Source of the DNA: Arenicola marina
Taxonomy: Eukaryota; Annelida; Polychaeta; Arenicolidae
Length of the DNA stretch: 64,000 nucleotides
Direction: 5' to 3'
Assembly: GCA_964019135.1 (NCBI GenBank)
Contig: OZ025265.1
Location: forward strand, 24,093,143 to 24,157,142
The notes below the pieces were generated by a model. That model was not told the origin of the DNA. It did not search any database and worked only from the letters and a program-made list of their open reading frames with translations. Shown here piece by piece: positions 1 to 64,000 of this stretch; the first letter of the stretch is position 1; each line of letters opens with the position of its first letter. The translations under genes and the position numbers were made by a program.

Positions 1-1330
1 GAATTGCTGTCGCAGTACCTGCAAAATTAAATCGTTTTGAGAACCGGAATATTAAGCTCTGTATGTCTACATACAGACGGGTTATATTAGGCTTTAGCTC
101 CACAATGCAGGTGATCAGACGTTCACCACAACGGATAGGTCAAATCATGTACAGGAACCAGGAGCGTTGGTTTGTGATCGACTGGCCCTTAGACAATGTG
201 TGAATTTGATTGGCTGAAAGATACTTTGAAGAGTTAATAGACAATTCAAGACGAAATTCGATTGGCGGGAAGAATGTACAGCCATTTACGAAAATGTAGA
301 AAATGAATTTCGGGATATACCTATACAAGGACATGAGTGCATCGTTCACTTCCGGTGCACACATGGGCACTGGAACCAACCTACTCTATCACCTTTCAAT
401 CAGCCGCCATCTTCTCCGCGCGCACCAATATGCGTGCGAAACAAGTGTCGGGAGGTTCACTGATGCGTAATGCGCGCATTCGGGTTACCTCATAAAAATA
501 CCGGGTTACCAAAGAAATGCGCCCACTAATAAAAAAACGAAGCGGTTGCGTTGATCGATTTTGCCGTTCGCCGGGACAGGATTAACTCCTCTCCTTTACC
601 GTGTTACACTGTCGTTACGTGCTCGCCGACCGAGTTACTCCACTTAATCGCATCGCATGTTTTTTTCTTCCTAACTTCCTTTTATGTCCTGTAATTCGTC
701 CAGCCTCCCTTCTACTCTCCGCTGCTTCCAGCCAGCCTGTTTTATGTCTACCAAGCTCCAATTTTGCGCCGGACATCTATATATTAGATGTTATCTGTAG
801 AAACTCGTTAGCTCAGCGACGATTTAAGATTAAAGACAATTGCTAGGCGATAACCCCTTCCGGCTAAGACCAACAGGCTTAATATACGGGCAGATTAATA
901 TGGACCGGAACAACCGGCCAAATGATTGCATTGTCGCTCATCCTATTCCTCGGCTACGGGTGTTACACGTACTGTAGCAATTGTGGCTCAGTCATTACCG
1001 TTTGCCAGCAATGGTGATTGAGCCACGCGAGTCTCGTTGGAAATCCGTGCATGCTAAAATCATATAGGTCATCAGATAATGTTGCCTACAAGGTATTACA
1101 GTCGGCCTTATACCAATCAGGTCAGGCATCAGAACGAAATTGACCTAATAGGAGTCATCAGTGCCCGGTATTAACCCCATGGTAATTGCCCTGAGCCATG
1201 TGTAGTGGGCGGAGGGTGTCATCATTGTCTTCGGCATTTAGTCATTTGTTGTGTTGGCTTGATCTTGTGGCGATCTGGTCTCATGTTATGGTTACTCCTG
1301 AGCGTTACTACTCGCATATGATATATATTG
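1..1330. other. unassigned sequence, no gene seen
   Basis: I find no supportable coding region, RNA gene or repeat. Short open frames on both strands lack recognisable motifs. Near 400-420 there is a GCCGCCATCTTCTCC-like stretch; its complement resembles a YY1-type AAGATGGCGGC motif, but nothing else supports a promoter. Confidence 0.4.
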
Positions 1331-1565
1331 CAGGGGCGGATCTAGGAATTTGCCAAGGGGGGGGGGTGGGCAGATGCTCGGAGAGGCCGACTTTACCAGT
1401 ATATGTTCAGGTTCCCACCCAAGGGGGTGGGGGGGTTGCTCTCCGAAAACTTGCGACCGGGGGGGGGGGGAGGATGCTCGGAAAAGCCGACTTTAACAGT
1501 GTATGTTTAGGTTCCCAAGGGGGGGGGGGTTACGAGGATAAGTCCCCCCCCTTGATCCTCCCCTG
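1331..1565. mobile_element. MITE with CAGGGGCGGATC-type termini (hAT-like), copy 1
   Basis: The left end reads CAGGGGCGGATCTAGGAA and the right end is its imperfect inverse, finishing CTTGATCCTCCCCTG. The same termini flank copies at 28137-28424 and 44006-44273. The interior is two copies of a roughly 100-bp unit (GATGCTCGG at 1373 and 1473) joined by G-runs of 7-12 bases. Such ends are typical of non-autonomous hAT-type elements in many animals (family knowledge); the superfamily is an inference because no clear 8-bp target duplication is visible here. No coding capacity. Confidence 0.65.
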
Positions 1566-1867
1566 TCATGGATAATTACCGAGCCGCAATTAGTCCTGGT
1601 AATGTACATCACAAAGAAATTACCGCTTCCCTTAGGAGGGTTTATATTCCGCACTATATATTATGGCCACAGGCAGATCAGCCAAGGTAATACACTCAAC
1701 TGTTCTATATTTTAAGGTCCCGCGTCGGTTCCGTCGCCGCGCTGTCAACGTATCCCATGGGCATTGGAATTGACGAGGGCCGGGTACCAATGGTAGCCCA
1801 CCACCATTGAAAAGAGTCTATGTTCGACCACTCAATATCACCAATAGGTGAGTGCACCTGCTGTCTA

Positions 1868-1895
1868 GTCATGACGTCATACATGACGTCATAAT
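1868..1895. promoter_or_regulatory. two CRE palindromes in tandem
   Basis: Two perfect ATGACGTCAT palindromes lie one helical turn and a half apart, centred near 1875 and 1889. TGACGTCA is the consensus CREB/ATF site. This could be a functional paired site or chance; no gene start is recognisable nearby. Confidence 0.35.
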
Positions 1896-2204
1896 ACAAA
1901 GGATAACCATGAGACAAATATTGTTACGCCATCCAACCTCAAACGTAACAGTCGTTTTTTTGGCATTTTCAGATGATAACTATGGATTAATATGTGACTC
2001 AATCGAACCATTGTCTATGGTTCTGATGTGTGGATTAGTGTCAAATGCCACCTTCCTGCACATATCAGACTCTTGATGGGTTAGTTAAGTGGAACAGTGT
2101 CTGGCATCAACTATTATCTGGCGTATATCGACCTATCCCGAGTCTTGAGCGCTGGTGTGGGCAGGGTTTGTGACTAATGAAGGGAAGTAGGAGTACTAAT
2201 AGCG

Positions 2205-2350
2205 ACAGACTGAACACATGCCCGCTAAACTGGGCCAAGGAACCTTCAGGGACGATGAATGATGAAATGGATGAGAGATGTCCCAGAAATAGGTACCCAC
2301 CGTCGGGTTCGAACCTAGCACTATTGATCTATGGTCTAGTGTGCTATTCC
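2205..2350 (-). mobile_element. tRNA-derived SINE, family 2, copy A (old)
   Basis: On the minus strand a B box (GGTTCGAACCC, complement of 2305-2316) follows an A-box-like region. The flanking sequence aligns with the SINE at 48310-48450: shared landmarks are AAACTG(A/G)GCCAA, GACGATGAA(C/T)GATG, TTCGAAC and ATTGATCT followed by TCTAGTG(C/T)GC(C/T)AT. Divergence from the other copies suggests an old insertion. No target duplication was found. Confidence 0.6.
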
Positions 2351-2654
2351 GAGAAATATGCTCGCAAAAGCATGACCGTTATCTATTCCAAGAAATACGT
2401 CCAAGAGTGCAGAATATTTAACAAGGGAAAACCCTAATTATAAATCCGGGCGAAAGGGTTCGCTAGTAACGAGTGGGGTAACAAATTGGCGCCTGTATAA
2501 CACTCACACGGTCGCACAAACATTGCTACCAAACAGTTCGCCCCCCGGGAGTTTGCCTCTCAACGCCAGATCCATAACTGATATGCATTCTTGCAGGAAG
2601 CAGGCTGTAAGAAGTCACTGAGAAGCCCTCACTTTATCCTCGTCCCCTCAAACC

Positions 2655-2877
2655 TGTCGAATACACGTCACAAACAGTTCCGATCCAGTCATCCAATCAG
2701 AAGCCCCGTACTTACGTAGCTCCTTGACAACCTGGCCATTAAGCGGCGCCCGAATTGATTGGTTGCACTTCAAGTTGTCGTCAGGTTCTTCCGTGTTCTC
2801 ACACAGACATCCGGGTGTGCCGTCATCCTTCACGTAACAGCCCGCCTCACCGCAGTTCACATTTCTGCAAAGCTCCA
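2655..2877 (-). CDS. EGF-like domain exon, possibly running into a Sushi-like start
   Basis: This minus-strand open segment encodes six cysteines with EGF spacing C-x4-C-x4-C-x9-C-x1-C-x11-C over about 38 residues (LCRNVNC, GEAGC, PGCLC, LKC). Such modules form disulfide-bonded domains in secreted or membrane proteins. The acceptor is TTACAG at 2878-2883. Two donor choices exist. A consensus GTAAGT at 2715-2710 gives a 162-bp exon (2716-2877) with phase 1 at both ends, the classic shuffled EGF module. Alternatively CAG|GTTTGA near 2654 keeps further residues (APLNGQVV, then TGSELFVTC) that faintly resemble the first half of a CCP/Sushi domain. The frame is open from the acceptor to a TGA at 2648-2650. 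No neighbouring exon was recognised, so the parent gene is unknown; it could also be a relic exon. Confidence 0.6.
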
Positions 2878-2884
2878 CTGTAAC

Positions 2885-3640
2885 GCCGGAAACGATGCAT
2901 TAATAACATGGGTGAACGTTATGCTCCATTGCTTAAAACTACTCATGCAAAAATGTTCTACCTATATGATTATTTTACCAAACATTTTTTTTTTTCAAAA
3001 CGACCTCGACATATTGCTTGATGTTGTAAGCACCAAATGTAAATTTTGTTTCGCATTATGAGCTTTGTCTTTAAGTTATCGTGACGAAGTATTTTCCTCA
3101 TTGCCAGTTGATGATGAAATGACAAGCCCTTTCCCGAAATACCCCTTGCCCTACCCCCCCACCCCCCTCCCTTATACTGGACTAGGACGACGGTCATACG
3201 TACACTGAGCAATGTGTATAATATGGTGAGTATAAGGATACTCTCGATTACATTTTAATCTTCACATCCCCCCCCCACTCCGCTCCCGTTCCACACACAC
3301 TCCAATCGCTAAAAAGTGAGGAATAGAAAAGATAGAAATAGTAAACGCTGCTGTGAAAGGCGATTGACAATTTCACTTTAATGTCGAAGCAAAATGTTCC
3401 TGTTTGGGGTTTTAGTCACAGTTTTACTCCGGGCCACATTCATAATCAGAAGCACACTTCTAATTATGCCACAGGCCTAATATCGCGGCGGGCATATGTC
3501 TGTGACAGTCACAGTATTGGGTTTGTCACGGTACTAATCAAAGTCTTAATCCTGTCTCGATGCTGCTGGTGTCACGGCAATACTCATAGTCCTATGTCTG
3601 TCGTATCCCAGTCCCATTGCCATCGAGGTCCATCCAAATC
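2885..3640. other. unassigned sequence
   Basis: AT-rich and mixed DNA with short C-runs (3150-3170, 3268-3280). It would be intronic to the EGF-like exon if that gene is real. No element ends or coding motifs are visible. Confidence 0.35.
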
Positions 3641-3645
3641 CACAG

Positions 3646-3840
3646 GGGGCCGGCCCGGTAGCTCAGTGTGTCAGAGCGCTTGCATTGAGTGCTCTGGCCA
3701 ACTGAGAGCCTAACGGCACGTGGATCGGTGGTTCGAGCCCCACTGTGGCCATGTCTGCGTGGTCGCAAGATAAAGATCCCATGTCCTTCTTCGCAAAGAG
3801 TAGAGGGTTACCCCAGGGACATGGCTCCACTCTTCCTTGA
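3646..3840 (+). mobile_element. tRNA-derived SINE, family 1, copy A
   Basis: The head reads GGCCCGGTAGCTCAG (A box) and GGTTCGAGCCCC at 3731-3742 (B box), followed by the family body CTTCTTCGCAAAGAGTAG and ACATGGCTCCAC. The same layout recurs at 18447, 21979 and 42162. A tRNA-like insertion GCATTGAGTGCTCTGG sits between D-arm and B box in all copies. The 3' end is immediately followed by the tandem array starting near 3841, so the usual tail GCGTCCTGAATAT is missing. Confidence 0.85.
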
Positions 3841-4850
3841 ATCACGATCAGGTTATAGTCCTGATATAGGTTATAATCAAGATCAAGTTATTGCACGCTA
3901 TAGTCGTAATCACGGTTATAATCCTGATCCGGTTATAGCCCTAATCAAAGTTATAGTCCTAATCAATGTTATAATCCCGATCAAGTTATTGCACGCTAGA
4001 TTCCTAATCACGGTTATAATTCCGATCACGCTAGTCCTAATCACGGTTATAATTCCGATCACATTCGAGTCCTAATCATGGTTATAATTCCGATCACATT
4101 CGAGTCCTAATCACGGTTATAATTCCGACCACATTCGATTCCTAATGACGGTTATAATTCCGATCACATTCGAGTCCTAATCACGGTTATAATTCCGATC
4201 AGGTTATAGTCCTAATCAAAGTTATAGTCCCAATCACGGTTACAATCCCAACCAGGTTATAGTCCGATTCCTCATCGATTCCTAATCACGGTTATAATTC
4301 CGATCACATTCGAGTCCTAATCACGGTTATAATTCCGATCACATTCGAGTCCTAATCACGGTTATAAACCCGATCACGTTATAGTTCTAATCAAGGTTAT
4401 AATCCCGATCAAGTTATTGCACGCTAAAGTCCTAATCACGGTTATAATCCCGATCACGCTAAAGTCCTAATCACGGTTATAATCCCGATCAAGTTATTGC
4501 ACGCTATAGTCTTAATCACGGTTATAATCCCGATCAAGTTATTGCACGCTATAGGCCTAATCACGGTTATAATCCCGGTCACGCTAAAGTCCTAATCACG
4601 GTTATAATCCCGATCAAGTTATTGCACGCTATAGGCCTAATCACGGTTATAATGCCGATCAAGTTATTGCACGCTAAAGTCCTAATCACGGTTATAATAC
4701 AGATCATATTGGAGTCCTAATCACGGTTATCATTCTGATCAGGTTACAGTTCTAATCGCAGTTATAATCTAGATCAGGTTAGGGTCCTAATCGAAGTTAT
4801 AATCCTGATCAAGCTAGCGTCCTAGTCCAAGGCTGTAATCCGTGTCAGAA
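3841..4850. repeat. minisatellite, 35-45 bp units
   Basis: About 25 degenerate units built around CACGGTTATAATTCCGATCA followed by CATTCGAGTCCTAAT (35 bp), with a longer variant containing CAAGTTATTGCACGCTATAG. Order is GTTATA, CCGATCA, AGTCCTAAT. The array decays toward 4800-5030, where GTCCTAATC-like words persist without regular spacing. It begins directly at the SINE tail. Confidence 0.9.
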
Positions 4851-5039
4851 TACTAATCATGTACCAACCCAATCCCAAGTACAGCTCCTGTCACAGTAAT
4901 CCTAGCACGGTCCTAACCCTGGCGGAGTGATAATCCTCTCATAGTCGCATAACACAGTATAGTTCAAGTAACGGTCTTAACCCTGTGACGGTCTCAATCT
5001 TGTCATATCCCTAGTCGTGTCACTGTAATATACATCACA

Positions 5040-6545
5040 ATCCTAAACACGTAGAGGTTGACCGATAGATAAAAAAAACTAAGGATAATATTTAAACAAC
5101 GAGTCCCTGTAAAATTTTACTTTCATTCCTTTCCAAAGTCTATACCCCCCTCACCGCCCCCCCCCCACCCCGCCTCGTCCGTCCGTAACGCGTAGGTTAG
5201 TTGACCCCGACTGTAATTATTCGCTACACTATTATGTATCAACCATGTTACATTCAGTGACGTCACGCGTTATGCAAAACAAATAATCAAGTTCGGACTG
5301 CAGGAAATAACTACTGGTAATGGAGCAGCAATTAGTACTCACGTGTGTAGTTGTTAGCATATTGAGGGTTGATCTCGGAGAAGTGATGCAGTGGACTTTC
5401 CATCTTGGGAACTCGGGGGGGATAATCCTGTGATAATCCGTCAGCGTGTGGAGACTGTAATCCTTGTCAGAACCGCATCACCGTTAATAGATAAATGACT
5501 CCAGTGTATTCATCCGCGCTTGTTTACACACGGCTAACCTGAGTGGTGGGTGGTGGGGTTGGGGGGGGGGCGAGGCGGGGGAGGCGAGCCAAGTGCTGAT
5601 AATAAAGATAGCTGGCGTCATCCAGGCACACCACCTTCAGTTTTTCTTCATCTAATATACATGTTGAAGGCCTCCTTTGTCGCTATGACGCAGTAGGACC
5701 CACTGTCGCTCTGCGTAGGTGCAGGTCACTGGACTTACATTAGCCTCATCAAATAAAATAATCCATTTTTGTTTAACTCTCAATTCTTTTTTTAAATATA
5801 AATACGTATTTATATTGATGTATTTATCTCCCGGTGTGACGTCACTTCCTGTTTAAGTCGGGCGCGTTGTGACGTCTCGGAGTGTAAGTAATTGCCTGGA
5901 ATTTAATCTAATTTTCCCGGGTGTCGCCTTCTGTATGCACACGCATGTATATAGCTCTCACCTTCCCCACCAGTGAGAAAAAGGATCAGTCACATCGATA
6001 TAAGATTTCACTCATCTGAACAACGCAACGCTGCTTCATTGCCGCGCAGCTATCAAAACAAACTCTTTTACGTGTCTTAAATCCTGACAGAGCTTAGCTC
6101 CAGTTTGTTTGGCGGGGTTGTTTTACTCGAGACAAATAACACCCTATGCGCGATCCCGGTAAATTACTCCAAATACTCCAAAGCCACTGAATACGAAACG
6201 GTTTCCCCGGGAGCCGTGTGTGTTGATTTACCCGACAGCACGCACGTCTCGGCGGCAAATGGTCCACTCCGCCCGCGTATCCTCTCGCGTCACCTTTCGT
6301 GAAGTCACGCGTGATCTCCGCCGCAAGCGTGAGCTCCTCAAGGTAACCAAGGTAATGGAAATATACCTCTCGCGGGCGTTGTTGTTACAGTCGTGTTTCC
6401 GGACCACGCGCCAACGGTGACTGACGGGTGGCGACAATGTAAAGTGGGGCGGGCCCGTCTGTATAGGAGTTATTCCAAAAGGTCTTGGAATCGGAATCGG
6501 CGGAGTAATGGACTCGTTGTAGTCGCTCTCCGGGGGCATCGATCA
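5040..6545. other. unassigned sequence with C- and G-runs
   Basis: No gene or element ends recognised. C-rich runs at 5145-5170 and a G-rich tract at 5540-5590 are simple sequence. A short open stretch on the plus strand at 6220-6343 ending in AAG|GTAACC was considered as an exon and not accepted. Confidence 0.35.
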
Positions 6546-6550
6546 TCAAC

Positions 6551-6586
6551 ACCAATCAACCAACCAACCAATCAATCAATCAATAG
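6551..6586. repeat. AACC/AATC tetranucleotide microsatellite
   Basis: Short run of CCAA followed by TCAA tetramers. Confidence 0.85.
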
Positions 6587-7086
6587 CTGATCTCTTGATG
6601 GCAGGCAGTAATTAATCCTCCAGTCGCCATTGTTAATAAGTCCTTCCTGTGGGGACGTTGGCCTTTTCACTGATTAATCCCAGGCAGGAAACGATCAAGT
6701 CCGCCTGAAAACAACCGCCAAAGGTTAAAGTGCGTGTGGAATCCTCATCTCAGCTTTACTACCCTTTGAAATCACATTCCCAGGCTTGCGTAAAATGGCA
6801 TCGTAATGATTTCGCAGTTTAGCAATACGGAATAAAACGTGCATGGTCCAACTTCTGGATATTCCACTCCCGGGACGATTTCTACCAACCAGGGGCCGGT
6901 TGGTCATTCACTGCGTGCCGATCGTGGAACGCTATCCGCTGTCCAAGCAGTTAAACGTCAAATCTCAGCATTGATGAAAGCATCTCCTGGAAGTATTCCC
7001 TTTTATACGTATCGCCGCGTGTGTCAGTGGGTATGTCCGTGTGACCATCTCACGTCAATGCCGTCACTCGCATGCGACCGCATGTC

Positions 7087-7088
7087 TC

Positions 7089-7121
<33 letters not shown>
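7087..7121. repeat. CT dinucleotide microsatellite
   Basis: About 15 uninterrupted CT dinucleotides. Confidence 0.95.
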
Positions 7122-7123
<2 letters not shown>

Positions 7124-7285
7124 CTCTCGACTGGCGTTAGAAGCCGTTGCCGCAATTGCTAGTCACCCGCGCTGGTCAGTCAGCCTGCCGTCGCGCTCTC
7201 TCCCGTCGGCCCTTTATCCCTTTGGTGAGTTGAATCAGTCAACGGGCCACACGCCACGCACACCAGTCGTTGCCGACCGCTGATA

Positions 7286-7384
7286 GCCAAGCCTAGCCCA
7301 GCCAAGCCCAGCCTAGCCTTGCCGAGCCCATCCTGCCCAGCCCAGCCCAGCCCAGCCCAGCCTTCCCAGCCTTCCCAGCCTGGC
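7286..7384. repeat. AGCCC pentanucleotide repeat
   Basis: Runs of AGCCC/AGCCT/AGCCA pentamers, with a purer block of CAGCC at 7336-7365. It is strand-asymmetric (C-rich on plus). Open frames across it are repeat artefacts. Confidence 0.9.
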
Positions 7385-7726
7385 CCGGTCCAGTCAACCT
7401 CGCGCGCAGATCGTTTTCGCGAGAGAGAGGAGTGGACGGCCGTGGGACAAAAAGGGCGGGACAAGATGAACGCAAGAGGGAGAGGGAGAGTGAGGGGAGA
7501 GGGAGAGGGCGAGGGAGTGTAAGTGTAAGCCGGCAGCAACTGGCTGGTCGTGAGTGGGCCAGCCCAAAATTCTCACTTCATTCCCCAGAAGGCTGCGTTG
7601 CTTAGGACAGAGGCATTGAGGCCGAGGAAGGACGACCGGCGAGTGAAATAATGAGCCAAGTCTAGGGACGTAATGGATCAAGGTGATCCATGTGTTCATA
7701 AATGTATAGATAGGACTATATCCACC

Positions 7727-7774
7727 AATCCATCTATCTCTATCTCTACCTCTCTCTATCTCTATATCTCTATC

Positions 7775-7807
<33 letters not shown>

Positions 7808-8410
7808 ATCTCTATCTCTCTCTCTTTCTCTATCTCTCTCTCTCTCTCTATCTCTATTCTTGTTTCTATCTCTATATCAGTCTCTATCTCTACCCCTACC
7901 CTTACCCTTACCCCTACCCCTATCCCTATCCCTATCCCTATCCCTACCCCTTCCCCTATCTCTATCTCTATCTCTATATATTTCTATTTCTATCTCTCTA
8001 TCTCTATCTCTATCTCTATCTCTATCTCTATCTCTATTTCTATTTCTATTTCTATCTCTATCTCTATCTCTACCTCTATCTCTATTTCTATTTATAATCT
8101 CTATCTCTATCTCTATCTCTCTATTTTTATTTCTATCTCTATCTCTATCTCAATCTTTATCTCTACCCCTACCCCTACCCTTACCCCTACCCCTACCCCT
8201 ACCCCTATCCCTACGCCTACCTCTACCTCTATCTCTATCTGTCTATCGCTATCGCTATCTCTATCGTTATCTCTATCTCTATTTCTATTTCTATTCTATC
8301 TCTATCTCTATCCCTATCTCTATTTCTATCTCTATCTCTATCTCTATCTCTATCTCTATCTCTATCTCCATCTCTATCTCAATTAAGTATCTAATTATGT
8401 ATCTCTATCT
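7727..8410. repeat. TATCTC hexanucleotide array with CCCTAC/CCCTTA patches
   Basis: About 680 bp of TATCTC hexamers with TATTTC and TACCTC variants and two patches of CCCTAC/CCCTTA (7895-7950 and 8165-8220). Because the unit is six bases, all frames on the plus strand read as two-residue-periodic peptides (Ser/Ile or Leu/Tyr). No evidence of a gene. Confidence 0.95.
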
Positions 8411-8984
8411 CTATGTCTGTAAAGTATCTGATTATCTATCTGTCTATATATATATCTATCGATTTAATGTTTTTACTGTTAACTATACATTGTATTGATC
8501 TATCTTTTTTTCATTCTATATGTTGCTCTATCTTTTTATTATTCTATGTATTGCTCTCTATATCAGCATCTCTATATCAGTATCCTAGACCAGCTCTTTC
8601 TATTACTATATATTTTTATCTGTCAATCCATCTGCACATATATGCATCCAGGATAAATATCTATCTATTTGTCCAACTGTACAGGGGCCGGTATCATATA
8701 GCGGTCATAAGGCAGTCATAGCGCAGTTTACGACCGGGCACGGTCATAGCGCCAAATCTCCGTGTTATGTAGCGGTCATAGCCGCTTACACTTAGTAAAT
8801 TGTTCATATTAACTTATGACAGCTACCCCCCAGTCTTAACGACGCTATGACCCGGCAGGAGCCAGTTGTTAACATGAACAAGTGTATTATGCAGGATCAC
8901 GACGCAAATATAACGGTTATGCACATATTAGGGCAAAAGTAAAAGTCAACAATGTATTTTAATAGTGTGCCATTTAATGCATAG

Positions 8985-10300
8985 CCATAGCCCAGCAACC
9001 CGAGCCATAGCCCGACGCCCAGAGCCATAGCCCGACGCCCGGAGCCTTACCAGGGCGCCCGGAGCCATAGCCCGGCGCCCGGAGCCATATCTCGGAGCGA
9101 TAGCCCCGTGCGATAGCTCGGAGCCACAGCCCGGAGCCATAGCCCGGAGCCACAGCCCGGGACCATAGCCCTGTGACCGCTCGGAGCCATAGCCCGGTGC
9201 TCGGAGCCATAGCCCGGCGCTCGGAGCCATAGCCCGGCGCTCGGAGCCATAGCCCGGCACTCGGAGCCCGGCGCTCGGAGCCATAGCCCGGCGCTCGGAG
9301 CCATAGCCCGGCGCTCGGAGCCGTAGCCTGGCGCCCGGAGCCTTAGCCAGGCGACCGGGGACATAGCCCGGAGCCACAGCCCGGAACCATAGCCCTGCGA
9401 CCGCTCGGAACCATAGCCCGGCGCTCGGAGCCATAGCCCGGCGCTCGGAGCCATAGCCCGGCGCTCGGAGCCGTAGCCGGGCCCCCGGAGCCTTAGCCAG
9501 GCGACCGGGGACATAGCCCGGAGCCACAGCCCGGAACCATAGCCCTGCGACCGCTCGGAGCCATAGCCTGGGCTCGGAGTGATAGCCCGGCGCTCGGAAC
9601 CATAGCCCTGCGACCGCTCGGAGCCATAGCCCGGTGCTCGGAGTCATAGCCCGGCGCCCGGAGCCATAGCCCGGCGTTCAGGGCCATAGCCCGGCGCTCG
9701 GAGTCATAGCCATAGCCCGGAGCCGTAGACCGGAGCCACAGCCCGAAGCATAGCCTGGAGCCATAGGCCGGCGCCCAGAGCCATAGCTGGCGCCTGTAGC
9801 CATAGCCCGCGCCCGAAGCCCTAGCCCAGCGTCCGGAGCCTCACCCCGGCGCCCGGAGCCTTACCCCGGCGCCCGGAGCCTTACCCCGGCGCCCGGAGCC
9901 TTATACCGGGAACTGGAGCCATAGCCCGGCGTTCAGAGCCATAGCCCGGAGCCATAACCCGGCGTTCAGAGCCATTGCCCGGAGACATTGCCCGGAGCCA
10001 CAGCCTGGAGCCACAGCCTGGAACCCTATCCAGGAGCTATAGCCCGTAGCCATAGTGGGGCGTTCAGAGCCATAGCCCAGAACCATAGCCCGGAGTTATA
10101 TCCCGAAGCCATATCCCGAGTTATAGCCCGGAGCCACATCCCGGAGTTATATCCCGGAGCCATATCCCGGAACCGTAGCCCGGAGTTATATCCCGGAGCC
10201 ATAGCCCAGAGCCACATCCCTGAGGTATAGCCCGGAACCATAGCCCGAAGCATAGGCCGGAGCCATAGGCAGGCGCCCAGAGCCATAGCCCGCGCTTGGG
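8985..10300. repeat. 20-bp GC-rich minisatellite
   Basis: Unit GCCCGGCGCTCGGAGCCATA and variants, about 65 units. A sub-family with GGAGTTATATCCC appears from 10090 onward. Because 20 is not a multiple of three, the minus strand is open in several frames with a 20-residue period; these frames are not genes. Purest at 9180-9480. Confidence 0.95.
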
Positions 10301-10324
10301 CTATAGTCGAGCTTCGGGAAACCA

Positions 10325-10454
10325 GGGCGAGATCGCGAGAGAAAAATCGCCAGGGCGAGATCGCGAGAGAAAAATCGCCAGGGCGAGATCGCGAGAGAAA
10401 AATCGCCAGGGCGAGATCGCGAGAGAAAAATCGCCAGGGCGAGATCGCGAGTGG
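10325..10454. repeat. 28-bp minisatellite
   Basis: About 4.7 near-identical units of GGGCGAGATCGCGAGAGAAA plus AATCGCCA, spaced exactly 28 bp (10325, 10353, 10381, 10409, 10437). Near-zero divergence implies recent expansion. Confidence 0.95.
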
Positions 10455-10919
10455 CACAAAAATGCCACCATACTGGACTTATATGATGTGATTCTTTATA
10501 CAGTGGGCGTGACGCAACTTCGAGGAAACATCCAGTCATGTCTAAAAATAGATGGTTCTCTCCGGTCTTAGTGCCGACCGGCAGCTTTTTTGCCTATGAA
10601 ACGCGGTTGGCCTTAGTTTATGACCGAGTCGTTAGTATGATCAAGTTAGAGTCTTAGCGCTATGTCCGGTCATACGTTAAGACCATTCTTCATGAAACCG
10701 GCCTCAGAGCTATATGTATTTATATGGTAACAGATGGATAGAACAGTTAATTTACTTGGTTACAGATTGGTTGCTTATAGCCGCAGGGGCCACAGGCAGG
10801 TGTCGCGGACTTCAACAGCTGGTTGCCCTGCCTTGTCTTGCTGCCCGCATAGGCCGCAGCCTGATTGGGCAGTCAGTTTCGGCATCACCTGCATGGGAGG
10901 TCTGCGGTGACTGTCATCA

Positions 10920-11470
10920 TGGCAAGACAGGGAAGGGACGGAGGAAGGGGGGGGGAGGTGCTGAGAAGGAGAGGGGGAGGGGAGGTGAGGGGATGGGGTG
11001 AGGGGGGGGGGGTAGAGGTGAGGGGGAGGGGGGAAGTTAGAGGTGTTCGGGGTTACAGGTGAGGTGAGTGAAAGGGGGTGATTGGAGTTGGGGGGGGGGG
11101 GGCAGGAAAGGGATGGAGTAAGGAGGGGAGGTGCTGAGCAGGAGAGCGGGGGGGAGGTGAGGGGATGGAGGGGGGGGGGGGTAGAGGTGAGGGGGAGGGG
11201 GGAAGTTAGAGGTGTTCGGGGTTACAGGTGAGGGGAGGGAAGGATGGAGGAAGGAGGGGAGGTACTGAGGAGAGATACGGTAGAGGTAAGGGGGTTGGGT
11301 GGGTAGAGGTGACGGGTGGGGGGGTGGTGGGGGGGCGGAGAGCGGCTGGAAGTGAGGGGAATAAAAAAGGATGTGGAAAAAGGCATGGGGAAGAGGGGTT
11401 AGACAGGAGAGAATGTACAAAAGGGGAGGAAGTGAGAAAGAGAACGGAAACAGTGGCATGAGGGGAGGGA
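10920..11470. repeat. purine-rich tract with a 170-bp tandem duplication
   Basis: G/A-rich on the plus strand. The block starting GAGGTGCTGAG at 10955 recurs at 11128, and GGTGTTCGGGGTTACAGGTG recurs at about 11042 and 11211, giving two tandem copies of about 170 bp plus a decayed third (11230-11340). Long C-rich frames on the minus strand are artefacts. Confidence 0.8.
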
Positions 11471-11611
11471 GGGAGGGAGATACAACGAGAACGTGAGAAC
11501 GTGAGAGAGATAGCGAGACAGCGGAAGAGGGCGGGGCAGGAGAAAACGAGGAGAAGGAGTGGAACGAGAAACAGAGCAGAGAGTGCGAGAAGGAGAAGGA
11601 GAAAGCGGGGC

Positions 11612-13174
11612 ACTGGGCGGGAGGGGGCGCTAGAAGGCTGGGACAGAGGTGTGGAAGCGAGGGTGGGATAGAGAGAGGGCGGGAGACGGCGCTAGAAGGC
11701 TGGGACAGAGGTGTGGAAGAGAGGGTGGGATAGAGAGAGGGCGGGAGGCGGCGCTAGAAGGCTGGGACAGAGGTGTGGAAGAGAGGGTGGGATAGAGAGA
11801 GGGCGGAAGACGGCGCTGGAAGGCTGGGACAGAGGTGTGGAAGAGAGAGTGGGATAGAGAGAGGGCGGGAGACGGCGCTGGAAGGCTGGGACAGAGGTGT
11901 GGAAGAGAGGGTGGGATAGAGAGAGGGCGGGAGACGACGCTGGAAGGCTGGGACAGAGGTGTGAAAGAGAGGGTGGGATAGAGAGAGGGCGGGAGACGGC
12001 GCTGGAAGGCTGGGACAGAGGTGTGGAAGAGAGGGTGGGATAGAGAGAGGGCGGGAGACGGCGCTGGAAGGCTGGGACAGAGGTGTGGAAGCGAGGGTGG
12101 GATAGAGAGAGGGCGGGAGGCGGCGCTAGAAGGCTGGGACAGAGGTGTGGAAGAGAGGGTGGGATAGAGAGAGGGCGGGAGACGACGCTGGAAGGCTGGG
12201 ACAGAGGTGTGGAAGAGAGGGTGGGATAGAGAGAGGGCGGGAGACGGCGCTAGAAGGCTGGGACAGAGGTGTGGAAGAGAGGGTGGGATAGAGAGAGGGC
12301 GGGAGACGACGCTGGAAGGCTGGGACAGAGGTGTAGAAGAGAGGGTGGGATAGAGAGAGGGCGGGAGACGGCGCTAGAAGGCTGGGACAGAGGTGTGAAA
12401 GAGAGGGTGGGATAGAGAGAGGGCGGGAGGCGGCGCTGGAAGGCTGGGACAGAGGTGTGGAAGAGAGGGTGGGATAGAGAGAGGGCGGGAGAAGGCGCTA
12501 GAAGGCTAGGACAGAGGTGTGAAAGAGAGGGTGGGATAGAGAGAGGGCGGGAGACGGCGCTAGAAGGCTGGGACAGAGGTGTGGAAGAGAGAGTGGGATA
12601 GAGAGAGGGCGGGAGACGGCGCTAGAAGGCTGGGACAGAGGTGTGGAAGAGAGGGTGGGATAGAGAGAGGGCGGGAGACGGCGCTAGAAGGCTGGGACAG
12701 AGGTGTGGAAGAGAGGGTGGGATAGAGAGAGGGCGGGAGGAGGCGCTAGAAGGCTAGGACAGAGGTGTGGAAGAGAGGGTGGGATAGAGAGAGGGCGGGA
12801 GACGGCGCTAGAAGGCTGGGACAGAGGTGTGGAAGAGAGAGTGGGATAGAGAGAGGGCGGGAGACGGCGCTAGAAGGCTGGGACAGAGGTGTGGAAGAGA
12901 GGGTGGGATAGAGAGAGGGCGGGAGACGGCGCTGGAAGGCTGGGACAGAGGTGTGAAAGAGAGGGTGGGATAGAGAGAGGGCGGAAGACGGCGCTAGAAG
13001 GCTGGGACAGAGGTGTGAAAGAGAGGGTGGGATAGAGAGAGGGCGGGAGACGGCGCTAGAAGGCTGGGACAGAGGTGTGGAAGAGAGAGTGGGATAGAGA
13101 GAGGGCGGGAGACGGCGCTAGAAGGCTGGGACAGAGGTGTGGAAGAGAGGGTGGGATAGAGAGAGGGCGGAAGA
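11612..13174. repeat. 62-bp satellite array (array 1)
   Basis: About 25 head-to-tail units with landmarks GGGCGGGAGACGGCGCTAG, AAGGCTGGGACAGAGGTGTG and AAGAGAGGGTGGGATAGAGA; TGGGACAG recurs exactly every 62 bp (11701, 11763 and onward). Variation is confined to a few positions (CTAGA/CTGGA, GGAGAC/GGAGGC, GTGGAA/GTGAAA). Unrelated in sequence to the 62-bp array at 48.4 kb. Strongly purine-biased on the plus strand. Confidence 0.97.
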
Positions 13175-13480
13175 AGGCGGGGGAACGGGAGAGGGAGGGG
13201 ATATAGAAGGAGATAATGATATATTGAGGCAAAGGGGGGAATGGGGAGAGATATCGAGAGAGGGGAGGGACGATAGTTCGAGGCAGGGGATGGAAGAGAG
13301 ATAAGAAGGGGAGGGGAGAGAGATGGTGACAGGAGCGGGACAGAGAGAGACGGGAATATATAGGCAGATGGGGGGGGGGGTATTGACAGCGAGATAGACA
13401 GAGTGAGAGAGACAGAGTGAGAAAGACAGAGTGAGCGGGAGACAGAATGAAAGAGACAGACAGAGCGAGGGAGTTAAAGC
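13175..13480. repeat. purine-rich GAGA-type flank
   Basis: GAGA/GGGA-rich simple sequence continuing from the 62-bp array, with a G-run at 13371-13380. Part of a long minus-strand open frame that is repeat-derived downstream of the candidate exon. Confidence 0.7.
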
Positions 13481-13682
13481 ACCCCGGACGAGAACGGATA
13501 CAGGTGGCGCGAGAGAGGAAACGAGAGAGGACAGACGTGTTGACCATGTATAAGACGGACCATGGAGACCATCCATTAATTCCACCCCACGCACTGCCCC
13601 AGCCACCCAAGGAACACTCTTCAGCAGCCACGAAGTGAGCGGTCAAGCTATTGGTAAATACTTGCTTTGTGAGAGAGCTTAC

Positions 13683-13936
13683 GACCGCCCAAACGGCTGG
13701 CTGGCCGCAATCGGTCCACTGCTGAGTAGTAGTGTCTGCGGCGTCCGCTAGGGCCTGAGGTACTTCAGCGCCCCCTTCAGTTGCTTCCACGGCGGGGAAC
13801 TCTAAAAGCCGGAACGTGTCATCCTGAAAGCGGCTGCGGATCCCGTTTAAATAATAAAGATGGGACAGCCTATCCGCATGCTGAATATTAGAGGAGTCAT
13901 ACGGGTAATTTTCGCTGGAGTAGGAGAAGTCTAATA
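13683..13936 (-). CDS. candidate protein-coding exon, unrecognised
   Basis: On the minus strand a non-repetitive frame runs open for about 84 codons between an AG acceptor (TACTTTAG, complement of 13937-13944) and a GTAAGC donor (complement of 13677-13682). It carries a complex, protein-like composition (for example ENYPYDSSN, HADRLSHLYYLNG, RFQDDTFRLLEFP, TTTQQWTDCGQP). It would start in phase 1 and end in phase 0. This is unlike the low-complexity frames around it. I recognise no domain. It may be an exon of a host gene, a relic, or part of an unrecognised element. The frame also stays open past the donor into the repeats. Confidence 0.35.
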
Positions 13937-14223
13937 CTAAAGTAAATTCTTATTTGTCTCTTGTTGCTTTTGTGGTCATGATATGAAAATGATGCCCAGT
14001 GTTGTTGTTTTTCGGTTGAATACTTGTCCTACAATTCTTGTGAGTTATATCATCCAATATTGGTTGACAAGTACGATGCCGGCGGGCGCATCCACTGATT
14101 GATCCTGAACGGTTGTCTCGAGGATGGTGGTAGGGGATCCAATGACTTGCTCCCTCCACCTTTTAAGCTTAACACGCTTGCAGAAATGATGTTTGTGTTC
14201 GCTTTTGGTGTGGACGGGATATA

Positions 14224-15085
14224 GTGTCGCGTGTCGCGTGTCGTGTTCGGGGGTCTAGTGTCGTGTTTTGTGTGTCAGATTAGTTACCATGCCGCGAGTA
14301 GATAGGGATAAGAGTGTCGAGTGTCGACTGTCGATTGTCGAGTGTCGTGTGTCGAATGTCGAGTGTCGAGTGTCGAGTGTCGAGTGTCGTGTGTCGAGTG
14401 TCGAGTGTCGAGTGTCGAGTGTCGTGTGTCGTGTGTCGTGTGTCGAGTGTCGAATGTCGAGTGTCGTGTGTCGAGTGTCATTTGTCGAGTGTCGAGTGTC
14501 GTGCGTCTGGTATCGAGTGTTGTGTGTCGAGATGAGTCGGATGAGTGACCTTATCGCGATTCGATAGGGATAAGAGTGTCGTGCGTATCGAGTGACGAGT
14601 TTCGTGTGTCGTGTGTCGTGTGTCGTGTGTCGTGTGTCGTGTGTCGTGATTCGTGTGTCGAGTGTCGTGTGTCGAGTGTCGTGTGTCGAGTGTCATTTGT
14701 CGAGTGTCGAGTGTCGTGCGTCTGGTATCGAGTGGTGTGTGTCGAGATGAGTCGGATGAGTGACCTTATCGCGATTCGATAGGGATAAGAGTGTCGTGCG
14801 TGTCGAGTGTCGAGTTTCGTGTGTCGTGTGTCGTGTGTCGTGTGTCGTGTGTCGTGTGTCGTGTGTCGTGATTCGTGTGTCGAGTGTCGTGTGTCGAGTG
14901 TCGAGTGTCGTTTGTCGAGTGTCGAGTGTCGTGCGTCTGGTGTCGAGTGTTGTGTGTCGAGATGAGTCAGATGAGTGACCTTATCGCGATTCGATAGGGA
15001 TAAGAGTGTCGAGTGTCGAGTGTCGAGTGTCGAGTGTCGAGTGTCGACTGTCGAGTGTCGTTTGTCTTGCGTCATTTGTCGTGTT
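14224..15085. repeat. 7-bp array (GTGTCGA/GTGTCGT) with 215-bp higher-order unit
   Basis: Heptamers GTGTCGA and GTGTCGT alternate irregularly. A non-heptamer punctuation block (GCGATTCGATAGGGATAAGA) recurs at about 14556, 14771 and 14986, exactly 215 bp apart, giving a higher-order repeat; a related GATAGGGATAAGAG is at 14301. Because 7 is not divisible by 3, both strands stay open (Val-Ser-Ser-Val-Glu-Cys-Arg or Asp-Thr-Arg-His-Ser-Thr types), none of which is a gene. Confidence 0.95.
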
Positions 15086-15111
15086 TCGCGAGTAGATAGG
15101 CGTAAGACGAG

Positions 15112-15235
15112 TCGCGCATTTAGACAAACCATAATCTGGGCCAATGAAATGAGGTACGATGACAAACACATGGTGCAGATGCCGGGCTTCGAACCCACGA
15201 CCTGTTGATCTGCATCTCAGCCAACTTACAAATTG
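15112..15235 (-). mobile_element. tRNA-derived SINE, family 2, copy B
   Basis: The minus strand carries a perfect B box (GGGTTCGAAGCCC, complement of 15185-15197) preceded by a tRNA-like A-box region. Landmarks shared with the other family-2 copies are CTGGGCCAATGAAA, a GATGACAAAC motif and GTTGATCTGC. It lies just beyond the heptamer array. Confidence 0.6.
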
Positions 15236-15965
15236 GGACAGGGAGACGCGGTGAATGCGGTGTTTTTATTCCATTAGGGTAAGGTCAGTGCCTGGTTGGG
15301 GCCCCAAACTGGTAGATCCTTGTGTCAGCATAGCTCACGAATGACTCTCGCCTGCTATGTACCCCAATTATGTAATCAATTTGGTGGGATCTAACATGGA
15401 AGATGGACCTATTCTTATGGGACGAGAGCAAAAGGTTAGTACCCGATTAGAACCCCAGCAAAAGCTAGCCCCAAACATGCATTTTGTTTTGCAGGCGGCT
15501 CGTACAACGCCAATAGTTAGTCCCATGGTTATTCATATTGATATATATGGCATATATTCTGGGCACACATTAATGCCCAAAGAATACGAGATAATAATAA
15601 TGAATTCCGAGGGTGGATGTCGTTTTCGAGGACGTTAAAGCGGGTGTCCAACCTAACCTAATCGCGATCTGCACCGAAAGTTTACATCCTAAAATTAATT
15701 CAGCGAGTGTTAGCGCTTCGTTTTGGCCGACTGTAAAGGAGACAATAAGTAAGCCAAACCGCCCGCATCAATGTCGAGCAGCGCGTCATTTTACCCGAGG
15801 AGGTGACGTATATTGTGACCCTTCATGTGGCGCCGCCTTACGTTATAACTGGAAGTTATCTCGCATAAGGAACTCCTCACAGTGGAGGTACGCTTCAAGG
15901 GAAACGCGTGAAACGAGAGACCAGGACCGAGATTTACGGATGAATTGCGGCAGAATTGCACAGCA

Positions 15966-16526
15966 CAATATAATTGAATTGAATCGGTTTATTAATCTCC
16001 TAAATCGGTTACAATTGTTCGACAAGCTTATGAAACATCAAAAGGGAAAAATATTAAACAAAGTAAGAGCAGCAGAAGCAAGGCTCATTAGCTGCAAAGC
16101 TCATACACAATTTTACATGTCCTTCACATCTCAGCTAGACTGGATAAAAATCATAGCCAAAAAGAACAAAACTAAATAAATAGAACATAAAAGGCTTATT
16201 GCATGGTAAGTCAGTTGCACTTCAAGGATTTTGGTGATGGACAAATATTTTTGATCTGAGGTCTCGTTTATACACTTCTATTGAATCGGCGTTGAAATTA
16301 ATTCTATTGCACCATTCGTTGTGCACTATACTACCTATACATTCTTCCATAGATAGTTTGTTCTGGCCTTAAGTGTGTGGTATAACTTAGATCCTCGAGT
16401 ACCATAACTGTCCATTTGTTAATTATTAATAAATGAAGAGGCAATCACCTTTGGTAGATGACATGTATTGAGCTTAAGTATAAATGTCAACATGCAATAT
16501 TCAGCTATATTCAAAGAAGGTACAAT
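15966..16526 (-). mobile_element. 5'-truncated LINE 3' end inserted in repeat X
   Basis: This block is absent from the other X copy. Read on the minus strand it encodes the end of a LINE ORF2 (HNEW, then DSIEVYKRDLRSKIF before a stop), matching the usual WN-x-LP ... FK-x-L terminal motif of CR1/Jockey-like LINEs, followed by a 3' UTR, AATAAA and a short TTCAA-type tail. Candidate target duplications are ACAATATAATT (left) and ACAATAATATT (right), 9 of 11 matching. Confidence 0.6.
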
Positions 16527-16764
16527 AATATTAGTGTTTCATAGAAAAATAGCATCCAAACATATTGATATATATCAACGATGCAATGATTGCCTTTATA
16601 AAAAAAAACATGATTGGAGTTAGAATCGTAGCTATTTATATTGGCAGTGACCACGCGCGTTTTGTCTACGGTAGGCGTCATTTCCGGTTTGAATACAAAA
16701 AGAATATGGCCTCCTGATTGGTCGATTGCGGACACACCTCCACAACGGGCTGCCGCTTGGTTAA

Positions 16765-17252
16765 AGTGTTCGTGCCACGATTTTGTCTTGCTCAGATTTA
16801 ACTTGATTTAGGGAAAATAAACAAATAACAATCTGTTTTAATGGGAGTTTACAGTTTTTATTCCACGATATCACTATAAACGGGTTCGTTAAAGTAGCAA
16901 AAGTGAGGTCCGGCGGGTTTATTTCTGAGAGCATTGCATCTGAGCGTTATTTGAAAATTCTCCAATGATGTCACAAGATTGACAGGTGAGCTTTGATGCA
17001 GTGCGTAGACATCTGTGGTCGAGGGCGTGTATTGTTTTCATGGTTGAGTGCGTTTCGTTGAGTTCAAGCACGTGCGTTTGTATTCCCCTTTGACGTCACT
17101 TTCCTCGCTCGCAGAAGTTAAATTGGTAAGTGCGAAAACAAGTGGAAAAAGTATGCCCTTCTACTCTTTGGGGCGTTACAGCTCGATAATATAAGCGCGC
17201 ATACACAGAAGATTAATATGAGCTAAAGTTGTTTTGGCGTGGCACGAACACT
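16765..17252. mobile_element. 488-bp MITE with 15-bp perfect TIRs and TTAA target sites
   Basis: The left end AGTGTTCGTGCCACG (16765-16779) is the exact inverse of the right end CGTGGCACGAACACT (17238-17252). Both ends are flanked by TTAA (16761-16764 and 17253-17256). TTAA duplication is the signature of piggyBac-type and some other cut-and-paste superfamilies. No transposase is encoded, so it is non-autonomous. It sits inside repeat X and is therefore younger than X. Confidence 0.88.
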
Positions 17253-17531
17253 TTAAGAGGCGAAATCGTGGCTGGCGGTCACTTCTAAATGTTATTGTGA
17301 GCTACAGACAAGAAGACAAATTCTGTAATTTGGAGGATAGACACTTGGGTATTACATGAATCGGTAAAGCAACGTTAGAGGCCATACCAGCCGCTTCCTG
17401 TACCTTCACGTTAAAATCCACGGCCCTATATGAAACTTACAAACTACAGAGAAGAAAATAATGTCATGCGACGTCACCATTGGATTTTTACACAATGATC
17501 GACGCTACAAAGTCACGATGCGCAGAGAGTA

Positions 17532-18060
17532 GATTTTTGTAACGTGTTACGCATGGTTGATTCCTCCACTAGATGGCGTCACTGAACCACGCAACCTCTA
17601 CTTATCGCAGTCGGCAGGCGAATGAACATTCTAATCCCACTGTTCGTGACTCTCATATCAGCGAGTGACAGCGACTTCTCGATTGTACGTTTTTTAACAA
17701 GGATGAACATCGTTGTGGTTTCATTAGAGTATGACGAGGGCGCGGGGGTGAAAAGGAGTGTGTGTGAGGGTGGGGGGAGGGTGGGGGGGGGGGAGGGAGA
17801 CGCCGGAGGAAACAGGGGTTACGCGTAACGTGTTGCGCATGGGTAATTCCGTCACCAGATGCCCCCAGTATGCCGTAGGGCCTCTCATATTGCGTACCAC
17901 GGCGGGATAATCATTGGGATCATGCCCTGTTCGAGACGTCTCAATCAGATCTACGTGGTACTCGTCCTCAATGGACTGCGAGGGGCGGGGGTAAAAGGAA
18001 ATGGGTGGGTGGGGGGAAGGAGTGGCGGGTGGGGGGGAGGAGACTGGGTAGGGAATCGGG
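17532..18060. repeat. diverged tandem duplication with G-rich tails
   Basis: The block beginning AACGTGTTACGCATGGTTGATT (split here: AACGTGTTACGCATGG, then TTGATTCC) near 17539 recurs near 17826 as AACGTGTTGCGCATGG then GTAATTCC. Each copy ends in a G-rich tract (17760-17800 and 17985-18050) after GAGGGCGCGGGGGTGAAAAGG or a close variant. Period is about 285 bp. Confidence 0.55.
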
Positions 18061-18226
18061 GTAGGAACTGCGGTTTTCATACACATATGGATGCCCAAAG
18101 CACTCCACCCCATATCTCTATATTCCTCTCCCCACGCCCTTTGGATCGGTCGCTGCTAGAATATTAAAATAGTTACATGGGAACTTAGTAACACATCAAC
18201 ATATAACACAAGTCCCATTTCAGCGG

Positions 18227-18272
18227 CAGAGAGAGAGAGAGAGAGAGAGAGATAGATAGGGAGAGAGAGAAG
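18227..18272. repeat. GA microsatellite
   Basis: Uninterrupted AG dinucleotides with a GATAGATAGG interruption, followed by a G-run. Confidence 0.95.
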
Positions 18273-18446
18273 GGGGAGGGGGGGGGGGTGATTGGTTTGG
18301 TTTCTTGTTGAGTTACCCTCGATTCCTTCACGCTGGTATGATAATCTTACATAACAGATGATCAGAATGCTCTCAAGCAGATTGCCTTCCGTGGATCCAC
18401 CGATGCACTGCCGACCTGGCAGTCCAGCATCTCTACCGACCCACCA

Positions 18447-18690
18447 GGGGCCAGCCCGATAGCTCAGTTGGTTAGAGCGCTCGCATTGAGTGTTCTGGCC
18501 ACCTGAGGGCCCGGTGGTTCGAGCCCCGCTGTAGCCATGTCTGTGGGGTCGCAGGATACAGACCTCGTGTCCTTCTTCACAAAGAGTAGGGGGTTACCTC
18601 CGGGGGCATGGCTCCACCCTCCCGTCCTTCTCCCATTGACGCGATATGACCAAAAGTGGTTAAAAGCGTCCTGAATATACATCCAACTAC
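18447..18690 (+). mobile_element. tRNA-derived SINE, family 1, copy B (fullest copy)
   Basis: The head GGCCAGCCCGATAGCTCAG, TTGGTTAGAGCGC (A box) and GGTGGTTCGAGCCCC (B box near 18510) is followed by the conserved body (CTTCTTCACAAAGAGTAGGG, GCATGGCTCCACCCTCC, GACGCGATATGACC) and the tail GTTAAAAGCGTCCTGAATAT. This is the best reference copy in the window: about 240 bp with head, body and tail. Confidence 0.88.
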
Positions 18691-18734
18691 CGACCATTAT
18701 ACGGTACGTTTATATTCCGCATACGTCTCGGCCC

Positions 18735-18945
18735 ATGCCTCCCCTCCCCTCCCCTCCCCTCCCTTCCCCTCCCCCTCGTCACCACACCATCGCCTCCACA
18801 GAGTTTCTTACTGTCCTTCACACACGTCCTCTCCACCCCACGCAGCCCCGCCTCGCCCCATCCCACCCCACCTCGCCCCGCCCCCCCCGCACCCCCGCAA
18901 CACCCCACCCCACCCCACCCCACCCCGCCACACCCCAAGGTACCC
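18735..18945. repeat. C-rich simple sequence (CCCCT then CCCCA types)
   Basis: CCCCT pentamers at 18740-18775 and CCCCACC-type repeats at 18835-18945. Proline-rich frames across it are artefacts of composition. Confidence 0.85.
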
Positions 18946-19159
18946 CCACACAGCCTTTCCCTTCCTCCATGGACGCCCGCCGTGCGTTCGCGTCGACCAG
19001 CGCTCTGACGTCCACCGCTAGGAGGCGTTGAGGTGAGAGTAAACGGGGATTAGGCCCTAAGTAATCTGGGGAATTTCCCTCCGAAGACAAGGCGGCGTCT
19101 TACTTTCCATATCCTTGCCGCTGGCGGCTTGCTAATGGCTCGATGTGCGTATAGCATGC

Positions 19160-20000
19160 TAATGATGATTCCCGCCACCCCCCCCCCCCCTTCCCACCTC
19201 CCTTCGTCGCTCTGACGTCCCTAGCCCCCCCCCCATCCCCCCCCCCTCCTCCCGCCTCCACCCCCTCTTCTTCCCGTCTGAGACGCCTCTACCACTTCAC
19301 ACGCTAAATGCTCGCCCATGATGCCTTTCAATTCCGTAGATGCCGCCACCATTACATGCATAGCCCCCCCCCCCTCAAAAAAAAAAACCCACAAAAAAAC
19401 CCACACACGCTCCTCGTCTCATCAGCGATGGTGGCTTACCTGCCACCAGGCTGGCGTCTCTGCCGGCTTGATTCCCCTTCTTCTGCTTCTTTTTCGTCTC
19501 AACAGGCATCCCCTTCTTCCCCACCCGCCCACCCACCTATGCATCCACCACTTCCCCTTCCCCTCCCTCTGCTCCCCTCCCCATCTAATCCACCCGCCAG
19601 CCCGCCAACCCGCCAGGCCACCCCTGCCCCGCCCCCCCCGTCCATCCAATTGATGCACCACCCCAGGCCCCTCCCTCTCTCTACACCCCCGGCCTCCTTC
19701 AAACCCCCATCCGATTCGCCCGTTACAACCAGCCCTTTCCGCACCTTCACTCTAGCCCCCCTCTCCCAACCGATCCATCCATGAACCCCACCCGCCTCGC
19801 CCACTTCCTACCCCCCCGCCCTCCCCGCCCCTCTGTTACTACCCCTCCCCCCACGCCCACGTTCTACCCTCCACCCTCTGTTACTACCTCGATCTCCCGC
19901 CCGCCCATCATCATCCCCCTCTCAGCCACCCCGTCAATGGTATTCCTGATGGACGCTTTACGGCCTGTTCACACTGTACACTATTTGCTCGACCTCGCAC
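19160..20000. repeat. C-rich low-complexity region
   Basis: Pyrimidine-rich on plus, with C-runs of 8-13 bases (19177-19190, 19227-19246, 19365-19375) and CCACCC-type words. No element boundaries and no convincing exon. Confidence 0.6.
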
Positions 20001-20249
20001 CCGGATTTGATCCCCAATCCAGGCGCCGAATACCACCCTACTTGAGATCAAACGTGACAGCGAATTCTATACCTATCCACTCCATTTGCTGAATCCTCCC
20101 GTAATGGGTTTGCTGCCGAGTTTTTTTTTAAAGGATCAACACCGTAGTGTCCCTGAATTGAATTAGAGTGCGGCAAGGGGGCGTGGGTGATTGCGTGTTG
20201 GGGAGAGACGGTGCGGACTCGGCTTAGCATGACCAAGTTGGGTGCGGGA

Positions 20250-20292
20250 TAGGGGGGCGGGGGGGGGGGGGGGGGGGGGGGGGCGGGGGGTG
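20250..20292. repeat. poly-G tract (longest run about 25 G)
   Basis: A G homopolymer of about 25 bases (20259-20283) with flanking shorter runs. Length is likely unreliable in the assembly. Strong G-quadruplex potential. Confidence 0.9.
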
Positions 20293-20299
20293 GAGAGAT

Positions 20300-21975
20300 G
20301 AGGGAAGGAGGCGTAGTAGGGAAACGGGGCAGGATATGTTGTCTCCACACAAACAGCGCATTCATACGCCATCACGCCGTAGTGGTCACAGTCGTATTTG
20401 GCCCCTAAATTAATTCACGTACGACTTGACTCAAGCCTGGCATAAAAGTAGTCCTATTGCTTCTATTTTCAGGCTTTTTCTGTTGATAATCTAAAGAGGA
20501 ATCTCTTAAAGTAATTACAAACCCATCGTTCTGCCCCCCCTCCTCCCCCATGACCCCCCCTCCACTCCCTCCCCCCCCCCCCTCCCAGCGTGTAATAACC
20601 TAGCGGACAACTGTCAAAGTGGTTCTCTTCTAGCTACGTCCGCATTTCTGCTACTATATACACGGCCACTTCCATTCGACACCGACGCTCACAGGCATTC
20701 ACTGCAGGCGAATAAAGTGTCAAGAACGATCTTTTGCGCAATCAGAAAAACGTTTCCTCGCCGTAGGTTTGCACTATTACATAGGTTTTTTTCAAATGTA
20801 TTGACTCTTGGCCTAAGACTTGCTACCAATACTATGCATGTGACTAATGATTAAAACTAACAACCCTAAACGCATTACCTTTAGAACAATTCGCTGGAAT
20901 GGCATTGAAAAAACATGGAAAATATGGCCTACGACACAAATTGCTACAACATTTAATATAAATTTAGTTTTTATCCCTTTTCCCGCATATAAACCATAAT
21001 AATTTATGTATTATTGTGTATTAATAATTTATGTATTATTGTGTTGGCTTTGCTATGTGTTTACCGACCTACATAGACATCTGCCATGACGGCAGGCGAG
21101 CGGCGTTCAGATAGATGTTGGGCGATGGCGGTTCTTAATGGACCCCGGGCTGACGTCAAAAGCCATGCATGACATTTTTCAACGGTGGTTCTCTTTCGGG
21201 GCGGGGGGGAGGGGTCGAGAGCTTAAAGCATTGCGCTCCTTTGATATTTAAGGCGGGGGATAAATGCGCGCGAGAAATTCATTCAAATTAAAAGTGCAAC
21301 GCAAAGGCGAAAAATTTATTTCGAAAATCAAAGTACGAGGTGCCACTAGGGCTCCTTGGCTTCGGGAATAGGGTGTCGCTTTGGCTTATTGCGCAACAAC
21401 ACATCTTCCATTATCGGAATGATCCTACGGTCAATGTTTTCGATCTTTTTCTTTCCCTAGTTTGTCATTTTCTCTGCGGTAATCAGTGTTCATAGGGCTT
21501 TGATTTCGTGTTCCCTTCTCCTCCCTCCTTTTCTTCTGTCTCCTTCTTTTCCTTCCATTCTCATTTTACGCCAAGGCGGAAACGTAATCACCATGACAAG
21601 TATAACGGATTTGAGTATGATTAATTCTAATTCGGTGCTTATTGATATTCAGTCATCGATGATAACAATTATTGTATTATAATTGTGAATTGTAATCATT
21701 TTTATTGTACTACAAATAATTGTTTCATTATTGACAAAAATGTTTGTATTAAAGATCGTAATTTATGTATTATTTTTTATTAATAAATCATGAAGAATTA
21801 AGGAGAAGCGTATCTTTTTGCCTCACATGTTGCCGCAGTTTCTTGCCCAAATTAATTGATCTTTTTCTTTTTGGTCGATACCAGCTAGCCTCTCTCCCCA
21901 TCTCCTAATGGCGATGTTGATCATGTTGTAATGTAAAAATCCATGTCATTAGTCATAATGGCTCTGCACTCATTA
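20300..21975. other. unassigned AT-rich sequence
   Basis: No gene or element ends recognised. A 23-bp direct duplication built on TAATAATTTATGTATTATTG lies at 20997-21046, and a related sequence is at 21757. C-runs at 20536-20584. Confidence 0.4.
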
Positions 21976-21978
21976 GCA

Positions 21979-22125
21979 GGGGTCACTTTGATAGCTCAGT
22001 GGCTTAGAGCGCTCGCATTGAGTGCTCTGGTCACCTGAGAGTCTAACGCTACGTGGATTGGTGGTTCGAGCCCCGCTGTAGCCATGTGGTTAAAAGCGTC
22101 CTGAATATACAATCAACCAACCAGT
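21979..22125 (+). mobile_element. tRNA-derived SINE, family 1, copy C (internally deleted)
   Basis: The head GATAGCTCAGTGGCTTAGAG and B box GGTTCGAGCCCC (22062-22073) are followed directly by GTGGTTAAAAGCGTCCTGAA. The body between GCCATGT and GTGGTTAAAAG, about 110 bp in copy B, is missing, giving a head-plus-tail deletion form. Confidence 0.8.
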
Positions 22126-22270
22126 CATTAGCACGGCACGGGGTTGGCCGTGGTAGAGGTAACGGACACGACAACAGATTGCGTATTGTATAACCCACCC
22201 TCGTATCCCCGGCCTTTCAATACACGGATCCACGCTGTCAATCATTCAATGACGTCACTGTTGCTTTTAT

Positions 22271-22695
22271 CCAATCATGTGGTGAAAAAAGATCTTCCAC
22301 GTGCGTTATGTCGGACAAACAAGTCGGACAAACAAAGCAGCATGTCACTTTGTTGTCAGTTTCTGAGATGAGTACTGCTCACTTGTACCTACCATCAGCT
22401 ATGATTGTCAATTTCATACTCACGCTCACGGCAAAAGGACTCAAGCGTGGGCGGGGCTCAGTGACGGAGTGTGGATCGGTCTATACACGGATCCATTGCC
22501 TGACTCTAAGCCCCGCCCACAATGGAGTCCTTTTTATTTAATCGTGTGTATGAAATTGACAATAACAGCTGGTAGTAGGTACAGGTGAAAAGTAGTCATG
22601 TCTGAAACTGACACAAAAGTGAAATGCTGTTTTGTTTGTCGGACTTGTTTGTCCGGCATAATGCAAGCGAAGAGCTTTTTTCGTCACATGATTGG
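22271..22695. mobile_element. foldback element with 188-bp inverted arms
   Basis: Left arm 22271-22458 and right arm 22509-22695 are inverted copies separated by about 50 bp. Matching landmarks are CCAATCATGTG, GGACAAACAAGTC, GACAAACAAA, GTCAGTTTC, ATTGTCAATTTCATAC, AAAGGACTC and GTGGGCGGGGCT. Arms differ at about 15-20 percent of positions. No coding capacity; a foldback MITE is the likely class. A long RNA from it would fold into an imperfect hairpin. Confidence 0.8.
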
Positions 22696-22984
22696 CTAGA
22701 AGATTGAACAGTTTCTGAAATCTGGTTTGATGCCTCTCTACTAACAACCAACGTTGTTGTCGTAAGATGTATCTGATATTGTGCTTAAGTTAACGTGTAT
22801 ATATTTGCAAGGTAAATAGCAACAAAGTGTGCGTTTCCACGGCATCCATTATCCATTTTAACCGCCGCGTTGTCCTGACGACAGTACCACCAGGGGGAAG
22901 CTTTACCAACCAGCCCACGGACACTCATCACAACTCAGCCGATATCCGCTACCCATCAAGCCGGTACCGGCCCATTTCCTCAAC

Positions 22985-23340
22985 CAACATTCCCAACCCA
23001 CCGCGACCCATCTCCACGCCAATCCTGTAAAATCCCATGCAACCCCACCCCACCCCATCCCCACCCCACCCTATCCCACCCCACCCAACCCCACCCACCT
23101 CATCCTCACCCCATCCATGTCAATCCCACCCAACCCCACCCAGACCCACCCAACCCCACCCACCCCATCACATCCCGTTCCAAGAATCCCACGTCACACC
23201 ACCCCATCCCACTCCACTCCACCCCATCCCGTCCCATCCCATCTCACCCCACATCACCCTCTTCTATCCTATCCCACCCCTCGTCACCCCCTCCACCCCA
23301 CCCTACCCCACCCCACCCGCTCCACCCCATTTCACTTTAA
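22985..23340. repeat. CCCCACC/CCCATCC-type C-rich tandem repeat
   Basis: Degenerate CCCCACCC, CCCATCCC and CCACTCC words without a strict period, C-rich on plus. Proline/histidine-rich open frames are compositional. Confidence 0.85.
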
Positions 23341-23671
23341 CCCCTTGGGACCTACTCCAACATGTGCCATTTCCCCGGATCGCGTGGCCGTCAAGCCGAG
23401 CCGTCAAACCAGGATCAACAACACAAACAGATGACGCCCATTGTCGTAAAATAATGTTATGTTTAAGCCACGAAAACAAAGACGAGGAGTGCGGCTTATC
23501 ATTGCGACCGCCTTACGTCAGGCGGCGAACGAACGTTGGTCCCGCGCGACCCGTCTTTTCGCCATGGCAAAAAAGTCAGCCCAAACTGTCGTCAACATCC
23601 GGGGACTCCAGGCTGATGAGAATGAATGTGGGATAGAGGCAGACGGCGAGAATGGCAGGGCTTAATCGCTG

Positions 23672-23752
23672 CGACACGCGGCGGCGGTTGCGGCAGCGGC
23701 GGCTGCGGCGGTGGCGGCTGCTGCGGCGGCTGCGGCGGCGGCGGCTTGATAG
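23672..23752. repeat. GGC trinucleotide repeat
   Basis: About 27 GCG/GGC triplets with GTT, CAG and CTG interruptions. Such CGG-type tracts often lie near promoters or in coding sequence, but no gene is recognised here. Confidence 0.9.
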
Positions 23753-23923
23753 GCGGCATTTAAGTCCCTTGTTTAAGGCGGGTGAAGGGCGTCGTCGTAC
23801 AGGTGTTTGACGGGGGACTTACAGTGAGTTGGCCTCGCTGATTGCCGGCTGCCGGGGTGTCTTATCGCCTTCCGCATCCCATTCATCAGGGGCCATGCTA
23901 TTGGACTCGGCCACCCAACCAGA

Positions 23924-23925
<2 letters not shown>

Positions 23926-24016
<91 letters not shown>
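23926..24016. repeat. CCAG tetranucleotide microsatellite
   Basis: About 22 CCAG tetramers with single TCAG and CCGG variants. Gln-Pro-Ala-Ser frames on plus and Gly-Trp-Leu-Ala frames on minus follow from the period. Confidence 0.95.
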
Positions 24017-24359
24017 GGCCTGACGAAGTTCCAGCAAGCATGTAGGTAACATAGTTCCGACAGATATATAGATATAACATCTGCTTCTCCACCAGATATA
24101 TTGAAATTTACGAGGGATGCATTTACGCGTGATACATAATATATATATATATGACAATGGATGCCGCGGTGGAAAATAGATTTACTTGATAAGTCCCTCA
24201 TGCATGGGGCATCGTAGAGGGAGTGAATATAGGGTTGGGTCACTAGGGGAAGAGCAGTGGTAATGGGAATAGGGTAATAAAACGGGGGGTCGGGGAGGGG
24301 CATCGCTAGCACATCGGACTCCCCTTTAATTATTTAAACGGTACCCCTAAAAGGAAGTC

Positions 24360-25872
24360 CCCAGCCTGGCCTCTACCGCTGCTTTAGTGATTCATATAAT
24401 ACGTAAGTGTCTATTCTCCAATTTACATAATTTGCCATCCTTTTCGGAGGTGTGTCCGCGATTTTTTTGATTTTTTTTTTGATAAACATTATTTAGTTAA
24501 CGAGGTTACCGATAGCGAATACACATACCAACGGCCACCTCAACATGTAACAACATGGTGGAGGTGGAGGTTAAGTCATTAACAAGTACAGTTGATCAAA
24601 CATACAGAAATTTCAAATTCAATACACTGACAAAGATTTAGTGGCATACAACCCTAAAAATCAAATCGACAGCATAGCCCTTAGATAAACCGACCTGCTC
24701 CAGAAATTAGTTTGTATCGCTTTAAATAATTTAGTATTATCCTCACGATTAATGTTGGAGGAACCGAATAAAAGGAGATTGCAGAGACTAGCGAGTTGAT
24801 TCTTAGACGCAGCCGTAAGATCCAAGATAAAACCATATTCAGCAACGAAGGAGATACCATTAATAATTCATTGCAAATGTTGTTATACGTTGGGCATTGT
24901 AGCAGGTAGTGGATTAATCTTTAGGTTTTTTAGAATACAACCGTTTTGACAGTATTTGGTGGGGATGAAACCATAGTTGTACCCATGAGCGTTAAGGCCA
25001 CTGAGGCCAAGACGCAGCCTGCAATGTTTGACGGCTGCATGACCCGTAAACATGTCATACAGTACATTGCACGAATTGAAAAAGCGTTCTTTGTATGAAG
25101 ATTTAAATGGCATATATGACCCCGACTGCCTCAGTTCAGGCGGCAAGTTGTTTCATGCTCGAGCTGGGCTCCACAAGAAAGAGTTCATGACATAAGTCTT
25201 TTCATAGCTTGAAAGGTATAAATCTGGGGCACATAGTGAGAAATATCTGTAGTCTATCTGTGTATAGTGGAACGAGAGACGAGAGGTAACGCGGGTATAG
25301 ATTGTTAATCATCTTATAGAGGAGACAAAGACTAGTGTCCGCGATTGACTAATCGTGAGGCGATACTCTAATTATATTTAAACCGGAAATGACGCATAGT
25401 GTGTGAGCAAAACAAGAGCGCGCGCTCATTGCAAATACAAATAGCTGCGATTCTAACTGCTTTTTTAAGGAGACAATCGTTGCAAGAGATATGTCAATAT
25501 GTTTAGATGCTATTTTTTCATGAAACGCTAAGATCATGGTCTACTGCGCGGCTTTGAACTGCCCCAATTTATCCGTAAATCGCGGCCCTGATCTCTCGTT
25601 TCATCCGTATCCCCTGGTGGATACTTCAACTTTGAAGAGTTCCCTCCGCGAGATAACTTCCATTTATAGCGTAAGGCGGCGCACATGAAGGGTCACGATA
25701 TATGTTACTTGCTTCAGAAAAGTGGCGTGCTGCTCGACATTGATGGGGGCGGGGGGCCTTCATTTTTCTCTCCTTACCAATCGGCCGAATCGAAGCGTTA
25801 ACAATCAGCAAATTAATCGTAAGATGTAAGCGTTCAGTGCAGATCGTGATTAGATTAGGTTGGACTCCGCTT
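24360..25872 (-). mobile_element. repeat X, copy 2 (inverted), split by a LINE
   Basis: Reverse-complement homologue of 15633-17392. Segments 24360-24463 and 25335-25872 together match copy 1 in the same order. Outside the homologous block, a 31-bp imperfect direct repeat (GGACTCC, CTTTAA, TATTTA and CGGTACC in order) lies at 24316-24346 and 25862-25892; it may be a long target duplication or a terminal direct repeat. Confidence 0.7.
24452..25346 (-). mobile_element. 5'-truncated LINE 3' end inserted in repeat X, with 12-bp target duplication
   Basis: The insertion lies between two copies of GTGTCCGCGATT (24452-24463 and 25335-25346) that sit in repeat X. It ends on the minus strand with an A-rich tail (complement of 24464-24484). 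It encodes, minus strand, the C-terminal part of a LINE ORF2: NSFLWSPARA, then NNLPPELR, FKSSYKERFF, HCRLRLGLSGLNAH and, in another frame, LLFGSSN. The expected Trp before NNLPPELR is a TGA, and the frame changes before the last motif, so it is dead. This H-x2-LRLGLS-x-LN-x-H signature is known at the C terminus of some invertebrate LINEs. Confidence 0.75.
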
Positions 25873-26097
25873 TAAATATTTATCCGGTACCTCATAACAT
25901 GAAGGGATATCCCTTGAAGGGGTATTTATTAATTGTATCCACTCACAGAACGCGTTTCATACAATGCTGTCTGTTAAAGAAGAATTTTCATTGGCACTAA
26001 TTAAAGGGGTATGTGGCGCGAATACCCTATTGGAGAATGGTAGCCGACATAAATCTACACAGCCTACCAAACAGATCCGGGAGGAAAAGAGGTCAAT

Positions 26098-26300
26098 TAT
26101 TTTAATGTGCTACAAATTCTTTTTTAATGTGCTACAAATTCTTTTTGTTATTGTGCTACAAATTCTTTCTTAACATGCTAAACATTCCTTTTTAATATGC
26201 TACAAATTATTTTTTAATGTGCTGCAAATTCTTTTGAAATGCGCTGAACATTCTTTGAACGCGCTAAAATGTTTCTTTTCACTTGCTAAAAATGTTTTTT
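26098..26300. repeat. AT-rich tandem repeat, about 23-29 bp units
   Basis: About eight units of AATGTGCTACAAATTCTTTT, degrading to GCTAAACATTC and GCTAAAAATG at the right end. Confidence 0.85.
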
Positions 26301-27350
26301 TAATTTTATGAAAAAATTCAAATATGCAAAACTTTGGTGTTAATTACGATATTTTGTTACCTACGATTCTAGTTATTTATATTTAGGTTGTATGCTGTCA
26401 ACCTCGGATGTTTTCATTTGTCACTGTAATTCGTGCGCGTTGTGCAACTTAGCTAACGGTAACGTTTTAATAGATGATAATAGGTGATGTGAATGGTTGT
26501 TATTTTTTCCTTATCATATGTACATTTATCATGTCATTATATCATTTTCGGTCAATAGCACTTGTGCTAATGTTTGTTGTTGACTTTTATATACGATGTT
26601 AAATAAAACTGTATCTTATCTTTTCTTATGTACTGCTGTGTATGTGTCGATTTATAGCGAACGCTGGCAGGTGTTCAGTAGGAGTATTCAATGTCTCTTT
26701 GTCCACCCAGAACAAAAGCCACCGAGACGGAGGCTGGGCGGTAAGCGGTGACAGGACACATACGAAGACACGTTGCCAATTCTGCCAATTCAGCTTGAAG
26801 ACGCCTTCCACACCATCCACACCCGGCCGTATTCTAAGCCTATGTCGACGACATAACAACCCTTGAAAGATAAATCAATCGACAACAATGGAGTTGGCGC
26901 GGGGAGGGAATAACTGGCTTTAATTCTAAGAAAATATCCCTAAAAACACAGATATTTCCCATAGAATATGTTTGTGCAGATGGTTATTAGGATTTTTTGG
27001 GATAACTTAGACCCCCAACGCCTACAACGAAACTAGCATTTGCTATATAATGAGTTGAGAAATGAAAAATGGAACGAAAATGTTTTTTTAACAGCTGCAT
27101 TATGGCGATCATTGTCAGCTGTTACCGAAAACGGTAAAATATTGGCAAAAAGAAATGCAATTCGTCAGGCATGGACACGTGTCTTAATCGGTTAACTCTT
27201 GGCGACGGTAGGGGTCGCTCGTTCCTCTGTCAGTCCCACGTCACGGTTGCCACAAACGATTTCCGAAGATCTTTTTCTTTAAAATTCTTACTTCGATTAA
27301 ATATATAAAAGATGTCTAAACGCAGTTTGTTATCGAAACAATGAGGTAAT
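26300..27350. other. unassigned AT-rich sequence
   Basis: No gene recognised. The short frames on both strands at 26626-26866 have no motif I know. A G-run block lies at 27368-27396. Confidence 0.4.
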
Positions 27351-27723
27351 TAAGCGAAAGTGTGTGTGTGGGGGGGGGGGGGTCGGGGGGGGGGTGTCGG
27401 AAGGAGGGGTAGGTTACTCCTCTACCATTTTTAGAGTAAAACTTGCTACTACAACTACTACACGCATTTATTATTTGCCGTCATTTTTCATCGCAAACTC
27501 ATACGTCCTCTTGCCTCGTGACACATGCGTACGAGTAACCCGGATATTGTAAGCGGGGAACATGTATCCATTAATAACCCCCCCCCCTCCACACACACAC
27601 ACACGTGCACATTATTACTATTTTTGTTCAATCATACCCGACAGCACCCGACAAGGCCCGAGAAAAATATGTTGTACCTATAAACAACTCTTAATTAAAT
27701 TAAGCCAATTTGTGTCCAATTTT

Positions 27724-27810
27724 CTCTATTTAATAATAACAGATTGAACATGATGTGGGAGGCAAGATGCGCCTCCCACATCATGTTCAATCCGTTATTA
27801 TTAAATAGAG
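27724..27810. repeat. near-perfect inverted repeat (40-bp arms, 7-bp loop)
   Basis: Left arm 27724-27763 and right arm 27771-27810 are inverse copies with one mismatch, loop AAGATGC. The sequence runs from CTCTATTTAATAATAAC to GATGTGGGAGGC and back. It is a very stable hairpin in either strand. Could be a young foldback MITE, a hairpin-capped duplication, or conceivably a small-RNA precursor. The right arm continues into the AGAATAAAATAGAGTAAG-type repeats. Confidence 0.9.
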
Positions 27811-28000
27811 TAAGAATTTAATAGAATAAAATAGAGTAAGAATAAAATAAGAATAAATACGAATAAAATAAGAATAAAATAGAGTATGAATTCTTACTCT
27901 AAAAATAAGAATAATTACAAATAAGAATAAAATATATAAAATAGAGTAAGAATTCTTAATCTAAAGAATCGCTTTAGAGTAAGAATTATTAAATAAAGGG
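27805..28000. repeat. A-rich GAATAAAATAGAGTAA-type repeat
   Basis: Degenerate tandem copies of AAGAATAAAATAGAGTAAG-like words following the hairpin. Confidence 0.75.
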
Positions 28001-28136
28001 TCGCTTTCATTCCCCCTGAACACGAAGAAAATAATGCTGACAAGTAGTGACAGCGTTGTCATGAGAGATGTGGAGAGCGTGTCGTATCACAAATGCTGCA
28101 CCTCGATATGACCGCGAAAGTCATTGGATGGAATCA

Positions 28137-28424
28137 CAGGGGCGGATCCAGGAATTTTTGAAAATGTACGGTCCACCGAAGACTGCGACCGGGGTGGGCT
28201 CTGGACCGTGGGGGTGGGGGAGGGGGGGGGGGCTACACATTTTTTGACGACCGCGGACCGGTGGAGGGGTGCTTCACTGAAAACGTTTGACCGTGGGGGA
28301 GGGCTCCACGCCAAAGGGGGGGGGTCCACGCCTCAGATGGCCTAAAGTTTGCATTGAAAAACGGCATTGTTTGTCAAAAAGGGTAAGAGGGGGGGAAGGG
28401 GCGGACACCCTGGATCCGCCCCTG
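28137..28424. mobile_element. MITE with CAGGGGCGGATCC termini (hAT-like), copy 2
   Basis: The ends CAGGGGCGGATCCAGG and CCTGGATCCGCCCCTG are inverse over about 16 bp with one mismatch at most. The element is flanked on both sides by AATCA (28132-28136, 28425-28429), a possible part of a target duplication. The interior is G-run rich (28205-28235, 28315-28325, 28387-28400). Best preserved of three copies. Confidence 0.8.
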
Positions 28425-28829
28425 AATCATCACATGAAAAAGCTTGTACGAAGCCTCCGTGTAGACCCGACAGATTCGCAGCATCGATTGCGGATGGCAA
28501 CAGGACACATTGCGTGGTTAAAAAGTTTTAGTTTTAAGCTCTTTTTCTTTTCGGTATTATATTGTATGATTTATTTTAAAGTAAGTGTTGTCGCTAGATA
28601 CGTATGACTAAGCAACATTTTGCGGGAGCCATTGCTTCACTCGACGCCATAAAAATTATACTAAAGTTTATTTGTAGACGGTTATTTGTAGACGGTGGAG
28701 GATGGACTCATTTCGAACCATGGCTACAATACGTACTTTTCATCATAATTAGTTACTCGGAAGGTATACATTAACGGAAAATACAACTTAACGCTTAAAA
28801 TAATTCCATGAATTGCTTATCCCCCCCCC

Positions 28830-28856
28830 TCTCCCCCCCCCCTCCCCCCCCAAAAA
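28830..28856. repeat. poly-C/poly-A simple sequence
   Basis: C-runs of 8-10 bases interrupted by CTCT, then A7. Confidence 0.85.
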
Positions 28857-28877
28857 AATCTTGTTGGAATCTATGCT

Positions 28878-29487
28878 GAATCATCATATAGCGTAATCAT
28901 ACAGTGTAAGGGTGTCCTATTGTCACTGACATTCATTGAACGGTAGCCCACAACTGTGCAATAACAGCGGACTGCACATAAATGTGTGACGTAATACACA
29001 TAACTTTCAGCCACATATCATCTCTCGAACAATAAATACTGTCTATGCCATATTTCTTATTCCATTCCAAGCAGATGTTACAGTTAAAGGTTATGTGAAT
29101 CCAAATCATTTACTACGTAGAATATTTGTAGTTGGCGGGATATATATATATATTATTTTTGGCATATATTTTTTGTATTCAGAAATCATCATATAGCGTA
29201 ATCATACAGTGTAAGGGTGTTCTATTGTCACTGACATTCATTGAACGGTAGCCCACAACTGTGCAATAACAGCGGACTGCACATAAATGTGTGACGTAAT
29301 ACACATAACTTTCAGCCACATATCATCTCTCGAACAATAAATACTGTCTATGCCATATTTCCCATTCCATTCCAAGCAGATGTTACAGTTAAATGTTATG
29401 TGAATCCAAATCATTTACTACGTAGAATATTTGTAGTTGGCGGGAAATATATATATATATTATTTTTGGCATATATTGTTTGTATTC
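28878..29487. repeat. 305-bp tandem duplication
   Basis: Two head-to-tail copies (28878-29182 and 29183-29487), starting ATCATCATATAGCG and ending near GTATTCAGAA after an AT run. Only a handful of differences are visible, so the duplication is recent. Confidence 0.93.
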
Positions 29488-29499
29488 AGAAAAGAATTG

Positions 29500-29642
29500 A
29501 TTGAATTGATATAGATATATAATATAAGCCACCTACTACTCCCATAATTGAATTGATATAAATATATAATATAAGCCACCTACCACTCCCATAATTGAAT
29601 TGATATAGAGATATAATATATGCCACCTACTACTCCCATAAT
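29500..29642. repeat. 47-bp tandem triplicate
   Basis: Three units with landmarks GAATTGATATAGATATATAA, AAGCCACCTACTACTCCCAT; minor base changes. Confidence 0.9.
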
Positions 29643-29702
29643 GTTAACATATTTATGTTCGTTTGTTGCGAGGCCGGTTGTTCCGATACTGAGCTTGGCA
29701 TG

Positions 29703-30497
29703 GCATAAACCCCCAGCACGTGGCGCCGGCTAACACAGCATAAACCACCAGCACCTGGCGCCGGCTAACACAGCATAAACCACCAGCACCTGGCGCCGGC
29801 TAACACAGCATAAACCGCCACGTGGCGCCGGCTAACACAGCATAAACCACCAGCACCTGGCGCCGGCTAACACAGCATAAACCGCCACGTGGCGCCGGCT
29901 AACACATCATAAACCACCAGCACCTGGCGCCGGCTAACACAGCATAAACCACCAGCACCTGGCGCCGGCTAACACATCATAAACCACCACGTGGCGCCGG
30001 CTAACACAGCATGAACCACCAGCACCTGGCGCCGGCTAACACAGCATAAACCACCAGCACCTGGCGCCGGCTAACACATCATAAACCACCAGCACTTGGC
30101 GCCGGCTAACACAGCATAAACCACCAGCACCTGGCGCCGGCTAACACAGCATAAACCACCACGTGGCGCCGGCTAACACAGCATGAACCACCAGCACCTG
30201 GCGCCGGCTAACACATCATAAACCACCAGCACCTGGCGCCGGCTAGCACAGCATAAACCACCAGCACCTGGCGCCGGCTAACACATCATAAACCACCAGC
30301 ACCTGGCGCCGGCTAACACATCATAAACCACCAGCACCTGGCGCCGGCTAACACAGCATAAACCACCAGCACCTGGCGCCGGCTAACACAGCATAAACTA
30401 CCAGCACCTGACGCCGGCTAACACAGCATAAACTACCAGCACCTGACGCCGGCTAACACAGCATAAACCACCAGCACGTGGCGCCGGCTAACACAGC
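29703..30497. repeat. 35-bp satellite array with 32-bp variant
   Basis: About 23 units of CATAAACCACCAGCACCTGG plus CGCCGGCTAACACAG. A shorter 32-bp form (ACCGCCACGTGGCGCC) is interspersed. The unit holds palindromes GGCGCC and GCCGGC, and an E-box type word (CACCTG, or CACGTG in the short form). Last two units share GACGCC changes, indicating local duplication. Confidence 0.97.
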
Positions 30498-30660
30498 CGC
30501 TTAACCATAAATTGAATAACATAATTGTCACTGTAAAATTGATATTTTTTAGGCAATAAAAAATCCACAACCGTAAAGCATTATGCCTCACACAGAGGCG
30601 ACAATGAGAATATATCTAAACGATCGACAACAGCTGCGGACTGATGATAACCGAGTTACG

Positions 30661-30700
30661 GCATATATATATGTAAATGTATATATATGTATCCAATATG
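30661..30700. repeat. TA-rich microsatellite
   Basis: ATATATATATGTAAATG-type sequence. Confidence 0.8.
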
Positions 30701-30814
30701 CGCATAAGGTGCAGATCAGATAGATTATAGTTGATGAATGGTGATTGGATCATCACAGGCATAGGGGGTGGTGGGGAGTGTGTGGGGGGGGGGGGGTGGC
30801 GGCAATGAGGGTGG

Positions 30815-31014
30815 NNNNNNNNNNNNNNNNNNNNNNNNNNNNNNNNNNNNNNNNNNNNNNNNNNNNNNNNNNNNNNNNNNNNNNNNNNNNNNNNNNNNNN
30901 NNNNNNNNNNNNNNNNNNNNNNNNNNNNNNNNNNNNNNNNNNNNNNNNNNNNNNNNNNNNNNNNNNNNNNNNNNNNNNNNNNNNNNNNNNNNNNNNNNNN
31001 NNNNNNNNNNNNNN
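30815..31014. other. assembly gap (200 N)
   Basis: Exactly 200 unknown bases between a G-run (30786-30796) and ordinary sequence. The round number indicates a scaffolding placeholder, so true length and content are unknown. Confidence 0.99.
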
Positions 31015-31253
31015 CCAGTGAGTAATCACCAAGACCTAACAACAGGCCATCGATGCCACTATTGCGGTAAAGCTATATCGGTCACCATGGTCACAGAGGG
31101 GCGCTCATTCAGTCACAAGCGTAAATGCCGGGACGCAAATCATATTACTTAAACGCATACAAAGCTGCTAATCCATCGTCTTTCGCAGACGGACGGATGC
31201 AAACCAACCATTGCGGGATCATGATTTGGGCTGTCCGTGTATGTACCGCATGG

Positions 31254-31735
31254 GAGCAGGACAACTCCCCCCCGGAAAACTCCCCCCGAGATAATTCCCC
31301 CCCGGATAACTCCCCCCCGACAATTCGCCCCCGGACAATTCCCCCCTAGGACAATTCCCCCCCGGACAACTCCCACCCAGCCAATTCCTCCCTGGACAAT
31401 TCCCCCCTATGACAAGTCCCCCCCGGACAACTTCCCTCCGGACAATTCCCCCCCGGACAACTCCCCCCCCGGACAATTCCCCCCCAGACAATTCCCCCCT
31501 AGGACAATTACCCCCGGACAACTTCCCCCGGAAGATTCCCCCCCGGACAACTCCCCCGAAAATTCCCCCACCCGGTCAGCCCCTCCCCCGATAATTCCCC
31601 TCCGGACAATTCTTCCCCGGACAATTCTCCCCTAGGACAATTCCCCCTGACACCCCCCCCCCCCCGAGACAATATCTCGGACACTGTCCCCCACATCATC
31701 CCAAACGGAGACGCCCCCCCCCCCCTCCCGCCAAT
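31254..31735. repeat. GGACAA(T/C)TCCCCCC array, C-rich on plus
   Basis: About 27 units of 14-18 bp: GGACAATTCCCCCC or GGACAACTCCCCCC, with occasional GACAAG and GATAAT. It starts abruptly after CATGGGAGCA and fades into C-runs at 31650-31735. Strong G-quadruplex potential on the minus strand. Confidence 0.93.
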
Positions 31736-32254
31736 CCCCACCGGTCAAACCCCAACTGTATGTCGTGCGTGTGAAGGAGCTTGGCGCTGTCTGTTCTATA
31801 ACACCCGTGAGGTTGCATTGTGGATGTGCAGGTTTCATATTATATTTCCATGTACACTGAGAAGTTCTGTATCAACAAGCCCACAATAAGCCCTGGGCCT
31901 TCTGTAACATCAGAATCTGGAACTACATCAATGGCGCAGACGTATTAGAGAGACCCTGCGGCTATGAAGGGGTGGGGCCGGGGGTGTGCGCCTATGTTAT
32001 CGCGGTCACACAAACCCTCCTATAAGACAGATTCGCGGGCGAAATTAAGTTTGTCAGGCTTTTTTAGGCTCCCAGAGTTTTCGAGTATCAATACCGAAAA
32101 AAAAAAGTTGTGACCATTCAAAGCCGACGTGCGAGTTAATATCAAATATATCTGAATAATTCATACTCCTGTGCCGGTATGGGTATATTTGGATACTTAG
32201 GCCTGTCTGGTGGGAAAGGGCGTCGGGGGTTTCCAGGGTCGAGCAGTCCTTGAT

Positions 32255-32420
32255 TGTCTGGGGGGGCATTGTCCGGGGGTGGCGTGGGGGGGGGTTGTCT
32301 TGCTCCTGTCAGGAGAGAAAAGATTTGCCGGGGAGCAGGACAATCCCCCCCCCAGACAATACCCCCCCCCCAAAGGACAATTCTTCCCCGCTGGTTCACC
32401 CCGACCCCCCCCCCCCCCCA
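32255..32420. repeat. small divergent pair of the same motif around a short core
   Basis: G-rich units (CATTGTCCGGGGG, GGTTGTCTTGCTCC) point left and C-rich units (GGAGCAGGACAATCCCCC) point right, separated by about 30 bp. The half-site GGAGCA(G/A)GACAA appears on both sides in inverse orientation and also begins the 31254 array. Confidence 0.8.
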
Positions 32421-32989
32421 CCGCCTCGGCAGTCGCTTAGTCATCAAGACGAAAGTAACTTTCGCTGACCAAATGCACTTTAGGTACTTTAGTAAGTAAA
32501 TGTGTTACGTAGAATACAGTTTGGTTTTGACGGAAGTAAATTTGGTTCACCATATGACGTTTTGTCACAACGTGGGCAGAAGCCTATAATTTTTTATTTG
32601 GGTGTTACCTCACTCATGAGTGAGTTAAATCCTGTCGTCCATGGCTGCGCACATGGCGTGCCAAGGTGGCAAAAAGAAATACATATTTTCTCATGCACCA
32701 CTCGCACCCAATTGGCGGGGAAGGGGGGGGGGGCTAGATGTATTTAGGTATATACATATGTGTCGCCCAAATGACCCTTTTTTCGCCATTTTTCTCTCAA
32801 TCCCCGGAGCATAAATCTGGAATTTCTCTCGATGTGTCCATCTGAGATTGAAGTATTTTGTAAAATTGCAGCTATTGACTATACATTCCAGTTCATGTCG
32901 AAAGTGTTCAAATAATTAACCACGATAAACTTTGCCATGACTACCAGTGTCTATCCCTCCCGGATGTCCTTCGAAGTATTCCTACGGTG

Positions 32990-34452
32990 TCGGAAGGAGA
33001 AGGGGTGGGGGGGCTTGTCCGTTTGTGGGTGTGTGTTTCCAGGGGGTGGTTATCGTCCAGGGGGGTATTGTCCGGGGCAACTTGCCGGGGGGGACTGGCC
33101 CAAGGGGAACATTTTCCAGGTGGGGGATTGTAGTGGGGGGGGGGGGTTGTCCGTGGGGAACTGACTGGGGGGGAATTGTCCGGGGGCAACTTGCCGGGGG
33201 GACTGGCCCAAGGGAACATTTTCCGGGTGGGGGATTGTAGTGGGGGGGGGGGGTTGTCCGGGGGGGAACTGACTGGAGGGGGGGGGGTGTGTCCGGGTGG
33301 AAGTTGTCTTGTAGGGGGGAGTTGTCCGGGGGGAAGTTGTCCTATGGGGCATTGTCCGGGGGGAGTTGTCCGGGGGGGACTTGTCCTAGGGGGGAATTGT
33401 CCGGTGGGGAATTGTCCGGGGGGGAGCTGTATTAGTAGTATTATTACTACGGAAGTATTCCTACGTGTCGGAAGGAGAAGGGGGGGGGCTTGTCCGTTTG
33501 TGAGTGTGTGTTCCAGGGCGTGGTTATCATTCAGGGGGGTATTGTCCGGGGGCAACTTGCCGGGGGGGACTGGCCCAAGGGGAACATTTTCCAGGTGGGG
33601 GATTGTAGTGGGGGGGGGGGGGTTGTCCGGGGGGGAACTGACTGGAGGGGGGGGGTGTGTCCGGGTGGAAGTTGTCTTGTAGGGGGAGTTGTCCGGGGGA
33701 AGTTGTCCTATGGGGGCATTGTCCGGGGGGGAGTTGTCCGGGGGGGACTTGTCCTAGGGGGAATTGTCCGGTGGGGAATTGTCCGGGGGGGAGCTGTATT
33801 AGTAGTATTATTACTACGGAAGTATTCCTACGTGTCGGAAGGAGAAGGGGGGGGGGCTTGTCCGTTGTGTGAGTGTGTGTTTCCAGGGCGTGGTTATCAT
33901 CCAGGGGGGTATTGTCCGGGGGCAACTTGCCGGGGGGGACTGGCCCAAGGGGAACATTTTCCAGGTGGGGGATTGTAGTGGGGGGGGGGGTGGTTGTCCG
34001 GGGGGGAACTGACTGGGGGGGAGGGGGGGGTTGTCCGGGGGGAAGTTGTCTCGTAGGGGGGAGTTGTCCGGGGGAAAGTTGTCCTAGGGGGGCATTGTCC
34101 GGAGGGGCATTGTCCGGGGGAAAGTTGTCCGGGGGGGACTTGTCCTAGGGGGGAATTGTCCGTGGGGATGTTGTCCGGGGGGACTTGTCCTAGGGGGGAA
34201 TTGTGGGGGGGGGGGATTGTCCAGGGGGGGAATTGTCCAGGGGGGACTTGTCCTAGGGGGGAATTGTCCGGGGGGAATTGTCCGGGGGGGCGTTGTCCAG
34301 GGGGGAATTGTCCTAGGGGGGAATTGTCCGGGGGGGAATTGTCCGGGTGCGAGTTGTCCGGGGAGGACTTGTCCTAGGGGAGAATTGTCCGGGGGGAATT
34401 GTCGGGGGGAGTTGTCCGGGGGGGAATATTCCGGGGGGGGAGTTGTCCTAGA
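32990..34452. repeat. GTCCGGGGGGAATTGTCC array, G-rich on plus, with 367-bp higher-order unit
   Basis: The same motif as at 31254 but in the opposite orientation. A composite unit that starts ACGGAAGTATTCCTACGTGT recurs at about 33449 and 33816 (367 bp), with an earlier diverged start near 32971. Inside each unit are ACTGGCCCAAGGGGAACATT-type and GTTGTCCTA blocks. It ends at GTTGTCCTAGAACCG near 34452. Confidence 0.93.
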
Positions 34453-34469
34453 ACCGTACCGGATATCCA

Positions 34470-34660
34470 TTTTCCATTGCAAAATGTTGACTTACCTGTT
34501 TCAAATGGGTAATGGGAAAAGGACATGTCTTCCTATTTCCTTTTACCCATATCAAATGAATAATGGGTTAAAGGTACATGTTTCCTTCACCTATGATTTC
34601 CCATTGCAAAACGAAAATGAAAAATGGAAACACAAATCCGGCCATTTCCTATTTCTCATT
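34470..34660. repeat. short diverged direct repeat
   Basis: Two related blocks, TTTCAAATGGGTAATGGG then ACATGTCTTCC, and ATCAAATGAATAATGGG then ACATGTTTCC, about 60 bp apart, with CCATTGCAAAA words on both sides. Confidence 0.45.
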
Positions 34661-34699
34661 TGAGTGGGCTGACTAGCGCACAGAAAATGGGAACAAGCA

Positions 34700-36660
34700 G
34701 GGCGGGGACAGGGTGGGGTGTGGAAGTAGGGAGAAAAATTGGCCTTGAAAATTATCACGTCTGACACGAAAGCCTTACGTTGTTTTGGCGGCGTCCGAGT
34801 TGACTTCAAAGGTAGTCAGGTAGGCACGTATCCAGCGATTTCGTAGCTGGTTGACAACTGCATGTATACACCAGTGTAACTTAATTACCGGGCCTTCCCC
34901 AGGGATGGGGGAGGGGAGAGGGGCACTACCTTACTACAGTGGTGTGGGTATTAATGCATTATATATCATTATTATACATGTATGTGTGTTGTATATTCAT
35001 TCATTTAGCTGGTTCAATAGTCCTAAATCGCCCTCAACGATTATTTTCAAGCATTCCGTGAGGTATTTGATATTTATTAATATGGTACTGGTAGCTGACC
35101 AGGTACCTTACAACTCGCATTCAGTTTATTAAACAATTTTCGTATTGTGTCCCTTCTTAGCCACACGGATACTGTAGAATCCGATTGCACGTCCATACAT
35201 TATGCTTGAGCGTTTCGTAATCTGCAATTTGTTCTATTATGCCTGTACGTATCCATGCACCTTTGTCGTGTGTTTTTGTTTACGAAATTGGACGTATATT
35301 GGCGTGATTTCTTCATCCTTAACCTGCTTGAATTCTGTTAGATAAATAGCTATAGTACCTGTTTTGTTAAGTACCTGATTTCTTGGATCCTTCAGGTTGG
35401 AGTTTTTTTTTATAGTTTCTATATGGTTAGGATTACAGTGGATAATTTGACTGTTTTTGAATTGTCTGTTAAAGTAGCCCCTGCGTTATAAAAACCGTTC
35501 TCAATAACTTTCTCATTGATTTTCAAGTGGGTCAATATGAATAATATAACATCACATTCGTTGTTACCATACCTGGACAGTGTTTTATCCAATTCGTTAG
35601 AAAACGTTGCCTACTGCCATTCCCATTACGGTAAATAAATATAAAAAAAATCCAAATTTATTTAATGTGTTATTTATACCCCCACCAGTTAGTTCAGCGA
35701 GCGAACATTCCAGTTGGAACAATTTTTTACGTTAATATAATATAATATTAATATTTACATATATGCTTTTAAACGCATGCGATAATCGGTTTTCTAACCC
35801 TAAACACGCAGGGTGTTTTTTGACGATAGATGTCGCCTGGGGTATCTGGAACGGTCTATTGAGACGGTCGTTTCACTGCTACGCGGATCATCCGCTCTTT
35901 TCTGTATGTTCTTTGTGTGTTTCGATAAGGGAAAAAACAAATCGGGTCATGAACGTTAAAAAAACTGGGTAGATCGGTAGTGAAGAAGATCAAACCTCTG
36001 ACAGTGGGACGATATTAAGGCCCTACTTCCTAGGCGCTCTGTCCGCATTCACACCTCCAGAGACTCCAGTTAAAGATCGTTATCTGGTTTCCATAGCCTT
36101 TCCCATACAACGAGGAAAACGGTGGACTGCTTGGTCAAGACAGACGTGTGTGTGCGGGAGTTGTGGATACCAGGTGGGGGGGGGGGTGTAGGAGTGGGGG
36201 TGCCTGTAGAGTATGTAAGGAGGCTCGGCTGCCAGATGCCTGGATAACACAATTAGTACGGTAGATAGTAAATTGAGCATGCGGAATGGTGGTGTCAGGT
36301 GGTGGTGGTAGGGGCGGTGGGGGGCGGGGGGGGGGGTGGATGCTGGGAGGGGGGGAGGGGAGGGTCGTGGAGGCGGAGCATGTGGTGTTGCTTAACTAAT
36401 AGACTGATAACGACCGGCAACCTGCCTAGAGGTGAAGTGGCTTAGGGTATTGGTACATTTTGCGCCACTAATATCCATCCCGATCAGTTAGCCTACACGG
36501 TATGGACACGTTTACGTGTCGGTTTTTTCAATTTTCATATAGGTTCTAGCTATTAACTAAATTACTTTTCATATAGTATAATATCTAACTATTAACCCGG
36601 ATCTGGCCTGGCCAATAATATTTTATATGTAGTGGTGAACTACTGGTACACCTGCAAAAA
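34700..36660. other. unassigned sequence
   Basis: AT-rich DNA with no recognisable gene. G-runs occur at 36177-36187 and 36317-36360. Confidence 0.4.
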
Positions 36661-36665
36661 TGATT

Positions 36666-36742
36666 CGGGACTCGAACCACCAATCCATGTGCCGTTTGGG
36701 TCTTCGGCGGTCACTAACCCAGTGGGCTATTGGGCGGCCCTC
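36666..36742 (-). mobile_element. tRNA-derived SINE head, family 1, copy F (fragment)
   Basis: On the minus strand the fragment reads GGGCCGCCCAATAGCCCACT, a degenerate A box, then GGCACATGGATTGGTGGTTC and the B box GGTTCGAGTCCC. This follows the family-1 head order, but the body is absent, so it is an old fragment. Confidence 0.7.
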
Positions 36743-36744
36743 CT

Positions 36745-37680
36745 TAATAAATGGAATGAAGTTGATAATACATCAACGCTACTCAGGAAGCGATGTTACA
36801 TCAAACAAATCAAAGGCTTCTGAAACTTTCCAAAGCACATCTAGCATTGCAGCGTTTGTTTTATTTGGATGGGTCGGGGATGGCGGGGTGGATGCTTGTC
36901 TAACACTGTTGCACGGACAGTTTATATGAGGCCAGCTAGGGAAAAAGACCTAGGTAGTTTTATCGTGCTCTTTAAATACATTTTAAAATATATAAACGGA
37001 TGCCGTAAACTACGTATTTTAAGAAACACCGTGCGTTACGATGATGTTCATCGGGTTACGTTTACGGATACGTTCAATCGGAAAAACAGTTAAATGACTT
37101 TCTATTATCTTAAGGAAAGCAAATAATGCATTTTGCTATCAACTATCAACTAATATACTCATGTTTTTGAATGGCTAAATGGCTAGTTTACTACTTTTTA
37201 CATCATTTTTACGATACATCATCTATGATGCATTGCGAATGACTAAGCGCTAAATGTGTTTATGGTCCAGGTATCCCACGCCCGCGGACAGCGTGCATGG
37301 CGCCATTATCGAATGTCTTCATGTTCGTATACCATGACTTTAGCGATGTGTTCTATTTTATTGAAATACATCAAATGCCGTTATAATACAAGTTCAACAA
37401 TTGTATCCCGCGCTGACAATGGGGTACAGATACCGAGTCCAACAATTGTGTTATGGAAAGTCCATGAACCTCAATGTAAATCTAGGCTTGTCGGAGAACG
37501 AATTAAGTGGTTCATGGCCGCGACGGACGAAAGGGTGTTTCTGTCGTCTGATAATACACCTTGAAACCGAAATGAGCTTCTTGCAGCTATGTTACTTAAA
37601 TCTATGGGGAGAGTTTGAATTTAAATCCCGACATTCGGGCATAGCGTGCACGACATTAGGTAAATAGGAGGTGCTGAAAT
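36745..37680. other. unassigned sequence
   Basis: No supportable gene. Several short frames on plus lack motifs and splice context. Confidence 0.35.
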
Positions 37681-37744
37681 GTGGCTCTCTGTCATTCCTA
37701 GACCACGCTCCAATGCCGCTCTGGCAGGACCCTTCACATGCACA

Positions 37745-37945
37745 ACGGTTTACCACGCAACGGCGGTTCTAGGGCACTCAGGCGGCCGTCTTCCCGAGGC
37801 CTGCACATGCAGACCGCATTACCACGCAACGGCGCTTCTAGGGTACTCAGGCGGCTGGCCGCCCGGGGCCTGCACATGCAAACCGCATTACTACGCAGCG
37901 GCGCTTCTAGGGTATTCAGGTGGCCTGCCTCCCGGGGGCCTGAAA
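37745..37945. repeat. 69-bp tandem triplicate
   Basis: Three units each with CACGCAACGGCG-type start, CTTCTAGGG(C/T)ACTCAGG and GCCTGCACATGCA. Because 69 is divisible by three, a plus-strand frame reads three 23-residue repeats (ending TCRPHY or TCKPHY). Almost all base differences between units change the amino acid, so coding constraint is not supported. Confidence 0.85.
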
Positions 37946-37984
37946 ACCGGTTTAAAGGATATACAGCGTGGCTTGGCGTCTACC

Positions 37985-38137
37985 GTGAGTCATGACGTCA
38001 CGACTTCCACAGTTTTTCATAGCGTCATGGCGGGATGGCGTCTACAGTATCTCATGACGTCATGTCGTCTACCGTGTGTCATGGCACATTGACGTCTACA
38101 GTGCGCCATGGCGTCTAAGTGTCTCATGACGTAATGG
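37985..38137. repeat. CRE-containing minisatellite, left part
   Basis: Degenerate units of CATGGCGTCTACAGTGTGT type with ATGACGTCA palindromes. Continues on the other side of the LINE at 40738. The last 71 bp (38067-38137) match 40738-40808 with three differences. Confidence 0.85.
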
Positions 38138-40737
38138 TTGTGGTTGTGGTTGTGGTTGTGGTTGTGGTTTATTTGGTCTTGAAGGCCTTAAGGCCCAAAT
38201 GACACAACATATAATTATACAATCAGTTTGCATGGTGCGCAGTATTTTGAGAAACATACATTTACGTGGTAGAACAGAGACGATTTTCAATAAGATATAT
38301 ACACATTGCCAAATTCCTCAGGGTCGTTACATCATTATGACACATTAGGGTCCGAAAGAGATCAAATGTTGGAGGGTTCCAAAATATAGAATCAATATAT
38401 ATTTTACGAATATCCGCGAACTTGGTGCAACACAACAAAACATGAAATTCATCCTCGATAACGGTAACACCGATTCCCAGGCAGTAGGTACAAAGCCTGT
38501 CTGCTAGTAGGGTGCCATCGCGACGTCCCAACTCGACAGAAAGCTTATGTGCAGAACAGCGAAATCGACAAAGCGCCTTTCGTAGTTTAACAATATTAAC
38601 TTTACACAAATATGATTCCAGTTGGAGGCTATCTTTAAAGGTACAGTACACGCTTAAGCGACTCTGGTTTCGTGCCTGCATAGACCATTCGGCCTTCATG
38701 TCCTGGTCTAGTTTTGCAGCGAAATCGGTCAAGAAACTACCTTCAATGATTGTTGTTTGATTTTGCCATGTGTCATTAAAATTGTATTTTTTTAACAATT
38801 CTCTTATTGAGGTAACCCAAGTTATTCTGTTATTTTCATCTAGTAGCGTTAACATGACATAACAACAATTGGCATATCTGTCGTCACTCATTCTTAATAA
38901 CTTTAACCAGTATTTAATGCATCTTACATGATAAATCTTTGCTAGCGGGTACCTGCCGCATTCACCCAGGGCAGCTGCATCAGCCGTGTGAGCAGGAAGC
39001 CCCAAGAGTCGTTTGCAAAATCTAATTTGAACTTTTTCGATTACCTTATACTCTTTAAACCCCCATATTTCAGAGCCGTACGTTAATATTGGAGTGATTA
39101 TTCTGTCGAATAAAGTAAAGGCTATATCTACAGGGAGACCGTGTGTTTTCTTGGCTAACTGGTAGATGCTAGACAGCGCTCTGTTGGCTTGTGCAGCTAA
39201 CGTTGCTACAGCTGACCAGCTAAGTGTACTTGTAAAGACAATACCTAAATATTTATAGGATGAAACAACAGCTATTTTCTTACCTTGAAAAAACCACTTT
39301 TCGTTGGCCATAACAATACCACCTCTTCTGAATACTAGTACTCTGGTTTTATCCATGTTCACCTTTAAACCCCACTTGTCACAGAACGTTTCTAAGATAT
39401 CTAGGCTCTTCTGAAGCCTACCGACAGTATCAGCGCAGTTAGCCAAATCATCTGCAAACATTAACGTAATAATATTGGGTGCACCATCATTGATGAAAAT
39501 TCCAGGACAATGTGCAGATTTGAGCATCGTCACATATTCCTCAATATACAACGCAAATAAAAGGGGGCTTAACATACATCCCTGACGGGTTCCATTCGTG
39601 CATCCAAAATAAGTTGTTAATCCATCTCTCGTTTTAACGCATGCTTTCAAATTACCATACATGGACCGAATTACAGTTATTACATTGCCGTGCATACCTT
39701 TACCAATTAAGCTATACCATAAGGAACTATGTGGAATACTGTCAAAGGCTTTTGAAAAGTCGACAAAAGCTACATAGCATCTCCCCTTTTCTCTAGATAA
39801 ATATTTCTGAATAATTGATTGAAGAACAAACATCTGGTCGATGGTAGAATAGCCCTTCCTATACCCTGCCTGTTCCTCTGAACGCAGGCCATTTAGATCA
39901 ACCCATTCGGTTAGCCTGTTATTTAGTAGTTTAGTGAATAGCTTGCTAAATGACGATAAGAGCGATATACCTCTGTAGTTATTCATGTCAGTCATTGAAC
40001 CTTTCTTATGAAGAGGGAGAATTAGAGCTTGGCACCAGCTTTCTGGAAATTTACCAGTCTGCAATATTAAGTTAAAAAGACGAACTATGTAAGGTGTCAA
40101 CTGATATGCTACTGCTTTAAACATTTCATTGGGTAAACCATCATACCCCGAGGCTTTTCCGTTTGGTAGTTCCTGTATACACTGGAGGACTTCACATGCA
40201 TTAAATGGTCTATTTAGATTATCCCTATCCATGCCCTCTTGACAAGTAATACAATTCTCATCATGGCTGGACAGAAAGGTTTTTAATTCTGTCTGGAACT
40301 CCACGTTAGTTTGATCAATAGAGTCATTTAATAAGGCTTGGAAATACACTTTCCAACTCTCAGCCGGAATACTACAGCGGTTCTCCTTCCTACCCTGAAG
40401 GTTCTTAATACATTTCCAAAAAGCACTACAATCTGTACTGGTATCGATAAGTTTTTGCTGTAGTGCGCGCGCGAACTGATGTTTCTTTGCTCTACAGACA
40501 TTTTTAAACACCCTACGTGCAGTTCTATATGCGGTTACAGCCTCCGGTGAGTCTACCCGGCGCATCAAACCAAGTGCGTCTCGTTTGCTACACTTCGCTC
40601 TCTCGCAGTCTCTATCCCACCATTCTGGCTGTGAACATGTGCTACTGACCTTGGGGACACTTTTTGTTTGGCGCATACTGCTACCACTACGATAAAGAAT
40701 ATCTAATATTAAATTTACTAAATTTTCCGCATTCCCC
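38138..40737 (-). mobile_element. 5'-truncated LINE (non-LTR retrotransposon)
   Basis: Minus-strand element. Its 3' end is at the left, with the 3' UTR followed by AATAAA and a CCACAA hexamer tail (complement of 38138-38168). The 5' end is truncated near 40737, inside the linker before the reverse transcriptase, so the endonuclease is missing. Flanks on the two sides match for about 71 bp (38067-38137 and 40738-40808), consistent with a long target duplication within the CRE-containing array, although array similarity could imitate this. The open frame is intact across the whole retained part, so the copy is fairly young. Confidence 0.88.
38262..40737 (-). CDS. LINE ORF2 fragment: linker, reverse transcriptase and C-terminal zinc knuckle
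   Basis: About 820 codons are open from the truncation point to the stop at 38262. Numbering from the first Met at 40676, the reverse transcriptase motifs are NGKASGYDG (172-180), NNYRGISLL (232-240), FVDFSKAFD (304-312, catalytic Asp306), TRQGCMLSPLLF (363-374), MFADD (406-410, catalytic Asp409-Asp410) and KYLGI (475-479). The C terminus has a typical LINE knuckle: C729-x2-C732, then H745 and C749/C750, after an HKLSVELGR motif (710-718). Full-length ORF2 proteins carry an N-terminal APE endonuclease that this copy lacks; the frame simply continues about 20 codons upstream of the Met to the 5' junction. Clade is probably Jockey/CR1/I-like but not resolved. No functional host role is implied. 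Confidence 0.93.
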
Positions 40738-41415
40738 GTCTACAGTGTGTCATGGCATATTGACGTCTACAGTGCGCCATGGCGTCTAAGTGTCTCCTGA
40801 CGTAATGGCGTCTACAGTGTCTCATGGCGTCATCGCATCTACAATGTGTCATGACGTCATGACGTCTACATAGTCTCATGGCGTCATGCCGTCATGGTAT
40901 CATGGCGTCATGGCTTCTACAGTATCTCACGACGTCATGACGTCATGTCGCCTAAAGTGTATCATGGCGTCTAAGTGTCTCATGGCGTCATGTCATCTAC
41001 AGTGGCTCATGGCGTTATGGCGTCATGGCGACATGGCGTCTACAGTAACTCATGACTTCATGACGTCATGGCGTCTGCAGTGTGTCATAGCATCTACAGT
41101 GTGTCATGGCGTCTACAGTGTGTCATGACGTCTACAGTGTCTCAGGGCGTCTACAGTGTGTCATGGCGTCTACAGTGTGTCATGGCGTCCACAGTGTATC
41201 ATGGCGTCTGCAGTGTGTCATGGCGTCTGCAGTGTGTCATGGCGTCTGCAGTGTATCATCGCGTCTAAGTGTATCATGGCGTCTAAGTGCCTCATGATGT
41301 CATGGCGTCTAAGTGCCCCATGACGTCATGGCGTCTAAGTGTCTCATGATGTCATGGCGTCTAAGTGCCCCATGACGTCATGGCGTCTAAGTGCCCCATG
41401 ACGTCATGGCGGCTT
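40738..41415. repeat. CRE-containing minisatellite, right part (19-bp core)
   Basis: Purest at 41090-41270, where TCATGGCGTCTACAGTGTG recurs every 19 bp. Elsewhere units contain ATGACGTCATG palindromes (for example 40855, 41075, 41315, 41400). Perfect TGACGTCA sites are numerous, so the array is a cluster of CREB/ATF-type sites whether or not it is used. Confidence 0.93.
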
Positions 41416-41459
41416 CCCGTGCGGCGTGACATCTTGGCAGACGCGGTCGCTGATACTAT

Positions 41460-42130
41460 AATCTCGTTATCGTCCAGCAGCTGCCTCGCCGGCAGCTGCC
41501 ACCCCACCTAACCCCGCTTGCCCTCTCCCTGCCAGTACAGGCTCTGCAGCCACCTGTCGAAATGCAACTCCCATCCCTACCTCCGCCTTCGACCCGTCAC
41601 CCAACTTGCCTCCTCCATCCCACTGTTCCCCCTTCGCCCCCTACCCCATCCCTGTCTAACACGCTTCCCGCCCCATTGCAGACCCTGCAACCACCTGTCC
41701 ACATGCCAACACCACCCTCATCCCCATAGCGCCCGCCCCGCAGATACAAATTACCCACGGCTACCCCACCCACGCTGCTCTACCTAGTCAACCCACTTTG
41801 CCTTCTCCTCCCTCCCACGCCGCCCTCCTCTCTGTGACCACCTGTCGGCATGCTTGCAACGCCTCCCTTTCCGCCTAACCAACCCCCTCCCCACGCTCAC
41901 CCATCCTGCAATTTATATCCTTCTTCCCCACCCGCCTTGCCGGTCTCCGCCCCACACTACCCTCTTTAGCGAACTGTCGGTCGTCATGCCACCATCCCCT
42001 TCGTTTCCTACCACACCCCCTCGTCCTCCTACGCCACCCCCCCACTCCTCCTCCTTCACGCCCACCTTCCATGTAGATGCAAATTACGTTGCCCCACCAC
42101 CTGCCCCCGTGCTACGTCAAATGTCATTTG
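41460..42130. repeat. C-rich region with diverged 170-bp-type repeats
   Basis: Words such as CCACCTGTC followed by (G/C)(A/G)CATGC recur near 41552, 41692 and 41840. Pyrimidine-rich. Frames across it are proline-rich by composition. Confidence 0.5.
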
Positions 42131-42161
42131 CCGTGGAAGTGCTGGTCTTTCATTCTGCCCT

Positions 42162-42360
42162 CGGGCCGCCCCGATAGCTCAGTTGGTTAGAACGCTCGCT
42201 TTGAACGCTATGAAAGCCTAACGGCACGTGGATCGGTGGTTTAAACCCCGTCGTGGCCATGTCTTAGATAGAGATCCCTTTTTTTCGCAAAGAGTAGGGG
42301 GTTACCCCGGGGACATCGCCCCGGGGGCGTCCTGAATATGCATCCTTCCATCCTTCCATC
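42162..42360 (+). mobile_element. tRNA-derived SINE, family 1, copy D
   Basis: The head GGGCCGCCCCGATAGCTCAG, TTGGTTAGAACGCTCG and a degenerate B box (GGTTTAAACCCC at 42237-42248) are followed by CGCAAAGAGTAGGGGGTTAC and GGGGGCGTCCTGAATATGCA. The canonical TTCGA of the B box is TTTAA here, so Pol III activity is doubtful. The tail is a CCTTCCAT repeat. Confidence 0.82.
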
Positions 42361-42369
42361 AAGTCTCTC

Positions 42370-44000
42370 TATTCCCACCCAGCCACGCCTTGTATTATGG
42401 CTGTTGACCAGGAGAGCTGACCCCATTGCCGATGGCATGGCATGGTCATGGACATTGCAGACGATGATTTTTCGCTGCAGCTCATTGTGACATCAGGTCA
42501 GGAATACACCCATCCAGTACTATGTGACTGGGAACTTACGATTTCCCCTCAAGAGGAAGTTCACTAAATATTGTACTGGAAAATGAATATGGACGTATGT
42601 TTCGCGTGCGAGATGGGTTTGTCTCATCACAAATTCCATATGTCGTCACTGTATGATTTACATAGTATGGATTAAAGAACGTTATGCGGCGGTAGGCGGA
42701 CGCCCGTGTAACCATTAAAGACTCCGTCTATAATATCCAAAGAGAAACCGACCCACAATTTGTAAAGCAAATACGCCACGTCGTGAAGATAACATAGCCA
42801 TATCCTACATCCCTTATTCCCGCCTCGGGTGCTTCCCCGAACGTTCAACCACTGTAAGTAGACTAACTCCCCTTACTCATTTTCGCTGACGTAATCAGCT
42901 TACATGGGATGACCATCGAGACCGACAAGCCAGGTCACTGCTCTTTGGCTTGTCTATGGATTTCGTACTCACAATACTGAAAATAGAAAGATCGATAAGC
43001 TTATAAAATGTTTGTATGATATTGTAGGCCTATTAATGCACAAAAGAAACTCATTTTGGATTCTGCATTATGGACCGATGGGGACACAAGCGCAGGCGAC
43101 GTGCTGTGTTCGTGAAGACATTCCTATAGAACCTCTTCAAGTGACAGGAATATAATTCATAATGTAAATTTCAGTGTTTTTTTTGCCTAGCGTGGGTCTG
43201 CGATGACAAGCATCTGCATCCGTCTCCATCTAGAGATCCGTATATTCTTAAAAGTGATGAGTCGCCAGTGAACAATTATAGATTTCATGAAGACTTTCAT
43301 GACACTTTATTGAGCGAGTGTGGGCGGGTCTGTGGCCATAAGGCTTTCCTTGCATAGTCATCAGCAAATCCGACCGCTACGGTAGATCAATAGGTCCTCC
43401 ATGGATGTGAATCTGACGAAAAAAGTTAACCCCAGCTGTGTGCAGCCTTTACAATAAATGGCAGCCACACGCTATGGTGAACATAGACTGTATGGAATAT
43501 TTGTGTAGATGATAATGTCTATGGCCCGTTACCGTATTTACGACAAAACTTCAATGAGTACGCATTCGTCAAAGTAGGAAAACTGGCGAACCTCATGTCC
43601 GTTTCTGGCCCGCATCGCAAACAAACCTACAACTCCAATGACATCGTCACATTGACGTTCGGGCTTCCAGGCTGCGTAAATAGACATACAGTTTTGCGTT
43701 TTGAATGCTAAAATCATTACTGAATGTTGAAATGGCTGAATTCAAGACAGTGGATAATACCAATGAACATGCCAGTATGTAGGGAATTCAAAGTGAAATT
43801 CGAAGTTTCGTTCATTTTTCTGACAAGATAAAGGACAAAACGAGTTTGAAGTTCCGAATGGTCAACCCTGAATAACAGCATGAGGTCGCTGGCATCTAGG
43901 AGCTACGTTCATAACATATGTTTACTAAAAAAAGAACACAATATATAGACATGCGCAATACATATACTAATAGATGGAACAGAACTTGTGTAAACGTCGG
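42370..44000. other. unassigned sequence
   Basis: No gene, element ends or tandem repeats recognised. Confidence 0.4.
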
Positions 44001-44005
44001 TAGTC

Positions 44006-44273
44006 CAGTGGCGGATCCAGGCGTGTGTGTGTGTGTTGAGGTGGGTGGGGGGGGGGGGGGTAGGTGGTTAAAAGCCCCCCACTCAATGACTTAGTTTTCC
44101 CACGCGAAACCAGGGTCATTGGAGGGGCAGACGCCCTGACTCCAACCCCCGCCTGTCGTCGTAAAACAATTGATGGAAAAGTTTTCAGAGAGCAGATCAA
44201 GAACCCTCTCCCACCTGGCGGTCACAAGTTTTCAGTGACGCCCACCCTTTTCAAAATCCTCGATCCGCCCCTG
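44006..44273. mobile_element. MITE with CAGTGGCGGATCC termini (hAT-like), copy 3
   Basis: The left end CAGTGGCGGATCCAGGCG and the right end CTCGATCCGCCCCTG form the same TIR pair as copies 1 and 2. The interior carries a GT run and a G-run (44044-44060). No clear target duplication. Confidence 0.75.
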
Positions 44274-44279
44274 CAGTTT

Positions 44280-47179
44280 CAAGCACGTTATTTCCAATCA
44301 TATAATTCAACAGACGTAACATTGAGGCAGAGTGCATATAGTTTGATAGTTCCACAAAAAAAGCCCCGCGGCAAATAATTGTCAATCAACCCTGAATGTG
44401 GGTTCATTATTAATTAGCATAACCAGGCTGTTTAAGATGTCATCGTGTAATACATAATCAGAGGTTTCATAAACTTTGTTGCAAATTGATTGTAATGCCT
44501 GTTTAGATTGGTCTTGACGTCACGTTCGGGCACCCAAAATTCAAAATGGAAGCCAAGAAACACGTTCAGAAATGTGTCTTCTGCCACTATGTGGGCACTG
44601 CAACATCAAGTGCCAACCAGCACAACGTAAGAAAAAAAATCAATTAAACATGATTTGGCGTAGCGCCAACTGCTCCATATAATGGGGGTCTGGAAGGGTG
44701 GGGGGGGGGGGGAGGGTCCAGTGCCCAGCGTCGAAATTCTCAGTATCTGTGTGGACGTCGCTTCAGATCCTCAGTGTCGGAATTCGGGGGTCAATGTAGA
44801 ATGTCGATTTTTCAAATATGCCTGTGCGCGTGTCGCTATATACCCCTTTCAGACCCCTATATAGGGACCCCTATATGTTTGTTTTAACCACATTTATTTA
44901 GACACGATTAGAATCATCTGGTGCGAACCTCTCTGCACAGTTTTGAACTTTTATCGTGATGTGAAAGTGCTTCGTCTGGGCCGTAAAAGGTTAAATGCAC
45001 AATGCAAAACAGAAATAATGATCAGTGAATCACCCCGAATATTTTTCCATGATTCTTTACAAAACTGAGTACGGCATTTGCCATTAGCATGCTTACCACC
45101 AGGACGGTACAGGGAATGCAAGACTAGGATATGTGCAATGCTTGTTTTAAACATAACGATCATTCTCATTTGGCCATTTATCATTTGCTATACTTCTTAC
45201 GCTTTCCCTCAAAGGGATATATTTCCAAACTTGTCGCTGGGACTATATGAATATTGAAACACTGCATCCTCTTTGAACCGCGTCGCATATTGCTCGCCGA
45301 GGCACCAAAAATAGTCCACTTTGCTGGCGCAATGATACAATCTCCGAGGATATTGGCCAGAGGGACTATTTACGCCGGGGAAGCGGGATGGCCCTCTCTC
45401 TATCTGAAAAATCGTCTTCGTAATTTGTCACTTACACAAAGCTCGTCGGCTGTTGGCACTCAAGGGGCCGGCGTCGGAGAGATCAAACGTGATGCCGTCA
45501 ACTGATTTTTGTTGCTGAGTGGGCGATTTCTGTGTGTAGGTGTATTTATATACCACTTCTAGGCTGCGTCGGGCCGGAGTCGGTCCTCTGGTAGAGACCC
45601 CGGGCTGTCTTTCATTTGAATTCCCCCTTGTGTAGGCTCTATATATTACTCTGGCAAATTGGAATTTACTGCTCTGGCTGCCCACTGCCCGCTGCCCACT
45701 GCCCATGATATGTAAATTTCTTGTCGTTTTTCCGGCAAAAGTTTGGATCGATATCACTACATGAACAATTAAGATCACAGCAGCCTAAAACCGAACACAT
45801 ATGAAACGCCGAAAGTTTGCTTCTATCGAGTTAATCGCATTTCCACATTTCTATGGGATTCGGTAAGTTCTTCCTCACAAACAATGTTAAACGTGTGTAT
45901 AACGAATTTAATTTAAGTGTAGAAGGCCATATCTACGATAGACTGAGAATTCGGTATATCCAATGTGTTGGAGAACCTGGGGTAGAACAAATTATGTCTT
46001 CAACATATGATGCCCACATTGCCCACTTAATTGGAGGCCTGTACGTACTGGGCTTTTGAAGCGGATAAAAACTTTAATGTAATTGTGAGGCCTTAGTAAT
46101 GTTTTGGTCCAGAAAGCAACTTTGCAAAACACGACACGTCTTAGAGAACAACGGGTTAAAAGAAATACATTTGCAATCCTGTCCACAGTAAATTCAAGCG
46201 CCGCGCCATTTTGCCACAGAGCGTGACGTCATGGATGATCATACATGTGGCGCCCACATGCGGTTGAATTTGGGTTTATCTCGCTGGTGCCGGGGGCGAG
46301 CGAAAACGCGTGAAAAGATATACCGTGGCCTCGCTTCGCGCTCGAATTGCAATTCCAAGCCGCACAGTACACCATCTCTTGTAGAAATTAGGCTCGAGAA
46401 CCACTGTCGATTTAGCAACTAAAAAATCAGCAGATTGTATCCGTCTAATATGAGTGCTTAGCCTATAAACTGCGGTATTTTATAGTGCGTTGATAAAAAA
46501 AAGAAACATATAAATGTATATACATTCATTCTATGTATTCCTTGATTGGCAATCAGAATCTTAATTTTGATTCGTCATTTCTGGAAAATGCGTTGAGGTA
46601 TTTCATAATAATTAATACGATCTTGTACATCCAGTCGTCTCCTATTATCTCCAGTATTTATCTGTATTATTGATTTAATTAATTTTGCTTGACAAATCGT
46701 TAATCTAGTTGATGTCGGACCCCACGGACGGCCATGATGCACCATGTGTTACCAGTATTGGAGGCTGCATTGTTCATCTGCCTGCCGCTTAGTTTTGCAA
46801 CATGATGGTGAGAAATAGTTGAGGGGATAAGGGTTTAATTTAAACCATGGTAACCCGTGACAGCATGTCAACATTGATTTAACCTTTACTTAACGTTAGC
46901 AGATAGGCTAATCCGCGCTTCAATCGTCAACTGTCAACGTTCAAGTAACGTTATCATTTTATCAATAACCCGATATATATAAGGTTAGCATATTATGTGG
47001 GGCTATCTTTGCTTCAACACTTGCTTCCTATAAGCTCATTCTTATAAACACAATCAGAACGAAACGACACACTGTTATTATGCTATAGGTCAACCTAAAA
47101 GGGCGAGAGCAATTTAGTTTCGGAGTGATAAGAAGCTTAAGTACCTGCGTATATCTAGGAATAAAGATGAATAAATATA

Positions 47180-47180
<1 letters not shown>
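44280..47180. other. unassigned sequence
   Basis: No gene recognised. A G-run lies at 44698-44714. Short open frames at 45254-45505 and 45853-46059 have no recognisable motif or splice context. Confidence 0.4.

Positions 47181-47214
<34 letters not shown>
47181..47214. repeat. TA dinucleotide microsatellite
   Basis: About 16 AT dinucleotides. Confidence 0.95.
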
Positions 47215-47216
<2 letters not shown>

Positions 47217-48150
47217 AGTCATAGTTCAAACTCATAACTTAACCCCTACTCGGAAAGTGGAATGCGTTAGATCTGATCATTGGCAAAGGGTCCAAACCAG
47301 GCAGAGTACAGTTATTCACTAGCATAATACCGATGGAAATTTTAGTATGATGTGGAAGATGCGTTCATCTTCATGATCCGTTGTCGCCACGCATGGCGTT
47401 GGCCCGCACCGTTCGCCATTGTTATAGTTAACTGATGAGCGTCTCGGGAGCGATTCACACTGAATCCACACGTGAATGCCCCATGACAACGTTAAGTGAA
47501 ATATATGACGGCGACGCTATCCTCTGTGAAGTTTTTGCTTTGCCGGTTGCCAGCGCTGGCGTGGTCTGGGAAAAGGGTTTAGGGTTAGAGTACCGCCTTC
47601 ATCGGCTTGATGGCGTCAAGGGTATTGGACTTCCTGTGTGTACTAGTGCAGGGTAAACACGCACAGGAAGTGGCTGCATGTCCATCCCTTCACGAAGACA
47701 ATTACATCGGTTAGTTAATGCATAGGGTGTATGTATATAATGGTCAGGGACGAAATGGCGTTGTGCAAGGCATGATCACATGTTTGATATGTAACAATCA
47801 TAAACTGTTGCGCGAGAACCTAATATATAATCATTGCCTGTACAACATGCCCGGATTAAAGATATTTATACGGTTATTTCGAGCTAATTTTGAGAAAAAT
47901 GCAAAAACAATGCATTTTATAGATTATAAAGCGTTCAGTACTTCAGGGCCATAAAATATAACAACTGTAGATTCAGACATGATTTTGGCGGAAAAAAAAT
48001 GTTACCGTTAACTGACCACTTTTAACATCTGAACATTTCCGCATTGATTCAGCCTGTAAATTTAATTGATTTCACATAGATTTCTAATTGCAACTAATTG
48101 CAATGGCAATGGTTGGGTCTTGGCGGGTCAGTACAACAGTTCATAAAATG
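47215..48150. other. unassigned sequence
   Basis: No supportable gene or repeat; AT-rich near 47830-48000. Confidence 0.4.
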
Positions 48151-48151
48151 G

Positions 48152-48255
48152 CCTTCTTCGCAAAGAGTAGGGAGTTACCCCCGGGGACATGGCTCCACCC
48201 TCCCTCCCTCCCTTCCTTCTCCAATTGACGTGATATGACCCGGTTAAAGCGTCTG
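48152..48255 (+). mobile_element. tRNA-derived SINE, family 1, copy E (3' part only)
   Basis: It has the body CTTCTTCGCAAAGAGTAGGG, ACATGGCTCCACCCTCC, GACGTGATATGACC and GGTTAAAGCGTC, without the tRNA-like head. Adjacent to a family-2 SINE and the giant satellite. Confidence 0.8.
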
Positions 48256-48309
48256 GCGAATAATGCATTAGGCCAAACAAAATTAATTAGTGTTTTAGGC
48301 CGCTGTTGT

Positions 48310-48468
48310 GCAATTAAAGGATAAACTGAGCCAAATGGACATCCCGCGACGATGAACGATGCATAGATGAAGCTTTGCCAGACACGGATTCGAACGTGGG
48401 ACTTATTGATCTGCCGTCTAGTGCGCCATAACCACTACCAAGGGGAGGACGGCTGCATGCTGGGGAAA
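48310..48468 (-). mobile_element. tRNA-derived SINE, family 2, copy C: founder of the 62-bp satellite
   Basis: On the minus strand the order is 5' flank, A-box-like TGGTAGTGGTTATGG (complement of 48424-48438), anticodon-arm region, B box (CGTTCGAATCC, complement of 48387-48397), then the SINE body (TTCATC, TCGTCG, GGCTCAGTTTA). The A-box segment resembles eukaryotic tRNA heads such as the Glu/Asp type (AGTGGTTA). The first satellite monomer, 48407-48468, is the A-box half of this SINE; the B box is single copy and remains outside the array. Confidence 0.75.
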
Positions 48469-51400
48469 TGATCTGCCGTCTAGTGCGCCATAACCACTAC
48501 CAAGGGGAGGACGGCTGCATGCTGGGGAAATGATCTGCCGTCTAGTGCGCCATAACCACTACCAAGGGGAGGACGGCTGCATGCTGGGGAAATGATCTGC
48601 CGTCTAGTGCGCCATAACCACTACCAAGGGGAGGACGGCTGCATGCTGGGGAAATGATCTGCCGTCTAGTGCGCCATAACCACTACCAAGGGGAGGACGG
48701 CTGCATGCTGGGGAAATGATCTGCCGTCTAGTGCGCCATAACCACTACCAAGGGGAGGACGGCTGCATGCTGGGGAAATGATCTGCCGTCTAGTGCGCCA
48801 TAACCACTACCAAGGGGAGGACGGCTGCATGCTGGGGAAATGATCTGCCGTCTAGTGCGCCATAACCACTACCAAGGGGAGGACGGCTGCATGCTGGGGC
48901 AATGATCTGCCGTCCAGTGCACCATAACCACTACCAAGGGGAGGACGGCTGCATGCTGGGGAACTGATCTGCCGTCTAGTGCGCCATAACCACTACCAAG
49001 GGGAGGACGGCTGCATGCTGGGGCAATGATCTGCCGTCCAGTGCACCATAACCACTACCAAGGAGAGGACGGCTGCATGCTGGGGAAATGATCTGCCGTC
49101 TAGTGCGCCATAACCACTACCAAGGGGAGGACGACTGCATGCTGGGAAAATGATCTGCCGTCTAGTGCGCCATAACCACTACCAAGGAGAGGACGGCTGC
49201 ATGCTGGGGAAATGATCTGTCGTCTAGTGCGCCATAACCACTACCAAGGGGAGGACGGCTGCATGCTGGGGCAATGATCTGCCGTCTAGTGCGCCATAAC
49301 CACTACCAAGGAGAGGACGGCTGCATGCTGGGGAAATGATCTGCCGTCTAGTGCGCCATAACCACTACCAAGGAGAGGACGGCTGCATGCTGGGGAAATG
49401 ATCTGTCGTCTAGTGCGCCATAACCACTACCAAGGGGAGGACGGCTGCATGCTGGGGCAATGATCTGCCGTCTAGTGCGCCATAACCACTACCAAGGAGA
49501 GGACGGCTGCATGCTGGGGAAAAGATCTGCCGTCTAGTGCGCCATAACCACTACCAAGGAGAGGACGGCTGCATGCTGGGGAAATGATCTGTCGTCTAGT
49601 GCGCCATAACCACTACCAAGGGGAGGACGGCTGCATGCTGGGGCAATGATCTGCCGTCTAGTGCGCCATAACCACTACCAAGGGGAGGACGGCTGCATGC
49701 TGGGTCAATGATCTGCCGTCCAGTGCGCCATAACCACTACCAAGGGGAGGACGGCTGCATGCTGGGGCAATGATCTGCCGTCCAGTGCACCATAACCACT
49801 ACCAAGGGGAGGACGGCTGCATGCTGGGGCAATGATCTGCCGTCTAGTGCGCCATAACCACTACCAAGGGGAGGACGGCTGCATGCTGGGGCAATGATCT
49901 GCCGTCCAGTGCGCCATAACCACTACCAAGGGGAGAAAGGCTGCATGCTGGGGCAATGATCTGCCGTCTAGTGCGCCATAACCACTACCAAGGGGAGGAC
50001 GGCTGCATGCTGGGGAAATGATCTGCCGTCTAGTGCGCCATAACCACTACCAAGGGGAGGACGGCTGCATGCTGGGGAAATGATCTGCCGTCTAGTGCGC
50101 CATAACCACTACCAAGGGGAGGACGACTGCATGCTGGGAAAATGATCTGCCGTCTAGTGCGCCATAACCACTACCAAGGAGAGGACGGCTGCATGCTGGG
50201 GAAATGATCTGTCGTCTAGTGCGCCATAACCACTACCAAGGGGAGGACGGCTGCATGCTGGGGCAATGATCTGCCGTCTAGTGCGCCATAACCACTACCA
50301 AGGAGAGGACGGCTGCATGCTGGGGAAATGATCTGCCGTCTAGTGCGCCATAACCACTACCAAGGAGAGGACGGCTGCATGCTGGGGAAATGATCTGTCG
50401 TCTAGTGCGCCATAACCACTACCAAGGGGAGGACGGCTGCATGCTGGGGCAATGATCTGCCGTCTAGTGCGCCATAACCACTACCAAGGGGAGGACGGCT
50501 GCATGCTGGGTCAATGATCTGCCGTCCAGTGCGCCATAACCACTACCAAGGGGAGAAAGGCTGCATGCTGGGGCAATGATCTGCCGTCTAGTGCGCCATA
50601 ACCACTACCAAGGGGAGGACGGCTGCATGCTGGGGAAATGATCTGCCGTCTAGTGCGCCATAACCACTACCAAGGGGAGGACGGCTGCATGCTGGGGAAA
50701 TGATCTGCCGTCTAGTGCGCCATAACCACTACCAAGGGGAGGACGGCTGCATGCTGGGGAAATGATCTGCCGTCTAGTGCGCCATAACCACTACCAAGGG
50801 GAGGACGGCTGCATGCTGGGGAAATGATCTGCCGTCTAGTGCGCCATAACCACTACCAAGGGGAGGACGGCTGCATGCTGGGGCAATGGTCTGCCGTCTA
50901 GTGCGCCATAACCACTACCAAGGGGAGGACGACTGCATGCTGGGAAAATGATCTGCCGTCTAGTGCGCCATAACCACTACCAAGGAGAGGACGGCTGCAT
51001 GCTGGGGCAATGATCTGCCGTCCAGTGCGCCATAACCACTACCAAGGGGAGGACGGCTGCATGCTGGGGCAATGATCTGCCGTCCAGTGCGCCATAACCA
51101 CTACCAAGGGGAGGACGGCTGCATGCTGGGGCAATGATCTGCCGTCTAGTGCGCCATAACCACTACCAAGGGGAGGACGGCTGCATGCTAGGGCAATGAT
51201 CTGCCGTCTAGTGCGCCATAACCACTACCAAGGGGAGGACGGCTGCATGCTGGGGCAATGATCTGCCGTCTAGTGCGCCATAACCACTACCAAGGGGAGG
51301 ACGGCTGCATGCTGGGTCAATGATCTGCCGTCTGGTGCGCCATAACCACTACCAAGGGGAGGACGGCTGCATGCTGGGTCAATGATCTGCCGTCTAGTGC

Positions 51401-54400
51401 GCCATAACCACTACCAAGGGGAGGACGGCTGCATGCTGGGGAAATGATCTGCCGTCTGGTGCGCCATAACCAATACCAAGGGGAGGACGGCTGCATGCTG
51501 GGGCAATGATCTGCCGTCCAGTGCACCATAACCACTACCAAGGGGAGGACGGCTGCATGCTGGGGAAATGATCTGCCGTCTAGTGCGCCATAACCACTAC
51601 CAAGGGGAGGACGGCTGCATGCTGGGGCAATGATCTGCCGTCTAGTGCGCCATAACCACTACCAAGGGGAGGACGGCTGCATGCTGGGGCAATGATCTGC
51701 CGTCTAGTGCGCCATAACCACTACCAAGGGGAGGACGGCTGCATGCCGGGGCAATGGTCTGCCGTCCAGTGCACCATAACCACTACCAAGGGGAGGACGG
51801 CTGCATGCTGGGGCAATGATCTGCCGTCTAGTGCGCCATAACCACTACCAAGGGGAGGACGGCTGCATGCTGGGGCAATGATCTGCCGTCCAGTGCGCCA
51901 TAACCACTACCAAGGGGAGGACGGCTGCATGCTGGGGCAATGATCTGCCGTCCAGTGCACCATAACCACTACCAAGGGGAGGACGGCTGCATGCTGGGGC
52001 AATGATCTGCCGTCTAGTGCGCCATAACCACTACCAAGGGGAGGACGGCTGCATGCTGGGGCAATGATCTGCCGTCCAGTGCGCCATAACCACTACCAAG
52101 GGGATAAAGGCTGCATGCTGGGTCAATGATCTGCCGTCTGGTGCGCCATAACCACTACCAAGGGGAGGACGGCTGCATGCTGGGGCAATGATCTGCCGTC
52201 CAGTGCACCATAACCACTACCAAGGGGAGGACGGCTGCATGCTGGGGCAATGATCTGCCGTCTAGTGCGCCATAACCACTACCAAGGGGAGGACGGCTGC
52301 ATGTTGGGGCAATGATCCGCCGTCCAGTGCACCATAACCACTACCAAGGGGAGGACGGCTGCATGCTGGGGCAATGATCTGCCGTCCAGTGCGCCATAAC
52401 CACTACCAAGGGGAGGACGGCTGCATGCTGGGGCAATGATCTGCCGTCCAGTGCACCATAACCACTACCAAGGGGAGGACGGCTGCATGCTGGGGCAATG
52501 ATCTGCCGTCTAGTGCGCCATAACCACTACCAAGGGGAGGACGGCTGCATGCTGGGGCAATGATCTGCCGTCCAGTGCACCATAACCACTACCAAGGGGA
52601 GGACGGCTGCATGCTGGGGCAATGATCTGCCGTCTAGTGCGCCATAACCACTACCAAGGGGAGGACGGCTGCATGCTGGGGAAATGATCTGCCGTCCAGT
52701 GCGCCATAACCACTACCAAGGGGAGGACGGCTGCATGCTGGGGCAATGATCTGCCGTCTAGTGCGCCATAACCACTACCAAGGGGAGGACGGCTGCATGC
52801 TCGGGAAATGATCTGCCGTCCAGTGCGCCATAACCACTACCAAGGGGAGAAAGGCTGCATGCTGGGGCAATGATCTGCCGTCTAGTGCGCCATAACCACT
52901 ACCAAGGGGAGGACGGCTGCATGCTGGGGCAATGATCTGCCGTCTAGTGCGCCATAACCACTACCAAGGGGAGGACGGCTGCATGCTGGGGAAATGATCT
53001 GCCGTCTAGTGCGCCATAACCACTACCAAGGGGAGGACGGCTGCATGCTGGGTCAATGATCTGCCGTCTAGTGCGCCATAACCACTACCAAGGGGAGGAC
53101 GGCTGCATGCTGGGGCAATGATCTGCCGTCTAGTGCGCCATAACCACTACCAAGGGGAGGACGGCTGCATGCTGGGGCAATGATCTGCCGTCTAGTGCGC
53201 CATAACCACTACCAAGGGGAGGACGGCTGCATGCTGGGGCAATGATCTGCCGTCTAGTGCGCCATAACCACTACCAAGGGGAGGACGGCTGCATGCTGGG
53301 GCAATGATCTGCCGTCTAGTGCGCCCTAACCACTACCAAGGGGAGGACGGCTGCATGCTGGGGCAATGATCTGCCGTCTAGTGCGCCATAACCACTACCA
53401 AGGGGAGGACGGCTGCATGCTGGGGCAATGATCTGCCGTCTAGTGCGCCATAACCACTACCAAGGGGAGGACGGCTGCATGCTGGGGCAATGATCTGCCG
53501 TCTAGTGCGCCATAACCACTACCAAGGGGAGGACGGCTGCATGCTGGGGCAATGATCTGCCGTCTAGTGCGCCATAACCACTACCAAGGGGAGGACGGCT
53601 GCATGCTGGGGCAATGATCTGCCGTCTAGTGCTCCCTAACCACTACCAAGGGGAGGACGGCTGCATGCTGGGTCAATGATCTGCCGTCTAGTGCGCCATA
53701 ACCACTACCAAGGGGAGGACGGCTGCATGCTGGGGCAATGATCTCCCGTCTAGTGCGCCATAACCACTACCAAGGGGAGGACGGCTGCATGCTGGGGCAA
53801 TGATCTGCCGTCTAGTGCGCCATAACCACTACCAAGGGGAGGACGGCTGCATGCTGGGGCAATGATCTCCCGTCTAGTGCGCCATAACCACTACCAAGGG
53901 GAGGACGGCTGCATGCTGGGGCAATGATCTGCCGTCTAGTGCGCCATAACCACTACCAAGGGGAGGACGGCTGCATGCTGGGGAAATGATCTGCCGTCTA
54001 GTGCGCCATAACCACTACCAAGGGGAGGACGGCTGCATGCTGGGGCAATGATCTCCCGTCTAGTGCGCCCTAACCACTACCAAGGGGAGGACGGCTGCAT
54101 GCTGGGGCAATGATCTGCCGTCTAGTGCGCCATAACCACTACCAAGGGGAGGACGGCTGCATGCTGGGGAAATGATCTGCCGTCTAGTGCGCCATAACCA
54201 CTACCAAGGGGAGGACGGCTGCATGCTAGGGCAATGATCTGCCGTCTGGTGCGCCATAACCACTACCAAGGGGAGGACGGCTGCATGCTGGGGCAATGAT
54301 CTGCCGTCTAGTGCGCCATAACCACTACCAAGGGGAGGACGGCTGCATGCTGGGGCAATGATCTGCCGTCTAGTGCGCCATAACCACTACCAAGGGGTGG

Positions 54401-57400
54401 ACGGCTGCATGCTGGGTCAATGATCTGCCGTCTGGTGCGCCATAACCACTACCAAGGGGAGGACGGCTGCATGCTGGGTCAATGATCTGCCGTCTAGTGC
54501 GCCATAACCACTACCAAGGGGAGGACGGCTGCATGCTGGGGAAATGATCTGCCGTCTGGTGCGCCATAACCACTACCAAGGGGAGGACGGCTGCATGCTG
54601 GGGCAATGATCTGCCGTCCAGTGCACCATAACCACTACCAAGGGGAGGACGGCTGCATGCTGGGGCAATGATCTGCCGTCTAGTGCGCCATAACCACTAC
54701 CAAGGGGAGGACGGCTGCATGCTGGGGCAATGATCTTCCGTCTAGTGCGCCATAACCACTACCAAGGGGAGGACGGCTGCATGCTGGGGAAATGATCTGC
54801 CGTCCAGTGCGCCATAACCACTACCAAGGGGAGGACGGCTGCATGCTGGGGCAATGATCTGCCGTCTAGTGCGCCATAACCAGTACCAAGGGGAGGACGG
54901 CTGCATGCTGGGGCAATGATCTGCCGTCTAGTGCGCCATAACCACTACCAAGGGGAGGACGGCTGCATGCTGGCACAATAATCTGCCGTCTAGTGCGCCA
55001 TAACCACTACTAAGGGGAGGACGGCTGCATGCTGGGGCAATGATCTGCCGTCTAGTGCGCCATAACCACTACCAAGGGGAGGACGGCTGCATGCTGGGGC
55101 AATGATCTGCCGTCCAGTGCGCCATAACCACTACCAAGGGGAGGACGGCTGCATGCTGGGGCACAGATCTGCCGTCTAGTGCGCCATAACCACTACCAAG
55201 GGGAGGACGGCTGCATGCTGGGGAAATGATCTGCCGTCCAGTGCGCCATAACCACTACCAAGGGGAGGACGGCTGCATGCTGGGGCAATGATCTGTCGTC
55301 TAGTGCGCCATAACCACTACCAAGGGGAGGACGGCTGCATGCTGGGGCAATAATCTGCCGTCTAGTGCGCCATAACCACTACCAAGGGGAGAAAGGCTGC
55401 ATGCTGGGGCAATGATCTGCCGTCCAGTGCGCCATAACCACTACCAAGGGGAGGACGGCTGCATGCTGGGGCAATGATCTGCCGTCCAGTGCGCCATAAC
55501 CACTACCAAGGAGAGGACGGCTGCATGCTGGGGCAATGATCTGCCGTCTAGTGCGCCATAACCACTACCAAGGGGAGGACGGCTGCATGCTGGGGCAATG
55601 ATCTGCCGTCTAGTGCGCCATAACCACTACCAAGGGGAGGACGGCTGCATGCTGGGGCAATAATCTGCCGTCTAGTGCGCCATAACCACTACCAAGGGGA
55701 GGACGGCTGCATGCTGGGGCAATGATCTGCCGTCTAGTGCGCCATAACCACTACCAAGGGGAGGACGGCTGCATGCTGGGGCAATGATCTGCCGTCTAGT
55801 GCGCCATAACCACTACCAAGGGGAGGACGGCTGCATGCTGGGGCAATGATCTGCCGTCTAGTGCGCCATAACCACTACCAAGGGGAGGACGGCTGCATGC
55901 TGGGGCAATAATCTGCCGTCTAGTGCGCCATAACCACTACCAAGGGGAGGACGGCTGCATGCTGGGGCAATAATCTGCCGTCTAGTGCGCCATAACCACT
56001 ACCAAGGGGAGGACGGCTGCATGCTGGGGCAATGATCTGCCGTCTAGTGCGCCATAACCACTACCAAGGGGAGGACGGCTGCATGCTGGGGCAATGATCT
56101 GCCGTCCAGTGCGCCATAACCACTACCAAGGGGAGGACGGCTGCATGCTGGGGCAATGATCTGCCGTCCAGTGCGCCATAACCACTACCAAGGGGAGGAC
56201 GGCTGCATGCTGGGGCAATGATCTGCCGTCTAGTGCGCCATAACGACTACCAAGGGGAGGACGGCTGCATGCTGGGGCAATGATCTGCCGTCTAGTGCGC
56301 CATAACCACTACCAAGGGGAGAAAGGCTGCATGCTGGGGCAATGATCTGCCGTCCAGTGCGCCATAACCAATACCAAGGGGAGGACGGCTGCATGCTGGG
56401 GCAATGATCTGCCGTCCAGTGCGCCATAACCACTACCAAGGAGAGGACGGCTGCATGCTGGGGCAATGATCTGCCGTCTAGTGCGCCATAACCACTACCA
56501 AGGGGAGGACGGCTGCATGCTGGGGCAATGATCTGCCGTCTAGTGCGCCATAACCACTACCAAGGGGAGGACGGCTGCATGCTGGGGCAATAATCTGCCG
56601 TCTAGTGCGCCATAACCACTACCAAGGGGAGGACGGCTGCATGCTGGGGCAATGATCTGCCGTCTAGTGCGCCATAACCACTACCAAGGGGAGGACGGCT
56701 GCATGCTGGGGCAATGATCTGCCGTCTAGTGCGCCATAACCACTACCAAGGGGAGGACGGCTGCATGCTGGGGCAATGATCTGCCGTCTAGTGCGCCATA
56801 ACCACTACCAAGGGGAGGACGGCTGCATGCTGGGGCAATAATCTGCCGTCTAGTGCGCCATAACCACTACCAAGGGGATTACGGCTGCATGCTGGGGCAA
56901 CGATCTGCCGTCTAGTGCGCCATAACCACTACCAAGGGGAGGACGGCTGCATGCTGGGGCAATGATCTGCCGTCCAGTGCGCCATAACCACTACCAAGGG
57001 GAGGACGGCTGCATGCTGGGGCAATGATCTGCCGTCCAGTGCGCCATAACCACTACCAAGGGGAGGACGGCTGCATGCTGGGGCAATGATCTGCCGTCTA
57101 GTGCGCCATAACGACTACCAAGGGGAGGACGGCTGCATGCTGGGGCAATGATCTGCCGTCTAGTGCGCCATAACCACTACCAAGGGGAGGACGGCTGCAT
57201 GCTGGGGAAATGATCTGCCGTCTAGTGCGCCATAACCACTACCAAGGGGAGGACGGCTGCATGCTAGGGCAATGATCTGCCGTCTAGTGCGCCATAACCA
57301 CTACCAAGGGGAGGACGGCTGCATGCTGGGGCAATGATCTGCCGTCTAGTGCGCCATAACCACTACCAAGGGGAGGACGGCTGCATGCTGGGTCAATGAT

Positions 57401-60400
57401 CTGCCGTCTGGTGCGCCATAACCACTACCAAGGGGAGGACGGCTGCATGCTGGGTCAATGATCTGCCGTCTAGTGCGCCATAACCACTACCAAGGGGAGG
57501 ACGGCTGCATGCTGGGGAAATGATCTGCCGTCTGGTGCGCCATAACCACTACCAAGGGGAGGACGGCTGCATGCTGGGGCAATGATCTGCCGTCTAGTGC
57601 ACCATATCCACTACCAAGGGAGGACGGCTGCATGCTGGGGAAATGATCTGCCGTCTAGTGCGCCATAACCACTACCAAGGGGAGGACGGCTGCATGCTGG
57701 GGCAATGATCTGCCGTCTAGTGCGCCATAACCACTACCAAGGGGAGGACGGCTGCATGCTGGGGCAATGATCTGCCGTCCAGTGCGCCATAACCACTACC
57801 AAGGGGAGGACGACTGCATGCTGGGTCAATGATCTGCCGTCCAGTGCGCCATAACCACTACCAAGGGGAGGACGGCTGCATGCTGGGGCAATGATCTGCC
57901 GTCTAGTGCGCCATAACCACTACCAAGGGGAGGACGGCTGCATGCTCGGGAAATGATCTGCCGTCCAGTGCGCCATAACCACTACCAAGGGGAGAAAGGC
58001 TGCATGCTGGGGCAATGATCTGCCGTCTAGTGCGCCATAACCACTACCAAGGGGAGGACGGCTGCATGCTGGGGCAATGATCTGCCGTCTAGTGCGCTAT
58101 AACCACTACCAAGGGGAGGACGGCTGCATGCTGGGGAAATGATCTGCCGTCTAGTGCGCCATAACCACTACCAAGGGGAGGCAGGCTGCATGCTGGGGAA
58201 ATGATCTGCCGTCTAGTGCGCCATAACCACTACCAAGGGGAGGACGGCTGCATGCTGGGGAAATGATCTGCCGTCTAGTGCGCCACAACCACTACCAAGG
58301 GGAAGACGGCTGCATGCTGGGGCAATGATCTGCCGTCTAGTGCGCCATAACCACTACCAAGGGGAGGACGGCTGCATGCTGGGGCAATGATCTGCCGTCT
58401 AGTGCGCCATAACCACTACCAAGGGGAGGACGGCTGCATGCTGGGGCAATGATCTGCCGTCTAGTGCGCCATAACCACTACCAAGGGGAGGACGGCTGCA
58501 TGCTGGGGCAATGATCTGCCGTCTAGTGCGCCATAACCACTACCAAGGGGAGGACGGCTGCATGCTGGGGCAATGATCTGCCGTCTAGTGCGCCATAACC
58601 ACTACCAAGGGGAGGACGGCTGCATGCTGGGGCAATGATCTGCCGTCTAGTGCGCCATAACCACTACCAAGGGGAGGACGGCTGCATGCTGGGGCAATGA
58701 TCTGCCGTCTAGTGCGCCATAACCACTACCAAGGGGAGGACGGCTGCATGCTGGGGCAATGATCTGCCGTCTAGTGCTCCCTAACCACTACCAAGGGGAG
58801 GACGGCTGCATGCTGGGTCAATGATCTGCCGTCTAGTGCGCCATAACCACTACCAAGGGGAGGACGGCTGCATGCTGGGGCAATGATCTCCCGTCTAGTG
58901 CGCCATAACCACTACCAAGGGGAGGACGGCTGCATGCTGGGGCAATGATCTGCCGTCTAGTGCGCCATAACCACTACCAAGGGGAGGACGGCTGCATGCT
59001 GGGGCAATGATCTCCCGTCTAGTGCGCCATAACCACTACCAAGGGGAGGACGGCTGCATGCTGGGGCAATGATCTGCCGTCTAGTGCGCCATAACCACTA
59101 CCAAGGGGAGGACGGCTGCATGCTGGGGAAATGATCTGCCGTCTAGTGCGCCATAACCACTACCAAGGGGAGGACGGCTGCATGCTGGGGCAATGATCTC
59201 CCGTCTAGTGCGCCCTAACCACTACCAAGGGGAGGACGGCTGCATGCTGGGGCAATGATCTGCCGTCTAGTGCGCCATAACCACTACCAAGGGGAGGACG
59301 GCTGCATGCTGGGGAAATGATCTGCCGTCTAGTGCGCCATAACCACTACCAAGGGGAGGACGGCTGCATGCTAGGGCAATGATCTGCCGTCTGGTGCGCC
59401 ATAACCACTACCAAGGGGAGGACGGCTGCATGCTGGGGCAATGATCTGCCGTCTAGTGCGCCATAACCACTACCAAGGGGAGGACGGCTGCATGCTGGGG
59501 CAATGATCTGCCGTCTAGTGCGCCATAACCACTACCAAGGGGTGGACGGCTGCATGCTGGGTCAATGATCTGCCGTCTGGTGCGCCATAACCACTACCAA
59601 GGGGAGGACGGCTGCATGCTGGGTCAATGATCTGCCGTCTAGTGCGCCATAACCACTACCAAGGGGAGGACGGCTGCATGCTGGGGAAATGATCTGCCGT
59701 CTGGTGCGCCATAACCACTACCAAGGGGAGGACGGCTGCATGCTGGGGCAATGATCTGCCGTCCAGTGCACCATAACCACTACCAAGGGGAGGACGGCTG
59801 CATGCTGGGGCAATGATCTGCCGTCTAGTGCGCCATAACCACTACCAAGGGGAGGACGGCTGCATGCTGGGGCAATGATCTTCCGTCTAGTGCGCCATAA
59901 CCACTACCAAGGGGAGGACGGCTGCATGCTGGGGAAATGATCTGCCGTCTAGTGCGCCATAACCACTACCAAGGGGAGGACGGCTGCATGCTGGGGCAAT
60001 GATCTGCCGTCTAGTGCGCCATAACCAGTACCAAGGGGAGGACGGCTGCATGCTGGGGCAATGATCTGCCGTCTAGTGCGCCATAACCACTACCAAGGGG
60101 AGGACGGCTGCATGCTGGCACAATAATCTGCCGTCTAGTGCGCCATAACCACTACTAAGGGGAGGACGGCTGCATGCTGGGGCAATGATCTGCCGTCTAG
60201 TGCGCCATAACCACTACCAAGGGGAGGACGGCTGCATGCTGGGGCAATGATCTGCCGTCCAGTGCGCCATAACCACTACCAAGGGGAGGACGGCTGCATG
60301 CTGGGGCAATGATCTGCCGTCTAGTGCGCCATAACCACTACCAAGGGGAGGACGGCTGCATGCTGGGGAAATGATCTGCCGTCCAGTGCGCCATAACCAC

Positions 60401-63400
60401 TACCAAGGGGAGGACGGCTGCATGCTGGGGCAATGATCTGTCGTCTAGTGCGCCATAACCACTACAAAGGGGAGGACGGCTGCATGCTGGGGCAATAATC
60501 TGCCGTCTAGTGCGCCATAACCACTACCAAGGGGAGAAAGGCTGCATGCTGGGGCAATGATCTGCCGTCCAGTGCGCCATAACCACTACCAAGGGGAGGA
60601 CGGCTGCATGCTGGGGCAATGATCTGCCGTCCAGTGCGCCATAACCACTACCAAGGAGAGGACGGCTGCATGCTGGGGCAATGATCTGCCGTCTAGTGCG
60701 CCATAACCACTACCAAGGGGAGGACGGCTGCATGCTGGGGCAATGATCTGCCGTCTAGTGCGCCATAACCACTACCAAGGGGAGGACGGCTGCATGCTGG
60801 GGCAATAATCTGCCGTCTAGTGCGCCATAACCACTACCAAGGGGAGGACGGCTGCATGCTGGGGCAATGATCTGCCGTCTAGTGCGCCATAACCACTACC
60901 AAGGGGAGGACGGCTGCATGCTGGGGCAATGATCTGCCGTCTAGTGCGCCATAACCACTACCAAGGGGAGGACGGCTGCATGCTGGGGCAATGATCTGCC
61001 GTCTAGTGCGCCATAACCACTACCAAGGGGAGGACGGCTGCATGCTGGGGCAATAATCTGCCGTCTAGTGCGCCATAACCACTACCAAGGGGAGGACGGC
61101 TGCATGCTGGGGCAATAATCTGCCGTCTAGTGCGCCATAACCACTACCAAGGGGAGGACGGCTGCATGCTGGGGCAATGATCTGCCGTCTAGTGCGCCAT
61201 AACCACTACCAAGGGGAGGACGGCTGCATGCTGGGGCAATGATCTGCCGTCCAGTGCGCCATAACCACTACCAAGGGGAGGACGGCTGCATGCTGGGGCA
61301 ATGATCTGCCGTCCAGTGCGCCATAACCACTACCAAGGGGAGGACGGCTGCATGCTGGGGCAATGATCTGCCGTCTAGTGCGCCATAACGACTACCAAGG
61401 GGAGGACGGCTGCATGCTGGGGCAATGATCTGCCGTCTAGTGCGCCATAACCACTACCAAGGGGAGAAAGGCTGCATGCTGGGGCAATGATCTGCCGTCC
61501 AGTGCGCCATAACCACTACCAAGGGGAGGACGGCTGCATGCTGGGGCAATGATCTGCCGTCCAGTGCGCCATAACCACTACCAAGGAGAGGACGGCTGCA
61601 TGCTGGGGCAATGATCTGCCGTCTAGTGCGCCATAACCACTACCAAGGGGAGGACGGCTGCATGCTGGGGCAATGATCTGCCGTCTAGTGCGCCATAACC
61701 ACTACCAAGGGGAGGACGGCTGCATGCTGGGGCAATAATCTGCCGTCTAGTGCGCCATAACCACTACCAAGGGTAGGACGGCTGCATGCTGGGGCAATGA
61801 TCTGCCGTCTAGTGCGCCATAACCACTACCAAGGGGAGGACGGCTGCATGCTGGGGCAATGATCTGCCGTCTAGTGCGCCATAACCACTACCAAGGGGAG
61901 GACGGCTGCATGCTGGGGCAATGATCTGCCGTCTAGTGCGCCATAACCACTACCAAGGGGAGGACGGCTGCATGCTGGGGCAATAATCTGCCGTCTAGTG
62001 CGCCATAACCACTACCAAGGGGAGGACGGCTGCATGCTGGGGCAACGATCTGCCGTCTAGTGCGCCATAACCACTACCAAGGGGAGGACGGCTGCATGCT
62101 GGGGCAATGATCTGCCGTCCAGTGCGCCATAACCACTACCAAGGGGAGGACGGCTGCATGCTGGGGCAATGATCTGCCGTCCAGTGCGCCATAACCACTA
62201 CCAAGGGGAGGACGGCTGCATGCTGGGGCAATGATCTGCCGTCTAGTGCGCCATAACGACTACCAAGGGGAGGACGGCTGCATGCTGGGGCAATGATCTG
62301 CCGTCTAGTGCGCCATAACCACTACCAAGGGGAGGACGGCTGCATGCTGGGGAAATGATCTGCCGTCTAGTGCGCCATAACCACTACCAAGGGGAGGACG
62401 GCTGCATGCTAGGGCAATGATCTGCCGTCTAGTGCGCCATAACCACTACCAAGGGGAGGACGGCTGCATGCTGGGGCAATGATCTGCCGTCTAGTGCGCC
62501 ATAACCACTACCAAGGGGAGGACGGCTGCATGCTGGGTCAATGATCTGCCGTCTGGTGCGCCATAACCACTACCAAGGGGAGGACGGCTGCATGCTGGGT
62601 CAATGATCTGCCGTCTAGTGCGCCATAACCACTACCAAGGGGAGGACGGCTGCATGCTGGGGAAATGATCTGCCGTCTGGTGCGCCATAACCACTACCAA
62701 GGGGAGGACGGCTGCATGCTGGGGCAATGATCTGCCGTCCAGTGCACCATATCCACTACCAAGGGAGGACGGCTGCATGCTGGGGAAATGATCTGCCGTC
62801 TAGTGCGCCATAACCACTACCAAGGGGAGGACGGCTGCATGCTGGGGCAATGATCTGCCGTCTAGTGCGCCATAACCACTACCAAGGGGAGGACGGCTGC
62901 ATGCTGGGGCAATGATCTGCCGTCCAGTGCGCCATAACCACTACCAAGGGGAGGACGACTGCATGCTGGGTCAATGATCTGCCGTCAAGTGCGCCATAAC
63001 CACTACCAAGGGGAGGACGGCTGCATGCTGGGGCATTGATCTGCCGTCCAGTGCACCATAACCACTACCAAGGGGAGGACGGCTGCATGCTGGGGCAATG
63101 ATCTGCCGTCTAGTGCGCCATAACCACTACCAAGGGGAGGACGGCTGCATGCTGGGGCAATGATCTGCCGTCTAGTGCGCCATAACCACTACCAAGGGGA
63201 GGACGGCTGCATGCTGGGGCAATGATCTGCCGTCCAGTGCGCCATAACCACTACCAAGGAAAGGACGGCTGCATGCTGGGGCAATGATCTGCCGTCTAGT
63301 GCGCCATAACCACTACCAAGGGGAGGACGGCTGCATGCTGGGGCAATGATCTGCCGTCCAGTGCGCCATAACCACTACCAAGGGGAGGACGGCTGCATGC

Positions 63401-64000
63401 TGGGGCAACGATCTGCCGTCCAGTGCGCCATAACCACTACCAAGGGGAGGACGGCTGCATGCTGGGGCAATGATCTGCCGTCTAGTGCGCCATAACCACT
63501 ACCAAGGGGAGGACGGCTGCATGCTGGGGCAATGATCTGCCGTCCAGTGCGCCATAACCACTACCAAGGAGAGGACGGCTGCATGCTGGGGCAATGATCT
63601 GCCGTCCAGTGCGCCATAACCACTACCAAGGGGAGGACGGCTGCATGCTGGGGCAATGATCTGCCGTCCAGTGCGCCATAACCACTACCAAGGGGAGGAT
63701 GGCTGCATGCTGGGGCAATGATCTGCCGTCTAGTGCGCCATAACCACTACCAAGCGGAGGACGGCTGCATGCTGGGGAAATGATCTGCCGTCTAGTGCGC
63801 CATAACCACTACCAAGGGGAGGACGGCTGCATGCTAGGGCAATGATCTGCCGTCTAGTGCGCCATAACCACTACCAAGGGGAGGACAGCTGCATGCTGGG
63901 GCAATGATCTGCCGTCCAGTGCGCCATAACCACTACCAAGGAGAGGACGGCTGCATGCTGGGGCAATGATCTGCCGTCCAGTGCGCCATAAGCACTACCA
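48407..64000. repeat. 62-bp satellite array (array 2), about 251 monomers, runs off the window
   Basis: Unit landmarks: TGATCTGCCGTCTAGTGCGC, CATAACCACTACCAAGGGGA, GGACGGCTGCATGCTGGGG followed by AAA or CAA. Spacing is exactly 62 bp almost throughout (48407, 48469, 48531 and onward), with one 61-bp variant monomer (ATATCCACTACCAAGGG then AGG) at about 57604 and again at 62749. Variants are few: CTAGTGCG/CCAGTGCG/CCAGTGCA, GGGAGG/GGAGAGG/GGGAGAAAGG, GGGGAAA/GGGGCAA/GGGTCAA. Translation gives only repetitive frames with a 62-residue period. No end is visible inside the window. Confidence 0.98.
52690..62980. repeat. 83-monomer tandem duplication within array 2
   Basis: Rare variants recur with an offset of 5,145 bp: GCTCGGGAAATG (52799 and 57944), GCTCCCTAAC (53631 and 58776), TGGCACAATA (54971 and 60116), TAACGACTAC (56241 and 61386; 57109 and 62254), and the 61-bp monomer (57604 and 62749). 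83 monomers at 62 bp are 5,146 bp, and one 1-bp deletion lies in the interval. Copies are nearly identical while neighbouring monomers differ, the sign of a recent multi-monomer duplication. Confidence 0.9.

What the first reader, a model, noticed from the sequence alone, without database searches (positions are those of the whole stretch)
48310..64000. A giant satellite made from the A-box half of a tRNA-derived SINE
The first monomer of the 62-bp array lies within a tRNA-derived SINE (minus strand), and the monomer equals SINE 5' flank plus A box plus the start of the anticodon arm. The B box (48387-48397) stays single copy at the array edge. Related SINE copies at 2205-2350 and 15112-15235 carry the same landmarks without amplification, so the SINE came first. 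The result is about 250 A-box half promoters in a row with one B box at the border. Whether such half promoters recruit TFIIIC, act as insulators, or are inert is unknown.
Basis: partly seen in the sequence, partly recalled or inferred. Interest (0 to 1): 0.78.

Follow-up and report, generated by a model that had tools for sequence, protein, structure and literature searches.

The report
Satellite grown from half a SINE
A 16.5-kilobase tandem repeat in an invertebrate genome appears to have grown from the front half of a small retrotransposon plus a little neighbouring DNA; the same half has formed other arrays in that genome, often inside otherwise intact insertions, which gives a readable record of how mobile DNA can turn into satellite DNA.

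Summary
The 62-bp array is real: 266 units at window 48407-64896 (past the window end), abutting the B-box side of an old tRNA-derived SINE. Each unit is about 42 bp of SINE head plus about 20 bp that read as host flank. Its junction occurs nowhere else in the genome (264 of 264 matches lie here), so it was probably born locally by a DNA duplication and then grew by unequal exchange (a 75-unit block is duplicated). No unit keeps a strict A box and none has a B box; I favour an inert array. The wider result: a related young SINE is present in thousands of copies (20 of 20 sampled are single-headed), but 66 places carry two or more heads. Of 30 multi-head places tested, 18 have perfect target-site duplications of 11 bp or more (1 of 870 mismatched pairs). 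Among three junction registers tested, the one restarting from the exact SINE 5' end dominates (66:7:0). This points to end-jumping by the reverse transcriptase at insertion, then DNA expansion. SINE-derived satellites are already known, so this is a new variant.

The parts
48287..48448 (-). Old tRNA-derived SINE copy (3' side at 48287, 5' head at 48448); its head is the first part of unit 1
   Evidence: Local alignment to the consensus of 20 sampled genomic SINE copies, score 125, shuffle max 28
48387..48397 (-). B box (CGTTCGAATCC on the SINE strand, one mismatch to GGTTCGANTCC), single copy at the array edge
   Evidence: Motif scan; consensus recalled
48407..64000 (-). 62-bp tandem array, part inside the window (array continues to 64896; 266 units in all)
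   Evidence: TRF; unit walk over window plus L012
48407..48448 (-). SINE-derived part of unit 1 (42 bp: 5' end to start of the anticodon arm)
   Evidence: Alignment
48449..48468 (.). Part of unit 1 without SINE match (20 bp; reads as host DNA 5' of the SINE); at the far end of the array it runs on into other DNA
   Evidence: GGGGCAATGACGTTATG at the far end
53181..57829 (.). 75-unit block, first copy of an internal segmental duplication
   Evidence: 66 of 75 units identical at a lag of 83 units; score 52.5, max of 200 order shuffles 7
58326..62974 (.). 75-unit block, second copy
2215..2346 (-). Related SINE copy, cut short in the head, not amplified

Best explanation
The array is a SINE-derived satellite. 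Shown by sequence: an old tRNA-derived SINE sits at the edge; the unit is its head plus about 20 bp beyond the SINE match; the junction is unique to this locus; the array holds a segmental duplication. Inferred: one 62-bp tandem duplication joined the 5' flank (AATGA|CG) to the SINE interior (ATTGA|TCTG) at a shared TGA, in DNA and after insertion (Pol III RNA would not carry upstream flank); unequal exchange then raised it to 266 units; it has no function of its own. In the same genome the related young SINE shows a second route: extra heads that restart from the SINE's 5' end, often inside target-site duplications. I read this as the LINE reverse transcriptase finishing the SINE RNA, re-annealing the CCC end of the cDNA to the GGG of the T-arm and copying the head again (inferred), followed by DNA-level expansion (shown by higher-order repeats).
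For: 62-bp junction pattern: 264 matches in the genome, 0 on the other strand, reversed control 0; the same scan of window plus L012 gives 264. Junction and flank reading. Segmental duplication. Young SINE: 20 of 20 sampled exact-match copies single-headed, 14 of these 20 with a TSD of 8 bp or more. 66 places with two or more heads against 2265 with at least one whole head. Head numbers 2 to 80 in 30 places. Perfect TSDs of 11-15 bp in 18 of these 30, against 1 of 870 mismatched flank pairs. Junction register: five Cs 66, four Cs 7, three Cs 0, although each has the same 3-nt match (chi-square p 3e-24 against equal use). Two other acceptors in the SINE gave 0 and 1 place. Higher-order blocks in L046 and L059. 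In L068 six of six heads share one private substitution, so there the heads are self-copies.
Against: The TGA microhomology is only 3 nt (chance about 0.05). No TSD was found around the window SINE (longest shared string 5 bp), so its exact 5' end, and the SINE-flank border in the unit, are uncertain. The register test covers copies within 3 mismatches and three registers only; junctions in flanking DNA, as in the window array, were not surveyed. Equal use of the registers is my assumption, and a run of Cs can change length later. Microhomology length alone does not explain the chosen acceptor: one with a longer C match gave 0 places (one register tested). The 66 places are not all separate loci (four lie within 1.1 kb on C20). 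12 of 30 multi-head places have no TSD of 11 bp or more. Long arrays were reshaped in DNA, so birth is seen only in the 2- and 3-headed copies. Three of five 2-headed copies share body variants (L050, L051, L055) and may descend from a two-headed source.
Confidence: 0.7

Rival explanations
1. All arrays, 62-bp and 54-bp, arise only by DNA-level slippage or unequal crossing-over after insertion; the reverse transcriptase plays no part.
For: Expansion in DNA is shown for long arrays. The window array includes apparent host flank. The genome is rich in minisatellites: 22% of the window outside the array and 33% of 20 SINE neighbourhoods lie in TRF arrays.
Against: For the 54-bp arrays, slippage should use the three C registers about equally (my assumption), but 66:7:0 was found. 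The base after the SINE end is never A in 16 tabulated loci, so longer flank homology does not explain the bias.
Confidence: 0.35
2. A two-headed (or many-headed) source SINE is transcribed from its outer head and retrotransposes; the shared junction is inherited.
For: L050, L051 and L055, all two-headed, share body variants; 4 of 58 exact copies of that subfamily are multi-headed against 62 of 2207 others (Fisher p 0.086).
Against: 54 of the 58 exact copies of that subfamily are not among the 66 multi-head places (lists compared by eye); multi-heads occur with several body variants; in L068 and L064 the heads share a private substitution.
Confidence: 0.25
3. The array is a functional platform: A-box half promoters that recruit TFIIIC or act as an insulator, with the single B box as a border.
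For: Units derive from a Pol III promoter region. Passages of PMC4226948 say that TFIIIC targets A and B boxes, and that only 348 (14.5%) of extra-TFIIIC sites in Drosophila hold the B-box motif, so lack of a B box does not rule TFIIIC out. One-mismatch A-box sites occur about twice per unit.
Against: No strict A box in 266 units and no B box in the array; the one-mismatch sites lie off the D-arm position and shuffled units reach the same number (maximum 2 per unit); the unit is private to one locus.
Confidence: 0.06
4. Rolling-circle reverse transcription of a circular RNA made the arrays, as proposed for retrozymes.
For: Tandem copies, with TSDs when present, are reported for animal retrozymes, and tandem cDNA copies are proposed (passages of PMC7229834).
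Against: Only the 5' part of the SINE is repeated while the body stays single copy; no Rfam family reached its gathering score in the window; the 54-bp loci were not put through Rfam.
Confidence: 0.05

Closest known systems
SINE-derived satellites (sSats) of squamate reptiles (PMC10702118; parts 1-4 of 5 of the text read)
   Same: Tandem units made from part of a tRNA-related SINE; a longer terminal unit at one end runs to the SINE terminus; a few to hundreds of units; subvariants alternate; several unit types in some genomes
   Different: Here the unit is the 5' head, restarting from the SINE's end; TSDs flank many arrays; the window array seems to carry host flank; the host is an invertebrate. 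A find in that paper for 'box A', 'template', 'reverse transcript', 'TSD' and 'target site' gave 0 each
PcH-sat of the limpet Patella caerulea (PMC11121367; passages read, abstract among them)
   Same: Invertebrate satellite with a SINE2/tRNA-derived segment
   Different: 179-bp unit with a segment of the 3' part of Nin-SINE, mainly pericentromeric, about 10% of the genome; [quoted passage not shown]
Animal non-LTR retrozymes (PMC7229834; passages read)
   Same: Non-autonomous non-LTR elements in tandem copies; tandem cDNA at insertion is proposed
   Different: Whole unit with hammerhead ribozyme, 150-450 bp; here only a 54-bp head is repeated and no ribozyme family was found in the window
Template switching in SINE formation (PMC3272025, passages) and R2 end-to-end template jumping (Bibillo and Eickbush 2004, seen only as a reference entry in PMC2881922)
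   Same: A reverse transcriptase continues on a second template
   Different: Here the inferred jump is from the RNA 5' end to an internal GGG of SINE RNA, repeatedly; not tested biochemically
Hy/Pol III, OAX (Xenopus satellite 1) and similar amphibian repeats (as described in PMC10702118 and in passages of PMC9659126)
   Same: Tandem families with a tRNA-related region
   Different: Their SINE link is doubted in PMC10702118; here TSD-flanked SINE copies of a related family exist in the same genome

Membership tests
SINE-derived satellite (sSat) | Tandem unit derived from part of a SINE present in the same genome | tested here: met
   Monomer score 51 against shuffle max 22; SINE family 5194 matches
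SINE-derived satellite (sSat) | Terminal unit extends towards a SINE terminus on one side | tested here: met
   SINE body and B box at the left edge; far end runs into other DNA
SINE-derived satellite (sSat) | At least four middle units, homogeneous in long arrays | tested here: met
   266 units, 98.2% to consensus
SINE-derived satellite (sSat) | Subtelomeric preference | not tested
   Array at 24.14 Mb of a 33.05-Mb contig; no map of centromere or telomeres made
tRNA-derived SINE | Pol III A and B boxes in a tRNA-like head | tested here: inconclusive
   Window copy: B box with one mismatch, A box degenerate. The sampled young consensus carries TGGTGTAGTGG and GGTTCGAATCC, fitting both recalled consensi (sequence)
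tRNA-derived SINE | Target-site duplications | tested here: inconclusive
   None at the window copy (longest shared string 5 bp); 14 of 20 sampled young copies have one, and 18 of 30 multi-head places
tRNA-derived SINE | 3' tail shared with a partner LINE | not tested
   A LINE-type reverse transcriptase ORF lies in the window, but no tail comparison was made
TFIIIC-bound site | A and/or B box sequence | tested here: inconclusive
   No strict A box, no B box in the array; one-mismatch A sites about two per unit
TFIIIC-bound site | TFIIIC occupancy | not testable with these tools
   No ChIP data
Retrozyme | Hammerhead ribozyme in each unit | tested here: not met
   No Rfam match at gathering score in the window; the other loci were not scanned

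The most novel reading that the evidence does not exclude
A LINE reverse transcriptase performs telomerase-like repeat addition on SINE RNA: on reaching the RNA's 5' end it slips its CCC end back onto an internal GGG and copies the 54-nt head again, so satellite seeds of two or more identical heads are born within a single retrotransposition event, inside the target-site duplication, and then expand in DNA.
Probability: 0.38. Interest if true: 0.8.

Novelty: new variant of a known kind. Interest (0 to 1): 0.52.

Why it matters
How satellites start is hard to read because old arrays tend to erase their beginnings. Here one genome shows two birth routes with junctions still legible: a one-off DNA duplication that seems to have taken host flank with it (the window array), and a recurrent head duplication anchored at the SINE end within young insertions, from 2 heads to 80. 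If the end-jump reading holds, retrotransposition itself produces satellite seeds, by a step like that of telomerase, and this could be tested by insertion polymorphism or in a cell assay.

Tried and rejected
Rejected or put low: A-box platform (odds raised from 0.04 to 0.06 on re-reading, which says that few extra-TFIIIC sites in Drosophila hold a B box); retrozyme; a fixed two-headed subfamily (4 of 58). ARAGORN, with the bacterial code, found no tRNA in the window. The search with the window SINE as DNA listed no match in this array itself among the matches shown; the tool says it skips very common words, so counts were taken by pattern. Two other acceptors gave 0 and 1 place with 3 mismatches; only the five-C register was asked for each. 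Rows dropped: in the divergence count loci with fewer than 3 heads, L061-L064 and units not 54 bp long, and two body columns that define subfamilies. In the end-base table five of 21 loci (L045, L061-L064) were left out, and the letters were entered by hand. One search miscounted heads (a faulty expression) and is replaced. In one search the walk began one base late, so first units print as 53; mended. One search missed units for a like reason and is replaced. One search failed on a missing file and was repeated.
Full report
WHAT IS THERE. TRF reports one 62-bp array from 48407 to the end of the window, 251.5 copies, 96% matches. The window lies at G000:C20:24093143-24157142 of an 867-Mb assembly. 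The next stretch, L012, overlaps the window by 643 bases and carries the array on to window coordinate 64896. Walking the units gives 266 (264 of 62 bp, 2 of 61), 64 distinct sequences, mean 98.2% to the consensus.

THE SINE LINK. A consensus of SINE copies from 20 genomic places was made. The window stretch 48287-48448 aligns to it from the 3' side through the B box to the 5' head, score 125; the best of 300 dinucleotide shuffles scores 28. The monomer alone scores 51 against 22. 42 of 62 bp are SINE head; 20 bp have no SINE match. At the far end those 20 bp run on into other DNA (GGGGCAATGACGTTATG), so they are best read as the old 5' flank of the SINE. The unit junction is CAATGATCTG; flank AATGA|CG and SINE ATTGA|TCTG share TGA. 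Such a 3-nt overlap has a chance of about 0.05, so the microhomology is suggestive, not proof. No TSD was found around this SINE (longest shared string 5 bp), so its exact 5' end is not fixed.

The copy at 2205-2350 is a real relative (120 against 24) but its head stops short. The copy at 15112-15235 matches over 43 nt around the B box only (47 against 24). Against the 62-bp monomer neither exceeds shuffles (21 against 23, 16 against 22). So the statement that they carry the same landmarks holds for the B-box region only.

IS THE MONOMER FOUND ELSEWHERE? A 33-base junction pattern of the 62-bp unit with up to 3 mismatches has 264 matches in the whole genome, all on one strand, reversed control 0. 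The same scan of window plus L012 finds 264. The 62-bp junction is private to this locus.

HOW IT GREW. Unit order shows a 75-unit block (53181-57829) repeated at 58326-62974: 66 of 75 units identical, score 52.5, the highest of 200 order shuffles 7. That is DNA-level unequal exchange or a like process.

DOES IT LOOK FUNCTIONAL? No strict A-box match (consensus recalled) lies in the array of 266 units, and no B box even with one substitution. With one substitution allowed, A-box matches number 522, about two per unit; they lie 7 and 13 bases past the start of the D-arm piece TTGGTAGTGG, and shuffled units average 0.54 with a maximum of 2. The 54-bp arrays are different: strict A boxes number 61, 53 and 71 in L010, L011 and L016 (about 104, 71 and 69 units), B boxes 0, so 'A-box half promoters' describes those better. 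Passages of PMC4226948 say that TFIIIC targets A and B boxes, map a B-box-binding subunit, and count the B-box motif in 348 (14.5%) of extra-TFIIIC sites in Drosophila; lack of a B box alone does not rule out TFIIIC. I still favour an inert array.

THE SAME HEAD ELSEWHERE. One search returned arrays on several chromosomes with a 54-bp spacing. A 28-base head-to-head junction pattern (up to 3 mismatches) has 12,894 matches (8058 and 4836 by strand; control 0). The B-box-to-head pattern has 5194, the B box plus a whole head 2265. In 20 of 20 sampled exact-match copies on C1 there is one head, cut short in a few; 14 of these 20 show a TSD of 8 bp or more.

MULTI-HEADED SINES. An 80-base pattern (B box, head 1, start of head 2) has 66 matches, control 0; four of them lie within 1.1 kb on C20, so they are not 66 separate loci. 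I read 30 of the 66 (L016, L017, L045-L064, L066-L071, L073, L074) and one of the four-C class (L072). L016 was not tested for TSDs because its array runs off the locus. In the other 30 places (29 of the 66 plus L072) head numbers run from 2 to 80; L066 is a lower bound, its array being cut by the stretch. Perfect TSDs of 11-15 bp flank body plus heads in 18 of 30; the same finder on 870 mismatched flank pairs reaches 11 bp once. L059 has 80 heads inside a TSD of 14 bp. L017 shows the whole element, ten heads, inserted in an unrelated 27-bp satellite with the TSD GGATTCGCAGGGA. Twelve of the 30 lack such a TSD; some have older, divergent bodies.

ANCHORED AT THE SINE END. The junction joins GGCCCCC (SINE 5' end) to AGGACC (just before the B box), sharing CCC with the inner GAACCCAGGACC. 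Three registers have the same 3-nt match. Counts within 3 mismatches: five Cs 66, four Cs 7, three Cs 0; chi-square p 3e-24 against equal use, equal use being my assumption. The base after the SINE end is T, C or G in 16 of 16 loci tabulated, never A (five of 21 left out), so longer flank homology does not explain the bias. Two other acceptors were tested in the five-C register: one in the body with a longer C match, 0 places, and one that would put the B box in the unit, 1 place with 3 mismatches. So microhomology length alone does not choose the acceptor; this counts against the simplest form of either model. Junctions of other kinds were not surveyed. Multi-heads are not a subfamily trait: of 58 exact copies of one variant, 4 coincide with the 66 (lists compared by eye), and multi-heads occur with several body variants. 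In L068 six of six heads carry one private substitution, and in L064 three of three do: there the heads are self-copies.

AFTER BIRTH. Long arrays were reshaped in DNA: L046 shows a five-unit block several times over, L059 an eight-unit block twice, L017 an interior variant missing from the first and last unit. In 13 loci with three or more heads, units 2 and later differ from the consensus at 320 of 14,094 sites, the bodies at 4 of 1571; in 12 of 13 loci units exceed body, none the other way, one tie, Wilcoxon p 0.0005. Units share ancestry, so these counts are not independent; amplification looks mutagenic, but variants brought in from other arrays are not excluded.

KNOWN OR NEW. SINE-derived satellites are described in squamates (PMC10702118, parts 1-4 of 5 read) and a SINE-related satellite in a limpet (PMC11121367, passages). 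A recent review lists SINEs among satellite sources (PMC12692304, passages). The kind is known. What I did not find in my ten paper searches is an end-anchored head amplification inside TSDs; the library is partial, two of those searches returned nothing and one dealt with TFIIIC. The host is an invertebrate by its mitochondrial code, so outside the reptiles.

VERDICT. The window array is a private, probably inert satellite born from an old SINE head plus flank. The more interesting point lies outside the window: a young SINE family that repeatedly gains extra heads at its 5' end and so seeds satellites.

Noticed in passing
window 38262-40676, minus strand: An open 804-aa frame with a reverse transcriptase domain (Pfam RVT_1, E 1.3e-36); LINE-1 ORF2 and R2 proteins are among the nearest solved structures: a LINE-type retrotransposon.
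   Followed up: partly
window 11615-13179: A second array with the same 62-bp period (25 copies, 95%) but another, G-rich unit sequence.
   Followed up: no
window 1-48406: The window is rich in minisatellites: 22% outside the finding lies in TRF arrays, 33% in 20 sampled SINE neighbourhoods on C1.
   Followed up: partly
L009:3577-3884: A 77-bp tandem array (4 copies) whose unit looks by eye like a whole tRNA-like sequence, with a TTCGAA B-box core and an A-box-like stretch, next to a single-headed SINE.
   Followed up: no
L009:4441-6597, L015:1922-3870, L023:2806-3530: 54-bp head arrays without a recognisable SINE body directly on the B-box side; they may have lost it or moved without it.
   Followed up: no
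L010:2903-8524, L011:3486-7352, L016:1-3729: 54-bp arrays that keep strict A boxes in many units (61, 53, 71 matches) but no B box: a better case for half promoters than the window array.
   Followed up: no
G000:C1:64746757-64749336: Head-to-head junction matches spaced by multiples of 58 bp, suggesting an array with a 58-bp unit.
   Followed up: no
L060, L054: Arrays that mix 53-bp and 54-bp units differing by one C at the junction.
   Followed up: partly
L026, L027, L041, L043: Single-headed SINE copies with one or two extra bases between the 5' end and the TSD, as untemplated additions would leave.
   Followed up: no
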